Below, piece after piece: positions 1-58,069 of a stretch of 58,069 nt of DNA. The position numbers were made by a program, and so were the translations under genes. Location: the NCBI RefSeq assembly GCF_003611695.1, contig NZ_RAWE01000044.1:1-58069 (forward strand), written 5' to 3'. The stretch's first letter is position 1. Each line of letters opens with the position of its first letter. A model generated the notes under the pieces. The model searched no databases. It was given only the letters and a program-made list of their open reading frames with translations, and was not told the DNA's origin. The DNA is from Corallococcus carmarthensis. Lineage in GTDB: Bacteria; Myxococcota; Myxococcia; Myxococcales; Myxococcaceae.

Positions 1-873
1 ACCGTGGCCCTCCCGCCCGCGCCCCCCGCGCCGCCCCTGCCGGAGACGGCGGACACGCTGGAGGTGGTGGACGGGGACACCGGCGAGTTCGTGCCCATCC
101 TCGCCAGCGACCCGGAGCCCCTGCTGTGGGTCACGTCCGGTGGTGGGCTGGTCTGGCGCCAGAAGGGGACGGCCTCCCCGTGGACGCCTGGCGCCTATGT
201 GATGGAGGACTTCGCCAGTCCCCGCGTCCAGCTGCGCGCCGCCAGCGGGGGTTCGTGGCTGTTCGAGCCCCTGGGCGGAGGGTCCAGCGCCGTCAACTTC
301 CGGCTGGAGTGGCGCACCGGCGCCGAACCGCTGCCCGCGGGGACGCTGCGCCCGCTCAGCCGCGGCGCGACGTGCGAGCCGTCCTTTCCGGATGTCTGTC
401 CATGGACGGATGGCCTGCTCACGCCGGTGGACTTCTGGGAGAAGGAGACCGACCCCCGCTTCCACAGCGTCGTCATCACCCTGCCCCAGCCGGGCCTGCC
501 CCGCCGCGCGGTGGTGCGCGGGCTGAACTACGCGCAAGGCTGGGGTGGCAAGGATTGGCTCGTCCTGGAGGGCAGTGCGGACGGTGAACAGTGGCAACCG
601 CTGGCGCGCGTCATGCTTCGGGACATGAGCTCGCTGGAGATGTCCCTGCGCGATGCGCGGTTCGGCTTCTTCCTCGAGGCGCTCGGCGACGAATCCCCCT
701 ATGGAGACGGGCCGATCCGTCTGGGCGTCCTGGAGCCGGCCTTCCAGGACGTGCCCCTGTCCAGCGTGGGGCCCGTGCGCTTCGTGCGGCTCTCCGTGGA
801 ATCCCTTAGCTACGACGGCACCAGCCCACCTGCTGAGTTCTATACCCTCTCCGAGGTGTCCATCTTTGAATAG
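1..873 (+). CDS. Discoidin-like domain protein, C-terminal part (5' end outside window)
   Basis: The reading frame is already open at base 1, so the start lies upstream and only about 290 residues are visible. The visible N-terminus is a Pro/Ala-rich linker. The C-terminal half contains LEGSADGEQWQPLARV followed by a final VRFVRLSVESLS...LSEVSIFE strand pattern, which is how F5/8 type C (discoidin, galactose-binding-like) domains usually read. I infer an exported or surface carbohydrate- or protein-binding module, but no catalytic motif is visible. It is followed by about 140 bp without a gene. The family assignment is moderate; the coding call is secure because the frame has consistent high-GC codon usage to the TAG at 871-873. 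Confidence 0.75.
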   Translation, partial: TVALPPAPPAPPLPETADTLEVVDGDTGEFVPILASDPEPLLWVTSGGGLVWRQKGTASPWTPGAYVMEDFASPRVQLRAASGGSWLFEPLGGGSSAVNFRLEWRTGAEPLPAGTLRPLSRGATCEPSFPDVCPWTDGLLTPVDFWEKETDPRFHSVVITLPQPGLPRRAVVRGLNYAQGWGGKDWLVLEGSADGEQWQPLARVMLRDMSSLEMSLRDARFGFFLEALGDESPYGDGPIRLGVLEPAFQDVPLSSVGPVRFVRLSVESLSYDGTSPPAEFYTLSEVSIFE

Positions 874-1494
874 TCTTTGCGGGAGTCAATCCAACCCATG
901 GAGATTGCTTGGGTGGGATGAAGCCTGGGAGTCCTGCCCAATCAAATAAATCAAGAAATAAAGGGCGAACCGTTCTTCTCGTGTAGCACCGCTCATTCGT
1001 GCCCGAGGAGGGCCCCATGATTGCGCTGACCTGGACGTATGGGCAGCTCCTCAAGGGACTGACGGAGCGGGTGCGCCGGGTGTTGCTGGTGCAGGTGCTC
1101 ATCCTGGCGCCGAGCTTCGGGGTGCTGGAGCTGAACCCGGTAGGTCCTTCGCACCACGGGCTTTCACTGACACGTCTGGCGCTGTGGGGCTGCGCCGTGG
1201 GGCTGTTGTGGACCCTGCACCGGTATGCCTTTGGACGCTCACGGGTGGCGTCGTGGCGGCGCGTGCTGTGGGTGACGGGGCTGTGCTGGCTGGGCCAGTG
1301 GATGGGGGGCTACGTCGCGGTGGAGGCGCTGCCGCGCTCGCTCCAGCAGTGGTCGGCGGCACGGTGGATCCACGTGGGCTTCAGCGTGATGTTCTTCTGG
1401 GCGGCGACCGCGCTGCTCTACCGGCTGGCCGCTCCGGTCCCCGAACCTGACGTTGTTCCCGCCGCTCCCGACGCGGCATCCGCCAAGAAGGGCT

Positions 1495-2996
<1,502 letters not shown>

Positions 2997-3000
<4 letters not shown>

Positions 3001-4415
3001 CGTGCGCCCTTGATGCCGTAGTACTGGAGCCGCCGGTAGAGCGCGCTGCGCGACAGGCCCAGCGCCTTCGCCGCTTCGCTCACGTTGCCGTCATGCCTGC
3101 CGAGGGCGCGCTCGATGAGGTAGCGCTCCACCTCTTCCAGCGTCATCTCCTCCAGGCGCGTGGTCCCCCCACTCGCGGGCCCCATCCGCTTGAGCAGCAG
3201 GTCCTCCGCCTCCACCCGGTCCCCCACCGCCATCAGCAGCGCGCGCTCCACCGCGTGCTCCAGCTCTCGCACGTTGCCCGGCCAGGGATACGCGATGAGC
3301 GCCTCCAGGGCTCCCGGCGCCAGGTGGATGTTGGGACGTCCGTAGCGCTGGCCCTGCGCCGCCAGGAAGTGCGCCGCGAGCAACGGGATGTCTTCTCGCC
3401 GCTCCCTCAACGGCGGCAGCTGCACCTCCACCGTGTTGAGCCGGTAGAGCAGGTCCTCGCGGAACCGTCCCTCCACCACCGCCCGGCCCAGGTCCACGTT
3501 CGTCGCGCTCACCACGCGCACGTCCACGCGCCGCGTCCGCGATGAGCCCACCGGGTGCAACTCCCCCGTCTGGAGCACCCGCAGCAGCTTCGCCTGCTGC
3601 GCGAGCGGCATGTTTCCAATCTCATCCAGGAAGAGCGTGCCGCCGTCCGCCAGTTCGAAGCAGCCGATGCGGTCCGCCTTCGCGTCCGTGAAGGCTCCCT
3701 TCACGTGGCCGAAGAGCTCGCTCTCGAAGACACCCTCGGACAGGCCGCCGGAGTTCACCGCGACGAAGGGCCGGTCCGCGCGGGGGCTCGCCGCATGGAG
3801 GAGCCGCGCCACCACCTCCTTGCCCGTGCCGTGCTCCCCCGTCACCAGCACCGGCGCGGAGGACGGCGCCACCCGCTCGATGAGCCTGCGCACCGGCTGC
3901 ATCGCCCGCGACTCGCCCACCAACGGAGAGCGTCCTCCCTGCTCGCGGCGCAGGTGCTGGTTCTCCTCCTCCAGCCGCCGGCTGCGCTGCAACGCGCGGG
4001 ACAATTCCAACTGTGTGCGCAGCGTGGCCAACAGGCGCGTGTTGTCCCAGGGCTTCTGCACGTAGTCGCGCGCGCCCAGGCGCATCGCCTCCACCGCGCC
4101 CTCCACGCTGCCCCACGCCGTCATCACCACCACGGGCAGCAGGGCATCCCGCGCTCGCAGCGCGCCCAGCAGGTCCAGGCCCTCGCGCCCGGACGTCGTG
4201 TCGCGCGCGTAGTTGAGGTCCATCAACACCAGCTCCACGTCCTCCGCGTCCAGCGTGGCCTTCACGCCCGAGGGAGACTGCGCGCTCACCACGGTGTAGC
4301 CGTCGCGCTTGAGCAAGAGCCGCAACGCCTCCAGCACGTCCGGCTGGTCGTCGGCGACGAGGATGCGGGTGGGACGCGGAGGGGAGGCGGTGGGCTGGGA
4401 CACGGAGGACACCAC
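2997..4415 (-). CDS. NtrC-family sigma-54 activator with receiver domain
   Basis: This 472-residue response regulator has a receiver (ILVADDQPDVLEAL, phospho-acceptor Asp in LVLMDLNYA, MTAW, and the Lys of VQKPW), an AAA+ domain with Walker A GEHGTGKE, Walker B GGTLFLDEIG and arginine fingers in FREDLLYRLNTVEV, and a C-terminal Fis-type HTH (NVSEAAKALGLSRSALYRRL). The sigma-54 contact loop reads GAFTDA rather than the canonical GAFTGA, a variant that occurs in part of this family. Translation begins at a GTG 30 bp after the permease stop, and its stop overlaps the kinase start (ATGA). It presumably activates a sigma-54 promoter in response to the NtrY-like kinase. I found no convincing -24/-12 element in front of this operon. 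Confidence 0.93.
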
Positions 4416-4445
4416 GGCGCGGAACTGTGCCAGAAAGGAGGGACG

Positions 4446-6872
4446 TCAGTCGGCCCGGAGCGCGATGATGGGGTCCACGCGCGTCGCCCGTCGAGCGGGC
4501 AGCCACGACGCCCCCAGCGCCACCCCGGTCAGCAGCAGCGCGACCCCGCCGAACGTCCACGGGTCGTCCACCGACACGCCATACAGCAGCGCCCCCAACA
4601 ACCGCGCCAGTCCCAATGACAGGCACAGCCCCACCGCCACGCCCGTGAGCGACAGCCGCAGGCCCTGCGCCAGCACCAGCCGGAGCACGTCGCCTCGCGC
4701 CGCGCCCAATGCCATGCGGATGCCCAGCTCCCGCGTGCGCTGGGTCACCGAGAAGGCGATGACGCCCGACAACCCCAGCGCCGCGAGCAGCAACGCGACG
4801 CCCGCGAACAGGCCCATCACCAGCGCGGACAACCGCCGGGGCCCCGTGGCCTGGTTCATCCGCTGCGTGAGCGGAGACACGTCGAACAGCGGCAGGTCCG
4901 CGTCCACCGCGCGCACCTCCGCCTCCACCTGCGCGCGCAGCGCCTCCGGGTCACCCGACTTCACGCGCACCGCCAGACCCATGTACACGGACGGCAGCTG
5001 CGGCAGCGAGTAGTACGCGGCCGGGCGCGCCGGCACGTCCAGGCCCCACTCGCGCAGGTCGTCCACGATGCCCACCACCGTGGCCCACTGCATGTCCTGG
5101 CCGTGCAACTTCACCCGGTGCCCCAGGGCGTCGCCCTTGGGCCAGAAGAGGTTCGCGAAGGAGCGGTTGATGACCACCGCCCAGGGCGCATCCGGCCCGT
5201 CCGAGTCCTCCAGCAGCCGGCCCTGCCGCAGGTGGACGCGCAACGCGTGCAGGTAGCCGGGGGTGGCGGCGCGGAACTCCACCGCCTTCCACAGCTCGCC
5301 CTGCTGGCGCGGTCGTCCGTCGATGTCGAAGCTGTTGTCCATGGAGCCCCCCAGCGGGAGGACGTTCGTGAGCCCCGCGGACTCCACGCCCGGCAACACC
5401 TGGAGCCGTGGCAGCAGGGCCTGCTGGAAGGCCGCCTGTTTCGCCCGGTCCGGGTACTGCACCCGGGGCAGCGCGAGCGCTCCCGTCAGCACGCCGTCCG
5501 ACACGAAGCCCGCGTCCACCCGCTGGAGCGCGAGGAAGCTCTTCACGAACAGGCCCGCCCCCACCAGCAACACCAGCGCGAGCGACACCTGCGCCACCAC
5601 CAGCGCGGCGCGAATCCGGCCCGTGCGGTGGCTCCCCGTGGCGCGTGCGCCCTCGCGCATCGCCGCGTGCAGGTCCACGCGGCTGGCCTGGAGCGCGGGC
5701 ACCAGCCCGAAGAGCACGCCCGTGAGCACCGACACCGCCAGCGTGAAGAGCACGGAGGCCACGTCCAGCTTCACGCCCTGGGCGCGCGGCAGGCTCTCAC
5801 CCACCGTGGCCACCAGCGCGTCCGTACCCCACAGCGCGAGCAGCAGCCCCACCGCGCCCGCCACCAGCGACAGCACCAGGCTCTCCGTGAGGAACTGCGC
5901 CACCAGCCGCATCCGGCCCGCGCCCAGCGCCGCGCGGATGGAGACCTCCCGGCCCCGGGACACCGCCCGCGCGAGCAGCAGGTTGGCCACGCTGGAGCAC
6001 GCCACCAGCAGCACGAACCCCACCGCGCCCCAGAGCAGCCACAGCGTCTCGCGGACGCCGCCCACCACCTGGTCCTCCAGAGACTTCACGCTCATGGACC
6101 ACCCCGCCTGCCGGTACTGGTCCACCAGGTCCGGAGTACGCGCGTTGCCCAGGCGCACCAGGTCCGCTCGCGCCGCGTCCAGCGTCATGCCCGGCTTGAG
6201 CCGCGCCATCACGCTGAGGAAGCGGTTGCCGCGCCGGGACTCCTCCTGCTGCTGCGGCGTGGGCGCGAAGGGCAACACCGCCTCCGTGTCCTCCGGGTAG
6301 ACGCCGCCCGGCGGCAGCACCCCCACCACCGTGTGCGGCACCCCGTCCAGCCGCAGCACGCGCCCCAGCACCTCCGGGTCCTTCGCGAAGTGAGTGCGCC
6401 ACGCGGCGTCCGTGAGCACGACGACCTGGTCCTTGCCCGGCGTCTCCTCTTCTTGCGTGAAGCCCCGGCCGAGCACCGGCGCGACGCCCAGCGTGGGCAG
6501 GAAGGACGCCGTGGCGATGACGACGCGCAGGCGCCGGGGAGACTCCCCACCCGTGAGCGTCATGTCGTCGGGCCGGAAGGCCGCCAGCGACGCGAAGGCC
6601 TTCGCGTGCGTGAGCATGTCCCGGTACTCCGGAATCGAGTTCGACACCTCCTTGAGTCCGAAGGCGTCGAAGTTCGGGGCCAGCAGCACCAGCCGCTCCG
6701 GCTGGGCGAACGGCGGCGGCGTGAGCAGCACGCCCTTCACCACGCTGAACACGGCGCTGTTCGCGCCGATGCCCAACGCCAGCGTCAGCACCGCCACGGC
6801 CACGAAGCCGGGGGCGCTCTTCAGGGAGCGCCACGCGTAACGCAAATCGCCGAGCAGGTGTTCCATGGTCAT
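4446..6872 (-). CDS. ADOP/MacB-type ABC transporter permease
   Basis: This 808-residue permease has the duplicated MacB_PCD plus FtsX layout seen in ADOP proteins. The N-terminus [18 protein letters not shown] and [19 protein letters not shown] is diagnostic. A large periplasmic domain follows, then helices around [20 protein letters not shown] and a second FtsX-like module ending [16 protein letters not shown] and [21 protein letters not shown] permeases are often found without an ATPase, but here the ATPase gene is only 10 bp upstream and an adaptor gene precedes that, giving a full MacAB-like tripartite pump apart from the outer-membrane channel. An ATG six bases inside (6866) has a better-spaced GGGGA and may be the true start. 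Substrate unknown. Confidence 0.92.
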
Positions 6873-6882
6873 GTTCCCCGTG

Positions 6883-7629
6883 TCAGCGAAGCTGTTCGTC
6901 CTGCACGACGCGGCCGTCGAACAGGCTCACCGTGCGCGTGGCGATGCGCGCGTGCGCCGGGTCGTGCGTCACCATGCACAGCGTGGAGCCCGCCTTGTGC
7001 AGGTCGGACAGCAGCTGCATCACCGCCTCGCCGTTCTTCGAGTCCAGGTTGCCCGTGGGCTCGTCCGCCAGGAGGATGAGGGGGTCTCCCGCCACGGCGC
7101 GCGCCACCGCCACGCGCTGCTGCTGGCCGCCGGACAGCTGCCCCGGCAGGTGCCTCGCCCGGTGCGCCATGCCCACGCGCTCCAGGGCCCGCTCCACGCG
7201 CTGCTTGCGCTCCTGCGCGGGCAGCCCCCGGTAGGTGAGCGGCAGCTCCACGTTCTCGAAGACGGTGAGGTCGCCGATGAGGTTGAAGCTCTGGAAGATG
7301 AAGCCGATGTGCTGGTTGCGCACCTTCGCCCGGTCCGTGGGCGACAGCTCCAGCACGCTCCGGCCATCCAGCAGGTAGCTGCCGCGCGTGGCGGTGTCCA
7401 GGAGGCCCAGCACCGCGAGCAGCGTGGACTTGCCGGAGCCGGACGGGCCCACGATGGCCACCCATTCGTTCTGCCGGATGGTGAGCTGGATGTTGGAGAG
7501 GGCGTGCGTCTCCACCTCCTCCGTCTCGAACACCTTGGTGAGCCCGTCGAGCTGGAGCAGGGCCCGGCCCGGCACCGCGCCAGGCACCGCGCCCTTCGCC
7601 TCGCTGTCGTTCGTCATCGTCGTCATCAT
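6883..7629 (-). CDS. MacB/LolD-like ABC transporter ATP-binding protein
   Basis: This is a 248-residue ATPase of the MacB/LolD/FtsE subclass. It has Walker [12 protein letters not shown], the Q-loop FIFQSFNLI, signature [14 protein letters not shown], Walker [14 protein letters not shown] and the H-loop [10 protein letters not shown]. It would power the permease encoded immediately downstream. The ATG at 7629 overlaps the stop of the upstream adaptor by four bases (ATGA), which fixes the start and implies translational coupling. A second ATG follows directly at 7626. Much longer open frames extend upstream but run antisense to or across the adaptor gene and are not real. Confidence 0.94.
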
Positions 7630-8882
7630 CGCAGCCTCACGCGCTCCACCGCATCCCACGCGGTCATGTCCGACAGCACCACCTGATCGCCTTCTGAAAG
7701 TCCCTGCACGACCTCCACCGCGTTCACCGAGCCGCGGCCCAGCTTCACGGGGATGCGCACCGCCTCGTCGCCGCCGGGCATCAGCCGGAAGAGCGCCAGC
7801 GTGCTCTCCGCCTGCGCTCCCGCCGGACGGCCCACGGACAGCACGTCGTCCAGCCGCTCCAGCTCCACGGTGCCCTCCACGGTGAGGTCCGGCCGGGCGC
7901 CCTTGGGCAGCGCGTCCGGCAGTGACACCTCCACGCGCACCGTGCCCTGGCTGGCCGCGGGGGCCACGCGCGCCACGATGCCCTCCACGATGCCGTTGCG
8001 CGTGTCCACCTGCGCCTTCAGGCCCGGGAGGATGTCGCGCGCCTGCGTCTCCGCGATTCTCAGCTCCGCCTTGAGCCGCTCCGGCTTCACCACCTTGGCC
8101 AGGAGCACGCCGGGCGTCACCCACTGGCCCAATTCCAAAGGCAGCTCCTGGAGCACGCCGTCCTCGCCCGCGAGCACCTTCATGGACTCCACCTGCTGGC
8201 GGCGGAAGCGCGCCACGGCCTTCAGCCGCTCCACCTGTTCCTGTTGTGAAGCCAGACGCTGGCGCAGGCTCTGGGACATGACGTCCAGGCGCTGGCGCTC
8301 CAATTCCAGACGCTGGCCGGCCTCCTGCGCCTTGTCCTGGGCCTGGCGCGTCTCCAGGTCGCCGGCGAAGGACTTCTGGAACAGCGCCGTGTTGGCCTGG
8401 GAGCGGCGGGTGGCGTCGGCGGCCTCGGCGGTGAGGGCGGCCACGGTGGCCTGCTGGGACAGCCGCTGCGTCTGGAGCACCTCGCGCAGCTCCAGGAAGT
8501 CGCCTTCGGCGCTCGCGAGCTGGCGTTCGGCCTCCAGGGCCTGGAGCTGCACGTCCGGGTTGGACAGCTCCAGGAGCAGCGTGCCGGCGGTGACGGTGGC
8601 GCCGGGCCGGACGTGGATGCGCTCCACGCGGCCGGCGGTGTCGGCGGTGAGCCAGCGGATGGACTCCGGCACCAGCGAACCGGTGCCCTTCACCTGGCGC
8701 ACCAGCGGGCCGCGCTTCACGGTGTCCAGCCACACCGAAGCCTTGTCCACCGTGGGCGCCGCGGGGCGCAGCCGGGACAGGCCCACCGTCACCGCCACGA
8801 GCAGGGCGAGGCCCAGGGCGGCCAGGAGATAGGGTTTGCGGCGCGGGGTGCGGGCCTTCGGGATGTCCACGTCCCGGGCCAT
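7626..8882 (-). CDS. HlyD/MacA-like periplasmic adaptor of an efflux pump
   Basis: This 418-residue membrane-fusion protein has a short basic cytoplasmic tail and one helix (YLLAALGLALLVAVTVGLS, about residues 15-33), then a lipoyl/barrel half (IHVRPGATVTAGTLLLEL), a long Gln/Arg/Leu-rich coiled-coil hairpin (about 100-230), the second barrel half (LPLELGQWVTPGVLLAKV), and a C-terminal beta domain. It bridges the inner-membrane pump to an outer-membrane channel, which is not encoded here. The ATG at 8882 was chosen because the family begins just before this helix; the frame stays open upstream for another 39 codons. It is the first gene of the operon adaptor-ATPase-permease-regulator-kinase. 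Confidence 0.9.
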   Translation of the reverse strand: MARDVDIPKARTPRRKPYLLAALGLALLVAVTVGLSRLRPAAPTVDKASVWLDTVKRGPLVRQVKGTGSLVPESIRWLTADTAGRVERIHVRPGATVTAGTLLLELSNPDVQLQALEAERQLASAEGDFLELREVLQTQRLSQQATVAALTAEAADATRRSQANTALFQKSFAGDLETRQAQDKAQEAGQRLELERQRLDVMSQSLRQRLASQQEQVERLKAVARFRRQQVESMKVLAGEDGVLQELPLELGQWVTPGVLLAKVVKPERLKAELRIAETQARDILPGLKAQVDTRNGIVEGIVARVAPAASQGTVRVEVSLPDALPKGARPDLTVEGTVELERLDDVLSVGRPAGAQAESTLALFRLMPGGDEAVRIPVKLGRGSVNAVEVVQGLSEGDQVVLSDMTAWDAVERVRLR

Positions 8883-9089
8883 AGCGAGCCGTGTGCCAGC
8901 GCTTCGAGCCGGGGCAAGCGCCCGGAAACACGGGGATGGCGGCGGGAAGGCTGGCCGCGTTGACCGCTTGCGCGAAGGGCGCGTCCCAGGAACGGACACC
9001 GCGAAGAAGTGTGCTGGTGTTGAATAGAAACAGCGTCAGGCCGTCTGCCTGCCCGATTCAATTCCCACACAACTTCAAGGAACACCCCG

Positions 9090-10151
9090 ATGCGCTCCAC
9101 CGCTCTCCGGATGCGCGCCAGCATGCTGCTGGCCGCGACCCTGCTGCCGTTCTCCGCCCTGGCCGACACCGTGTACCTGCAGCTCAAGGACGTGGGCAGC
9201 GACGTGGATGCAGCGGGCCTGGCCGCGGCCACCGTGGCGGAGCGGACGCGCTACGGCATCGAGGAGGCGCTGAAGACGTCCTCCACGCAGGCCATCCTGA
9301 TGGATCCGCAGCACGAGGGCGCGCCGGACCTGACGCTGAGCGCGAAGGTGACGCGCGCCGGGGAGAAGTACCGGCTGACGTATCTGCTGAGCACGACGCA
9401 TGAGCCCGTGCGCACCAAGACGCTGTCGTACGAGTTCGTCAATCCCAGTCTGAGCGACCGGGGCTCGGTGGCGATGGCGCAGGCGCTGCTGAGCGAGGCC
9501 CAGAAGCTGGAGACCGCGAGCCAGGAGACGCCCGTGGCGGCGGCCGGGACGGAGGAGGTGCCCCTGGTCCAGGCGGACGCACCCGCGGCGGAGGGGCCCG
9601 GCCAGGACTCGACGGGGCGCGAGCTGGAGAGCGAGGCACCGCGCCGGGGCGGTGGCCGGACGAACCTGGACCTGGGTCTGGCGCTGGGCTTCAACAGCCC
9701 GTCGGGCATCTTCGGCGGTGAGCTGGAGTTCCGGGTGGTGCCCAAGCTGGGGCTCAACCTGAGCGCCGGCACGGGCGCCTGGGGCTTCCGCGTGGGGCCG
9801 CTGGCGCGCCTGTATCCGCTGGGCGAGGCGCGCACGAGCCCCTTCCTGGAGGCGGGCATGAGCTTCAACATGGGCACGAAGTCGACGAGCACGCTCACCT
9901 TCGACGGCGAAACGGAGGAGTTCACGACGGAGAAGCTGCTCACGCCGGTGGCGACGCTGGCGGTGGGCATGCGTCAGTCGATGGGCCCCATGTACCTGGG
10001 GCTGCGCGTGGGTTGGGGCTTCCGCCTGCGTGAGGACAACTGGCGCACGTCGGACGGCCGCGACCCGAACCTCTTCGATGCGCTCGATATCGGCACCAGC
10101 CAGCACGGCGGCTTCCTGTGCAGCGTCACGCTGGGCGTGTCGGTGTTCTAA
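9090..10151 (+). CDS. Exported protein with outer-membrane beta-barrel-like C-terminus
   Basis: This 353-residue protein has a classical signal peptide (LLAATLLPFSALA, cleavage near residue 25). The N-terminal half is mixed alpha/beta. An acidic, Ala-rich linker (about 150-190) leads to a C-terminal half of alternating hydrophobic strands such as FGGELEFRVVPKLGLNLSAG and LGLRVGWGFRLRED, ending in an aromatic Phe (SVTLGVSVF), the usual outer-membrane terminal signature. An AAGGA sits eight bases before the ATG. It is divergent from the efflux operon, with a 207-bp shared upstream region. I do not recognise a specific family; a porin-like or structural outer-membrane role is inference. Confidence 0.8.
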   Translation: MRSTALRMRASMLLAATLLPFSALADTVYLQLKDVGSDVDAAGLAAATVAERTRYGIEEALKTSSTQAILMDPQHEGAPDLTLSAKVTRAGEKYRLTYLLSTTHEPVRTKTLSYEFVNPSLSDRGSVAMAQALLSEAQKLETASQETPVAAAGTEEVPLVQADAPAAEGPGQDSTGRELESEAPRRGGGRTNLDLGLALGFNSPSGIFGGELEFRVVPKLGLNLSAGTGAWGFRVGPLARLYPLGEARTSPFLEAGMSFNMGTKSTSTLTFDGETEEFTTEKLLTPVATLAVGMRQSMGPMYLGLRVGWGFRLREDNWRTSDGRDPNLFDALDIGTSQHGGFLCSVTLGVSVF

Positions 10152-10181
10152 GGCGCCCACGGCCTTCAGGGCACGGGCGCC
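10152..10181. terminator. Candidate bidirectional terminator hairpin
   Basis: GGCGCCC at 10152-10158 is the exact reverse complement of GGGCGCC at 10175-10181, with a 16-base loop that itself contains complementary GGCC/GGGC. It lies between two convergent genes and reaches into the last codons of the minus-strand one. There is no T-run, which is common in this GC range. Confidence 0.35.
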
Positions 10182-11911
10182 CCGTCCTCCAGCAGCCGCT
10201 CGCGGACCGTGTCCCCGGAGCGGCAGTAGCGCAGCGCCCAGTAGAACATCGCCCACGACTTGCCCGCCGGCATGGGCCACTCGTCGAGCATCTGCAGGCC
10301 CAGGTGCATCCACTGCGCCAGGGTCTCCGAGGCCGCGCTGTTGCCGTGGGCCAGGCCCTCGTGGAGGACGTACTGCCAGGTCCCGGACTCCATCACCGTG
10401 TCCGCGTGGACGCGGTAGGCGAACGCGTGGGTGGACTCCAGCTCGACGCGCAGGTGCTGGTGGATGGGGATGTGAGGCTCACCCGCGGCGGCGTAGGGAC
10501 CGGAGGCGTCCCACCCCCACAGGTGCTTCTCCTTGTCCGACGTCGGCAGCCAGCGCCAGTGCATGTGCAGGCAGTCGTGGATGCAGAAGGGCGCCATGGC
10601 GATGCTGTCCAGGTGGAACCCGGGCTTGCCGTAGCGCTCCCGGATGCTCTGGGGGGCCTTCATGGGCGGCGCGATGTGGATGTTGTCGAAGTAGCCCTGG
10701 CGGCGATTCATCGGCTGCGGGTACGCGACGTACTCGCGGCCATTCCAGAGGCGGGACACGAAGCCGGGCTTGCCCGGGTCCTGGGACAGGTCCGGCGAGG
10801 CCATGAGGTAGCTGGTGCCCGCCGGCACGTTCGTGCGCACGCGCGAGAACATGGAGCTCCACAGCGGCGGGCCGGACAGGTTCGCGAGGTTCTGCCAGGA
10901 CACAAGGCCCACGTTCGAGTCCGACCAGAACCCGGTGGCCATCTCATGCACCATCAGGTCCGGATCGTTCGGGTCCCCGGGCGACCCCGGCCCGGGGGCC
11001 GGCGGCGTGGTCGGAGGGATGTCCATGGCGTGCATGACGTGGCCGTCGTGCGCGCCGTTGCCGTCATGCGCGCCGTGGCCGTCATGCGGACCGTGGCCGT
11101 CGTGCGGCGCGTGGGGGTCATGGGGCTCACCCGTGGGAGGCGTGGGACCGGTCCCCGGGTGGGCCATTCCGGACACGGGCGGACGGCGGATGCTGATGGC
11201 CGCGGCCATGCGCTCCAGCGGCCGGTTGCAGATGAACATCAGGTGGGGCCGGAAGCGCGAGGTGGCCGCCAGGCCATGGGGTGTGTAGTCGTTGCGTTCG
11301 GTGCAGCAGACGAACTCCGCGCAGACGAGCACGCGCAGCGGGATGAGCTGGAGCGTGCCCGTCTCCGTGCGCTTCACCTTCATCTCGCCGGGCGCGGGGG
11401 GCGTCGCGCACGGTTCGGGCATGAAGTCATCGCGCTCCAGCACGTCGCGCGGAATGGGCTCCAGGGTGACGGTGCCGGGCGCGGCGCGCAGGTTCACCTG
11501 GAAGCCGAAGACGAGCAGCATGCTCCGGTCGATGTCGGCGGGGATCCAGTAGGAGGACTGGCCCTGGGTGATGGAGCCGCGGGACGCTTCGTACCGGCGC
11601 AGGAGGAATTCCTCCGTCAGCTCCAGCTTCAGCGCCGCGCCCCGGTGGACGAGCTCGATGGGGTGCCAGACCAGCTCATCCAGGACGGGGAGGGTCTGCG
11701 CGGGGAACCAGGGCGTCTCGCGCAGGCGGTGGGTGACGTGCGTCACGCGGTCGGCCTGTTTCGCGGCGTGGGTCCAGCCCCAGAAGGCGCCGGTGCCAGA
11801 CGTGGAGCCCCCGGCACCGCGTGAGGCGCCCTTGTCGAAGGACTGGAACTTCGCACCGGGAGCCGCGGTGAGCAGCATCGTGGCCTTCAACAGCGTGTCG
11901 AGGTTCGGCAT
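10166..11911 (-). CDS. Uncharacterised protein with His-rich repeat and Cys/His cluster
   Basis: This 581-residue protein has no signal peptide or membrane helix that I can see and belongs to no family I recognise. Notable parts are three close cysteines (VLVCAEFVCC, about 196-203), a His/Asp/Gly tandem repeat (PHDGHG-type, residues 264-290), a Pro/Asp-rich linker (298-320), and CIHDCLHMHWRW at 443-454, which could bind a metal. The C-terminal half is rich in Trp, Tyr and His (for example HEGLAHGN), as in secreted or metal enzymes, but no known active-site pattern fits. It follows the gene at 11945-12793 after 33 bp and is probably co-transcribed with it. Confidence 0.8.
   Translation of the reverse strand: MPNLDTLLKATMLLTAAPGAKFQSFDKGASRGAGGSTSGTGAFWGWTHAAKQADRVTHVTHRLRETPWFPAQTLPVLDELVWHPIELVHRGAALKLELTEEFLLRRYEASRGSITQGQSSYWIPADIDRSMLLVFGFQVNLRAAPGTVTLEPIPRDVLERDDFMPEPCATPPAPGEMKVKRTETGTLQLIPLRVLVCAEFVCCTERNDYTPHGLAATSRFRPHLMFICNRPLERMAAAISIRRPPVSGMAHPGTGPTPPTGEPHDPHAPHDGHGPHDGHGAHDGNGAHDGHVMHAMDIPPTTPPAPGPGSPGDPNDPDLMVHEMATGFWSDSNVGLVSWQNLANLSGPPLWSSMFSRVRTNVPAGTSYLMASPDLSQDPGKPGFVSRLWNGREYVAYPQPMNRRQGYFDNIHIAPPMKAPQSIRERYGKPGFHLDSIAMAPFCIHDCLHMHWRWLPTSDKEKHLWGWDASGPYAAAGEPHIPIHQHLRVELESTHAFAYRVHADTVMESGTWQYVLHEGLAHGNSAASETLAQWMHLGLQMLDEWPMPAGKSWAMFYWALRYCRSGDTVRERLLEDGAPVP
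11042..11122 (-). repeat. 18-bp tandem repeat encoding HDGHG units
   Basis: Four adjacent six-residue units (PHDGHG, PHDGHG, AHDGNG, AHDGHV) are preceded by PHDPHA. They lie mid-protein in the gene at 10166-11911, between two apparently folded halves. The repeat keeps frame (18 bp) and concentrates about ten histidines in 30 residues, which suggests a flexible metal-binding linker (inference). Confidence 0.8.
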
Positions 11912-11944
11912 GGGGTCGGAGAGGTGTCGTGCGGGGAGAGGAGG

Positions 11945-12793
11945 TCAGACCCGGTCCGGAACGGTATCGACGGTCCAGGTGCCCGGGATCGCGGCGGACT
12001 GGGGCGCCCGGTCGTCCAGGACCTCGAGCAGCGTGTAGACGTCCTTGGTGCTGGCGCGGGGGATGAAGATGTCGCCGGCCTCGTCGGATTCGAACTCGCG
12101 CGTCGCGCCGTCCGGGCAGAGGACGCGCACGCGGCAGTGCGGAATGGGGTTCTGGTCCAGCGTGTCGTCCGCCAGGTGGAACACCGGGACGTCAGGCGTG
12201 AGGCGCAGGAGGCCGGACAGGCGGACCTCGCAGCGGGAGTCGCAGCAGGAGAACGGGGAGCCGATGAGCGACTTCTCGAACGCGTCCAGCCGGACCTGGC
12301 CGGGCGTCTTGGGAAGGGTCAGGGACAGCATGGCGTCGACGTTGAACTCTTCGTTGACGTGCCCCTGGGCGGGCTTGGGCGGTGAGGTATCCCAGACATC
12401 GATGCGGTGCTTCAGCGTGAACGGGCCCATCGAACCCATCCGGAGGTAGGCCTCGTGCTTCTCCTCCGTGGTCAGCTCCAGGTTCACGTCGGAGGGTTGG
12501 GTGACACCGCCGAAGGTGGAGCGGCCTCCCCGGCGGATGGTCTCGCCGCCGCCGCCCTGGAACTCGAGCTCGTTGAAGATCCGCGCCTGGACGCGGAGGG
12601 TCACCTTCTCGTTCCGGAAGTAGGGCCTGTCGCCGTGCGCGGCCACCAACTGGAACGTCCCGACCGCGGACAGCGTGACGTCGTGGGTGGTGTAGCCGTG
12701 GATGGCGGGCATCGTCTCCTCGCGCGACCGGTGCGAGGCGCTCAGGTGCACGCGGCAATACAGCGCGGGGACGTTGAACCAGGGACTGGTCAT
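11945..12793 (-). CDS. Uncharacterised protein, probable operon partner of the His-repeat gene
   Basis: This 282-residue protein has no clear signal peptide and no recognised family. The sequence is dominated by beta-type segments such as HDVTLSAVGTFQLVAAHGD and VTLRVQARIFNELEF. It has a Cys-containing patch (SPFSCCDSRCEVRL) and a C-terminal part (CRVRVLCPDGATREFESDEAGDIFIP, quoted here only as a landmark near residues 215-245) that looks like a small beta-sandwich carrying a DG-turn. The downstream partner gene starts 33 bp later. An ATG at residue 28 is an alternative start. The shared cysteine richness of the two proteins hints that they work together, but the role is unknown. Confidence 0.75.
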   Translation of the reverse strand: MTSPWFNVPALYCRVHLSASHRSREETMPAIHGYTTHDVTLSAVGTFQLVAAHGDRPYFRNEKVTLRVQARIFNELEFQGGGGETIRRGGRSTFGGVTQPSDVNLELTTEEKHEAYLRMGSMGPFTLKHRIDVWDTSPPKPAQGHVNEEFNVDAMLSLTLPKTPGQVRLDAFEKSLIGSPFSCCDSRCEVRLSGLLRLTPDVPVFHLADDTLDQNPIPHCRVRVLCPDGATREFESDEAGDIFIPRASTKDVYTLLEVLDDRAPQSAAIPGTWTVDTVPDRV

Positions 12794-12853
12794 GGAGACA
12801 GGACTCGGATGTTCGGGCGCGGAGCGGCGTGAAACGTATCACACGCATGCGAC

Positions 12854-13423
12854 CTACTGACGGGGCACGGGAGCCGGTGAGCCCGCGTCCTGCCAGGAGA
12901 GCGGCAGGAACGGCGAGGGCCCGTCGTTCAGCGCGTCCGGGGACGCACTGCCGGGCTCTCCCAGCGTGGAAGGCACACCGGCATCCGCATGCGCTGAGAC
13001 ATCGGGCTGGCCGTCGATAAGCCGCCGGAGGATCCGGCCGTCCCGGTGGATGGCGTAGCTCGCCCCTGAATCCAGCGCGGGCTGCGTGCGGCCACATGCC
13101 CTTGGGTCTTCGTCGATCCGGATGAAGATGAGGTCTCCCTGACGGACGACCCGGTACTGCTGGGACTCCCAGCGGCTTCCACAGGACACGGTGGTGTCCT
13201 GGGATGGAAGCAGATCCCGGGTGGCGACGGTGAGCGCCCGCAGCGTGTCGCCATCCAGCTCGTACACCGTGCCTTCTGTCCCTAGCGGGACAGCGGGCTG
13301 AGAGAAGAACGCTGGAAAGAGGATGGAGGGGTCCTCTTCCACTTTCGTGGGAGGGGGTGAGGAGGCCCTCAAGCAGCCCGTCAACACGAGCACGGAGGTC
13401 AGGATGGAATGAGTCCTCTTCAT
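12854..13423 (-). CDS. Small lipoprotein, unknown function
   Basis: This 189-residue protein starts MKRTHSILTSVLVLTGC, a short signal peptide with a lipobox (LTGC, Cys17). AGGAG lies upstream at the right spacing for the ATG at 13423; the longer open frame upstream overlaps the neighbour and is discarded. The mature part is acidic and Pro-rich, with a predicted beta region (SQQYRVVRQGDLIFIRIDE, quoted loosely from about residues 95-120) and a low-complexity tail. It follows the JAB-like lipoprotein gene after 16 bp, so the two probably form an operon and may sit together in the same membrane. Confidence 0.75.
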   Translation of the reverse strand: MKRTHSILTSVLVLTGCLRASSPPPTKVEEDPSILFPAFFSQPAVPLGTEGTVYELDGDTLRALTVATRDLLPSQDTTVSCGSRWESQQYRVVRQGDLIFIRIDEDPRACGRTQPALDSGASYAIHRDGRILRRLIDGQPDVSAHADAGVPSTLGEPGSASPDALNDGPSPFLPLSWQDAGSPAPVPRQ

Positions 13424-13439
13424 GAAGCGCTCCTGGCTG

Positions 13440-14171
13440 CTACTTCTGGTCGATCCGGTAGTGCATCTCATCCTGCCAGGTGACCGTACCCAGCACTTCC
13501 TGGCGCCATCCAGTCCTGGCTCCTCCAGTCCACCTCTTCAGTTCGCCCGTCACCGGGATGTACTGGAAGAAACCGTCGCACGAGGGATGGTCCAGATCAT
13601 CGGAGTTCGAAAAGAACGCGACGATCGACAGAGGAACCTTCTTCCCGCCTATCTCCATGACCCATCCATGCACACGCCCCATGGAGACGATCATCCGGAG
13701 GTCTCCATCCGAGAGATGCCCCTCGTAAGGATGGTTGTGCAGGGCGAAGACGTACTTGAGGCTTCCTGCCGGAAACCGGGCATCGTCGACAGTCTCGGGC
13801 AGCAGACAGCTCTTCCGGCGGTCCAGATCATCCAGGGCTGACTGGTCCGTCAGCATGCTCATCTCGTACTTGCCGGCTGGCGTGTAATACAGCCAGGCGC
13901 AGTACTCCTTCGACACGCGCCAGCGGACATCGAAGTCCTGGGCGCCCTTGCGTCCCGCGGTCGCGTGGGGCCTGGAAAGAATCACGGGGCACGCGGCCAT
14001 CAACGCGTCGGAGAAGGTATTGAACGGACCGAAGCCAGGCATCGGTCCCGGAAGACTGGCCAGCCTTTCGCCGGGTCTGCCCCGGACGACGCCGGGCGTG
14101 GGCTGTGGCGCGGAACACGACAGGCTCATGAGCAGCCCTGTGACCCGCAGCAACCGCCGACGTACGGACAT
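13440..14171 (-). CDS. Lipoprotein with JAB/MPN-like (DUF4329-type) metalloprotease signature
   Basis: This 243-residue protein has the N-terminus RRRLLRVTGLLMSLSC, a signal peptide with a lipobox-like LSC (Cys19). After FNTFSDALMAAC it has a central domain ending YVFALHNHPYEGHLSDGDLR. The HNHP-x5-S-x2-D pattern is the zinc-binding core of JAB/MPN-clan proteins (RadC and DUF4329 read HxHP...SxxD), so a zinc-dependent isopeptidase-like or nuclease-associated fold is likely; activity is inference. The following lines PLSIVAFFSN and GWVMEIGGKKV fit the remaining strands. It is divergent from the ligase gene with only 38 bp between starts and is followed by a second lipoprotein gene 16 bp downstream. 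Confidence 0.8.
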   Translation of the reverse strand: MSVRRRLLRVTGLLMSLSCSAPQPTPGVVRGRPGERLASLPGPMPGFGPFNTFSDALMAACPVILSRPHATAGRKGAQDFDVRWRVSKEYCAWLYYTPAGKYEMSMLTDQSALDDLDRRKSCLLPETVDDARFPAGSLKYVFALHNHPYEGHLSDGDLRMIVSMGRVHGWVMEIGGKKVPLSIVAFFSNSDDLDHPSCDGFFQYIPVTGELKRWTGGARTGWRQEVLGTVTWQDEMHYRIDQK

Positions 14172-14209
14172 GCGCCCAGCGTATCCCGTCCCGGGTAGGC
14201 TCGCGCGCC

Positions 14210-15757
14210 ATGCCGGCCTCCCTGCTCGAAGTGTTCCTGGACCACGCCCGTCACGAGCCCGCGCGGCCGCTGCTCTCCTTCGAGGGCAAGCGCTACACGC
14301 GCGGCCAGCTGGCGGAAGCCGTCACCGCGTTCGCTCGCGGCCTCAAGGCCCGGGGACTGGCTCCGGGTGACCGCGTCGCCCTCTTCCTGGAGAACAGCGA
14401 CGCGTTCGTCATCACGTGGCTGGGTGTGCAGGCGGCGGGCTGCGTCGCCGTGCTCGTCAACACCGCGTACCGCCAGGTGGAGCTGGCCCACATCCTCTCC
14501 GACGCGGAGGTGAAGGTCTGTGTCACCGGCACCTCCGGCGCCTCGGAGCTCGCGCCGCTGCGCGACCAGCTTCCATCGCTGCAATGGCTCATCACCGTGG
14601 AGCCGCCTCCACCGGGGCTCCCCGCGTCACTGCCCACCGTGGCCTTCGACGCCATCATGGAGCAGGGCACCACCTCCACCGCGTCCCTGCCCCTGCCGCG
14701 CGCGGAGGACCTCGCGGTGCTGGGCTACACGTCTGGCACCACCGGCCGCTCCAAGGGCGCCATGCTCCAGCACCGGCAGCTGCTCGCCAACGTGCGCGCC
14801 GTCACCGAGGCGTGGCGCTGGACCGACGCGGATCGGCTCCTGCTCACCCTGCCGCTCTTCCACACCCACGGCCTCATGGTGGGCCTGCACGGCACGCTCT
14901 TCACCGGCGCCAGCGCGGACCTGCGCCGCCGCTTCGTCGCGTCCGACGCGCTCACCGCCCTGCGCGACGATGCGTCCCTCACCCTCTTCTTCGGCGTGCC
15001 CACCATGTACGGCCGCCTGCTGGAGGAATCCCGCCGCACCGGCGTGACGCCGCGCCGCTTGCGCCTCTGGGTCTCCGGCTCCGCCCCCCTGAGCCCCCAG
15101 CTGTGCCTGGACATCGAGGCGCGCTTCGGCGCCCGCATCCTGGAGCGCTACGGGATGACGGAGACGCTCATGAACACCACCCAGCCCTACGACGGCGAAC
15201 GCCGCCCCGGCACCGTGGGCATGCCCTTCCCCGGCCAGGAGGCCCGCGTCGTGGACGTGCGCTCGCGCCAGCCCCTGCCCCGTGGAGAGACGGGCGAAAT
15301 CGAGGTCCGCGGCCCCCACGTCTTCACCGGCTACTGGCGCCGCCCGGACGCCACCGCCGAAGCCTTCGACGCCGACGGATGGTTCCGCACCGGCGACCTG
15401 GGCGAGTGGGACCCCGACGGATTCCTGCGCATCACCGGCCGGGCCCGGGAGCTCATCATCAGCGGTGGCTTCAACATCTACCCCCGCGAAGTCGAAGAGG
15501 TCCTCACCGCGCACCCCGCCGTCGCCGAGGCCGCCGTGCTGGGCCTGCCCGACCCGGACTTCGGCGAACAGGTCGTCGCCGTCATCGTCCCCCACCCCGG
15601 CGCCCCCACCGACGCCCAGGCCCTGGTGGACTGGTGCCGCGAGCGGTTGGCCGCCTTCAAGAAGCCCCGCCGCGTCGTCTTCACCGACGCCCTGCCCCGC
15701 AACGCCCTGGGAAAGGTGCAGAAACACGTCCTCAAGGAGCGCCTGTCGGCCTCCTAG
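14210..15757 (+). CDS. Acyl-CoA synthetase, malonyl-CoA synthetase (MatB)-like
   Basis: This 515-residue ANL-superfamily ligase adenylates a carboxylate and transfers it to CoA. Motifs are the P-loop GYTSGTTGRSKGAML (from residue 172), LPLFHTHGLMVGLHG, ERYGMTETLMNTT with PYDGERRPGTVG, the hinge TGDLGEWDPDGFLRITGR, IISGGFNIYPREVEE, and the C-terminal catalytic Lys in NALGKVQK. The PYDGERRPGTVG stretch and the HGLMVGLHG loop are what I know from malonyl-CoA synthetases, so malonate or a methylmalonate-like diacid is the best substrate guess; a general medium-chain acid cannot be excluded. It starts 38 bp from a divergent lipoprotein gene. The GC3 is very high in the second half. Confidence 0.92.
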   Translation: MPASLLEVFLDHARHEPARPLLSFEGKRYTRGQLAEAVTAFARGLKARGLAPGDRVALFLENSDAFVITWLGVQAAGCVAVLVNTAYRQVELAHILSDAEVKVCVTGTSGASELAPLRDQLPSLQWLITVEPPPPGLPASLPTVAFDAIMEQGTTSTASLPLPRAEDLAVLGYTSGTTGRSKGAMLQHRQLLANVRAVTEAWRWTDADRLLLTLPLFHTHGLMVGLHGTLFTGASADLRRRFVASDALTALRDDASLTLFFGVPTMYGRLLEESRRTGVTPRRLRLWVSGSAPLSPQLCLDIEARFGARILERYGMTETLMNTTQPYDGERRPGTVGMPFPGQEARVVDVRSRQPLPRGETGEIEVRGPHVFTGYWRRPDATAEAFDADGWFRTGDLGEWDPDGFLRITGRARELIISGGFNIYPREVEEVLTAHPAVAEAAVLGLPDPDFGEQVVAVIVPHPGAPTDAQALVDWCRERLAAFKKPRRVVFTDALPRNALGKVQKHVLKERLSAS

Positions 15758-15956
15758 GGACACATCCACCGCCATCCGCTCAACAGAAACCACACTGTCC
15801 CCTGGCCGAAATGGCGGGCAGCCCTACCTTGTCCGGCAACAGAAACCGGAGCCACCGAGTGAAGTCCCATCCCGCCCACATCCCATGCGACATGCCCCTG
15901 GCCTCCTGGCCGGCGGGGATGCCGTGCGACGTGCGCGCGGTCGAGGTGGCCCCCGC

Positions 15957-16325
15957 ATGAAGCGGTTGCTCATCGTCGACGACGAGCTCGCCATCGTGGA
16001 GGCGCTCGAGGACATCCTGTCCCTGGAGGGCTACGACATCGTCACCGCCTACAACGGCGACGAGGGCCTCCAGCGGCTCCTGGCCTCCAAGCCGGACCTG
16101 GTGCTCCTGGATTTGATGATGCCGGTGATGGACGGCGGAGAGCTCTTGCGCCGCATCCGCGCCCACCCGGACCTGCAGGACCTGCCCGTGGTGGTGATGA
16201 GCGCGGGCCGCCTCACGGACGAGGAGCGCCGCGCCAGTTCACACTTCCTGGCCAAGCCCTTCGAACTGGACGACCTCTTGGGCACCATCGCGAAGCAGCT
16301 GCCCGCCGAAGAGGCCCGCGCGTAG
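15957..16325 (+). CDS. Single-domain CheY-like response regulator
   Basis: This 122-residue protein is a lone receiver: acidic pair in LLIVDDE (D8, D9), phospho-acceptor D52 in LVLLDLMMP, switch Ser in VVMSAG, and K100 in HFLAKPF. There is no output domain, so it must act by protein-protein contact with a kinase or effector encoded elsewhere; no kinase is adjacent. The in-frame open stretch upstream overlaps the ligase gene in another frame and is not real. A 199-bp gap separates it from the ligase gene. It is convergent with oligoribonuclease, 13 bp apart. Confidence 0.92.
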   Translation: MKRLLIVDDELAIVEALEDILSLEGYDIVTAYNGDEGLQRLLASKPDLVLLDLMMPVMDGGELLRRIRAHPDLQDLPVVVMSAGRLTDEERRASSHFLAKPFELDDLLGTIAKQLPAEEARA

Positions 16326-16338
16326 CGCGCCTCCCCGT

Positions 16339-16890
16339 TCAGCCCGGCGTCGCGCGGAAGAGGATGTCCCGGTAGTACTGCAGCTCGCTGATGCTGGAGC
16401 GCAGGTCCGCGAGCGCGGTGTGCCCGCTGGGCGGCTTGCGCGGCTCCACCAGCGCCGGGTACCAGGCGCGCACCAGCACCTTGAGGCTCGTCACATCCAC
16501 CATGCGGTAGTGCAGGTAGCGGTCCAGCATGGGCATGTGGTCGATGAGGAAGCGCCGGTCCGTGTGGATGGAGTTGCCCGCGAGGATGCCCTCGCCCAGC
16601 TCGCAGTACTCCGCGATGAAGGACGTCACGTCGCGCTCCGCCACGCGCAGGGACGTGTTCGACGCGCGCACCTTCTCCAGCAGGCCGTTCTTCGTGTGCA
16701 TCTCGCGCACGACGGGCTCCATGCGCTGGAGCATCTCCTCCGGCTGCCAGATGACGCGCTCGAACTCCCCCAGAGGGCGCAGGTCCGGGCCGGTGACGAT
16801 GACGCCCACCTCGATGATGCCGCAGGTCTCAGGGTCCAGACCCGTCATCTCCAGGTCGAGCCACACAAGGCGGGGTTCACGGGAAGGCAT
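16339..16890 (-). CDS. orn: Oligoribonuclease
   Basis: This 183-residue 3'-5' exoribonuclease degrades very short RNAs, including linear di-GMP (pGpG) from cyclic-di-GMP turnover. The DEDDh residues are visible: D12 and E14 in VWLDLEMTGLDPE, Asp in NSIHTDRRFLIDHMP, and His and Asp in SGHTALADLRSSI. The sequence YRMVDVTSLKVLVRAWYP is typical of Orn, and the length matches the family. It is a stand-alone minus-strand gene, convergent with the response regulator gene. Confidence 0.97.
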   Translation of the reverse strand: MPSREPRLVWLDLEMTGLDPETCGIIEVGVIVTGPDLRPLGEFERVIWQPEEMLQRMEPVVREMHTKNGLLEKVRASNTSLRVAERDVTSFIAEYCELGEGILAGNSIHTDRRFLIDHMPMLDRYLHYRMVDVTSLKVLVRAWYPALVEPRKPPSGHTALADLRSSISELQYYRDILFRATPG

Positions 16891-16954
16891 GTCCGAAGGA
16901 TCCTGGTCGCGAAGAGAAGAAACGTCCCTATAGCAGCCCAGGGCCCCGGTGCAC

Positions 16955-17521
16955 TCACTCCGTGGATGAATCGTCCCGCCGCGTCCGCACGTCCACCTTG
17001 GATTCGAGCGTGCGGTGCACCGGGCACAGGTCCGCGATGCGCAGCAGCTGGGCCCGCTGCTCCTCCGTCAGGGGACCCTCCAGCCGGACGAGCCGCTCCA
17101 GCCGGTCCACGCGCCCCACCCGCGACTCGCACTCCGCGCCGTCCTTCGCGTGCACCTTGTCGTGCGACAGGCGCACCCGCACCCGGGTGAGGGGCCAACC
17201 CTGACGGTCCGCGTACATGCGCACCGTCATGGACGTGCACGCGCCCAGCGCCGCCGCCAGCAGCCCGTACGGCGTGGGCCCTGAGTCCTGTCCGCCCAGC
17301 GTCAGCGGTTCATCCGCGCGCAGCCAGTGCGGCCCCACGCGGATGTCCTGGGCCAGCCCGCCCTCGGATGCCTCGCGCACCTCCACCTGCCCCTCCGGCA
17401 GGGGCTCCGTGCGCTCGCGCAGCGGCGCCACGTGCCGCACGGCCCACGGGCCCAGCACGTCCGCCGCGTAGCCCGCGTCCGCCTGCCGGGAGAGGAAGTG
17501 GTCCGCCCCGTCCAGCATCAC
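16955..17521 (-). CDS. OsmC-family half of a split hydrolase-OsmC protein
   Basis: This 188-residue open frame holds the end of an alpha/beta hydrolase (MLDGADHFLSRQADAG, with the catalytic-His region DGADHF) followed by a complete OsmC/Ohr-like domain: EGGLAQDIRVGPHWLRADEP, the first peroxidatic-type Cys in ALGACTSMTVRMYAD, and the second in IADLCPVHRTLE. OsmC-type proteins reduce organic hydroperoxides with two cysteines. The catalytic His belonging to the upstream hydrolase is encoded here, so this is the second half of one bifunctional gene broken by a frameshift near 17525-17550 rather than an independent gene. The apparent GTG start has no good ribosome-binding site. Confidence 0.8.
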   Translation of the reverse strand: MMLDGADHFLSRQADAGYAADVLGPWAVRHVAPLRERTEPLPEGQVEVREASEGGLAQDIRVGPHWLRADEPLTLGGQDSGPTPYGLLAAALGACTSMTVRMYADRQGWPLTRVRVRLSHDKVHAKDGAECESRVGRVDRLERLVRLEGPLTEEQRAQLLRIADLCPVHRTLESKVDVRTRRDDSSTE

Positions 17522-18158
17522 GAGGCTCGCGGGCCGCCGCCGCGCACGTCACCAGCCGGCGCGCGTTGTCCAGGCCCACGTGGCGGTCCTCCGGCGCGTG
17601 CATCACCAGCAGCGCGCCCGGGAACGCGCCCAGCGCCTTCGACACCGCGCTGGCGTCGATGGCGGTGAGGAAGTCGCGCTTCAGCTTCAGCCGGCCGGGC
17701 TCCAGCCGCAGCTCCCCTTCCCCCGCCTCCCGCTCACGCGGGGACAGGAGCGCGAGCACGTCCTTCGCGCCCGCGGGGGTGTTCACCAGCGCGACGGCCG
17801 CCACGTTGGGCAGCCGGGGCAGCGCCGCCGCCACCGCCGTGCCGCCCAGGCTGTGCCCCACGAACAGGCGGGGCACGGGCGCTCGCATGGAGAGCCACGC
17901 CGACGCGGCCACCACCGTGTCCACGCTGGGCAGGGTGTCCGGGGGCGCGGCCGCCGTGGCGCTGGCGGGGACCTCCGTGAAGTCCAGGCGCAGCACGGCG
18001 AACCCCCGTGACACCAGCGCGCGCGCCAGCCGCTCCGGCCCGGGCGAGTGGCCCAGGCACGCGAAGCACGACACCAGCACCGCGGAGGCCGCGGGGACGC
18101 CCGGAGGCAGCTCCAACCGCCCCGCGCCGCCGGGGAAGGAGACCGCCCGCGCGGGCAT
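17310..18158 (-). CDS. Alpha/beta hydrolase half of a frameshifted hydrolase-OsmC gene
   Basis: The frame starts at 18158 and encodes a genuine alpha/beta hydrolase N-terminus: oxyanion-region SCFACLGHSPGPERLARAL, nucleophile elbow FVGHSLGGTAV, and the acid region LLVMHAPEDRHVGLDNARRLVT. Beyond about 17550 the frame turns into low-complexity Arg/Gly/Ala sequence and the homologous continuation RPASLVMLDGADHF is found one base over, in the gene at 16955-17521. So the real coding part is about 17550-18158, and the rest is out-of-frame read-through to a stop at 17310. Joined, the two give about 395 residues, the usual length of bifunctional alpha/beta hydrolase/OsmC proteins. The start abuts the archease stop with no gap. 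Confidence 0.75.
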   Translation of the reverse strand: MPARAVSFPGGAGRLELPPGVPAASAVLVSCFACLGHSPGPERLARALVSRGFAVLRLDFTEVPASATAAAPPDTLPSVDTVVAASAWLSMRAPVPRLFVGHSLGGTAVAAALPRLPNVAAVALVNTPAGAKDVLALLSPREREAGEGELRLEPGRLKLKRDFLTAIDASAVSKALGAFPGALLVMHAPEDRHVGLDNARRLVTCAAAAREPRDAGRGGPLPLPAGGRGLRGGRAGPVGRAARGAAARAHGAPAGGAGGGARGIRGRAGPGHPRGAALAARG

Positions 18159-18614
18159 CTAGAAGTCCACCAGCGCCTCGGCGGTCCACACGCCTTCCGG
18201 CCCCTGGCGCACGGAGACCTGGGTGAACGACGCGCCCGTCACCGCCACGCTGGTGCCATGGCGCGCCTGCCCCGCGCGCTCGCCGAAGCCGTGGCCGAAG
18301 AGGTTCAGTCCGTCCAGGCGCACCACGAAGCACTGGAAGCGCAGGCGCCGTCCGGCCATCGCGCCCACCACCTCCCGCAGCCAGTCCGCGAGCAGCTGGT
18401 CATGGTCCACCGACTGGCAGTCCACCTCCAGCTCCTCGTGCGCCTCCACGCTCCGGGGGTCCGTCACCAGCGCGCACAGCCCCAGCGCCGCCATCTCGAA
18501 GGCCTGCTCCATGGAGCGGCCCACGCCCCGCACCCCGAGCAGCTCGTCGCGCGTGAAGTGTTCCCAGTGCGTCCGGGGCCTGCGGTCTTCCGCATGCACG
18601 GTTTCCACGTCCAT
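18159..18614 (-). CDS. Archease family protein
   Basis: This 151-residue archease has its diagnostic pieces in order: HWEHFTRDELLGVRGVGRS, the helix EQAFEMAALGLCALVTD, VDHDQLLADWLREVV, the strand FQCFVVRLDGLNLFG, GERAGQARHGTSVAVTGASF and the terminal EGVWTAEALVDF with the metal-coordinating terminal Asp region. Archeases help the RNA ligase RtcB load its guanylate cofactor. No rtcB is visible in this window. The hydrolase-OsmC gene begins at the base after its stop codon, and a phosphoribosyltransferase gene lies 60 bp upstream, so the three are probably one transcript. Confidence 0.92.
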   Translation of the reverse strand: MDVETVHAEDRRPRTHWEHFTRDELLGVRGVGRSMEQAFEMAALGLCALVTDPRSVEAHEELEVDCQSVDHDQLLADWLREVVGAMAGRRLRFQCFVVRLDGLNLFGHGFGERAGQARHGTSVAVTGASFTQVSVRQGPEGVWTAEALVDF

Positions 18615-18674
18615 ACCTCCTCCTCGGGTCCTCGTCGGTCCCTGTTCGTTCCCTCGCGCCCGTCGCGCGGTCCG

Positions 18675-19361
18675 TCAGAACCACCACCCGCCCGCCACGT
18701 CGGGCGCCACGCCCGCGGCCCGCTTCGGTCCGGCCTCCCGGGCGCGCAGGAGCCAGCGCCGCAGCTCGTCCTGGGTCAGCGCGGGGAAGGTGTCGTAGGC
18801 CTCGGAGACCTCGCGCAGCGTGGGGTCCAGCGTCAGCGTGTGCACCGCGTCCGCGCGGCCCCGGATGAGCTCCAGCGCCCTGGGCGTCGCCACGCCCACC
18901 GCGACGACGCGCTGACGCGCGCCCTGCTGCTTCAGCGCCAGCAGCGCCGCGGCCACGGTGGCCCCCGTCACCATCCCGTCATCCACCAGCAGCACCGTGC
19001 ACCCGCGGATCCGCGGCGTGAGGCCGCCTCGCAGCTGCCGGGCCTGCCGCTCCACGTCGTCCACCTCGTCATGCACGAAGCGCTGGAGCGCTTCCCCCGG
19101 CAGCTTCGCCTGGCGCGCGGCCTGGGGGTCCAGGTACAGCCCGCCGCCTTCCGTCACCGCGCCCAGCGTGAGCCGGCCCCCCGGCACGTGCATCCGGCGC
19201 GCGACCCACAGGTCCAGGGGCTTCTCCAGCGCCCGGGCCACCTCGTACGCCACGCGCAGCCCCCCGCGCGTCAGCCCCAGGACGCACACGTCCCCGGCGC
19301 GGTAGGGCGTCAGCACCCCCGCGAGCTTCTGCCCCGCCTCCGCCCTGTCCCGGAAACGCAT
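18675..19361 (-). CDS. Phosphoribosyltransferase (PRTase, Rv0571c-like)
   Basis: This 228-residue type I phosphoribosyltransferase has the start MRFRDRAEAGQKLAGVL, LGLTRGGLRVAYEVARAL, and the PRPP loop VLLVDDGMVTGATV. The tail DTFPALTQDELRRWL is typical of the actinobacterial/proteobacterial group that is often clustered with archease and a PRPP synthetase. The base or acceptor is unknown. Much longer minus-strand frames extend upstream but run antisense to the PRPP synthetase gene. The start is 132 bp from the divergent PRPP synthetase gene. Confidence 0.9.
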   Translation of the reverse strand: MRFRDRAEAGQKLAGVLTPYRAGDVCVLGLTRGGLRVAYEVARALEKPLDLWVARRMHVPGGRLTLGAVTEGGGLYLDPQAARQAKLPGEALQRFVHDEVDDVERQARQLRGGLTPRIRGCTVLLVDDGMVTGATVAAALLALKQQGARQRVVAVGVATPRALELIRGRADAVHTLTLDPTLREVSEAYDTFPALTQDELRRWLLRAREAGPKRAAGVAPDVAGGWWF

Positions 19362-19493
19362 TGGAAAGCCTCCACCTCCGGAAGGTGTTGTTGCTTCCAG
19401 AACGCGGCGGCGGAGGCGCGGACAGTGGCTCTCCTGGCGGGATGCCCGGGAGGCCAGGGCACCGCGAGCAGATCCCGCGCTAGGGTGCGGTCC

Positions 19494-20405
19494 ATGACGC
19501 CATTCGCCCTCGTCGTCGGCAGTGCCAGTCCCCACCTCGGCCGCGCGCTCGCCCAGGCGTCCGGCACGGAGCCGGTGGGAGTGAAGCGGGAGCGCTTCCC
19601 GGATGGGGAACTGCACATCGAGGTGCCCCCCGAGGAGGTGCGAGGCCGCCGCGTCGTCGTCCTCCAGTCCTCCACCCCGCCCGTGGGGGAGAACCTGCTG
19701 GAGCTGCTCCTGCTCGCGGACGCGTGCTGGCGGGCGGGCGCGGCCTCGCTGGAGGCGGTGATTCCCTACGTGGGCTACGCGCGCCAGGACCGGCGGGCCC
19801 GGGCGGGCGAGCCCCTGGGCGGACGTCTGGTGGCCGACATGGTGTCCCATGGCCGCTTCTCCCGGGTGTTCACCGTGGACCTGCACAACCCGGCGTTGGA
19901 GGGCTGCTTCGGCGCCCCGCTGGAGCACCTGTCCGCGCTGCCGCTGCTGGCGGACGCGCTGCGCCCCCACGTCACCGACAAGACCGTGGTGGTGGCGCCG
20001 GACCTGGGCGCGGTGAAGCGGGCGGAGGCGCTGGCGAAGCTGCTCGGCCGCCCGTGGGCGGTGGTGCACAAGGCGCGGCTGAGCGGCAACGACGTGGAGA
20101 CGCTGGGCCTGCTGGGCCAGGTGCGCGGCATGCGCCCCATCCTGGTGGACGACATGGTGTCCACCGGCGGCACGCTGGCGGCGGCGGCGAAGGAGCTGAA
20201 GGGCGAAGGCTGCGTGGACGACTTCATCCTCGCCACCACGCACGCCCTGCTGGTGGGCCCCGCGCTGGAGCGCCTGCAGGGCGTGCCGGTGAAGCGGCTG
20301 GTCAGCACGGACAGTGTGGAGCCCCGCCTGGAGCTGCCCTTTCCCCACCAGGTGGTGACGCTGGCCCCGCTGCTCTTGCGCGCACTGCGGCCCGACGCGC
20401 GTTAG
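19494..20405 (+). CDS. prs: Ribose-phosphate pyrophosphokinase, short archaeal-like type
   Basis: This 303-residue enzyme would make PRPP from ribose 5-phosphate and ATP. Motifs are FPDGELHIEV (substrate loop), PYVGYARQDRR (ATP flexible loop), the metal-binding VDLHNP, APDLGAVKRAEALA, and the PRPP loop ILVDDMVSTGGTL. It lacks the N-terminal length and allosteric regions of classical bacterial Prs (about 315 residues) and resembles the shorter class seen in archaea and in some bacteria as a second copy. It is divergent from a phosphoribosyltransferase gene, which supports a PRPP-linked salvage role. The enoyl-CoA hydratase gene follows after 11 bp on the same strand. Confidence 0.92.
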   Translation: MTPFALVVGSASPHLGRALAQASGTEPVGVKRERFPDGELHIEVPPEEVRGRRVVVLQSSTPPVGENLLELLLLADACWRAGAASLEAVIPYVGYARQDRRARAGEPLGGRLVADMVSHGRFSRVFTVDLHNPALEGCFGAPLEHLSALPLLADALRPHVTDKTVVVAPDLGAVKRAEALAKLLGRPWAVVHKARLSGNDVETLGLLGQVRGMRPILVDDMVSTGGTLAAAAKELKGEGCVDDFILATTHALLVGPALERLQGVPVKRLVSTDSVEPRLELPFPHQVVTLAPLLLRALRPDAR

Positions 20406-20416
20406 TCTGCCCGGCC

Positions 20417-21169
20417 ATGTCCGACACGCTTCTGACGCAGCTCGACGCCGGGGTCTTCACCGTCACCTTCAACCGGCCGGAGAAGAAGAACGCCTTCACC
20501 CACGCCATGTACGAGGCCGCCACCGCCGCCCTCCTGGAGGCGGACCGCCGCGACGACGTCCGCGTGGTGCTCCTGTCCGGCGCGGGCGGCGCGTTCACGG
20601 CGGGCAACGACATTGGCGACTTCCTGGAGCACCCGCCCACGGGTGAGGACAGCGCGGTGTTCCAGTACCTGCGCGCCCTGGCTGGCCTCTCCAAGCCCGT
20701 GCTCGCGGCGGTGGAGGGCGCGGCGGTGGGAATCGGCACCACGATGCTCCTGCACTGCGACTACGTGGTGGCCGGGGAGAAGGCGCGCTTCAGCATGCCC
20801 TTCGTCAACCTGGGCCTGTGCGCGGAAGGCGCCAGCAGCCTGCTCTTGCCGCGCATGGCGGGCTTCGCGCTGGCGTCGGAGCTCTTGCTGTTCGGCGACC
20901 CGTTCGACGCGGCCACCGCGCTGCGCGCCGGCATCATCAACAAGGCCGTCCCCGAAGCGCAGCTGAAGGAGGTGGCCACCGAGCGCGCCCGCGCCCTGGC
21001 CCAGCGTCCCGCCCAGGCGCTGAAGGTGACCAAGGCGCTCATCCGCGGCCCCCTGCGCGAGCAGGTGGACGCCGCCCTCAAGCGCGAGGGCGCCGAGTTC
21101 GTCCAGCGCCTGGCCTCCGACGAGGCGAAGGAAGCCTTCATGTCCTTCATGTCGCGCGGCCGGAAGTAG
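20417..21169 (+). CDS. Enoyl-CoA hydratase/isomerase family protein
   Basis: This 250-residue crotonase-fold protein has oxyanion-hole regions FNRPEKKNAF and GAFTAGNDIGDF. The sequence EGAAVGIGTTMLLHCDYVV is followed by FVNLGLCAEGASSLLLPR. The first hydratase Glu is replaced by Phe (PFVNLG), while a single Glu remains in AEGASS, the layout of delta3-delta2-enoyl-CoA isomerases rather than true hydratases. I therefore favour isomerase activity in beta-oxidation of unsaturated acyl-CoAs. It is the second gene after the PRPP synthetase, ends before a strong hairpin, and is convergent with the M1 peptidase gene. Confidence 0.9.
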   Translation: MSDTLLTQLDAGVFTVTFNRPEKKNAFTHAMYEAATAALLEADRRDDVRVVLLSGAGGAFTAGNDIGDFLEHPPTGEDSAVFQYLRALAGLSKPVLAAVEGAAVGIGTTMLLHCDYVVAGEKARFSMPFVNLGLCAEGASSLLLPRMAGFALASELLLFGDPFDAATALRAGIINKAVPEAQLKEVATERARALAQRPAQALKVTKALIRGPLREQVDAALKREGAEFVQRLASDEAKEAFMSFMSRGRK

Positions 21170-21201
21170 TCCCCAGCCCCTTCGCGACGAAGGCCTCACC
21201 C

Positions 21202-21232
21202 CCGGGTCCGCGTGCATGTCACGCGGACCCGG
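21202..21232. terminator. Strong bidirectional hairpin between convergent genes
   Basis: CCGGGTCCGCGTG (21202-21214) and CACGCGGACCCGG (21220-21232) form a perfect 13-bp GC-rich stem with a five-base CATGT loop. It sits in the 78-bp gap between the two convergent stop codons, so it can serve both genes. No U-tract follows on either strand. Confidence 0.75.
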
Positions 21233-21247
21233 TGCCGCTTCAAGCGC

Positions 21248-24001
<2,754 letters not shown>

Positions 24002-24084
24002 GGCCGCGCAGTGTGGACCAGAGCAGCCTGCCAAGGTAGCGACGTGCGAGTGACGCGTGGCCTTGCTGTCAGGTCCTGTTCGCG

Positions 24085-25128
24085 ATGGAGTGCGCCGCCG
24101 TGTCCGCTCCCCTCTCCTCGCATCCGCTGCCATCGCAAACGAACACCCCTCCCGAGGGGAAGAAGCCGCCGGAGCACCTGCGCCGCATCATCGGTTCGCC
24201 GCCGGGCCCCATCGTGGCGTTCCTGACGCGTGGCGTCTGGGCGCTGCTCACCGCGCTGTCCCCTTCCGCGCGGGATGCGCTGGCGCGCTTCGTGGCGAGC
24301 CTGGCCTACACGCTGGGCATCCGCCGCAAGGTGGCGTTGGACAACCTGGCGCAGGCGATGCCGGAGAAGAGCGAGCAGGAGCGCCACGACATCGCGCGCG
24401 GCGCGTACCTCACCATGGCGCGCGTGGTGGTGGAGTCCCTGCCGTCCGGGGACCGCATGACGCCGGACTGGGACCAGCAGGGCATCGACGGCGAGGAGGC
24501 GTGGGCGGCGCTCAAGGCGCACGTGGCCACGGGCAAGGGCGCGCTGCTGGTGACGGCGCACTTCGGCAACTGGGAGCTGGTGGGCCAGATGCTGATCCGC
24601 TGGGGCGTGCCGCTCAACGCGCTGGTGCGTCCGCTCAAGGGCGCGCTGAACACGCGCATCGCGGTGAACCGGCTGGGCGCGGGCGCGGGGCTCATCTACC
24701 CGAAGGGCGCCATTCAAGAGATTACCGACGCGGTGAACCGGGGCGAGTCCGCGTACATGCTGCTGGACCAGGCGCTGCCCGCGAAGTCCGCGGTGTTCGT
24801 GCCGTTCTTCGGCCGGCTCGCGTCCACGACGCCCGCGATGGCGGTGGCCGCGGAGCGCACGGGCGTGCCGGTGTTCGTGGTGATGGGCGTGCGGCCCCCG
24901 GGCCCGGGCGCGCGCTACAAGCTGGAGGTGGAAGGCCCCATCCTCCCGCCACAGCCCGGCGAGTGCGCGGACCCCATCACCGAGCACACCGCGCGAGTGA
25001 CGGCGGCCCTGGAGCGCGCCATCCGCCGGCATCCGGAGCAGTGGCTGTGGCTGCACCGCCGCTGGAAGGTGCAGCCCCCGGCGGTCGTGACGGCGCCGTC
25101 GCCAGGCCTCACCGAAGGCCCCAAGTAG
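24085..25128 (+). CDS. LpxL/HtrB-like lipid A biosynthesis acyltransferase
   Basis: This 347-residue protein has one N-terminal hydrophobic segment (IVAFLTRGVWALLTAL), the NLAQAMPE start of the LpxL domain, the catalytic H-x4-E motif VTAHFGNWELVG (H159, E164), VRPLKGALNTRI, GAIQEITDAVNRGESAYMLLDQ, FFGRLASTTPAMA, and the terminal WLWLHRRWK. These enzymes add secondary acyl chains to lipid A from acyl-ACP at the inner membrane. The hydrophilic first 35 residues are poorly supported, and a GTG at 24100 is an alternative start. It is divergent from the aminopeptidase gene and ends four bases from the convergent alanine racemase stop. Confidence 0.92.
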   Translation: MECAAVSAPLSSHPLPSQTNTPPEGKKPPEHLRRIIGSPPGPIVAFLTRGVWALLTALSPSARDALARFVASLAYTLGIRRKVALDNLAQAMPEKSEQERHDIARGAYLTMARVVVESLPSGDRMTPDWDQQGIDGEEAWAALKAHVATGKGALLVTAHFGNWELVGQMLIRWGVPLNALVRPLKGALNTRIAVNRLGAGAGLIYPKGAIQEITDAVNRGESAYMLLDQALPAKSAVFVPFFGRLASTTPAMAVAAERTGVPVFVVMGVRPPGPGARYKLEVEGPILPPQPGECADPITEHTARVTAALERAIRRHPEQWLWLHRRWKVQPPAVVTAPSPGLTEGPK

Positions 25129-25132
25129 CGAG

Positions 25133-26350
25133 CTACTCCACCACCACGCGGCGCAGGTGCGCGCCCAGGCGTGTCACCAATTCGTAGTGGATGGTCTGCG
25201 CCCAGCCGGCCAGGGACTCGGCGGACACGGACTCCTCTCCGTCGCGTCCCAGGAGCGTGGCCGTCACGGGACGCTCGTCGGACGTGGCGCGCGTCACGTC
25301 CACCATCAGGTGGTTCATCATCACGCGGCCCAGCACCGCGCACCGCCGCCCGTTCACCAGCACGTGCGCCTTGCCGGACGCGAGGCGCGGGTAGCCGTCG
25401 TAGTAGCCCACCGGCAGCACCGCGAGGCGCGTGGGTTCCGGGCAGCGGTACGTGCAGCCGTAGCCCACGTAGGCGCCCGCCGGCAGCCACTTCACCACCT
25501 GGCTCTTGCACCGCCACGACAGCACCGGCTTGAGCACCGGCAGCTCGCCCAGCACCAGCCGCGCCGACAGCCGCGTCTCCGGTGAAGGCCACAGGCCGTA
25601 CAGCGAGATGCCCACCCGCGCCGCCTCGTAGCGCGCCCGGGGCAGCACCAGCGCCGCGGCGCTCGCGGCGATGTGCCGCTGCAACGGCTTCGCGGGCTTC
25701 AGCTGCGCGGTCAGGTGTCCCAGCGCCGTCTCGAACGCGTCCAGCTGCGCCAGCGCGTACCCCTGCTCCGTCACGTCCTCCGTGTTGGCGAAGTGGCTGA
25801 GCACGCCCACCGGCTCGAACACGTCCGGCGCGTCCGCCAGGAACTGTGTCTCGCGCGGGAGCTGATCCAACGTGAAGCCCTCGCGGCCCAGCCCCGTGTC
25901 GATGTGCACGTGCACGCGCAGGGGGCGCGTCAGCTTCGCCGCGCGCAAGGAAGGCACCGCGTCCGCCCAGGAGCGGTCCGCCACCACCACGTCGATGCCC
26001 TCGCGCGCCAGCACGACGGCCTCCTCCGGGGCCACCGCGCCCAGCACCACCACCTGCCGCGCGGGCAGCCCGTGCGCGGATTCGTGCGCGCGCACCGTGA
26101 GCGCGTCCTGCGGGGCGATGAAGTAGAGGACGTCCACGCCCGCGTGCACCAGGGGCAGCACCTGCTGAAGCCCGTGGCCGTAGGCGTTGCCCTTGAGCAC
26201 CGCGCCCAGCGCCCGGGGCGTGGGACCGGAGGACTCCAGCGCGCGGAACGCCGCCACGTTGTGCCTGATGTGGGACGCGCTCACCTCCAGCCACGAGGAG
26301 TACACCGCGTCACCGGGCCCGGCTCCGAGCCCCACACCGACTTGCTCCAC
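25133..26350 (-). CDS. alr: Alanine racemase
   Basis: This 405-residue PLP-dependent racemase interconverts L- and D-alanine for peptidoglycan. The PLP lysine is in GAVLKGNAYGHGLQ, the domain-ending ARVGISLYGLWPS and the second-domain YVGYGCTYRCPEPT (catalytic Tyr) followed by VLPVGYYDGYPR, NGRRCAVLGRVMMN and DVT are all present. The GTG at 26350 was chosen because GGAGGT ends six bases before it; an in-frame GTG six bases earlier is too close to that site. The Gly before Asn (LKGNAYGHG) is less usual than Ala-Asp and also occurs in some broad-specificity racemases, so substrate range is open. Confidence 0.93.
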   Translation of the reverse strand: MEQVGVGLGAGPGDAVYSSWLEVSASHIRHNVAAFRALESSGPTPRALGAVLKGNAYGHGLQQVLPLVHAGVDVLYFIAPQDALTVRAHESAHGLPARQVVVLGAVAPEEAVVLAREGIDVVVADRSWADAVPSLRAAKLTRPLRVHVHIDTGLGREGFTLDQLPRETQFLADAPDVFEPVGVLSHFANTEDVTEQGYALAQLDAFETALGHLTAQLKPAKPLQRHIAASAAALVLPRARYEAARVGISLYGLWPSPETRLSARLVLGELPVLKPVLSWRCKSQVVKWLPAGAYVGYGCTYRCPEPTRLAVLPVGYYDGYPRLASGKAHVLVNGRRCAVLGRVMMNHLMVDVTRATSDERPVTATLLGRDGEESVSAESLAGWAQTIHYELVTRLGAHLRRVVVE

Positions 26351-26415
26351 GTTCACACCTCCGCACCAGCCAACGTCCTCCCCGCCTCTACCAGCAAAGC
26401 GCAGGCCATGGGCGG

Positions 26416-26435
26416 CCGTGGCCGGAGGGCCACGG
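26416..26435. promoter_or_regulatory. Perfect inverted repeat in a divergent promoter region
   Basis: CCGTGGCC (26416-26423) and GGCCACGG (26428-26435) form an eight-base perfect dyad with a GGAG centre. It lies in the 270-bp divergent region between the alanine racemase (start 26350) and sigma-factor (start 26621) genes. It could be an operator or a transcript hairpin in the racemase leader; the sequence does not decide. Confidence 0.4.
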
Positions 26436-26620
26436 AGGGCCGGACGCCGGCTGGATGCCGCTCGGGCGGACGAGGGCGGACGGGGGCGCCCCACACGGCC
26501 AGGCGGGCGTGCGCGGGTGGACACGCGCGGCGTGGGAGCGTGTCCCGGGGGACACCTGACGGGTGGGAGTTCCGGCGCGACATGAAGGGTGACCCGGCGT
26601 CGCGACAGGGGCCGGTGGTA

Positions 26621-27529
26621 ATGTCCCCTATCGTGGCAGCCCCGGAATTGCCCCTAGCCCAGGCCTTCATGACCGCCCGAGGAAGGACGGAGCCCGCAGG
26701 CACCGTCCCCGCCCTCCAGGAGCGGCTGGCCCAGGCTCTGGATGCGGCCCGGCAATCCTGGCCGGGCATCCCGCTGGAGGGCCCGCGCTTCGCGGCGCAC
26801 CTGGCGCGGCTGGTGCCCGCGGACGGCCACGAGGAGGCCTGGGGCAAGCTGCACATGGCGGACGTGTACCTGGCGCGGGCGGCGGCGGACGGGCTGCCCG
26901 CGGCGCTGACCACGTTCGAGGAGCGCCTGATGCCGGAGGTGGACGCGGCGGTGGCGCGGCTGAAGCTGCCCCCGGCCGGGCTGGACGAGGTCCGTCAGGC
27001 GCTGCGGCAGCGGATGCTGGTGGGCAGCGCGGAGGCCCCGGCGCGGCTGGCGGCGTACCCCGGCACGGGGCCGCTGGCGGGCTGGGTGCGCGCGGCGGCG
27101 CTGTGGCTGGCCCTGGACTGGCAGCGGCAGCGCTCGGGGCAGGCGCAGTCGGAGGACGGCGACCTGTCCATGCTGGTGGCGCCAGGGGACGACCCGGAGC
27201 TGGCGTACCTCAAGCAGACCTACCGCGCGGAGTTCACCGCGTCGTTCCAGGCGGCGCTGGCGGCCCTGTCCGTGCGGCAGCGCAACTTCCTGCGGCTGAA
27301 GTACCTGGACGGGCTGGGCATCGACCAGCTGGGAGCGCTGTACGGCGTGCACCGCTCCACGGCGGCGCGGTGGGTGGTGGGCGCGCAGGAGGAGCTGCTG
27401 GATGGGACGCGGCAGCGGCTGACGGAGCGGCTGCGGCTGACGCGCTCGCAGCTGGACAGCGTGCTGCGGCTCATCTCCAGCCAGCTGGACGTGAGCCTCA
27501 GCCGGCTGTTGCGCACGAAGGCCGAGTAG
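26621..27529 (+). CDS. RNA polymerase sigma-70-like factor, Myxococcales-type
   Basis: This is a 302-residue protein. Residues 1-150 are an Ala/Leu/Arg-rich helical region (region 2-like, PLAGWVRAAALWLALDW). Region 4 follows: LKQTYRAEFTASFQAALAAL, then the HTH LRLKYLDGLGIDQLGALYG with recognition helix VHRSTAARWV, ending with an extended helical tail (RLRLTRSQLDSVLRL). This size and layout match the myxobacteria-specific sigma-70-like family I know as Sig-70_gmx1 (TIGR03001). Target promoters are unknown and no anti-sigma gene is adjacent. The ATG at 26621 is chosen over a longer open frame that runs antisense to the alanine racemase gene. Confidence 0.88.
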   Translation: MSPIVAAPELPLAQAFMTARGRTEPAGTVPALQERLAQALDAARQSWPGIPLEGPRFAAHLARLVPADGHEEAWGKLHMADVYLARAAADGLPAALTTFEERLMPEVDAAVARLKLPPAGLDEVRQALRQRMLVGSAEAPARLAAYPGTGPLAGWVRAAALWLALDWQRQRSGQAQSEDGDLSMLVAPGDDPELAYLKQTYRAEFTASFQAALAALSVRQRNFLRLKYLDGLGIDQLGALYGVHRSTAARWVVGAQEELLDGTRQRLTERLRLTRSQLDSVLRLISSQLDVSLSRLLRTKAE

Positions 27530-27618
27530 TAACGCGGCGCGCGAGGCCCCGTCCGCCCGCGAGGGCCCCGAGAAACCGGGCAGGGCATTCGTGGACAGTG
27601 CGTTAAAGAGTGGGGGAG

Positions 27619-28275
27619 ATGCGAACGCTCTTCATCGGAGATGTGCACGGCTGTTCCGCCGAGCTGGATGCGCTCCTGAAGGCGTGTGACTGGAAACCTG
27701 GCGACCGGGTGGTGCTGGTGGGCGACCTGGTGGCGAAGGGGCCGGACTCGGCGGGCGTGGTGCGGCGGGCGCGCGAGCACGGCTTCCAGGCGGTGAAGGG
27801 CAACCACGACGCGCACGTGCTGCGCTGGCACGGGGGCCACGCTTCGAAAGGCAAGAAGCTCAAGCCGGAGCACCGGCAGGTGCTGGACACGCTGACGGCC
27901 GCGGACTGGGCCTGGATGGAGAGGCTGCCCTCCTACCTGCGCCTCCCGGACCTGAACGCGCTGGCGGTGCACGCGGGGCTGGTGCCGGGGGTGCCGCTGA
28001 CGGAGCAGAAGGAGGAGTTCCTCTTCAACCTGCGCAGCATCGCGACGGACGGGACGCCGTCGAAGCGGCTGGAGGCCGGCGCGCCGTGGGGCAGCCTGTG
28101 GAAGGGCCCGGAGCTGGTCATCTTCGGCCACGACGCCATGCGCGGCCTGCAAAGGCATCCCTTCGCGGTGGGGCTGGACTCCGGCTGCGTCTACGGCGGC
28201 AAGCTCACCGCGTACGTCCTGCCGGAGGGGAAGTTCTACTCCGTGCCCGCGGCCCGCGCGTACATGTCGCTGTAG
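27619..28275 (+). CDS. ApaH/PrpE-like metallophosphoesterase
   Basis: This 218-residue phosphoesterase has all metal motifs: LFIGDVHGC, VLVGDLVAKGPDS, VKGNHDAHVLRWH, LAVHAGLVPGV, VIFGHDA and GLDSGCVYGGKL. These fit the ApaH/PrpE-like calcineurin superfamily, whose members hydrolyse Ap4A or act as Ser/Thr phosphatases. The ATG at 27619 was chosen because homologous proteins begin a few residues before FIGDVHG; a GTG at 27610 is in frame. It is separated from the sigma-factor gene by 89 bp on the same strand and is convergent with a small Tat-signal gene. Confidence 0.92.
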   Translation: MRTLFIGDVHGCSAELDALLKACDWKPGDRVVLVGDLVAKGPDSAGVVRRAREHGFQAVKGNHDAHVLRWHGGHASKGKKLKPEHRQVLDTLTAADWAWMERLPSYLRLPDLNALAVHAGLVPGVPLTEQKEEFLFNLRSIATDGTPSKRLEAGAPWGSLWKGPELVIFGHDAMRGLQRHPFAVGLDSGCVYGGKLTAYVLPEGKFYSVPAARAYMSL

Positions 28276-28303
28276 GCGCGGACCGGGCCACCGTGCGCCG
28301 CTT

Positions 28304-28555
28304 TCAGTACGGCAGCGCTTCGCCGCGCGCCTGGACGGAAGCCACCAGGTCCTGCCGCGCGGAGCCGTAGAGCCCCGCGTCCAGCACGCTCGCGCCGGTG
28401 TCCAGGAGCCACAGCTCCAGCGCGCCCGAGCCTCCGGACACCGCCGGTGCCGCACCGGCCACGCTGGCGGCGCCCAGGCCCATGGGCACCACGGCCGCGA
28501 CGGCGGTCAAACCCATCGCCTTGAGGAAGTTCCGGCGGTTCGAGTCTTCCGACAT
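28304..28555 (-). CDS. Small Tat-exported protein, unknown function
   Basis: This 83-residue protein begins MSEDSNRRNFLKAMGLTA, a twin-arginine signal (SNRRNFLK), and ends its leader in VAGAAPAVSG, leaving a mature peptide of about 45 residues (LELWLLDTGASVLDAG and QDLVASVQARGEALPY). AAGGAG lies eight bases before the ATG. I do not recognise it. It lies 41 bp after the FSGR lipoprotein gene on the same strand and is probably the last gene of a three-gene cassette. A Tat leader on such a small product suggests a folded or cofactor-bound partner, which is inference. Confidence 0.72.
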   Translation of the reverse strand: MSEDSNRRNFLKAMGLTAVAAVVPMGLGAASVAGAAPAVSGGSGALELWLLDTGASVLDAGLYGSARQDLVASVQARGEALPY

Positions 28556-28596
28556 GACACGCTCCTTCGCTTGAAAAGCCCCGCCCGTTCCGGGCT

Positions 28597-29067
28597 TCAG
28601 GGTTGAGCAGCCTGCACCTGTGACGCCACCGCCTTGAACAGCTCCGGATCCAGGTGCGCCCTGGACCCCAACAACAACCGCTCCTCCACCGCCCGCGGCG
28701 CGTCCTCGCGCAGCTGCGTGCGGCCGCCCGACACGAACTCCACGACGGCGCCGTGCACCGTGGCCCGGGCGCCATCCGCCCACGTCACCGTGAAGCCCCG
28801 GTAGCCCAGCCCCACGTCGGGCAGGGGCCGCGTTCCTTCCGGCAGCGCTTCCACCGCCTCGCGCAGGGCCCGTGACTCGTCGTCGGACAGCGCCCACGTG
28901 GGCGCCTCCCGGCCGCTGAAGACATCCACGCTCGCCCGTGCCGCTGACGCCATGGCCTTCTCCTCCGCGCCTGGCGCGTCCGCCGGAGCACTGCCCGTCG
29001 CGCAGGCCCAGGCTCCCAGAAGCCCCAGGCCCAACGCCAGCCACGCGCCTCGCAGTGACCGCTTCAT
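28597..29067 (-). CDS. FSGR-domain putative lipoprotein
   Basis: This 156-residue protein has a signal segment (LALGLGLLGAWAC) ending in a Cys, a weak lipobox. The mature protein is mostly one domain with SVDVFSGREAPTWALSDDE and GLGYRGFTVTW. The same two motifs, in the same order, open the neighbouring larger protein (LDIFSGRPNPRWALTERE and GLGYRGFIV), so the two genes share a domain. The start ATG overlaps the stop of that gene by four bases (ATGA), indicating translational coupling. Function unknown. Confidence 0.8.
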   Translation of the reverse strand: MKRSLRGAWLALGLGLLGAWACATGSAPADAPGAEEKAMASAARASVDVFSGREAPTWALSDDESRALREAVEALPEGTRPLPDVGLGYRGFTVTWADGARATVHGAVVEFVSGGRTQLREDAPRAVEERLLLGSRAHLDPELFKAVASQVQAAQP

Positions 29068-29885
29068 GACACCGTCACGTTGTAGCCGCGGTAGTAACCG
29101 CAGAACACCGTGTAGCCGCCGCGGTCGGCCGTCTCCGGGTTCAGGATGAGCTGGTTTGAGTTGTCGTAGTTGCGCGCCGCCGTCTGGCCCGGCTTGTGGC
29201 ACCAGTGGCTGTTCGCGCAGTAGCGATACCAGTGGTAGTCGTAGTTCGGCCAGATGACCAGACAGACATTGTAATTGGCGTCCGCCCGGCACGCCGTCAG
29301 CCATCCGTCCCGCACCGCCCCGCCGCCCACCGCCGCGCAGTCGATGCTGGCGTAGATGGCCCCCGACGCGCGCCCCGGCTGCGCGAAGGTGTTGGTGCGC
29401 AGGTTGCTCGCGAAGTTGTAGCAGTTGTTGTAGCGGAGGTTCGCGGCCCCGTTCCAGAAGCTGAAGTCCGTGTCGCTGGTGAGCGCCGCCGGGCTGCAGA
29501 GGGTCATCACGCCCTGCACGTCCAGGGACTGGAGGATGACGGACTCAGCCTCCGCCAGCACCGGACCCGGGTCGCGCAAATCCAACCGCGCGCCCTCCGC
29601 CGAGTGCAGCAGGAAGCGCGAGCTCTCCGCCGCCCCCGGCTGGAACGCGCCGCCCAGGCGCACCACCGGCGGCAATCCCAGCCGCTTCCAGTCATCCGCC
29701 ATGCCGGTGTCCTCGGCGCGCACGATGAAACCCCGGTAGCCCAGGCCACCCGTGTCGGCGTCCAGCGGCAGCAGCAGCGACGGGTCCGCGCGGATGCGCT
29801 CCGTCAGCTGCCGGGCCTCGCGCTCCGTCAACGCCCACCGCGGATTGGGACGCCCCGAGAAGATATCCAGCTCGACAGTCACCAT
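29064..29885 (-). CDS. FSGR-domain protein with cysteine-peptidase-like C-terminus
   Basis: This 273-residue protein has residues 1-60 as the FSGR domain (ELDIFSGRPNPRWALTE, GLGYRGFIV). Residues about 160-273 carry NNCYNFASNLRTNTFAQPG, then a run with two cysteines, YDYHWYRYCANSHWCHKPG and a C-terminal TVFCGYYRGYNV. The order Cys (NCYNFA) ... His (YHWYR) ... Asn/Asp (YDNSNQ) resembles papain-like/NlpC-type peptidases, and the HWYR...HKPG block is shared with a widespread family of uncharacterised bacterial proteins. Activity is inference. No signal peptide is seen. GAGGTG precedes the ATG at 29885. It is the first gene of a three-gene cassette. Confidence 0.82.
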   Translation of the reverse strand: MVTVELDIFSGRPNPRWALTEREARQLTERIRADPSLLLPLDADTGGLGYRGFIVRAEDTGMADDWKRLGLPPVVRLGGAFQPGAAESSRFLLHSAEGARLDLRDPGPVLAEAESVILQSLDVQGVMTLCSPAALTSDTDFSFWNGAANLRYNNCYNFASNLRTNTFAQPGRASGAIYASIDCAAVGGGAVRDGWLTACRADANYNVCLVIWPNYDYHWYRYCANSHWCHKPGQTAARNYDNSNQLILNPETADRGGYTVFCGYYRGYNVTVS

Positions 29886-30129
29886 GTGACACCTCTGGAG
29901 ACGCTCGCGAAACCACGGGCGGGCGCCAGGGAAGGCGGGAGGGATGTCTGTATGGGATACGACCAAAGCCTCTCAAGCGTCCATAGTGGAAATCCCTGTT
30001 TCCTAGAATTTACGCGATGACGCGATATAGCAATTAAGATGCTATTGAAGGATTGCAGGCGTGCTGGCCGCGGCCGCATGGGCGGCATGGCGATTCAAGT
30101 CCTTACTTCCCCATCGCTATGGTTCTTCC
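29886..30129. promoter_or_regulatory. AT-richer divergent intergenic region with a small dyad
   Basis: This 244-bp region separates the divergent FSGR cassette and a lipoprotein gene. It is noticeably less GC-rich than its surroundings around 29970-30050. ATAGCA (30027-30032) and TGCTAT (30040-30045) form a perfect six-base inverted repeat around an AT-rich loop. It probably holds promoters for both directions; no certain -35/-10 pair was assigned. Confidence 0.45.
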
Positions 30130-31434
30130 ATGAGCCCACGTCCCTCCTTCGCCTTGCCTTCGTCGCGGCCCCTGCTGGGACGGCGCGCATTGCTGGGATG
30201 GATGGGAGCCCTCGCCCTCTCTGGCTGCTCCCGGGAGGGAACGACGGGAGCGCGGACGAAGCCGCTTCAAGGACCTGCCCCCGGGTGGCGTGGATTGCTG
30301 TACCTCAAGCAGGAGCGTCCGGGTTCGCGGCGTGACTTGTGGATTCAATCCCTTGATGGGCTGCGGCACACCGCGCTCACGGACAGCGGGCGGCTGGCGG
30401 GCTGGAACCGTCACCAGGTGGAAGGCCCCCTCAACGGAGCATGCATCTCGCCGGATGGAACACGCGTGGCCTATGCGGAGCGCCATCCCGTCGCTTCGGA
30501 CAGAGCGGGCCTCGCGCCCGTGCAAGCATGGAACGTGCTGCTCGTGGTCAATGCGGATGGCACGGGCCGGCGCATCCTCGTGGACCTGCGTGACCTGCCC
30601 TCGCTGCCGGAAGGAACCCGGGCCAGCTCGTTCAGCTGGTCCTCGGACGGAAATCAGCTGGCCTACGCGCTGGAGCTGCCCGGCCCTGGCTGTGAGCTCC
30701 TGAAGCTGTACAGGGTGGATGCCGGGTCTGGCCAGGTGACTGACGTCCCGCTCAACCCCACCCAGGGAAAGTCCCAGCTGCTGGTCTGGTCCGCGCCCCG
30801 GAACGAGCTCGTGCTCACCCTTCAGTGCGGCTCCACCGGAGCGCAGCGCCTCGGGGTCCTGGATGTATCCACGGGCCATCTGCGGGAACACCCGGCGGAA
30901 TGGCCCGCCGTTTCGCCTGACGGCGCACATGCCCTCGTGGCAACCCCTGCTCCCGCTGGAAGAAAGGCATCACTGCTCACCCTCGATGACGCCTTCACCC
31001 CCGAGTCGTCATTGGGGACCTTCACGGGAAGGCTCAACTGGTACAACCAGCGCCCGGGGGGACTCTTCACGGCGGTGACGCCCGAGCCCCCGACGACGGA
31101 GTGCGCGGGAGTGACGCCCCCACCGCGGCGCTTCCATCGATGGGACCCCCAGACGCGCACGCATCCGCTGGTGCGCCAGGACGCAACCGCGTTCACGGTC
31201 CTGGCCTTCTCGCCTGACGACACCCAGGCCCTCGTGAACATCCTCGTTGGCCGGGACGACTCCCAACCTGGCTTCTGCGGTGAGGGCTGGCTCCAGCGGC
31301 TCCACCTCGTCCAACGGGACGACCTGGAGAGCGACCTTCCGCGTGAGCAACTCCTCGCGAGAAGCACGCCGCTGGGCCCCTCGACGCCGTGGCCGGGACC
31401 TTCCCATTCCTCCTACATTGGCTGGCTGCACTGA
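30130..31434 (+). CDS. Lipoprotein with TolB-like PD40 beta-propeller repeats
   Basis: This 434-residue protein has the N-terminus LGRRALLGWMGALALSGC, a twin-arginine-like segment followed by a lipobox (LSGC), so it is probably an anchored periplasmic or surface protein. The mature part has recurring PD40 blades: CISPDGTRVAYAE, FSWSSDGNQLAYAL, AVSPDGAHALVA and LAFSPDDTQALVNI. Such propellers scaffold protein contacts; no enzyme motif is seen. The ATG at 30130 starts the signal; the frame is open 23 codons further upstream without a leader. It is followed by a 260-bp region and another lipoprotein gene. Confidence 0.85.
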   Translation: MSPRPSFALPSSRPLLGRRALLGWMGALALSGCSREGTTGARTKPLQGPAPGWRGLLYLKQERPGSRRDLWIQSLDGLRHTALTDSGRLAGWNRHQVEGPLNGACISPDGTRVAYAERHPVASDRAGLAPVQAWNVLLVVNADGTGRRILVDLRDLPSLPEGTRASSFSWSSDGNQLAYALELPGPGCELLKLYRVDAGSGQVTDVPLNPTQGKSQLLVWSAPRNELVLTLQCGSTGAQRLGVLDVSTGHLREHPAEWPAVSPDGAHALVATPAPAGRKASLLTLDDAFTPESSLGTFTGRLNWYNQRPGGLFTAVTPEPPTTECAGVTPPPRRFHRWDPQTRTHPLVRQDATAFTVLAFSPDDTQALVNILVGRDDSQPGFCGEGWLQRLHLVQRDDLESDLPREQLLARSTPLGPSTPWPGPSHSSYIGWLH

Positions 31435-31505
31435 TTCGCGTCCTGATGATCACGGAACGCCAGCTTCAGGTTGGCCCAATCGTCATGGCAATCATCGACC
31501 CTCCG

Positions 31506-31521
31506 CCATGTCCAGACATGG
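31506..31521. promoter_or_regulatory. Operator-like palindrome upstream of a lipoprotein gene
   Basis: CCATGTC-CA-GACATGG is a perfect seven-base dyad with a two-base centre, lying in the 260-bp gap between two lipoprotein genes and about 175 bp before the second one's start. The surrounding bases (31440-31600) are less GC-rich than the genes around them. It could bind a dimeric regulator; no regulator is identified. Confidence 0.4.
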
Positions 31522-31695
31522 CAACCCAAGACATTGCCTTTCTCCTCCCCACCCAGACAGTCCAACGGGCACCGCGGCCCTTCAATCACTTCGGGTGAAC
31601 GGGCCCCTCCCCGTGTGGGCTCCAGGTGTCTTCCGCACGCACCCGGGGCTCTGCCATATTCCGTGGAGGTCGTCTTTTTCCGGGAGGAGTTCAAC

Positions 31696-32766
31696 ATGGT
31701 CCGCACCTCGAGCCTCTTCAGCGCCCTGCTCCTCGTGAGCGCCTGCCAGAAGCCCCCGGAGGCTTCCCCGGCCGCGCCTGCCGCCGCGCCGGAGGTGGCG
31801 CGGGTGAAGGTGGCGCCGTTCTCGTTGTCGGTGCTCCAGGACGCGGCGCCGTCGGGCTGTACGTGGCTGCGCCTGGAGTCGGACGGCAGACGCAGGGCGC
31901 TCGTCACGGTGGATGCGGCGTGTGACGGGCTGCAGCTCGCGTGGAGCGCGGATGGGAAGCACGCGGCGGTGCGCGACCCGGCCGGCAGCGCGCGGGGGCC
32001 CGGGCGCGTGTGGACGGTGGACCTGACGTCCGGGCAGGGCGCGGCGCAGCTGTTGCCCGAGGAGGGGCTGACGGGCGCGGTGGGGTTCGATTCGGTGGGG
32101 CGGCTGGTGGCGTTGACCGCGCACACGGGCGAGCTGGTGCGGCGCGACGACGCCTTCCTCTTCGAGGGCCGGCGCATCCCCCTCCCGGAGCTGGACGAGG
32201 GCGCGGGGCTCGCGCACGCGTACCGGCTGGAGGCAGGGGCCTGGAAGCGCATCGAGACGGTGGCCACGCGCGGTGACGCGGACGCGGTGTTCGCGCTCGC
32301 CACGGCGGAGATGCTGGTGTCCTCCACGGTGGCCGGGGACCCGGATGCGCTGGCGGCGCAGGGCCTGGACGAAGGCAGCCAGGACGCGGCCCGGCTGGAC
32401 GCGGTGGTGCCGCACCGGGGGCATGACGTGTTCGGCGGCTGGGCGCGCGTGGAGTCGCGGGGCGGCCCGCTGTTCGCGTGGCAGACCGCGGGCGAGCAGA
32501 CCGCGCTGATGATGCCGGTGCGCTGGGAGGTGGAGGACGGCCACCTGGGCGAACCCGAGGGCCTCGCCCTGCCCGCCCAGAGCCCCGTGCGGGTGATGGC
32601 GCGCGGGGACCTGCTGTTGCTCGCGGGCGCGACACAGGCGCGCGTCTACGACCTGGGCTCGCGGCGCCTGGCGGAGTCCTTCGATGGGTTCCGGGGCGCG
32701 CGCTTCTGGCCGGAGCCGGGTTCGCTGGTGCCGCACGGTGCCACCGCGGCGTCCGTGCAGCAGTAG
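31696..32766 (+). CDS. Lipoprotein, possible beta-propeller, unknown function
   Basis: This 356-residue protein has the N-terminus MVRTSSLFSALLLVSAC, a signal peptide with a lipobox (VSAC), followed by a Pro/Ala-rich linker. GGAGGAG sits seven bases before the ATG. The mature part has beta-rich segments with an occasional PD40-like turn (LQLAWSADGKHAAVRD). It is otherwise unlike the preceding PD40 lipoprotein and I do not recognise a family. It ends nine bases from the convergent dehydrogenase gene. Confidence 0.8.
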   Translation: MVRTSSLFSALLLVSACQKPPEASPAAPAAAPEVARVKVAPFSLSVLQDAAPSGCTWLRLESDGRRRALVTVDAACDGLQLAWSADGKHAAVRDPAGSARGPGRVWTVDLTSGQGAAQLLPEEGLTGAVGFDSVGRLVALTAHTGELVRRDDAFLFEGRRIPLPELDEGAGLAHAYRLEAGAWKRIETVATRGDADAVFALATAEMLVSSTVAGDPDALAAQGLDEGSQDAARLDAVVPHRGHDVFGGWARVESRGGPLFAWQTAGEQTALMMPVRWEVEDGHLGEPEGLALPAQSPVRVMARGDLLLLAGATQARVYDLGSRRLAESFDGFRGARFWPEPGSLVPHGATAASVQQ

Positions 32767-32775
32767 GCGCGAAGC

Positions 32776-33786
32776 TCAGGGGAAGGTGATGACCACCTTC
32801 CCGAACTGCGCGCCGCTCTCCAGGAACGCGAACGCGTCGGGGGCCTGCGCGAAGGGGAACACGCGGTCCACGACAGGATGCACGCCGTGCACGGTGAGGG
32901 CTCGGGCCAGGGCCTCCAGGTCGTCGCGGCTGCCCGTGGACACGGCCTGCAGGCGCACCACGCGGCTCAGCGCGGGCCGGATGTCGAAGCGCACGGTGGC
33001 GCTCTCCAGGAAGCCCACCAGCGTCACGGTCCCGCCCATGCGCACCGCCTCCACCGAGCGCGCCACGCCGTCGCCGCCTGCCACGTCCACCACGTGGTCC
33101 GCGCCCCGGCCGCCAGTGAGTTCGCGCACGCGCGTGGCCCAGTCCGGATGGGTGCCGGTGTGGATGCCTTCCGCCGCGCCCAGCGCCAGGGCCCGGCCGA
33201 GCTTCGCCTCGCTGCGCGACGTGACGAGGACGCGAGCCCCCGCCATCCGGGCGAGCTGGACGACGAACAGGGACACGCCGCCGGTGCCCTGCGCCACCAC
33301 GGTGTCCCCGGGCCCGACGTGCGCCTGGGTGAACAGGGCGTGCCACGCCGTCACCCCTGCGATGGGCAGCGTCGCGGCCTCCGCGTCCGAGAGGTGCGGT
33401 GGGGCGGCGATGCCAGCGTCCTCGTGCACGCAGGCGTATTCGCGCAGGAGTCCATCCAGCGGGCCGCCCAGCCGTCGCCGCGCGGTGTCCTCGCGAGGAG
33501 GGCCGCGAATCCAGTCCGGGACGTAGGAGGGAATCATGCGGTCGCCCACGCGGAAGCGCTGGACGTCCGAGCCCACGGCGACGACTTCGCCCACGCCGTC
33601 GGAGACGGGCACCAGCGGGCGGGAGAAGGCACCGTAGGTCCCGCGCAGGATGGCCACGTCACGGTAGTTGAGCGACACGGCGCGCAGGCGCAGGAGCACT
33701 TCACGGGGACCGGGCTCAGGCCGGGGCCGCTCCGTGAGCTGAAGGGCGCTCAAGTCGTTTCCAGGGTTCAGGACGTAGGTCTTCAT
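32776..33786 (-). CDS. Zinc-type MDR dehydrogenase/quinone reductase-like, without structural zinc
   Basis: This 336-residue MDR-superfamily protein has the N-terminal GroES-like fold (AVSLNYRDVAILRGTYG, VPVSDGVGEVVAVGSDV), GVTAWHALFTQAHVGPGDTVVAQGTGGVSLFVVQLAR as the nucleotide-binding turn (GTGGVS), and VDVAGGDG. The catalytic Cys and the four structural Cys ligands of true zinc alcohol dehydrogenases are not obvious, so a quinone-reductase-like NADPH oxidoreductase is more likely. The ATG at 33786 begins MKTYVLNPG. It is divergent from a LysR regulator gene, the usual arrangement for regulator and target, with a direct repeat in the spacer. Confidence 0.9.
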   Translation of the reverse strand: MKTYVLNPGNDLSALQLTERPRPEPGPREVLLRLRAVSLNYRDVAILRGTYGAFSRPLVPVSDGVGEVVAVGSDVQRFRVGDRMIPSYVPDWIRGPPREDTARRRLGGPLDGLLREYACVHEDAGIAAPPHLSDAEAATLPIAGVTAWHALFTQAHVGPGDTVVAQGTGGVSLFVVQLARMAGARVLVTSRSEAKLGRALALGAAEGIHTGTHPDWATRVRELTGGRGADHVVDVAGGDGVARSVEAVRMGGTVTLVGFLESATVRFDIRPALSRVVRLQAVSTGSRDDLEALARALTVHGVHPVVDRVFPFAQAPDAFAFLESGAQFGKVVITFP

Positions 33787-34128
33787 GGCGCTCAAGATGC
33801 ACCTGGGACGGGACTGCGGAAACGAACGTCGGTGCAGTCCGGACGTGCGGGAATGCACGGCATGCGGGCCAACCCATGCGGCGGGATGGGCCTGCCGCGC
33901 GATGGCACTCGAGACGTTGGAGGACGCAAGGCGCCTGGGGATGCGGCGGGATTCATCAGCCTTCGCCGCTGACATCCGGCGCCAGGCGTGACGGAGGCAA
34001 CGAGTGGAGACGCGAACCGGCCCCGCGCATGCCCGGCACGAGGTGAACCGTCACGGCGTGCCCGGCTCGCGTGGCGATGGCTGCGGGAATGAACGTGGGC
34101 ACCTGCCCACCGTGCGAGGATGCACGGC
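33787..34128. promoter_or_regulatory. Divergent spacer with an imperfect 60-bp direct repeat
   Basis: This 342-bp non-coding spacer lies between the dehydrogenase and LysR-regulator genes. Two segments, 33811-33870 and 34078-34137, align without gaps at 44 of 60 positions. The second copy includes the ribosome-binding site (GAGGA) and start codon of the LysR gene; the first carries a matching GGGAA...ATGCACGGCATG but leads into an unrelated 36-codon frame. The rest of the spacer shows no gene. Confidence 0.65.
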
Positions 34129-35010
34129 ATGCTGGCCTGGGACGACCTGCGCTTCTTCCTCGCCGTGGACCGCCACGGCACCCACGCGGCGGCGGGACGC
34201 GCGCTTCGCGTAGCGCCCACCACCATTGGCCGGCGGCTGGCCGCACTGGAGGACGCGGTGGGCGTCCGGCTGCTGCGGCGCACACCCGAGGGACTGGTGC
34301 CCACCGAGGCGGGACTGCGCCTCCGGGTCCATGCCGAGCGCGTGGAGGCGGAGGTGCTCGCGTCGGAGCGGGAGCTCACCGGCGCGGACCAGCGCGTGGC
34401 GGGGACGGTGCGCATCACGTCCGGAGATGGCCTGGCGGCGTACGTGCTCGCGCCCCGGCTGGTGGAGCTGCGCGACCGGCATCCGGACCTGGGGGTGGAG
34501 CTGCGCGCGGAACTGCGGGTGCTGGACCTGTCGCGCCGCGAGGCGGACGTGGCGCTCCGCATGTCCCGCCCCCGTGAGCCGGCGCTGCTCGCACGGCGGC
34601 TGTGCGACTTTCCCTTCCGCGTCTACGGGAGCGCGGCCTACCTCTCCCGCCGGGGACGTCCCGCGACCGTGAAGGAGCTGGCGCGGCATGACTGGGTGCG
34701 GCCGGATGCCACGCTGGAGGGGACGCCGCAGGAGGCCTGGCTGGAGCGGCACGTGCCCCAGGCCCGCACGGTGCTGCGCGCCAGCAACACCGTCACGCTG
34801 ATGGCCGCGTGCGCGGCGGGGCACGGGCTCGCGGTCCTGCCGGAGCTGTTCGCGCCCCATGAGCCCCGGCTGGAACCCCTGCTGCCCCGAGCCACGGGAC
34901 TGCCCACGCGCGAGCTGTGGGCCGTCACCCATCCCGACCTGCGCCACAACGCCCGAGTGGGTGCGGTGCTCACGTGGCTGGGGACACTGTTTCCCCGGCC
35001 CCGAGGATGA
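34129..35010 (+). CDS. LysR-family transcriptional regulator
   Basis: This 293-residue LysR regulator has an N-terminal wHTH (DDLRFFLAVDRHGTHAAAGRALRV with recognition helix APTTIGRRLAALE, quoted in two parts), a linker helix, and an effector domain (GTVRITSGDGLAAYVLAP, ALRMSRPREPALLARRL, AACAAGHGLAVLPEL). The ATG at 34129 has GAGGA eight bases upstream and begins MLAWDDLRFF, the usual family start; the ATG at 34120 has no such site. Divergence from the dehydrogenase gene suggests it controls that gene and itself. Confidence 0.93.
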   Translation: MLAWDDLRFFLAVDRHGTHAAAGRALRVAPTTIGRRLAALEDAVGVRLLRRTPEGLVPTEAGLRLRVHAERVEAEVLASERELTGADQRVAGTVRITSGDGLAAYVLAPRLVELRDRHPDLGVELRAELRVLDLSRREADVALRMSRPREPALLARRLCDFPFRVYGSAAYLSRRGRPATVKELARHDWVRPDATLEGTPQEAWLERHVPQARTVLRASNTVTLMAACAAGHGLAVLPELFAPHEPRLEPLLPRATGLPTRELWAVTHPDLRHNARVGAVLTWLGTLFPRPRG

Positions 35011-35013
35011 CGC

Positions 35014-35898
35014 TCAGAGTTGCCCTGTGCTCTTGATGGCCGCGAACACGATGGCGCCGTAGACGCCGCCGCAGAGGCAGCAGGAGAGCACGGGCACCAG
35101 GAGCGCGCCCGCCAGCGCCGTGCCCCAGCTGGTGCGGTGCAGCGTGCGGTAGGTGAAGGCGCGCAGGCCCATGGCCCAGAAGGGCGCGGCGTACACGGCG
35201 ACGAAGGGAATCACGCCGACGATGTACGGAGCCTGGGAGATGGCGTGCGCGCGCATCGTCACGGAGAAGCCGCGCTCCACGCCGCCCATGCGGAGGATGA
35301 GGTGGTCCAGGCCCGCGTTCACCAGCGTCATGCCGGTGCTGAACAGGGGCATGAGCACCGTCCAGGCCGCCATGCCCACCGTCATCCACAGCTTCACGGT
35401 CTTCGGATCCGCTCCGCCCGTGTCCGTCTCCGGGACGAACCCCATGATGATGCCGATGATCGCGGTGTAGACGATGCCCGTGGTCAGGAAGCCCGCGATG
35501 GCGGACAGGAGCACGAACATCATGGAGCTGCCCACGGGCGCGTCGGGGTTGACGCCCCGGAGCGTCTCCGTGGGCCGCATCAGCATGCCGAAGCACGTCC
35601 GCCAGAACGCCTTGAGCGTTCCCAGTTCCTCGCGCTGATCCCACGGCAACTGGCCCAGGGGTTCACGCTCGAGGCAGGTGGCGCAGACGGCGCCCTCCGG
35701 GCCCTGGCGCAGACAGCGGGCACAGGCGAACGCACCACAGCGCGGGCACGTGGCCACGCTCCGCCACTCGGGATGCACGGCGCAGACGGGCTCGGCGCCA
35801 CCGGGAGCCGGGGCCACCAGCAGCGAGGCCCCACACCGCGCGCACGTCTCCGCGCCGGGGGTGAAGGGAGCCTGACAGGAAGGACAGGAAGGCGTCAT
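35014..35898 (-). CDS. Zinc-ribbon plus B-box-like Yip1-type membrane protein
   Basis: This 294-residue protein has residues 1-30 as a zinc ribbon (CPSCQAPFTPGAETCARCG). Residues about 38-78 are a B-box-like cluster (CAVHPEWRSVATCPRCGAFAC, then CARCLRQ and CATCLE, given as landmarks). The rest has about five membrane helices (MFVLLSAIAGFLTTGIVYTA, PYIVGVIPFVAVYAAPF, ALLVPVLSCCLCGGVYGAIV) in the arrangement of Yip1-family proteins. This domain combination is recurrent in myxobacteria; function unknown. A GAGGA lies nine bases before the ATG. It stops three bases from the convergent LysR gene. Confidence 0.82.
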   Translation of the reverse strand: MTPSCPSCQAPFTPGAETCARCGASLLVAPAPGGAEPVCAVHPEWRSVATCPRCGAFACARCLRQGPEGAVCATCLEREPLGQLPWDQREELGTLKAFWRTCFGMLMRPTETLRGVNPDAPVGSSMMFVLLSAIAGFLTTGIVYTAIIGIIMGFVPETDTGGADPKTVKLWMTVGMAAWTVLMPLFSTGMTLVNAGLDHLILRMGGVERGFSVTMRAHAISQAPYIVGVIPFVAVYAAPFWAMGLRAFTYRTLHRTSWGTALAGALLVPVLSCCLCGGVYGAIVFAAIKSTGQL

Positions 35899-36063
35899 CG
35901 CCGCGCATCCTCGCACGGCTCGGGCACCGTCACGCGGGCGGCAGTGAGGACCCAACGCACCTCACGGGCAGACCGGTTCTCCGGCCCTGGCGAGGACTCC
36001 AGCGCTACCGGTTCCCCAAGCCCCCGGACCTCCATGAGGTCCACCTCCCGCCCGACCCGGCCC

Positions 36064-36164
36064 AAACCTGTCCGACTGTCGGACCAGTTTCCTCGGCCCG
36101 GATGGAGCGGAGGCATCCCCCAGCCATGACGGCTCTCCAAACCTGTCCGACTGTCGGACCGGTT
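36064..36164. repeat. Two copies of an extended palindrome upstream of the Yip1-like gene
   Basis: The 390-bp region 35899-36288 has no convincing gene. It contains two copies, at 36064-36090 and about 36139-36165, of a dyad centred on CTGTCCGACTGTCGGACC. GTCCGAC and GTCGGAC are perfect seven-base arms around a single T; extended arms pair at 11 of 13 positions. The first 22 bases of the two copies are identical, and the copies are 75 bp apart. Two ACCGGTTC half-site-like sequences lie nearer the gene (35972 and 36007). Either an operator pair or a dispersed REP-like element. Confidence 0.65.
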
Positions 36165-36288
36165 CGTAAGGTGCGCCGCGGACGGGGAGCCCCGGCGGGG
36201 TTCTCACCTTCTCATCCACGGGGACAGGCCTCATGTCCGAGGACCGGGAAGACATGCGTCCTCGCGACGCCCGGTGCGCGAGCGCGAC

Positions 36289-38643
36289 CTACGGCTCCGG
36301 CGAGGACTCCGGATCCACCGGCACCGAAGGGGACGTGCTCCCGGCCTTGTCCTGGGCCGGCGCGCTCCCCGAGGGTGCCACGACGCCCGTTGATTTCGGA
36401 GCCCGGGCCTCCTGCGCGGCCCGGACCTGACGGGCGCGCTTCGCCTGGGCCAGCGCCGTCTTCGCCGCGCCCGCGTCGCCCAGGGCCCGCTCACGCTTCG
36501 CCAGCGCGTCCCACAGCTCCGGCGCGTCCGGGTGCAGCGTCACCGCCGCTCGCAACAGGCCTCGCGCCACCTTGGGCGAACGCGTGTCCAACAGCCGCTT
36601 CAGGAAACCCGCGGGCGACAGCACCAGCGACCCCTCCGGCGTCTCGAACGCCTCGCGCACGTGGGGGATCGCCTCTGGCTCCCGGTCCGCCTCCATCAAC
36701 CCCACCGCCTGCGCCAGGTGCGCGTCCATCGACTCCGGATGCAGCTCCGTCGCGCGCTCCAGCCAGCGCATCCGGTCCGTGGGATTGCGCTTCGCCCGGT
36801 CCGCCAGCGTCAGCAGCTCGTCCGTGTAGTCCGGCCGCACCGCGGGGGCGCGCACCGCCGCCTCCTTCAGCGCGGGCCACAGCCGCTCCGGATCCTTCAT
36901 CGCCTCCAGCCGGCTGCGCTTCAGCGCCGGCACCTCCGCGCGCTTCCACCCCGCGACGAAGCGGGCCACGTCGCTGCGCACGGTCGGGCTGAAGCGCTCC
37001 GCCTCCGGACACTTCAACGTCTCGCACGCGGCCAGGTAGTCCGCGAAGAAGCCCGCGGCGCCCTGCGTCCGGTACGAGCGCAGCCGCTCCGCGCCCATCG
37101 CCCGCTCCACCGTGGCCGCCATGTGCGCGCCCACGCGGATGAAGAGCGACTCGCCGCGCGGCTCGTGCGCGCCGCGGATCCGCTCCATCGCGCCCCGGCC
37201 ATCCCGGGCAATGGCCGCCCGGTCGAAGAGCGAGGACACCTTCGTGAACGCCCCCGCCAGGTCCGTCTCCGCCGGCAGCGTGCCCGGCCCGCGCGTGGCC
37301 CAGTCGTGGTACGCGAGCCCGTAGCTGGCCAGCCGCCCCATGCCCTCGTACACGACCGCGTCCACGGGGTCCGTGAAGTGGCCGCCCCGGGCCGGCGCGC
37401 CCTCGTCCAGCGCCGTCTCCATCAACCGGATGGACAGCCGGCGCAGCCGCTTCGCCTCGTCCTCCACGTTGGTGGCGAGCGCGATGGCCGTGTCCTCCGC
37501 CGGCAACAGCACCAGCAGCGTCGTCGTCTCCGGCTGCCCGCCCGCGTGCGCCACGATGTAGTGGCCCCGCAGCGGATAGGTCGCGAAGCCCATGCCGTAG
37601 TCGGTGATGTGCCCGTCGCGCGTCACCATCGTCGCCTGCATGCGGCCCATCGTCTCGCGCGTCACCAGCGTGTGGTCCAGCACCGCTCGAGCGAAGCCCA
37701 GCAGGTCCTCCACCGTCGCGCGCGTACCGCCACCACCGAAGCGGCTGGTGACGTCCAGGAAGCGCGACGGCTTCAGCGCGGCGCCCGCCACGCGGTAGCC
37801 CACCGCCTGCTGCGCGTCGCGCGTGCTCATCTCGTCCAGGTCCGCGTGGCTCATGTTCGCGGGCCCGAAGACGTGGTCGCGCAGGTACTCGCGGTAGGGC
37901 TGGCCAGAGGCCGTCTCCACCGCCGCGCCCAGCAGGTTGAAGCCCCACGTCGTGTACAGGTAGCGCGTGCCCGGCTCCGACATGAGCGGCCGGTCCGCGA
38001 ACAACCCGATGGCCTCCTTCGTCGTCACCGGCTTCGTGTTGTTGCCGGCGCTCGGGCTGTCGTAGGTGGGCACCCCGCCCAGGTGGCCCAACAGCTGCCG
38101 CACCGTCACCGGCCACTGCTTCACCGGGTACTCGGGCACCAGCGTGTGGATGTCCGCGTCCAGGTCCAGCTTGCCCGCCTGCGCCAGCTGCATCACGGCC
38201 ACCGCCGTGAAGGACTTGGTGATGGACGCCATGCGGTACGTGGTGCGCACCGTGGCCGGCAGCTTCTTCGCCAGGTCGCGGTAGCCATAGCCGCTCATCC
38301 ACCGCTGGCCGCCCCGCATCACGCCCACGGACAGGCCCGCCGTGGGGCCCTGCTTCAGGTCCGCGCGCACCAGCGCGTCCAAAGCGCGCTGCACCTCTGG
38401 CGGGAACTCGGAGGCCTTCGTGCCCGGCTCCGGCGCGACCTTCGCGCTGGACTCCGGCGGAGACGCGGGCTTCGCGCCGGGCTCGGACGGCACGGCCTCC
38501 GGCTTCGCCGCCGCTTCTGCCTTTTGCGCGACGGCGGGCTCGCTCGACGCGGGAACGGACTTCGGCTCGGACGCGGCGGGCGCCTGCGCGAACGCGGGCC
38601 CTGCCGCCAACACCCAACACAGCGCGACAAAGAGCCGCTTCAT
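36289..38643 (-). CDS. Beta-lactamase-fold serine hydrolase with TPR-like C-terminus
   Basis: This 784-residue exported protein has a signal peptide (VLAAGPAFAQA, cleavage near 20), an Ala/Pro/Glu-rich linker to about 80, then a class C beta-lactamase/PBP-like domain. S140-I-T-K143 (MASITKSF) gives the catalytic Ser and Lys, Y230-T-T replaces the classic Y-x-N (the LACTB-like variant), and VAHAGGQPETTT gives the HxG-type third motif. From about residue 400 the chain is helical with TPR-like pairs. Such proteins are peptidases or esterases acting on peptidoglycan or peptides. Its ATG overlaps the stop of the SGNH-like lipoprotein gene by four bases, so the two are coupled. Confidence 0.88.
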   Translation of the reverse strand: MKRLFVALCWVLAAGPAFAQAPAASEPKSVPASSEPAVAQKAEAAAKPEAVPSEPGAKPASPPESSAKVAPEPGTKASEFPPEVQRALDALVRADLKQGPTAGLSVGVMRGGQRWMSGYGYRDLAKKLPATVRTTYRMASITKSFTAVAVMQLAQAGKLDLDADIHTLVPEYPVKQWPVTVRQLLGHLGGVPTYDSPSAGNNTKPVTTKEAIGLFADRPLMSEPGTRYLYTTWGFNLLGAAVETASGQPYREYLRDHVFGPANMSHADLDEMSTRDAQQAVGYRVAGAALKPSRFLDVTSRFGGGGTRATVEDLLGFARAVLDHTLVTRETMGRMQATMVTRDGHITDYGMGFATYPLRGHYIVAHAGGQPETTTLLVLLPAEDTAIALATNVEDEAKRLRRLSIRLMETALDEGAPARGGHFTDPVDAVVYEGMGRLASYGLAYHDWATRGPGTLPAETDLAGAFTKVSSLFDRAAIARDGRGAMERIRGAHEPRGESLFIRVGAHMAATVERAMGAERLRSYRTQGAAGFFADYLAACETLKCPEAERFSPTVRSDVARFVAGWKRAEVPALKRSRLEAMKDPERLWPALKEAAVRAPAVRPDYTDELLTLADRAKRNPTDRMRWLERATELHPESMDAHLAQAVGLMEADREPEAIPHVREAFETPEGSLVLSPAGFLKRLLDTRSPKVARGLLRAAVTLHPDAPELWDALAKRERALGDAGAAKTALAQAKRARQVRAAQEARAPKSTGVVAPSGSAPAQDKAGSTSPSVPVDPESSPEP

Positions 38644-40322
38644 GGCACCGCCTCCGCGGTCTGACGGGCTTCACCGCCGGCCGGTGCATCCTCGCGCGAG
38701 GACGTGAGCGCCGGTGCCGGCACCGCGCCCTCGTTCGCCCATCCCGCCAGCAGCGCGTCCGAGACCAGCTGTCCCAGCAGGTCCAGTCCCTGACCGCGCG
38801 GATGCACCAGGTCCTCGTGCATGAACCCCGCCTGATGGAAGCGCGCGAGCGAACCCGCTCCGCCCATCGCCGTGTAGAGGTTGAAGAAGCCGCAGCCCTC
38901 GGCGAGCGCCACCTCGCGCTCGGCCTGGATGGCGGCCTCCAGGAACGGCCGCTGCGTCAGGGGCTTGCCCTTCGCGTGGCCGTCCTGCACCGCGTCCATG
39001 GGGCCCACCACCAGGCACGCGCTGCCGGGCGCGGCGGCGCGGGCGCGGCGCAGGAGCGCGGTCAGGTCCTGACGCACGGTGGGCAGGTCCGTGCGCTTCC
39101 ACTCCAGGCGCTTGGACTCATTGCCACCCAGGAAGAAGAGCAGCAGCTTCGGGTCGCGCTGCTGAAGTTGCGCCTTCAGCGCGTCCTCCTCCAGCCGGGC
39201 GTACAGCGTGGCATCCGCGGACGGCACGCCGAGCATGTCCAGCACGATGCCGGACGCGTCCTGCTGCAGCACCACGCCCTGCACGATGGCGCCCTTGCCT
39301 TCCGCGGTGACGTCCAGCCACTTCGCGCCCGCGGGCAGGTCGAAGGAGGTGGTGCGGCTGGCGCCGTCCCCTTGAGGCTCCGTGCGCGCGAGCACCGTCC
39401 CGTCCACGGACACGACGAGGCGGCCCGCGCCCTTCACGTCCTTCCACCAGAGCGTCCCGCGCGGCTCGCCCTCCAGCTTGAAGCGGCCGCGGGCGCGGTT
39501 CTCCGTGGCCAGGTGGTACACGCCGGTGATGCCGAACGGGTGCGGCGGCGCGTGCAGTTCGCCCAGCGTGCGCGGCTGCCAGCCGTTGCTCACGGCGGCC
39601 GTGCGCGACCGTCCGCCATAGGGGGCCATGCGGTCCACCAACAGCACGCCCCGGCCCGCGTTGCCAAAGCCCGCCGCCAGCTCGTCGCGGACCACATCCA
39701 CGATGCGGTCCCCCGCGATGAGCGAGTTGCCGAACGCGGCGACCACCGTGGGCGCCTTCGACGTGCCCTCCAGCAGCCCGTCCAGCGCGGCGAAGAACGG
39801 CGCAAGCGCGGACCGCGCACAGCCGGTGTCGGCGGGCTCCAGGCACGGCTCTTCCACCGTGCTGCCCGGAGCCTGCAGGCGGGTGGCCAGCGCGTGCAGG
39901 TGGCCGGCGCGCTCGGTGGTGGGCGGCAGGGCCCGGAACGCGGAGCGCCCGGCCGGACGCGGCGTGTGTCGCACCGGCGCGGGCAGGTTCGCGGAAGCGG
40001 GCACCACGGGAGGAGCACCCGCGCCCGTCACCGTGCGCTCTGCCTCGGCGGACGCGGACCGCACGGAGGGCGCTCCAGCCTCGGACGAAGGCTCCGCGGA
40101 GGTCGCGCCCACGGAGGCGGGCTGCGTGGAAGCCGTCGTCTCCACCGGAGCGGGACGCGCGGCACCCGGTTCCGGCGGCGGGACGGAGTCCGTCGCGGGA
40201 GTCGTCGTCAGGGGGAAGCGATGAGGGGGTGTGCGGGACTCGCACCCGGGGAGCAGGGCCCCCGCCAGGACAGCGAGCAACCACGCCCGCCGGAGCCCCC
40301 GCGAGACATCGGGAACCGTCAT
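38640..40322 (-). CDS. SGNH/GDSL-like esterase lipoprotein
   Basis: This 560-residue protein has the leader RRAWLLAVLAGALLPGC with a lipobox (PGC), and then a long low-complexity Pro/Ala/Ser/Thr linker to about 160. The SGNH hydrolase blocks follow: AAFGNSLIAGD (block I, Asn in place of the usual GDS Asp), FFLGGNES (block III), and DLVHPRGQGLDLLGQ (block V, with catalytic Asp and His). The order resembles cell-wall O-acetyl esterases of the PatB/Ape type, which is inference. The ATG at 40322 was chosen as the start of the signal. It is coupled by ATGA overlap to the downstream serine hydrolase gene, which suggests joint work on the cell envelope. Confidence 0.82.
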   Translation of the reverse strand: MTVPDVSRGLRRAWLLAVLAGALLPGCESRTPPHRFPLTTTPATDSVPPPEPGAARPAPVETTASTQPASVGATSAEPSSEAGAPSVRSASAEAERTVTGAGAPPVVPASANLPAPVRHTPRPAGRSAFRALPPTTERAGHLHALATRLQAPGSTVEEPCLEPADTGCARSALAPFFAALDGLLEGTSKAPTVVAAFGNSLIAGDRIVDVVRDELAAGFGNAGRGVLLVDRMAPYGGRSRTAAVSNGWQPRTLGELHAPPHPFGITGVYHLATENRARGRFKLEGEPRGTLWWKDVKGAGRLVVSVDGTVLARTEPQGDGASRTTSFDLPAGAKWLDVTAEGKGAIVQGVVLQQDASGIVLDMLGVPSADATLYARLEEDALKAQLQQRDPKLLLFFLGGNESKRLEWKRTDLPTVRQDLTALLRRARAAAPGSACLVVGPMDAVQDGHAKGKPLTQRPFLEAAIQAEREVALAEGCGFFNLYTAMGGAGSLARFHQAGFMHEDLVHPRGQGLDLLGQLVSDALLAGWANEGAVPAPALTSSREDAPAGGEARQTAEAVP

Positions 40323-40527
40323 GTGGCCGGCGAGCGTAGACGAAACCCCGGGGTCGCGCATGTTCTGGACCCCACGCTCGGCCGCCTTGCGGGCCGCCCT
40401 GGCGTGGCTTCCCGGACATCGCATCCGTCCTTCATTACACGCCCCGCCCGGACGCCCGACAGGAAGAACGGATTTTCCCGCACCCCAGCGCAAATGCAGG
40501 GTCCGGCCGCGAACAGGGTCCCTTCAC

Positions 40528-40911
40528 ATGGCGCGGAGCGCCCCCAAATTATCCGCCGCGATTATGGCGAAGAACCGGCTCACAACGTGGACGAAGCTCC
40601 ACCGGCGATTTGGCGACCATGTGCGCCGCATGCGCAACAACCGCGCGCTCACGCAGGAAGCCCTCGCCGAACGCAGTGACCTGTCGGTGGATGCCATCCG
40701 CCGCATCGAGCGGGGCGCCTTCTCTCCGTCGCTCGACACGCTGGGCAAGCTGTCCGGGGGACTCGACGTGTCGCTCAAGACCCTCTTCCACTCCTTCGAT
40801 TCGGAGCGCACCGACGGCGTGGCGGAGATCTGCGACTACCTCGCGAGCCGCTCCGGCTCCGAGCTGAAGCTCGCGTGGCGCGTGCTCCAGGCCATGTTCG
40901 ACGAGCGCTGA
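40528..40911 (+). CDS. XRE-family HTH transcriptional regulator
   Basis: This is a small protein of 127 residues (116 if it begins at the ATG at 40564). It has one HTH domain: HVRRMRNNRALTQEALAERS, the recognition helix SVDAIRRIERGAF, and SPSLDTLGKLSGGLDVSLKTLF. It then has a short C-terminal helix (SGSELKLAWRVLQAMFDER). No effector domain is present. Neither candidate start has a clear ribosome-binding site; homologous proteins of this sort often begin just before the MAKNRLTTW stretch. It is divergent from the SGNH lipoprotein gene across 205 bp and is 81 bp upstream of a response-regulator gene. Confidence 0.85.
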   Translation: MARSAPKLSAAIMAKNRLTTWTKLHRRFGDHVRRMRNNRALTQEALAERSDLSVDAIRRIERGAFSPSLDTLGKLSGGLDVSLKTLFHSFDSERTDGVAEICDYLASRSGSELKLAWRVLQAMFDER

Positions 40912-40992
40912 AGCGCACGCACCACGCTACCGGTCGCACCCGGCAGATGTTCCCTGTCACCCCGGATGCGTTTGCCCTATGCGTCGGGCGAA

Positions 40993-41358
40993 ATGAGCCG
41001 CGCTCCTCCCACCCTCCTCCTCGTCGAGGACGACAGCGACCTGCGCGACGCGCTCGTGGAGATCCTCCACACCGAGGGGCACACCGTCGTCGCCACGGGG
41101 ACCGGTGACGAGGCCCTCTCGTGGCTGGAGCTCCATCCGCTCCCCGCGCTGGTGCTCGTGGACATGTGGACGCCGCGCAAGGACAGCTGGCGGCTGTTGG
41201 ACACCCTGCACCGCGAGCCCCGCTTCGCGGACATCCCCGTCGTGGCCATCAGCTCCAGCGAGGAGCGCCACCCCGCCATCCGCGAGGTGCTCTCCAAGCC
41301 CTTCGACCGCGAGGCCCTGCTCGCCGGGGTGCGCAGGTTCGTGCACCCGCTGCACTGA
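40993..41358 (+). CDS. Single-domain response regulator
   Basis: This 121-residue receiver-only protein has LLLVEDDSDLRDAL (acidic D13, D14), phospho-acceptor D57 in LVLVDMWTP, VVAISSSEE (switch Ser) and K102 in VLSKPFD. The usual residues after the phospho-acceptor (MMPxMDG) are replaced by MWTPRKDS, so kinase docking may be distinctive. It follows the XRE regulator gene on the same strand. The histidine kinase encoded 720 bp downstream on the opposite strand is a candidate partner. It is convergent with the lipoprotein gene, 7 bp apart. Confidence 0.92.
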   Translation: MSRAPPTLLLVEDDSDLRDALVEILHTEGHTVVATGTGDEALSWLELHPLPALVLVDMWTPRKDSWRLLDTLHREPRFADIPVVAISSSEERHPAIREVLSKPFDREALLAGVRRFVHPLH

Positions 41359-41365
41359 CCGGCGT

Positions 41366-41974
41366 TCAGCCGCCGGTCGTCCGCTGACTCAGCCGCCCCG
41401 CCACGCCCGGGTCCAGCCGGAACGAGTCGAAGAAGCGGTCCGCGTCCTGCGGCGCACGCCCTTCCGGGTGCAGCAGCAGCTGCTGGTACAGGCGCGGGCC
41501 CACCATGAAGAAGCGGCCCCGCAGGCGGCGCGGACCGGACAGCCCGCCCACCTCCTGGCCCGGGAAACCGCCCTCCATCTCCAGCGGCTTCGCGGTGATG
41601 GCCGTCGCGCCCAGGGCCTCCAGCGCGCCCTGGCTGGCGCGGTCCACCACGTCGCGCGGGCTCACCTGCGCCACGGCCGCGAGCGGGAAGTCCGTATAGG
41701 AGACGTAGTAGGCGGTGTCTTCCTGCGTGCGCGCGGCGATGAACGTGTGCAGCGTCACGTCGCCCACGTCCGTGGGCTGCACGCGCCGCTCCTCGGTGAC
41801 GGGGCCGGGGAACGTCACGCTGAAGCCACCCTCCTGCGACTGGACGACGGAGGACGGCGACTCCCGCACGGGCTCGGCGGCGGACACGGGGGGCTCGGTC
41901 TGCGTGCGCCCCGCGCACCCACCCAGCACCAGCAGGGCGGCCAGCGGCACGGCCCGGCAAGAACGCTTCATCAT
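41366..41974 (-). CDS. Small lipoprotein, unknown function
   Basis: This 202-residue protein starts MMKRSCRAVPLAALLVLGGC, a signal peptide with a lipobox (LGGC). AGGAG lies eight bases before the ATG at 41974. The mature part has one compact domain (SQEGGFSVTFPGPVTEERR, YVSYTDFPLAAVAQ, GFPGQEVGGLSGPRRLRGRFFMVGPRLYQQLLL in landmarks) ending FFDSFRL. The last motif and the layout suggest a PsbP/DUF1795-like fold, a guess. It is downstream of the histidine kinase gene by 102 bp. Confidence 0.8.
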   Translation of the reverse strand: MMKRSCRAVPLAALLVLGGCAGRTQTEPPVSAAEPVRESPSSVVQSQEGGFSVTFPGPVTEERRVQPTDVGDVTLHTFIAARTQEDTAYYVSYTDFPLAAVAQVSPRDVVDRASQGALEALGATAITAKPLEMEGGFPGQEVGGLSGPRRLRGRFFMVGPRLYQQLLLHPEGRAPQDADRFFDSFRLDPGVAGRLSQRTTGG

Positions 41975-42076
41975 CCAGACGGCTCCTGACATGGGGCCGC
42001 AAGGTACGCCCTGCCCCGCCCGAGCGCATCCCTCCGCGTCATCCGGGCACGCTTCAGGCAACGGTTGCCCCCGTCC

Positions 42077-43570
42077 TCAGTGCATCGCGCCGGAGCCCAC
42101 CCCGGCGGGCTCCTCGTCGTCGGAGGGCGCGGGCGGCTCCGGCGGTCCCGAGGCGGACACCCGGGCCAGGTGGACGCGGAACACGGAGCCCTGGCCGGGC
42201 CGGCTCTCCACCTCGATGCGGCCGCCGTGCGCCTCGATGATCCGCCGCGACACCGACAGCCCCAGCCCCACCCCGGGGGCGCGCTGCTTCGCGTTGCCCG
42301 CGCGCTGGAACGGGACGAAGAGCCCCTTGAGCTCCTCCGGCGACATGCCGATGCCCTGGTCCGCCACCGCCACCACCACGTGCTCGGCGTCCCCGCCCAC
42401 GGACACCTCCACGCGGCTGCCCGCGGGGGAATACTTGAGCGCGTTGCTCACCAGGTTGTTCAGCACCTGCTCCAGCCGGGAGGGGTCCGCGCGCACCAGC
42501 ACCGCGGTGTCCGGCACCACCAGCTCCAGCGTGTGCCCGGAGTCGCTGGACTGGTACAGCTCCACCACGGAGCGCGCCAGCTCGCGCGTGTCGCGCACCT
42601 CCGGCTGGAGCTCCAGCTTCCCGGCCTCGATGCGGGTCGCGTCCAGCAGGTCCCCCACCATCCGGTCCAGGCGCGCCACCTGCCGGCGCACCAGCGACAG
42701 CGTGCGCTGCATCCGCTCCGGCGTCACCTCTCCGCGGCCCGTCAGCGACGTGGACAGCTTCAGCGCGGACAGGGGGTTGCGCAGGTCGTGCGCCACGCCG
42801 GCCAGGAACGCCAGCTGCTGCTCCTGCTGGTGGGTCAGGCTGTCCGCCATCTCGTTGAAGGTGTGGGCCATGTCGCGGAGCTCCAACGGGCCCTCTTCCG
42901 GCGCGCGCAGGTGACGCCCGCCCCGGCCGAAGCCAGCCATCGCGCGCCGCAGCTCTCCCACCGGGCGCAGCGCGAAGCGCCGCAGCCAGAAGACCACCAG
43001 CCCCAGCGACGCCATCAGCAGCAGGCCCAGCACCAGGCCCAGCACGTTGGCCATCTCGCTCCAGTACGCCGCGCTCTGCCGGGCCGCCTGCGCCTGGTCC
43101 ACGTTGATCTGGATGAGCCGCTCCAGCGAGCGCAGCGCCAGGTCCAGCGACGACACCGCCGCCGCATCGTGCTGGGCCGCGGAGAGCCCCTGACGGAGCG
43201 GCGCCTGCTGCGCGTGCAGGTAGGCGTACACCTCCGTCTGCACCTCCGCCACCATCTGGCGCTCCTCCTGGGTGGAGGCGGTGCCATGCATCTCCACCAG
43301 CTGGCGGCGCAGGTCTGACTCGATTTGCGGCGGCGTGCGCCCGCGCGACGGGTCCGCGAGGATGGGAGCGCCCGGCAACGCCACGAGGCGCGAGTGGACG
43401 AGCAGGTCCACCTCCAGCTCCTCGGCCTGCCGGACGCCTTCCACGGATTCACTCAGCGTGGAAGCCATGCGCTCCAGGGCGGTCGTCAGCACCACGAGCA
43501 GGGTGGCGGCAATCACCGTGAGCAGCACTAGGCCGCCCACCACGGTGGAGAAGAAGGCGCGCAGGCTCAT
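42077..43570 (-). CDS. HAMP-domain sensor histidine kinase
   Basis: This 497-residue membrane sensor has helix 1 (VVGGLVLLTVIAATLLVVL), a periplasmic helical sensor of about 150 residues (LERMASTLSESVEGV ... LERLIQINVDQAQAAR, resembling four-helix-bundle sensors), helix 2 (LGLVLGLLLMASLGLVVFWL), HAMP, HisKA with FLAGVAHDLRNPLSALK (phospho-acceptor His), and HATPase with NNLVSNALKYSP, VADQGIGMSPEE and GVGLGLSVSRRI. AGGAGG lies just before the ATG at 43570, chosen over an upstream in-frame start. No response regulator gene is directly coupled; the receiver at 40993 is nearby. Confidence 0.92.
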   Translation of the reverse strand: MSLRAFFSTVVGGLVLLTVIAATLLVVLTTALERMASTLSESVEGVRQAEELEVDLLVHSRLVALPGAPILADPSRGRTPPQIESDLRRQLVEMHGTASTQEERQMVAEVQTEVYAYLHAQQAPLRQGLSAAQHDAAAVSSLDLALRSLERLIQINVDQAQAARQSAAYWSEMANVLGLVLGLLLMASLGLVVFWLRRFALRPVGELRRAMAGFGRGGRHLRAPEEGPLELRDMAHTFNEMADSLTHQQEQQLAFLAGVAHDLRNPLSALKLSTSLTGRGEVTPERMQRTLSLVRRQVARLDRMVGDLLDATRIEAGKLELQPEVRDTRELARSVVELYQSSDSGHTLELVVPDTAVLVRADPSRLEQVLNNLVSNALKYSPAGSRVEVSVGGDAEHVVVAVADQGIGMSPEELKGLFVPFQRAGNAKQRAPGVGLGLSVSRRIIEAHGGRIEVESRPGQGSVFRVHLARVSASGPPEPPAPSDDEEPAGVGSGAMH

Positions 43571-43852
43571 CGCGCCTCCTGTGCGAGCCTCCAGCCGACG
43601 TGACTGGTCATGTTCGGGCATCCTCCCTCCGGGCTCGCGCCAACCCTCGTGGTCGCCGCCCTCTTCCTGAGGAAAGCAACAAGCGTCCGATATCGTGGAT
43701 TCGCACCCCGGATGCGGGCAGGCCCAAGGCCGCCACCGGCCTCAAAAGGAGCCGGCCTCTCAAGGCCCAGCCATGCTAGTCAGCACGGACACGCGGCTCG
43801 ATGCGCCCTCCCCCGGACTCCGGGCGCCCGCCCTGCTTGAAGAGGTCACCCG

Positions 43853-44239
43853 ATGGATCTGCTCGCACCACCGGCCCGCACACTGAACTTCGATGCCTTC
43901 TGGCGTTGGCTCCAGGAGCACACCAACTGCATCCTGCGCTGTGGCTCCCCCGACATGACGCTGTTCGACCATGACGACTTCCACTGGATGCTGATGGAGG
44001 AGGAGCGCCAGCACGTCCTCCAGCTCATCAAGGGCAAGTCGCTGGTGGGCGAGATGGTGATGGTGGGCCGCGAGGTCTCCGAGGTCACCATCTCCCCGGA
44101 TCCGGACGCGGATCCGCAGGCGGGCCACTTCCTGGCGGAGCTGATGGGAGGCCCCAAGGAGGATCCGCAGGTGCTCTACCACTTCATCATGGCCCACGGC
44201 ATCGAGCCGGCCGCCGGCCACCAGGGCTTCAAGCACTAG
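43853..44239 (+). CDS. Conserved hypothetical cytoplasmic protein
   Basis: This is a 128-residue acidic protein with no signal or membrane segment. The sequence starts LNFDAFWRWLQEHTNCILRC and has a Trp- and Glu-rich core (HDDFHWMLMEEERQHVLQL), VGREVSEVTISPDPD, then HFLAELMGGPKEDPQVLYHF. I do not recognise it, but the length, codon usage and compact layout support a real gene. It stands alone between the divergently oriented kinase gene (282 bp upstream) and the DUF3089 gene. Confidence 0.7.
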   Translation: MDLLAPPARTLNFDAFWRWLQEHTNCILRCGSPDMTLFDHDDFHWMLMEEERQHVLQLIKGKSLVGEMVMVGREVSEVTISPDPDADPQAGHFLAELMGGPKEDPQVLYHFIMAHGIEPAAGHQGFKH

Positions 44240-44346
44240 CCCTGCCGGAGGGGTTGAACGCCGTCGCAGGGGCACCATGGCAGCGCTTCATCCGCGGCGG
44301 GTTATGGTGCCCGGCACATCGGGCCCTGCGGCTCGCGGAGGCCAGC

Positions 44347-45510
44347 ATGGCGGGTCGTTCAAGGAAGTGGCTCTGGGCAGCCGGCATCGTCGCGGCGCTG
44401 ATTGTCGTGCCCACGGCGGTGTTCTGGCCGCAAATCTCGATGATCCTCATGTTCATCCAGGCGAGCAAGCCGCCGGCGACGCCCTTCGCTGACACGCTCC
44501 AGCCGCCAGCCCCCGACTATGGCTCGCCCGCGAGCTGGGCCGCGCTCCCCGACCGCAAGGACGACGCGGACGTGGTGCCCGCCATGGACACCACCGACGG
44601 TCAGGCGGCCGCGCCCGTGGATGTCTTCTTCATCCACCCCACCACGTACTTCAGCAACAAGACGTGGAATGCGCCGGTGGATGAGCCGACGGCGAAAGAC
44701 ATCACCGACCAGGACATCCTCCGCAACCAGGCCAGCGCCTTCAACAAGTGCTGCCGCGTCTACGCGCCGCGCTACCGCCAGATTGCGTTTGGCGCGCAGC
44801 AGGGGGCACCGGAGGAAGCGGGCAAGGGGTGGGACCTGGCCTACAGCGACGTGCGCGCCGCCTTCGAGCATTACCTCCAGCACTTCAATCACGGCCGGCC
44901 CTTCATCATCGCCTCCCACAGCCAGGGGACGATGCACGCGCTCCACCTGATGGAGGACCTCCTCACCGGAAAGCCGCTCCGGGAGAAGCTGGTCGCGGCC
45001 TACCTCATCGGCATCCCCATTCCGACGGATGTCTTCACCCAGACCCTCCCGGACATCCCGCTCTGCGCCGCTCCCGAGCAGACCGGCTGCGCCATCACCT
45101 GGAACGCCATCGGCCCCTCGGCGGACACGAGCCTCTTCCACAGCATCCAGCACCGCTACCCGTCCGGGCAGAAGGCGTCCATCGTGGGGAAGGCGCTCGC
45201 CTGCACCAACCCCTTGGGCTGGAAGACGGATGAGGAGCCTGGAGCGCGCGCGGCCCAGCTGGGAGGTGTGCGGTTCGCGATGGGGACCGGTGCGCCGCCC
45301 AAGCCCGACCCCGCGCTGGTGGACGCGCAGTGCCGCAAGGGCTGGCTCGTCATCTCCACGCCAGCGCCCAAGGCCTACCGGGAGGTCCTGCTCGGGCCCG
45401 ACATGTATCATGTCTATGATTACAGCCTGTTCTACGTGGACATCCGGGAGAACGCGCAGACCCGCGTGAAGGCCTTCCTCCAGACCGTCTCCCTCCCGCC
45501 GCCGCACTGA
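44347..45510 (+). CDS. DUF3089 alpha/beta-hydrolase, membrane-anchored
   Basis: This 387-residue protein has an N-terminal helix (WLWAAGIVAALIVVPTAVFW) as anchor or uncleaved signal. A DUF3089 domain follows: VDVFFIHPTTYFSNKTWNA, CCRVYAPRYRQI, DVRAAFEHYLQHF, FIIASHSQGTMHAL (nucleophile elbow, SHSQG), AAYLIGIPIPTDVF, and CAITWNAIGPSADTSLF. DUF3089 proteins are esterase-like hydrolases of unknown substrate. The start at 44347 begins just before the anchor. It is convergent with the glycosyltransferase gene, 5 bp apart. Confidence 0.9.
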   Translation: MAGRSRKWLWAAGIVAALIVVPTAVFWPQISMILMFIQASKPPATPFADTLQPPAPDYGSPASWAALPDRKDDADVVPAMDTTDGQAAAPVDVFFIHPTTYFSNKTWNAPVDEPTAKDITDQDILRNQASAFNKCCRVYAPRYRQIAFGAQQGAPEEAGKGWDLAYSDVRAAFEHYLQHFNHGRPFIIASHSQGTMHALHLMEDLLTGKPLREKLVAAYLIGIPIPTDVFTQTLPDIPLCAAPEQTGCAITWNAIGPSADTSLFHSIQHRYPSGQKASIVGKALACTNPLGWKTDEEPGARAAQLGGVRFAMGTGAPPKPDPALVDAQCRKGWLVISTPAPKAYREVLLGPDMYHVYDYSLFYVDIRENAQTRVKAFLQTVSLPPPH

Positions 45511-45515
45511 AGCGT

Positions 45516-46520
45516 TCAGGCCCCGGCCTGGCGCGCCACGCGCTCGATGGCCTCCACCGCCGCGTGGACGCCGTTGACCCAGGCAGCGGGGCGCGCGCGA
45601 GTCCCCTCCTGGAGCAGGAGCGCGACCTTCGCCTCCAGCTGCGCCGCGTCCCCCACCCGCTCCGCCTCCCTCAGTCGCAGGGCCTGCCGGTCGTAGAGGC
45701 GGGGCCGAGCCCAGGCCACCAGCGGCGTCCCGGTGGCCCGGGCCTCCTGCACGGTGTTGTAGCCGCCCGCTCCCACCAGCACGTCCACGCCCCGCATCAC
45801 CGCGAGCGCCGGCCAGACCGCCTGGCCCGATGCATGGGCCGTGGGAACGAGCCACCCCACCGCCGCCCGCTCCCCCAGCGACACGCGCAGCCGGTCCGCC
45901 GTCTCCCCGGCTTCCGCCACCTCCTCCGGGCGGCCGCACCCCATCACCGCCACCACGGGCCGCGCGTCGCCGTCCTCCATGCCCAGCTGGCGCCGGGCCT
46001 CCTCGCGGGACACCAGCGCGTCCGCGTCCAGCAGCAGCCACGGCGCCGTGCGCACCGCGCGCGGGTGGTGCGCGAAGGGCGCGTCCTCCCCGGGCACGAC
46101 GAGCAGGTCGAACGCGTCCACGGCGTGGGCCACGTCGAAGCGCTCCACGTAGACGGGGTTCAGGTCGCGGTGCACCAGCACGCGCGGCGCGCGCACCGTG
46201 GGCAGCAGCGCCACCAGCTCACCGGCGAGTCCCCGGGGAAAGGTGTCCACCACCAGCACGTCCGGCGTGGACCCGGCGAGCCACGCGCCCACCGCCGCCA
46301 CGGTGGCGGCCTTGTCCAGCCGCGCGTCCACGCGGTGCACGGTGGCGCCGGGGCCCAGCCACGACTCCAGGGGCAGGCCGGGGGCGAACGGGCTGTTGGT
46401 GAGGACCTCCACCGCATGGCCCCGGGCCACGGCCGCGCGGGCCAGGGCCGCGGCGCGCGTCAGGTGCCCCAGGCCTCCGCCCAGAGCGTAGAGGCGCCAG
46501 TGCCGGCGTCGCGCGGCCAC
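45516..46520 (-). CDS. MurG-like family glycosyltransferase
   Basis: This 334-residue protein of the GT-B fold has the N-terminal glycine loop YALGGGLGHLTRAAALARA, VDTFPRGLAGEL, and VLVHRDLNPVYVERF. The sugar-nucleotide site is VDVLVGAGGYNTVQEARATGTPLVAW followed by YDRQALRLREAE (landmarks in the C-terminal half). This is the MurG/GT28-like arrangement. Acceptor unknown. It is the last gene of a seven-gene minus-strand run, separated from the zinc-protein gene by only 2 bp, so co-translation is likely. Confidence 0.88.
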   Translation of the reverse strand: MAARRRHWRLYALGGGLGHLTRAAALARAAVARGHAVEVLTNSPFAPGLPLESWLGPGATVHRVDARLDKAATVAAVGAWLAGSTPDVLVVDTFPRGLAGELVALLPTVRAPRVLVHRDLNPVYVERFDVAHAVDAFDLLVVPGEDAPFAHHPRAVRTAPWLLLDADALVSREEARRQLGMEDGDARPVVAVMGCGRPEEVAEAGETADRLRVSLGERAAVGWLVPTAHASGQAVWPALAVMRGVDVLVGAGGYNTVQEARATGTPLVAWARPRLYDRQALRLREAERVGDAAQLEAKVALLLQEGTRARPAAWVNGVHAAVEAIERVARQAGA

Positions 46521-46522
46521 GC

Positions 46523-46930
46523 TCAGCTACCGCCCAGGTCCTCCTCGAAGGAGGCGTCATCCTCGCGCCGCACGCTCTCGCCGTCGGCCTCGGTGAAGTC
46601 GTTGGTGTCGTGGCCCGAGGACGAAGACGCCGACGACCCGGAGCCGCGCCACGCGTCGCGGCCGTAGTAGCCGTAGTCCTCGTAGTAGTAGCTGGGGTCG
46701 TCCTCGTCGGTGCTGGTGTCGGATCCGTCGCGGTTCTCGTCGCCGTTGTCGGCGGCGCGCGCGCACGTCACGCAGACCGTCTCCGCGCCATCGAGCACGC
46801 GCATGTGCAGCGCGCAGATGGGCTTCTGGCAGCGCGCGCACTGCGTGGACGCCCCGCGCTCACAGGGGTGGGAGAAGAGGAAGCCGGAGGTCTCCAGGCA
46901 CTGCTCGGCGGAAGCGAAGGAAGGGGACAT
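46523..46930 (-). CDS. B-box-like zinc-binding protein with acidic low-complexity tail
   Basis: This 135-residue protein has an N-terminal half with CERGASTQCARCQKPICALH followed by CVTC, a B-box-like set of Cys/His ligands. The C-terminal half is low complexity: Asp/Glu runs, a Tyr cluster (PSYYYEDYGYYG) and a Ser/Gly stretch, likely disordered. The same Cys/His pattern is seen in the Yip1-like protein at 35 kb. There is no signal peptide. It sits 12 bp after the lipoprotein gene and 2 bp before the glycosyltransferase gene. Confidence 0.78.
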   Translation of the reverse strand: MSPSFASAEQCLETSGFLFSHPCERGASTQCARCQKPICALHMRVLDGAETVCVTCARAADNGDENRDGSDTSTDEDDPSYYYEDYGYYGRDAWRGSGSSASSSSGHDTNDFTEADGESVRREDDASFEEDLGGS

Positions 46931-46942
46931 GGCTTGGAAGGC

Positions 46943-47608
46943 TCAGGGCGACGCGGGGGTCTGGAGGCGGAAGAGCAGGGCCATGCGCAGGGGCAGGTCC
47001 AGCGAGTCGAAGCCCAGGCACGCGGCGGCCTCTGGCGACACCGGTTGCTTGGTGGCGAGCACCGTCTTGCCGGACGGGTCGCGCAGGGACAGCTTGCCGT
47101 CGCGCACCTTCACGTGGAGCGCCTCCGCGCCGGACGCGCCCTTCACGGACGCACCGCCGCCGTCGTGAACCACGGTGTAGAGCACCGCGCCCTGGGCGTC
47201 CGTGAGCTTCCACCCGGTGCCCTCGCGCGCGAGCGTATAGCGCACGGCCGAGCGCGCCGCGTCCTTCACCTGGAACGCGTCCGGGCCGCCCGTGACGTAG
47301 GCCAGCACCGCGTCGTCCGGACCGGACACCTTGAGCTCGCCGCCCTTCCACTTGTAGCGCGCGACCTCCTGGTCCTCGCCGTCCACGAGCTTGGCGCCGT
47401 CGTCCTTGGGCTTGAGCGAGAAGCGCTCGCGGTCGTCGCCATCCTTGAACTTGAGCTTGGCGCCCGCCTCCTTCGGCTCGGCGGCGGAGGCGGCGGCGGT
47501 GGCGGACATCGCCTGGGTGGGCGGCGCGCTGGAGGCGGGAGCGCCCTGCGAACAGGCCGACGCCCCGAGCATGCCGAGGCCCACGAGGAACAGGACACGA
47601 AGCTTCAC
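46943..47608 (-). CDS. Lipoprotein, unknown function, coupled to the paralogue array
   Basis: This 221-residue protein starts KLRVLFLVGLGMLGASAC, a signal peptide with a lipobox (ASAC). After an Ala/Ser-rich linker it has a repetitive beta region with a recurring K-D-G pattern (KLKFKDGDDRERFSLK, KLVDGEDQEVARYKWKGGEL, and VKVRDGKLSLRDPSGK), as in beta-solenoid or Tricorn-like proteins. The GTG start overlaps the stop of the upstream membrane paralogue by four bases (GTGA), and GAGGT lies eight bases upstream. The coupling strongly ties it to the paralogue array. Confidence 0.82.
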   Translation of the reverse strand: MKLRVLFLVGLGMLGASACSQGAPASSAPPTQAMSATAAASAAEPKEAGAKLKFKDGDDRERFSLKPKDDGAKLVDGEDQEVARYKWKGGELKVSGPDDAVLAYVTGGPDAFQVKDAARSAVRYTLAREGTGWKLTDAQGAVLYTVVHDGGGASVKGASGAEALHVKVRDGKLSLRDPSGKTVLATKQPVSPEAAACLGFDSLDLPLRMALLFRLQTPASP

Positions 47609-48627
47609 GACGTGGACCTCACGTTCCCGGGCTGGGCCTGGGAGCTGGAGTGGTTGAGCACCTGGCAGAGGCTCAAGAGCATCATCGTCGCGGTGCGCGA
47701 CGCATCCGGCTTCGGGGCGTCCGCCTTCCGGGCCTTGTCTGGCAGCACCTGGGACGGGTCCGGGGCCTGGGCCACCCAGTCCTCGTCCAGCAGGACGCGC
47801 AGCTCCACCCGGTCCTCGGCCACGCGCACCCGCTTCAGCGTGGCGCCATGGGGCAGCCGCACGGCGTCCCGCGCGCGCTTCTCCAGGGCCGCGAGCCCCG
47901 GGTGGCGCTCCGGCTTCACGCGCAGCGCCACCTGGATGAGGCTGACCCCGCGTCGCTTGCTCCGGGTTTTCACCTTGCGCGGCAGGTCCTTCGTGCGCTG
48001 GAACATTCGCGCCACATCCACCACGGACAGATGCAGCCGCGTGCCGTCCGCGAGCCGGCCCTGCAACGACAGCCACGGGTTGGCGAAGTCCTCCTCGCGG
48101 ATCCCCGTGCCGTAACTCCCCAGGTGGACGCGCTTGCTGGGATCCAGGGAGGACGAGAGGTCCAGCGTCACGTCCACGGGCGTGTCATCCAGCAGGTCCA
48201 ACTGGAAGCGCTGGAGCAGCGTGGCCAGCAGCAGGCGGCGCTGCTGCTCGTACGGATCCACGAACCGCTCCTCCAGCAATGATGATGACACCTCCATCGG
48301 GGGACGCCCCCCCACCCATGACGCGATGAGCGCCAGGACGCCGCCGAGCCCCATGAAAGAACCGAAGAAGAGCAGCAGGGCGAAAACCCCTCCCTTCTGG
48401 TCCAGGGGCACGAGCAAAAGGACCCCGATGCACACCCCGGCGGCGAGGAGCAGTCCCTTGCCCAGACGCCCCATGCCGTCCGTCTGACGACTGGCGTGCG
48501 TGGACAGCGATTCCGGGGCGCGCTGGGACCGCGGGTCCAGGGCATGCAGGTCCTCCAGCACCTCCGCCACGGTCGCGCGCCGCTGGTAGACCTGGGTCTT
48601 CTGGAAGGCTGCGAGGTCGAGCGGCAC
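47605..48627 (-). CDS. Two-helix membrane paralogue 1 of a four-gene array
   Basis: This 340-residue protein of a family I do not recognise has four copies in tandem here. Its parts are an amphipathic N-terminus (FQKTQVYQRRATVAEVLEDL), a hairpin of two membrane helices (LLLAAGVCIGVLLLVPL and FALLLFFGSFMGLGGVLALI), then LLATLLQRFQLDLLDD, NPWLSLQGRLADGTRLHLSVVD, and a basic stretch leading to SLIQVALRVKPERHPGLAAL. The C-terminal helix is DASRTATMMLLSLCQVL. The bulk, about 220 residues, would face the cytoplasm. It is the most divergent of the middle three paralogues and is translationally coupled to the following lipoprotein. Confidence 0.85.
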   Translation of the reverse strand: MPLDLAAFQKTQVYQRRATVAEVLEDLHALDPRSQRAPESLSTHASRQTDGMGRLGKGLLLAAGVCIGVLLLVPLDQKGGVFALLLFFGSFMGLGGVLALIASWVGGRPPMEVSSSLLEERFVDPYEQQRRLLLATLLQRFQLDLLDDTPVDVTLDLSSSLDPSKRVHLGSYGTGIREEDFANPWLSLQGRLADGTRLHLSVVDVARMFQRTKDLPRKVKTRSKRRGVSLIQVALRVKPERHPGLAALEKRARDAVRLPHGATLKRVRVAEDRVELRVLLDEDWVAQAPDPSQVLPDKARKADAPKPDASRTATMMLLSLCQVLNHSSSQAQPGNVRSTS

Positions 48628-48691
48628 GGGAGGGAAACCTTGTTCGGCGGGAGCTGGCCGCGACCGAGCGTAGGAGGCGCCTCCGGACAGG

Positions 48692-49660
48692 TCAAACCGG
48701 CTGTTGGCGAGCCGGTGAGGGGCTCCGCCGGCGCGTGGCGCCCAGCACCTGGTAGAGGCTCAGGAGCATCATCGTCGCGGCGCGCGCCGCGTCCTGGGAC
48801 GCGGGAGGCGTCAGCCCCTTCGGCGCCGTGCCGGCCGGCGGAGCGGGCTTCGTCGTCACGACACTCCACTCCTGATCCAGCACGGCGCGCAGCGACAGGC
48901 GGTCCTCCGCCACGTCCAGCCGCGACAGCACGACGCCCGCGGGGAGCCGCGTGGCCTGCTTCGCGTCCGCGCGCAGGCCGGACAGTCCGGGGAAGCGCTC
49001 CGGCTTCACGCGCAGCGCCACCTGGAGCAGCGTCTTGCCCTTGCGCTTGGTCTTGAGCTTCGTCTTGCCGCTGCTGCTGCGGCCGTAGCGCCTGCGCTTC
49101 TGGAGATGATCCACGACGGACAGGTGCAGGTGCGTGCCGTCGGCGAAGCGGCCGTGCAGGGACAGCCACGCGTCGGTGAAGTTCTCGCAGTCCCACCGGC
49201 CCCGCTTGAGCTTGCCCACGCACTTGCGCGCGTCATCGCGCGGGGACAGGTCCAGCTTCACGTCCACGGGCGCGTTCACGTCCAGGTCCACCTGGAAGCG
49301 CTGGAGCAGCGTGGCCACCAGCCCGTAGCGCCGGTTGTCCAGGTCCGTGCGGCCCGCGCGCGCCCGGATGATGAAGAGCACGATGCCCGTCGCGAAGCTC
49401 GCCACGCCCACGAGCAGCGGCATTCCCGCCATCGCGTCCTGCTGCTCGAACGACAGCTGCCCCACCGCGACGGACAGCAGGGCACAGCCGGCGATGCTGA
49501 AGACCATGCAGGCCCAGGCGGCGATCCACAGCGTGCGCCGCTTCCGCTCCGCCTTCGCGTCCAGGTCCGCCAGCGCCTTCAGGTCCGCCAGCACTTCCGG
49601 CACCGGCGCGCGGGTTTCGTAGACGTACGTCTTCTGGAATTCGGAGGGGTCGAGCGCCAC
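48692..49660 (-). CDS. Two-helix membrane paralogue 2 of a four-gene array
   Basis: This 322-residue paralogue starts at a GTG (49660) aligned with its relatives (FQKTYVYETRAPVPEVLADL). Two helices follow (IAAWACMVFSIAGCALLSV and LLVGVASFATGIVLFII), then the NRRYGLVATLLQRFQVDL segment, DAWLSLHGRFADGTHLHL, and KTKLKTKRKGKTLLQVALRV with KPERFPGL. The C-terminal helix is DAARAATMMLLSLYQVLG. The site before the GTG is weak. A downstream 40-bp stretch is identical to paralogue 3 (48741-48780 against 49750-49789). Function unknown. Confidence 0.85.
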   Translation of the reverse strand: MALDPSEFQKTYVYETRAPVPEVLADLKALADLDAKAERKRRTLWIAAWACMVFSIAGCALLSVAVGQLSFEQQDAMAGMPLLVGVASFATGIVLFIIRARAGRTDLDNRRYGLVATLLQRFQVDLDVNAPVDVKLDLSPRDDARKCVGKLKRGRWDCENFTDAWLSLHGRFADGTHLHLSVVDHLQKRRRYGRSSSGKTKLKTKRKGKTLLQVALRVKPERFPGLSGLRADAKQATRLPAGVVLSRLDVAEDRLSLRAVLDQEWSVVTTKPAPPAGTAPKGLTPPASQDAARAATMMLLSLYQVLGATRRRSPSPARQQPV

Positions 49661-49789
49661 GGAGGGAGCGTAGAAGTCCCCTCCAGGCAGGTCAAACCGA
49701 CTCGCGGCGTCCGCGCGCCGCCTGCTGCCTCGCGCGCCTGCGGGCATACCCCAGCACCTGGTAGAGGCTCAGGAGCATCATCGTCGCGG
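48741..49789 (-). repeat. Exact 40-bp direct repeat near the ends of paralogues 2 and 3
   Basis: Bases 48741-48780 and 49750-49789 are identical over 40 positions. They encode the conserved C-terminal helix (TMMLLSLYQVLG). A third copy with two mismatches lies near the end of paralogue 1 (about 47658-47692). The identity exceeds what protein conservation needs and points to recent duplication or gene conversion. The feature span covers both exact copies. Confidence 0.8.
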
Positions 49790-50687
49790 TGCGGGACGCG
49801 TCGTCCTTCTCCAGCGCCTGCCGCCAGAAGGCCGGCGCCTCCGGATCGTCCAGGGCCTTCTCCGGCCGAGCCACCCATTCATCGGACAACCGGGCGCGCA
49901 GCGACAGCCGGTCCACGGCGACGCGCGTCCGCTCCAGTTCGACGCGCCGGGGCAGGCGCGTGGCGGCGGTGGCGCGGGCCTTGAGCTTCTCCAGGCCTGG
50001 GTAGCGCTCCGGCTTCACGCGCACGGACACCTCCAGCCGGGCGAAGCCCTTGCGCTTGGTCTTGGTGCGCGTCTTGCCGCTGGCGCTCGTCTTGGAGCGC
50101 TCGCGCTTCTGGAGCCGCTCCACCATGTGGATCCGCAGGAAGGTGCCGTCCGCCAGCCGGCCCTCCAGCGTGAACCACGGGTCGACGAAGAAGTCCGTGT
50201 TCCACCAGCCCACCATGTCCTGCTTGACGCGCTTCTCGCGCACGTCGGGCGGGCGCAGGTCCAGCTTGAGGCGCACCGTCGCGTCCGGGGCCAGGTCCAC
50301 CTGGAGCCGCTGGAGCAGCACCTGGGCCAGGCCATAGCGCCGGTTGTCCAGGTCGCGCACCTTGAGCACGACCCGCCAGAAGAACAGGCAGAGGCCCACG
50401 GCGAGCAGCGTCCCACCCACCACGCCCACGGTCTTCAGGAGCTGAGCGCCCGCCTCGGAGAACCGCTCGTCGGCGTTCACGGCGCCCGCCCACACGCCGT
50501 AGGCCAGCAGGGCCATCGCCCCGCCGGGAATCACGGTGAGCCACCCGGACCACGCCAGCGCGCGCCGCTGCGCCTCCGCGCGGGCATCCAGTCCGGCCAG
50601 CACCTCCAGGTCCGCCAGCAGCTCCGGCACCGGCGCGCGGGACTGGTAGAGGAAGACCTGGTGGAAGCGGCGGATGTTGACCGACAC
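49692..50687 (-). CDS. Two-helix membrane paralogue 3 of a four-gene array
   Basis: This 331-residue paralogue has an N-terminus (FHQVFLYQSRAPVPELLADL) and helices (LTVIPGGAMALLAYGVWAG and VGGTLLAVGLCLFFWRVVL) like those of paralogue 2. It then has NRRYGLAQVLLQRLQVDL, VDPWFTLEGRLADGTFLRIH, KTRTKTKRKGFARLEVSVRV, KPERYPGLEKL and the C-terminal DASRTATMMLLSLYQVLG. It is the closest relative of paralogue 2 in the array. Gaps are 31 bp to paralogue 2 and 70 bp to paralogue 4. Confidence 0.85.
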   Translation of the reverse strand: MSVNIRRFHQVFLYQSRAPVPELLADLEVLAGLDARAEAQRRALAWSGWLTVIPGGAMALLAYGVWAGAVNADERFSEAGAQLLKTVGVVGGTLLAVGLCLFFWRVVLKVRDLDNRRYGLAQVLLQRLQVDLAPDATVRLKLDLRPPDVREKRVKQDMVGWWNTDFFVDPWFTLEGRLADGTFLRIHMVERLQKRERSKTSASGKTRTKTKRKGFARLEVSVRVKPERYPGLEKLKARATAATRLPRRVELERTRVAVDRLSLRARLSDEWVARPEKALDDPEAPAFWRQALEKDDASRTATMMLLSLYQVLGYARRRARQQAARGRRESV

Positions 50688-50757
50688 GGCGGTGGACTCC
50701 CTGAGACGGCCCGTCGGGCGGACCGCGCGCGAGCGTAGGGGCCCGCGCGAACGACGG

Positions 50758-51789
50758 TCAAACAGCCTTGCGGCCGCGCCGCTTCCGGGTGCTCCGCTCC
50801 GGCTTCGGGAGAGGCGCGGGGACGGCCTTGGGCGCTGGCGGAGGCTGCGGTGGCTGCGGAAACCGGGCGACGTGGAGCATCTGGTAGAGGCTCAGCAGCA
50901 GGCCCGTGAGCATGCGGGAGGCATCGAGCGGGTCCGCCCGCGCCCGCCAGAAGGCCGCCTCGGCGACGGCGAGCTTCCGTTCCGGACGGGAGGAGATGCT
51001 CCGGGGAATGCGCGCGCACCAGGGCTGCCGTACCTGGATCTGGAGCCGGAGCTGGTCCGCGGACACCCGCAGCCGGCGGAAGGTCACGCTGTCGGGCAGG
51101 CGCACGCACCTGCGGGCCTCGGCCTCCGTCAAGGTCGCGAGCTCCGGGTGCCGGCGGGCCTTCACCCGCAGGCGCACGTCCACGTGCAGCACGTCCCGGT
51201 ACTTGAGCCGGATGCGCGTCGCGTTCGGGCGCGACAGCTTCACGCGGGACTGGCACCGGCGCTTCTCCACGATGCGCAGCCGCAGGTACGCGCCGTCCGC
51301 CAACCGCGTCTCCAACGTGAGCCACGGGTCGACCAGGGTCCAGGCCGTGCTCTTGCCCATTCCCGCCGGACTGAACCGGGAGCCGGGGCCCCGGTCGATG
51401 GGCCGCGAGCGCAGCTTCAGGGTCACCCCCCCGTCCGCCGCGAGGTCGCGCTGGAGGCGCCGCAGGAGCACGGCCACCAGCTCCGGTCGGCTGGCGCGCT
51501 CGTTGATTTCCACGAGGGGGTCCTCCCGCGAGAAGCGCAGGGAGAACCGGAACATGGCCAGCCCGCATCCCATCCAGAACGCCATGAACCCGGCGATCTG
51601 GGGCACGGGCTCCGGATAGACGAGGCACAGCACCCCGCACATCAAGATGAGCCCCGAGACCCCGAGCGTGACCCAGCGCCCCGCGTCCCAGCGCACCGCC
51701 CGAAGCGCGCGCCGCGGGAACGTGTCCAGGAGGCGCAGCACCTGGTCCACCGGAGCCTGATGGAGCTCGTGCAGGGGCATGCGGGCCAT
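50758..51789 (-). CDS. Two-helix membrane paralogue 4 of a four-gene array (most divergent)
   Basis: This 343-residue paralogue has a shorter N-terminus (HELHQAPVDQVLRLLDTF). Helices are VTLGVSGLILMCGVLCLVY and IAGFMAFWMGCGLAMFRFS. It then has ELVAVLLRRLQRDLAAD, VDPWLTLETRLADGAYLRLR, LHVDVRLRVKARRHPEL, and LDASRMLTGLLLSLYQMLHV, followed by an Arg/Lys/Pro-rich tail. It is first in the run and divergent from the pirin gene across 106 bp, so the operon promoter probably lies in that gap. An ATG at 51780 is an alternative start. The conserved C-terminal helix shows it belongs to the same family. Confidence 0.82.
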   Translation of the reverse strand: MARMPLHELHQAPVDQVLRLLDTFPRRALRAVRWDAGRWVTLGVSGLILMCGVLCLVYPEPVPQIAGFMAFWMGCGLAMFRFSLRFSREDPLVEINERASRPELVAVLLRRLQRDLAADGGVTLKLRSRPIDRGPGSRFSPAGMGKSTAWTLVDPWLTLETRLADGAYLRLRIVEKRRCQSRVKLSRPNATRIRLKYRDVLHVDVRLRVKARRHPELATLTEAEARRCVRLPDSVTFRRLRVSADQLRLQIQVRQPWCARIPRSISSRPERKLAVAEAAFWRARADPLDASRMLTGLLLSLYQMLHVARFPQPPQPPPAPKAVPAPLPKPERSTRKRRGRKAV

Positions 51790-51895
51790 TTTACCAGAGG
51801 TGAACCGCCGGCCGTGCAGGCAGGCCGGGCGCCGGGAAAGGCAGGCCGTTAGGTAGGATGGAGCGGCCCCAACGGCATCGGGCGCGAGGTGGACC

Positions 51896-53047
51896 GTGGA
51901 CGAAGTGAGCCGGAGAGCGGCGTTGAAGCTCATCGCGGTGGCGGGAGTCACCACCGCCGCGGGGTGCTCACGCGGTTCGGGAAAGGCAGAGGAGTCGAAG
52001 ATGAGTCAGCAGCAGGCGCAGCAACCGGAAGCCATTGTCCGCGTGGATCCGCTCGGGCCATCCCCCACCCCGTGGCGGACGCCGGATCCGTTCCTCTTCT
52101 GCGTGCACCACGACGACCGCTACCCCCAGGGCAACGAACAGCTGGGGCCGAAGGCGTCGCTCGCGGGCCGTGACATCGGCCAGGACTTCGCGGGGCGGGA
52201 CGGCTGGAACATGTACCACGGCACCGTCGTGCCGGGCTTCCCGCAGCACCCGCACCGGGGCTTCGAGACGGTGACCATCGTGCGCAACGGGCTCCTGGAC
52301 CACTCGGACTCGCTGGGCGCGGCGGCGCGCTTTGGCGGGGGCGACGTGCAGTGGCTCACCGCGGGCGGTGGCATCAACCACTCGGAGATGTTCCCGCTGC
52401 TCAAGCAGGACCAGGGCAACCACATCGAGCTGTTTCAAATCTGGCTCAACCTGCCGCGCGCCAACAAGATGGTGACGCCGCACTTCTCCATGTTGTGGAA
52501 CCACGTCATCCCGCGCCACGTGGCGAAGGACGACGCGGGCCGCGCCACGGACATCACCGTGGTGGCGGGCAACCTGCGCGACGTGAAGGCGCCGCCCCCG
52601 CCGCCCAAGTCCTGGGCCGCGAACCCGGACGCGGACGTGGCCATCTGGACGTTGAAGATGGAGCCGGGCGCGCGCTGGACGCTGCCGGCGGCGGTGCGTG
52701 GCACGAACCGGATGCTCTACTTCTTCCTGGGCTCGCGCCTGAGCGTGGGTGGCAAGGCCGTGCAGGCGCGCAACGCCATCGAGCTGCGCGCGGACGTGGA
52801 CGTGGTGCTGGAGAACGGCCCGGAGACGGCGGAGCTGCTGCTGCTCCAGGGCAAGCCCATTGGCGAGCCGGTCGTGCAGTACGGCCCGTTCGTGATGAAT
52901 TCGCGGCAGGAGATCCAGCAGGCCTTCGCGGACTACCAGCGCACGGGCTTCGGCGGCTGGCCCTGGCCCAGCCACGACCCGGTGCACGCGAAGGAGGAAG
53001 GCCGCTTCGCGCGGCACGCGGATGGCCACGTGGAGCGGCCGGCCTGA
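51896..53047 (+). CDS. Pirin-family protein with a Tat/lipobox leader
   Basis: This 383-residue protein from the GTG at 51896 has the pirin metal site HPHRGFETVTIV, LTAGGGINHSEMFPL with its His and Glu, a bicupin layout and a C-terminal domain ending around FGGWPWPSHD. The N-terminus SRRAALKLIAVAGVTTAAGC has a twin-arginine motif and a lipobox, so the product would be exported. A strong ribosome-binding site (GAGGAG) followed by an ATG at 52001 offers a second start that drops this leader and gives a cytoplasmic pirin of 348 residues. Pirins are usually cytoplasmic quercetinase-like or regulatory proteins. Both starts are credible. Confidence 0.9.
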   Translation: MDEVSRRAALKLIAVAGVTTAAGCSRGSGKAEESKMSQQQAQQPEAIVRVDPLGPSPTPWRTPDPFLFCVHHDDRYPQGNEQLGPKASLAGRDIGQDFAGRDGWNMYHGTVVPGFPQHPHRGFETVTIVRNGLLDHSDSLGAAARFGGGDVQWLTAGGGINHSEMFPLLKQDQGNHIELFQIWLNLPRANKMVTPHFSMLWNHVIPRHVAKDDAGRATDITVVAGNLRDVKAPPPPPKSWAANPDADVAIWTLKMEPGARWTLPAAVRGTNRMLYFFLGSRLSVGGKAVQARNAIELRADVDVVLENGPETAELLLLQGKPIGEPVVQYGPFVMNSRQEIQQAFADYQRTGFGGWPWPSHDPVHAKEEGRFARHADGHVERPA

Positions 53048-53866
53048 TCAGGGCTTCTTCGGTTTGGAGCCTTCCCACTCGAAGCTCACGGAGGGCGCCT
53101 TGACGGTCTTGGCGTCCTTCATGAGGAAGCCCTCCTGGCGCGTGCTCGCGCGCTCCAGGGCGGGCTTCAGGGATGCGGGGATGGGCAGCAGCACGCCCAC
53201 CACGAACATGTTCCCGCGGCAGGATTCGTTGTCGTAGCCGAACGCGATGCGCACGGCGACCTTGTCGCCTTCGACGTGGTGGAACGCGACGGAGCGCTTC
53301 ACGTTGTCGAGGCCGTACTGGAACCCGACGCAGTCCTCGCCGGGCTCCAGGCTCTCCAGCATGGCCCCCACGGTCTTCGCGTTCTTGAAGGCCTCCGCGT
53401 CGCCGGCGTGCTTCTTCACGAAGCCGTCCGCCTTGAGGGCCTTGAGGACCTCCTTCTCCGGGAACACGTCCAGCAGGGAGAAGGCGCCCTTGTCCTTCGT
53501 CACATCCCAGGTGACGTAGGAGGAGTGCGCGTACGGGTGCGCGCCGCCGGTATAGCCGGAGCTGGATTCCTCGTAGCTCACCCAGGGGCCCACGACCGAC
53601 AGCACCTTGAAGGACTGATAGGCCTCCCAGTCGGAGGGGTCCCGGGTGTCCTCCGGGTCGGGCTCGAAGTTCTCGAGGAAGTCCTTCTTGCGTGACTGGA
53701 GGCCGAAGACCTCCTTGCCGCCGCGCAGGGCGCGCACGTCCTTGTCGGACATCTCGAACGTCACGTCGGATCCGGTCACCTTCCACGTGAGCGGCTGGGA
53801 CTTGGGTGCGGGCGCGGCCGAGAGCAGCGCCGCCACCACCACGGAACTCATGAGCATGCGCGCCAT
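53048..53866 (-). CDS. Exported DUF3298/DUF4163-like protein
   Basis: This 272-residue protein has an N-terminal signal segment (MLMSSVVVAALLSAAPAP). The mature part carries SGYTGGAHPYAHSSYVTWD and KGAFSLLDVFPEKEVLKAL, the GGAHP...DLF layout of DUF3298/DUF4163 domains found in PdaC-like cell-wall proteins, then CVGFQYGLDNVKRSVAFHHV and a terminal beta strand. No catalytic residue is obvious, so a binding role is likely. The ATG at 53866 was chosen as the start of the signal. Its stop codon immediately abuts the pirin stop codon in the convergent orientation. Confidence 0.85.
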   Translation of the reverse strand: MARMLMSSVVVAALLSAAPAPKSQPLTWKVTGSDVTFEMSDKDVRALRGGKEVFGLQSRKKDFLENFEPDPEDTRDPSDWEAYQSFKVLSVVGPWVSYEESSSGYTGGAHPYAHSSYVTWDVTKDKGAFSLLDVFPEKEVLKALKADGFVKKHAGDAEAFKNAKTVGAMLESLEPGEDCVGFQYGLDNVKRSVAFHHVEGDKVAVRIAFGYDNESCRGNMFVVGVLLPIPASLKPALERASTRQEGFLMKDAKTVKAPSVSFEWEGSKPKKP

Positions 53867-53927
53867 CCTGCCCCAACTCCGGACCGCCCCGTTTGCCGCC
53901 GGACCGCTGTCGCGGTAGCACCGGGCC

Positions 53928-55151
53928 GTGGGCACCTCCGGCATCGTCTACGCGTCCTTCGACCGCTTCCCCGCGCCCAAGGGCGCCGCCGTGCACATCC
54001 GCGCCTTCGTGGAGGCGCTGGGCGCCGCGTTCGGCCCGGTGGACCTCGTGGCCATTGGCGACGCGCCGGGCGCTCCCCCGCCTGCCCTGCCGCCCTACGT
54101 CACCTACCACCCGCTGGGTGCCCGCGGGAAAGACCTGGTCGCCCAGGCGCTGACGTTCCGCTCGCACCTGGGTGCGTGGTGGCGGGGCCGCCCGCGCGCG
54201 AAGGTCGTCCACGTCCGCTCCATCTTCGAGGGCTACCCCATCGCCCGGCGCAAGGCCGCCCTCACCGATGCCCTCGTCTACGAGGTCAACGGCCTGCCCT
54301 CCATCGAGCTCAAGTACCACCACCCCGACGTCGCCGATGACGCGGAGCTGATGCGCAAGCTGCTCGCCCAGGAGGAGGCCTGTCTCCAGGCCGCGGACCT
54401 CCTCGTCACCCCCAGCGCCGTCACCGCCGAACACCTGGTGTCACGCGGCGCGGATCCGAAGCGCCTGCGCGTCATCCCCAACGGCGTCGACCTGGACGTG
54501 TTCCGCTCCGCGATCCCACGCCCCCCCGAAGCCGGCCGCCCCGTGCGCCTGCTCTACAGCGGCACCATGACCGCGTGGCAGGGCGTGCACCACGCCATCG
54601 ACGCCTGCCGCCTCCTGCGCCGCGACCTGCCCGTGACCCTCACCCTGGTGGGCCCCCTGCGCAAGCACGCGCGCCGCGCCCTCCTGGACCGCTGCGGCGA
54701 CCTGGTGCTCCAGGGCGCGGTCGAAATCCTCGAACCCCTGCCCCAGGAAGAGCTGGCCCGGCTGCACCACGCCTGCGACCTCGTGCTCGTGCCGCTGCCC
54801 GTGAACGACCGCAACTGCGTGCAGGGCTGCTGCCCGCTGAAGCTCCTCGAAGCCATGGCCACCGGCACGCCCGTCGTCGTCAGCGACCTGCCCGTGGTGC
54901 GCGCGCTCGCGGAAGCCACCGAGGCCTACCGCGTCCGCCCCGGCTCGCCCAAGGCCATCGCGGAGGCCGTGAAGGACCTCATCGCGAACCCCGCCCTCGG
55001 CGCCGCGCTGAGCGCCAACGCCCGCGCGCGCATCGAACGCGACTTCCCGTGGGGCCGCGCGCAGGAGGCCCTGGTGAACGCCTACGCGGACGACCTGGGG
55101 ATCGCGCGCGCCAGCACCCGCGACAGCACCGCCGCCTCCGCGTCCGCCTGA
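53928..55151 (+). CDS. Glycosyltransferase family 4-like protein
   Basis: This 407-residue GT-B enzyme has the N-terminal domain with PAPKGAAVHIRAFVEAL and YEVNGLPSIELKYHH. The C-terminal domain contains IPNGVDLDVF, LLYSGTMTAWQGVHHAIDA, and the sugar-nucleotide region CPLKLLEAMATGTPVVVSDLP with the GT4 EX7E-like acidic pair. It starts at a GTG; no better start is visible. Substrate unknown, probably a cell-envelope or exopolysaccharide sugar. Its last 70 bases overlap the convergent glycosyltransferase gene. Confidence 0.9.
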   Translation: MGTSGIVYASFDRFPAPKGAAVHIRAFVEALGAAFGPVDLVAIGDAPGAPPPALPPYVTYHPLGARGKDLVAQALTFRSHLGAWWRGRPRAKVVHVRSIFEGYPIARRKAALTDALVYEVNGLPSIELKYHHPDVADDAELMRKLLAQEEACLQAADLLVTPSAVTAEHLVSRGADPKRLRVIPNGVDLDVFRSAIPRPPEAGRPVRLLYSGTMTAWQGVHHAIDACRLLRRDLPVTLTLVGPLRKHARRALLDRCGDLVLQGAVEILEPLPQEELARLHHACDLVLVPLPVNDRNCVQGCCPLKLLEAMATGTPVVVSDLPVVRALAEATEAYRVRPGSPKAIAEAVKDLIANPALGAALSANARARIERDFPWGRAQEALVNAYADDLGIARASTRDSTAASASA

Positions 55152-56275
55152 AAGCCCGCCTCGATTCGCGCCCGCGCCGCCGCCCCCATCGCCGCGCGCT
55201 TCGCCTCGGGCATCCCCAGCACGTCCAGGCACGCCTGCCCCAGGTGGTTGAGCAGGGCCTTCTCCACGAGGAAGCCATTCACCCCGGACTCCACCGCCTC
55301 CGGGATGCCGCCCGCGTCGCTGGCGATGACCGGCCGCGCGCACGCCATCGCCTCCAGCAGCGCGTTGGGCATGCCCTCCCACAGCGACGGCTGCAGATAC
55401 ACATCACACAGCCGCAGGTGCTCCGCGATGAGCGCCGGGGACTCCAGCGCGCCGGAGACGATGATGCGCGCGGCATCTTCCGGATGCTCCGCCCGGTAGG
55501 CCACCAGGTGCTCCGCGTCCCGGGCGCGCACCTCGCCAATCACCAGCAGGCACGCGGGCCGCACGCGCCGCACCTCGGTGAGCGCGGACAGCAGGAACGG
55601 CAGCCCCTTCTTGTGCCGCAGCTCCCCGGAGAAACCAAGCACCGCCTCGCCCGGCAGGATGCCCAACCGCTCGCGCAGGGCCGCGTCCGCCGGGCCCGGT
55701 GAGAACAGCGCCGTGTCCACCGCGTTGGGGATGACCTCCACGCCGGGGTCCCGGCCCAGCAGCATCGCCATCTTCCGGCCCAGGTCCGCGGACGCGGCGG
55801 TGAGCACGCCCGCCCGCTGGAGGGTCCAGAGCAGGCGGGCGAAGTCCCCCGGCGGGAACATCAGCTGATCCACGTCATTGCCGCGCGCGCTGATGACGGA
55901 CGCCAGCCCCGCGCTCTGGGCGAACACCACCGCGAGGAAGCCCGGCGGGTACAGGTAGTGCCCCCACACCAGGTCATACTTGCGCCGCGCGTGCAGGTGG
56001 CCGAGCACATCGAGCGTGTGCTGCATGGACAGGTCCGCGCTGCCGAACAACCCCAGCCGGTGCAGCGTGACGCCCTTCGCGAACGGCGACACGTCCCCCG
56101 CGTCCTGCACCGTCTCCAGCGCCCCCGGCGGCGCCGTGCGCGTCCAGGCAACCACGTCCACGCGTGCGCCCAGCCGCACGAGCGAGCCCGCGGTGCGCGC
56201 GCCGCTGCGGGCCAGCCCTCCGATGTCGGGGGGAAAGCGCTCGGCGAGGAGGAGGACGCGAGGACCGGAAGCCAT
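55082..56275 (-). CDS. Glycosyltransferase family 4
   Basis: This 397-residue GT4 enzyme has the N-terminal signature LLAERFPPDIGGLARSG and VISARGNDVDQLMFPPGDF. IPNAVDTALFSPG opens the second domain; GFSGELRHKKGLPFLLSAL, YLQPSLWEGMPNALLEAM and VIASDAGGIPEAVESG (the E-x7-E catalytic/donor site) follow. It is not closely similar to the convergent GT4, so the pair are not a tandem duplicate. Its 3' end overlaps that gene by 70 bp. It is divergent from the MATE transporter gene across 88 bp. Confidence 0.93.
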   Translation of the reverse strand: MASGPRVLLLAERFPPDIGGLARSGARTAGSLVRLGARVDVVAWTRTAPPGALETVQDAGDVSPFAKGVTLHRLGLFGSADLSMQHTLDVLGHLHARRKYDLVWGHYLYPPGFLAVVFAQSAGLASVISARGNDVDQLMFPPGDFARLLWTLQRAGVLTAASADLGRKMAMLLGRDPGVEVIPNAVDTALFSPGPADAALRERLGILPGEAVLGFSGELRHKKGLPFLLSALTEVRRVRPACLLVIGEVRARDAEHLVAYRAEHPEDAARIIVSGALESPALIAEHLRLCDVYLQPSLWEGMPNALLEAMACARPVIASDAGGIPEAVESGVNGFLVEKALLNHLGQACLDVLGMPEAKRAAMGAAARARIEAGFQADAEAAVLSRVLARAIPRSSA

Positions 56276-56363
56276 GCCCTGAATCTATCCGGCTCCGCGC
56301 ACCGGCAGGCGGGGAACCGCGAGGGATGAAAGACGGAAAGCGTCCCGTTGCAACGCCCAATCC

Positions 56364-57806
56364 ATGACGCAACCCTCACCTGAATCCTTCTCCCCGGACG
56401 CCTCCCCCTCCACCTCGGGTTCCAAGGGTCTCCTTGCCTCCCTGTGGCTGGCGGTGAAGGGCTCCACCGAGGACCTGGCCACCGGGCCCGTGGACCGCGC
56501 CTTCCTGCTCCTGTCCGTGCCCATGGTGCTGGAGATGGTGATGGAGTCCGTCTTCGCCCTCGTGGACGTGCTCTTCGTGTCGCGCCTTGGCGCGGACGCC
56601 ATCGCCACCGTGGGCCTCACCGAGTCCGTGCTCACGCTCTTCCAGACCGTGCCGCTGGGTCTGTCCATCGGCGCCACCGCGCTCATCGCGCGCCGCATCG
56701 GGCAGAAGGACCCCGAACGCGCCGCCAGCGCCGCCGTGCAGGCCCTGGGCCTGGGGTTCGCGCTCTCCGTGCCGCTGGCGCTCGCGGGCGCCCTCTTCGC
56801 GCGTCCGCTGCTCATGGCCCTGGGCGCCGCGCCCGGCGTGGTGGAGCACGGCGCGGGGTACACGCGGCTGATGCTGGGCGGCTTCCCCGTCATCATGCTG
56901 CTGTTCCTCATCAGCGCCATCCTGCGCGGCGCGGGGGACGCGGCCACGTCCATGCGCGCGCTGTGGCTGGCCAACTCCGTGAACATCGTGCTCGCGCCGC
57001 TGTTCATCTTCGGCCTGGGCCCCGTGCCCGCCATGGGCGTCGTCGGCGCCGCGCTGGCCACCACCATCGGCCGCTCCACCGGCGTGCTGTATCAGGTGTA
57101 TCGCCTGCTCAAGGGCAGCGGACGTCTGGAATTGCGCCGCCGCCACCTGCGCGTGGAGCTGTCCACGCTGCGCTCGCTGCTGAAGCTGTCGGGAGGCGCC
57201 ATGCTCCAGTCGCTGCTGGGCATGTCCAGCTGGCTGGTGCTGATGCGCATCGTCGCCACCTTCGGCAGCACGGCGCTCGCGGGCTACACGCTGGCCATGC
57301 GCATCCTGCTCTTCGTGCAGCAGCCGTCGTGGGGCCTGTCCCACGCGGCGGGCACGCTGGTGGGCCAGAGCCTGGGCGCGGGCGACACCGACCGCGCGGA
57401 GCGTGCCGCGTGGCGCGCCAGCTTCTACACGCTCGCGTTCCTGGGCGTGGTGGCGGTGGGCTTCCTCCTCTTCGCGGAGCCCCTCATCCACCGCTTCACC
57501 ACGGACCCGGAGGTGGGCCTGCACGCCACGCGCTGCCTGCGCATCGTCAGCTGCAGCCTGGCCCTCTACGCCTTCGTCACCGTGCTGCCCCATGCCTTCA
57601 ACGGCGCCGGGGACACCACCACTCCCACCGTGGTGAACGCCCTCTTCTCCTGGGGCCTCCAGCTGCCGCTCGCGTGGGTCCTCTCCCATCCGCTGGGCCT
57701 GGGCCCGGCGGGCGCGTTCATCGCCATCGCCGTCACCTACGGGGCGCTCGGCCTGGCCAGCGCCGCCCTCTTCCGGCGCGGCGGTTGGAAGCTGCGACAC
57801 GTCTGA
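56364..57806 (+). CDS. MATE-family efflux transporter
   Basis: This 480-residue protein has about 12 membrane helices and a pseudo-repeat. Key parts are AFLLLSVPMVLEMVMESVFALVDVLFVSRLGADAIATVGL (landmark, residues about 45-85), VGQSLGAGDTDRAERAA in the second half, and repeated ARRIGQKDPERAASAA in the first. MATE proteins export drugs, small metabolites or glycan lipids using Na+ or H+. A substrate from the neighbouring glycosyltransferases is possible but only by proximity. The start has a hydrophilic 40-residue N-terminus. Confidence 0.93.
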   Translation: MTQPSPESFSPDASPSTSGSKGLLASLWLAVKGSTEDLATGPVDRAFLLLSVPMVLEMVMESVFALVDVLFVSRLGADAIATVGLTESVLTLFQTVPLGLSIGATALIARRIGQKDPERAASAAVQALGLGFALSVPLALAGALFARPLLMALGAAPGVVEHGAGYTRLMLGGFPVIMLLFLISAILRGAGDAATSMRALWLANSVNIVLAPLFIFGLGPVPAMGVVGAALATTIGRSTGVLYQVYRLLKGSGRLELRRRHLRVELSTLRSLLKLSGGAMLQSLLGMSSWLVLMRIVATFGSTALAGYTLAMRILLFVQQPSWGLSHAAGTLVGQSLGAGDTDRAERAAWRASFYTLAFLGVVAVGFLLFAEPLIHRFTTDPEVGLHATRCLRIVSCSLALYAFVTVLPHAFNGAGDTTTPTVVNALFSWGLQLPLAWVLSHPLGLGPAGAFIAIAVTYGALGLASAALFRRGGWKLRHV

Positions 57807-58007
57807 GGCCGTCCTCCACCAGCCGACAGTGGCCACGGTCCAGGGGCTGAGTTGAAAGCCTCCAGGCAGGTGGAGACCTTCCCGAAACTCTCGTGGTGAG
57901 CAGGCGCCTCCGGTGCCTCAAGACACGGGGGCGCCAGTCACCCCGGGGCGCTTCCGAAATGTCGCCGCGAGAGCACGGGGATCAACGGTGGGGGAGGGGC
58001 TTCACAC

Positions 58008-58069
58008 ATGGCGGGCAACGAGCGGTTGGGCGTGGCGGTGGTGGGCTTGGGCGGCGCGGTGGCGACGAC
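58008..58069 (+). CDS. Probable inositol-3-phosphate synthase, N-terminus only
   Basis: Only about 20 codons are in the window: MAGNERLGVAVVGLGGAVAT. GGAGGGG lies about eight bases before the ATG. The GLGGAVAT turn of a Rossmann-type NAD site at the extreme N-terminus fits inositol-3-phosphate synthases, but too little is present to be sure. The 201-bp gap upstream shows no gene. Confidence 0.55.
   Translation, partial: MAGNERLGVAVVGLGGAVAT

What the first reader, a model, noticed from the sequence alone, without database searches (positions are those of the whole stretch)
47605..51789. Four tandem paralogues of an unrecognised two-helix membrane family
Directly seen: four adjacent minus-strand genes share one layout, namely a short N-terminal helix, two membrane helices, a segment like NRRYGLxxxLLQRxQVDL, a VDPWxxLxGRLADGTxLxL block, a basic RVKPERxPGL block and a C-terminal DASRxxTMMLLSLYQVL helix. 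I know no family with this set. The C-terminal helix is the most conserved part, down to 40 identical bases in two copies, so it may be an interaction surface. A hetero-oligomeric membrane complex is inference.
Basis: partly seen in the sequence, partly recalled or inferred. Interest (0 to 1): 0.72.

Follow-up and report, generated by a model that had tools for sequence, protein, structure and literature searches.

The report
Tandem membrane proteins with chaperone-like domain
Four neighbouring genes of a predatory soil bacterium are related copies of an undescribed membrane protein whose inner part is predicted to fold like proteins that hold on to other proteins; the gene nearly always sits beside the same small zinc-finger and sugar-transferase-like genes, so it is probably an anchor or adaptor of an unstudied envelope system.

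Summary
Four adjacent minus-strand genes (47605-51789) are full-length paralogues (38-50% identity to copy B) without a Pfam or NCBIfam family. They are real genes: ML omega 0.22-0.41, below 1 but above all five neighbour genes that could be fitted. Of 195 Myxococcota genomes 51 hold the family: arrays of 2-5 copies in Corallococcus (16 of 16 genomes), mostly one copy elsewhere. New here: (1) the part after the membrane helices is predicted with confidence and best resembles class I type III secretion chaperones and YbjN proteins (SycN Z 9.0, 116 of 121 residues), though no sequence link was found; (2) charge bias places it in the cytoplasm; (3) in 33 of 34 main loci the same zinc-finger and glycosyltransferase-like genes follow (30 with a lipoprotein between), and the zinc-finger gene was found only in genomes with the family; (4) copies B, C and D each follow the same promoter-like box, found nowhere else in the 10.8-Mb assembly. 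The conserved C-terminal helix ends the predicted fold, so a core role is as likely as an interaction surface. Best guess: membrane-tethered adaptor; client unproven.

The parts
50758..51789 (-). Copy A (340 aa from ATG at 51780; 343 aa from 51789); most diverged array copy, groups with the dispersed paralogues
49692..50687 (-). Copy B (331 aa, GTG start); modelled: helices 20-72 and 78-109 (membrane hairpin), domain 115-271, last helix 297-328
48692..49660 (-). Copy C (322 aa, GTG start)
47605..48627 (-). Copy D (340 aa, GTG start); its stop overlaps the lipoprotein start by 4 bases
50732..50761 (-). Promoter-like box TTGACC-N18-TACGCT before copy B (44 bases to the start), overlapping the stop codon of copy A
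49667..49695 (-). Promoter-like box TTGACC-N17-TACGCT before copy C (only 6 bases to the called start), overlapping the stop codon of copy B
48667..48695 (-). Promoter-like box TTGACC-N17-TACGCT before copy D (39 bases to the start), overlapping the stop codon of copy C
46943..47608 (-). Co-conserved lipoprotein-like gene (Cys after signal stretch; weak, sub-threshold likeness to LOR in 4 of 13 members)
46523..46930 (-). Co-conserved small Cys/His-rich (B-box-like, weak) protein with an acidic, strongly conserved tail NDFTEADGES..
45516..46520 (-). Co-conserved glycosyltransferase-like gene ending the cluster
   Evidence: (Pfam Glyco_transf_4 E 0.073, below cut-off)

Best explanation
The four genes encode inner-membrane adaptors. 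Each protein has a membrane hairpin of two helices and a cytoplasmic domain with a type III secretion chaperone/YbjN-like fold. Proteins of this fold are thought to act without enzymatic activity, by dimerising and binding stretches of other proteins. The likeliest client is made by the same gene cluster: the small zinc-finger protein, whose acidic conserved tail could lie against the strongly basic hairpin of the adaptor's sheet, so that it (and perhaps the co-encoded glycosyltransferase-like protein) is held at the inner face of the membrane, with the lipoprotein acting on the other side. In Corallococcus the gene multiplied into an array whose B, C and D units mostly kept a promoter-like box; the copies have since diverged, in B, C and D most of all in the N-terminal/membrane part, perhaps to make mixed dimers or different doses. 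Shown by computation: paralogy, purifying selection, charge bias, co-occurrence, shared box. Supported by a predicted model: the fold. Inferred only: topology from the charge rule, dimerisation, client, promoter activity, link to envelope glycan.
For: Fold: AlphaFold2 of B with 22 sequences pLDDT 86.9, pTM 0.76; domain alone 87.8, 0.81. VIA-align for the domain alone: SycN 1xkp_B Z 9.0, 3.5 A, 116 of 121 residues; CapZ beta Z 8.5; DR_1245 Z 7.0; Spa15 Z 6.8; YbjN Z 6.8; AmyR Z 6.3; ExsC Z 6.0. The first 13 entries listed are 7 T3S-chaperone/YbjN entries, 5 CapZ-type entries and 8q8o; other folds start at Z 5.8. Topology: Lys+Arg after TM2 exceed those of the loop in 69 of 73 members, before TM1 in 65 of 73. 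Linkage: zinc-finger gene in 49 of 195 genomes, all 49 within the 51 that hold the family by the four-protein profile; lipoprotein in 45 of 195, all within them; in genus g3 the same 3 of 6 genomes have family and zinc finger. In 33 of 34 main loci the zinc-finger and glycosyltransferase-like genes follow; the exception ends at a contig edge. Family/lipoprotein 4-base overlap in 23 of 30. Charge: hairpin 192-216 is +6 to +13 in 73 of 73; the zinc-finger tail is -4 to -9 in 15 of 15 and more conserved (mean pairwise identity 0.78, 14 rows) than the finger region (0.44). Purifying selection: omega 0.22-0.41 for the four copies. Paper: AmyR abstract and sections on structure, T3SS and conservation read (PMC5398634): fold shared without sequence similarity, action by protein-protein contacts, client surfaces variable.
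Against: No Foldseek hit at E <= 0.001 in either search; the tool notes best Z of 7-8 as usual for models without a clear match, so 9.0 is only moderately above. VIA looked only at the 1000 chains Foldseek ranks highest, and for the whole-length model its top rows are helix-pair matches (AhlB pore 8.5, GacS kinase 8.1). The predicted domain has more strands before the middle helix than AmyR, and a shorter middle helix. No sequence relation to YbjN: PF10722 finds nothing in the own genome, hhalign probability 0.1% against a poor two-member YbjN profile. Charge bias is not clear in each window copy: B is tied before TM1 and D after TM2. Three genomes of g3 and G182 keep family and zinc finger without the lipoprotein, G146 has a distant family member without the zinc finger, and the six dispersed paralogues examined have none of the partners beside them. 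Nothing tests binding. The zinc-finger protein is acidic outside its tail as well in most rows, so the tail is not singled out by charge. The glycosyltransferase-like label is below Pfam's cut-off.
Confidence: 0.42

Rival explanations
1. Membrane-bound regulator: the domain works like YbjN/AmyR in controlling an envelope polysaccharide pathway, by sequestering a regulator (perhaps the zinc-finger protein), and the membrane hairpin senses envelope state.
For: Glycosyltransferase genes flank the locus in several genera; AmyR is named amylovoran repressor in the title of entry 5fr7, and PMC5398634 describes regulatory effects of AmyR (section read); the N-terminal/membrane part is the least constrained in B, C and D (omega 0.41-0.60 against 0.14-0.29 for the domain).
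Against: No known DNA-binding or signalling domain was recognised in the cluster genes scanned; in copy A the domain is not more constrained than the membrane part (0.44 against 0.35).
Confidence: 0.25
2. Hetero-oligomeric channel or transport complex built from the paralogues.
For: Membrane hairpins; adjacent genes; weak MscS-like alignments in the whole-length comparison.
Against: The MscS rows have rmsd above 18 A over the span, so they are no real match; the 27 genomes of g19 listed do with a single copy; copy number varies 2-5 between species of one genus.
Confidence: 0.12
3. Birth-and-death expansion with little function of its own: copies arise by tandem duplication, are partly redundant, and decay.
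For: Array size 2-5 among the 15 Corallococcus loci not cut by a contig end; C-terminal relics between copies at G081:C99:15506-15631 and G089:C114:11522-11647, a relic at G088:C6:39998-40150 and broken copies in G085; omega of A, D and dispersed copies (0.31-0.41) is 2 to 3 times that of the single gene in six g19 genomes (0.145).
Against: The four window copies are open and omega stays below 1; a B-type and a C/D-type copy are kept in both halves of the genus seen in the tree.
Confidence: 0.17

Closest known systems
YbjN family (PF10722; AmyR, DR_1245)
   Same: Predicted fold of the soluble domain (Z 6.3-7.0); strongest conservation in presumed core elements
   Different: No sequence-profile match; extra strands; membrane hairpin and long basic hairpin; cluster with lipoprotein, zinc-finger and glycosyltransferase-like genes
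Class I type III secretion chaperones (SycN, Spa15, ExsC)
   Same: Best structural match of the domain (SycN Z 9.0, Spa15 6.8, ExsC 6.0)
   Different: Membrane-anchored; no type III secretion gene recognised among the ten neighbour and partner proteins scanned; basic, not a small acidic soluble protein (the latter description recalled)
CapZ beta / dynactin capping subunit
   Same: Similar alpha/beta arrangement with long last helix (Z 8.0-8.5 for the best two)
   Different: Eukaryotic actin capper; a shared arrangement only, no functional parallel proposed

Membership tests
YbjN family (PF10722) | Match to the PF10722 profile | tested here: not met
   No match in G000; not among the families listed for the four proteins or the 29 members
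YbjN family (PF10722) | alpha-beta3-alpha-beta2-alpha fold | tested here: inconclusive
   Predicted model only; YbjN Z 6.8, DR_1245 7.0, AmyR 6.3, below the level the tool calls distinctive; extra strands
YbjN family (PF10722) | Soluble single-domain protein of about 150 residues | tested here: not met
   Window copies have 322-340 residues; two windows of mean hydropathy above 1.2 in 67 of 73 members
[quoted passage not shown]
   SycN Z 9.0 over 116 of 121 residues, model confident, but no Foldseek hit at E <= 0.001
[quoted passage not shown]
   Adjacent genes are a lipoprotein-like, a zinc-finger, a glycosyltransferase-like and a pirin gene; none recognised as type III, but two are of unknown function and the genome was not searched for type III systems
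[quoted passage not shown]
   No complex prediction available

The most novel reading that the evidence does not exclude
A new class of inner-membrane adaptor in which a secretion-chaperone fold has been tied to the membrane by a helix hairpin and holds a zinc-finger/glycosyltransferase complex of the same cluster; in Corallococcus it has become a combinatorial set, the B, C and D units each carrying a promoter-like box that takes in the stop codon of the copy before it.
Probability: 0.22. Interest if true: 0.68.

Novelty: new variant of a known kind. Interest (0 to 1): 0.45.

Why it matters
It adds an undescribed protein family and a three- to four-gene cluster that is kept together across genera of myxobacteria and whose members, apart from weak matches, have no family name. 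If the fold holds, it shows a client-binding chaperone fold used as a membrane tether. The tandem units with portable promoter-like boxes give a clean case for studying how bacterial paralogue arrays grow, diverge and decay, and the single-copy Myxococcus version makes the function directly testable by deletion.

Tried and rejected
Named families: Pfam and NCBIfam gave nothing above a cut-off for the four proteins; PADLOC gave nothing at E 0.1 for them and three cluster proteins. DUF6232 came up weakly in 8 of 29 members (best E 0.0051); in the 10 single-copy and distant members looked at again, its 3 matches cover only the membrane part, so it was dropped. PDB by sequence: nothing credible for the family, the zinc finger or the lipoprotein. 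Plasmid tblastn with copy B: no match. Other phyla: one genome-contig scan (84,980 species) with two strict peptide patterns found 7 loci, all from Corallococcus or Myxococcus records except one labelled Comamonas; distant relatives in other phyla would be missed by it.

Gene conversion as the cause of the identical bases: tested, not supported. Positive selection: counting estimates (NG86) gave whole-gene dN/dS of 0.85-1.30 for A and D, which I put down to extreme codon bias because the codon-model fit with F3X4 frequencies gave 0.41 and 0.40; I do not claim positive selection. A first codon-model run printed no omega because of my parsing (looked up). In one search the zinc-finger fit for Corallococcus did not optimise (omega and kappa both 1.000) and was dropped; its fit for six g19 rows was 0.119. 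The zinc-finger NG86 values were 0.33-0.72, among the higher ones of the neighbours. In one search L046 has two B-type copies and I used one.

The two most distant members (L081, L082) were left out of the tree, codon, charge and hydropathy counts, leaving 73 of 75. The strong scores of G017, G146 and G182 with profile A2 are circular, as their sequences were in it; the independent values are those of the four-protein profile: 6e-47, 1.4e-7, 2.9e-14. The tree is midpoint-rooted, for drawing only, and several rows have long branches. The YbjN comparison profile A7 was poor: by my mistake one of its two sequences was entered twice. The promoter-like pattern was written after seeing the spacers, so its count is post hoc; the backward control gave 0. 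The sigma70 scan of the tool found no promoter at its threshold. My gene caller is a simple codon-usage script; starts are approximate, and in four loci (L044, L048, L074, L076) the lipoprotein start it called lies 20-107 bases after the family gene. Literature: searches on YbjN with T3S chaperones (5 papers), Corallococcus with tandem paralogues (5), YbjN with transmembrane/domain architecture (122 papers, 10 listed), chaperone-like fold with membrane anchoring (1), LOR lipoproteins (4), Corallococcus pan-genome (358, 10 listed): no listed title or abstract start names this family. Of these I read the AmyR abstract and three sections and the DR1245 abstract; the others I saw only as listings.
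Full report
WHAT IS THERE. Four minus-strand genes, A 50758-51780 (or 51789), B 49692-50687, C 48692-49660 and D 47605-48627, encode proteins of 340, 331, 322 and 340 residues. They align from end to end; identity to B is 38% (A), 50% (C) and 38% (D), and B alone finds the other three in the genome with E-values from 5e-75 to 4e-30. The window is contig C388 of a 10.8-Mb, 530-contig assembly. Genomes in one contig also carry arrays (G076 four copies, G086 three, G087 two), so the arrays are not assembly errors. A fifth, dispersed paralogue lies on C66.

NO NAMED FAMILY. None of the four proteins matches a Pfam or NCBIfam model above its cut-off. The best Pfam E-value among 29 family members is 0.0051, and the three DUF6232 rows I looked at cover only the membrane part.

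DISTRIBUTION. With a profile of the four window proteins, 51 of 195 Myxococcota genomes have a match; with the wider profile A2 it is 52 of 195, one of them weak. Genus g1 (Corallococcus) has it in 16 of 16 genomes, with 2-6 matches each. Genus g19 holds Myxococcus vastator (G133 has its match at the same contig position as L043); all 27 g19 genomes listed (handles G112-G138) have one copy. Genomes without a match are listed only in part, but neighbouring handles G111 and G139 belong to other genera. Genus g5 has it in 2 of 2 listed, g3 in 3 of 6. Outside the family it was seen in G017 (E 6e-47) and G182 (E 2.9e-14), and a distant member in G146, of the same family (E 1.4e-7), all with the four-protein profile.

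ARRAY HISTORY. In a tree of 73 members (midpoint root, several long branches) the B copies form one well-supported clade (100/100). The C-like and D-like copies fall together (92/94), D with one further copy as its own clade (100/100), and A groups with the dispersed paralogues and one more array copy (97/86). The single-copy genes of other genera group together (96/81). Arrays hold 2-5 copies in the 15 Corallococcus loci that are not cut by a contig end (in L061 three copies are seen before the edge). Relics that keep only the C-terminal part lie between copies in G081 and G089, and there are broken copies in G085 and a relic in G088. This looks like birth and death of copies. The identical bases at the C-terminal helix are not recent gene conversion.

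SELECTION. ML codon models (GY+F3X4, IQ-TREE) give omega 0.223 (B, 9 species), 0.228 (C, 9), 0.397 (D, 7), 0.413 (A, 4), 0.314 (dispersed, 6) and 0.145 (six single-copy g19 genes). Neighbours in Corallococcus give 0.089 (lipoprotein), 0.133 (glycosyltransferase-like), 0.041 (pirin), 0.038 (distal glycosyltransferase) and 0.128 (gene 53048-53866); the zinc-finger fit failed. So all four copies are kept by selection, yet change faster than the five fitted neighbours. In B, C and D the N-terminal/membrane part is freer (0.41-0.60) than the domain (0.14-0.29); in A it is the other way round (0.35 against 0.44). Simple counting had suggested ratios of 0.85-1.30 for A and D; I take that for a codon-bias effect.

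TOPOLOGY. Median hydropathy of the two membrane windows is 2.07 and 2.25. Lys and Arg after the second helix outnumber those of the loop in 69 of 73 members, and before the first helix in 65 of 73; among the window copies B is tied before the first helix and D after the second. By the positive-inside rule both ends and the large domain are cytoplasmic (inference from an established rule).

FOLD. AlphaFold2 with 22 sequences gave pLDDT 86.9 and pTM 0.76 for copy B, and 87.8 and 0.81 for residues from 111 on alone. The elements are helix 115-131, five strands, a short helix 236-242, two strands, and the last helix 297-328. Foldseek found nothing at E <= 0.001. VIA-align on the domain alone, limited to Foldseek's 1000 best chains, ranks SycN (1xkp_B; named SycN in PMC5398634) first: Z 9.0, 3.5 A, 116 of 121 residues. 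It then lists CapZ beta 8.5, dynactin capping subunit 8.0, DR_1245 7.0, Spa15 6.8, YbjN 6.8, AmyR 6.3, 8q8o 6.3 and ExsC 6.0, among others; other folds begin at 5.8. With the whole-length model the same group appears on residues 114-317 (SycN 8.0, DR_1245 7.4, YbjN 6.2, AmyR 5.9), behind and between helix-pair matches such as AhlB (8.5). The consistency of the group, more than any one Z, is the argument. The AmyR paper (abstract and sections 13-15 read) reports that YbjN proteins share the class I chaperone fold without sequence similarity, that their conserved residues are in the core and dimer interface, and that client-facing surfaces vary. In this light the conserved C-terminal helix is probably core.

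PARTNERS. Downstream of the last copy stand a lipoprotein-like gene, a small Cys/His-rich gene and a glycosyltransferase-like gene. In 34 main loci examined (16 Corallococcus, 12 of the 27 g19, 2 g5, 3 g3, G017), 33 have the last two downstream; the other is cut by a contig end. The lipoprotein is missing in the three g3 loci. Family and lipoprotein genes overlap by 4 bases in 23 of 30 loci, the window included. The zinc-finger profile finds 49 of 195 genomes, all of which have the family; of the 51 family genomes it misses G079 (array at a contig end) and G146 (distant member). The lipoprotein profile finds 45 of 195, all with the family. In 17 of the 18 non-Corallococcus loci a divergent glycosyltransferase gene stands next upstream; in 16 of 16 Corallococcus loci a pirin gene takes that place. 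The six dispersed paralogues have none of these partners. The small protein resembles B-box fingers weakly (best E 2e-4, 6 of 15 members). Its tail is more conserved (0.78) than its finger region (0.44) and acidic in 15 of 15, while residues 192-216 of the family are basic in 73 of 73. This is the ground for naming it as the likely client; it is inference.

PROMOTER-LIKE BOX. TTGAC-N-N16-19-TA-N3-T occurs within 150 bases upstream of 47 of 75 family genes and of 0 of 545 other called genes of the same loci. Though 16-19 were allowed, the gap is 17 in 27 and 18 in 20 of the 47, and 45 of the 75 genes have the exact hexamers TTGACC and TACGCT. The exact form occurs three times in the whole 10.8-Mb assembly, before B, C and D; the backward control pattern does not occur. 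In the window the TGA inside TTGACC is the stop codon of the preceding copy (sequence). The 28 misses are the 6 A-like array copies, the 6 dispersed copies, 7 of the 12 g19 genes, the two most distant members, and 7 B-, C- or D-type copies, 5 of which are first in their array. In 41 of 47 the box ends 22 or more bases before the called start, but in 6, copy C of the window among them, only 6-8 bases, which would leave almost no leader (L044 shows the usual 44-base leader for C). It looks like a sigma-70-type promoter, which the tool's scan missed at its threshold; that it is a promoter is inference, and the pattern was chosen after seeing the sequences.

VERDICT. The most likely reading is a membrane-tethered, chaperone-fold adaptor of a conserved small cluster, with an expanded and diverging set in Corallococcus. 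The fold is moderately supported, the genetic linkage strongly, the client and the pathway not tested.

Noticed in passing
window 28597-28929 and 29064-29885: Two nearby minus-strand genes share DxFSGRxxPxWAL and GLGYRGF motifs: perhaps another small paralogue pair, not identified.
   Followed up: no
   Followed up: partly
window 52001-53047: A pirin-family gene stands next upstream of the array in 16 of 16 Corallococcus loci, where 17 of 18 loci of other genera have a divergent glycosyltransferase gene.
   Followed up: partly
G081:C99:15506-15631, G089:C114:11522-11647, G088:C6:39998-40150, G085:C308 and C82: Relics and broken copies of the family, some keeping only the C-terminal part.
   Followed up: partly
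window 49660-49667; also L044, L045, L046, L048, L080: In six family genes the promoter-like box ends only 6-8 bases before the called start codon, against 22 or more in the other 41: possibly nearly leaderless messages after loss of the leader.
   Followed up: partly
L006:4477-5469 and L055-L059: Dispersed Corallococcus paralogues without the partner genes, with a less basic hairpin (mean +6.2 against +9.8 in arrays) and a shared GCTAGCATG-like upstream stretch in several of them.
   Followed up: no
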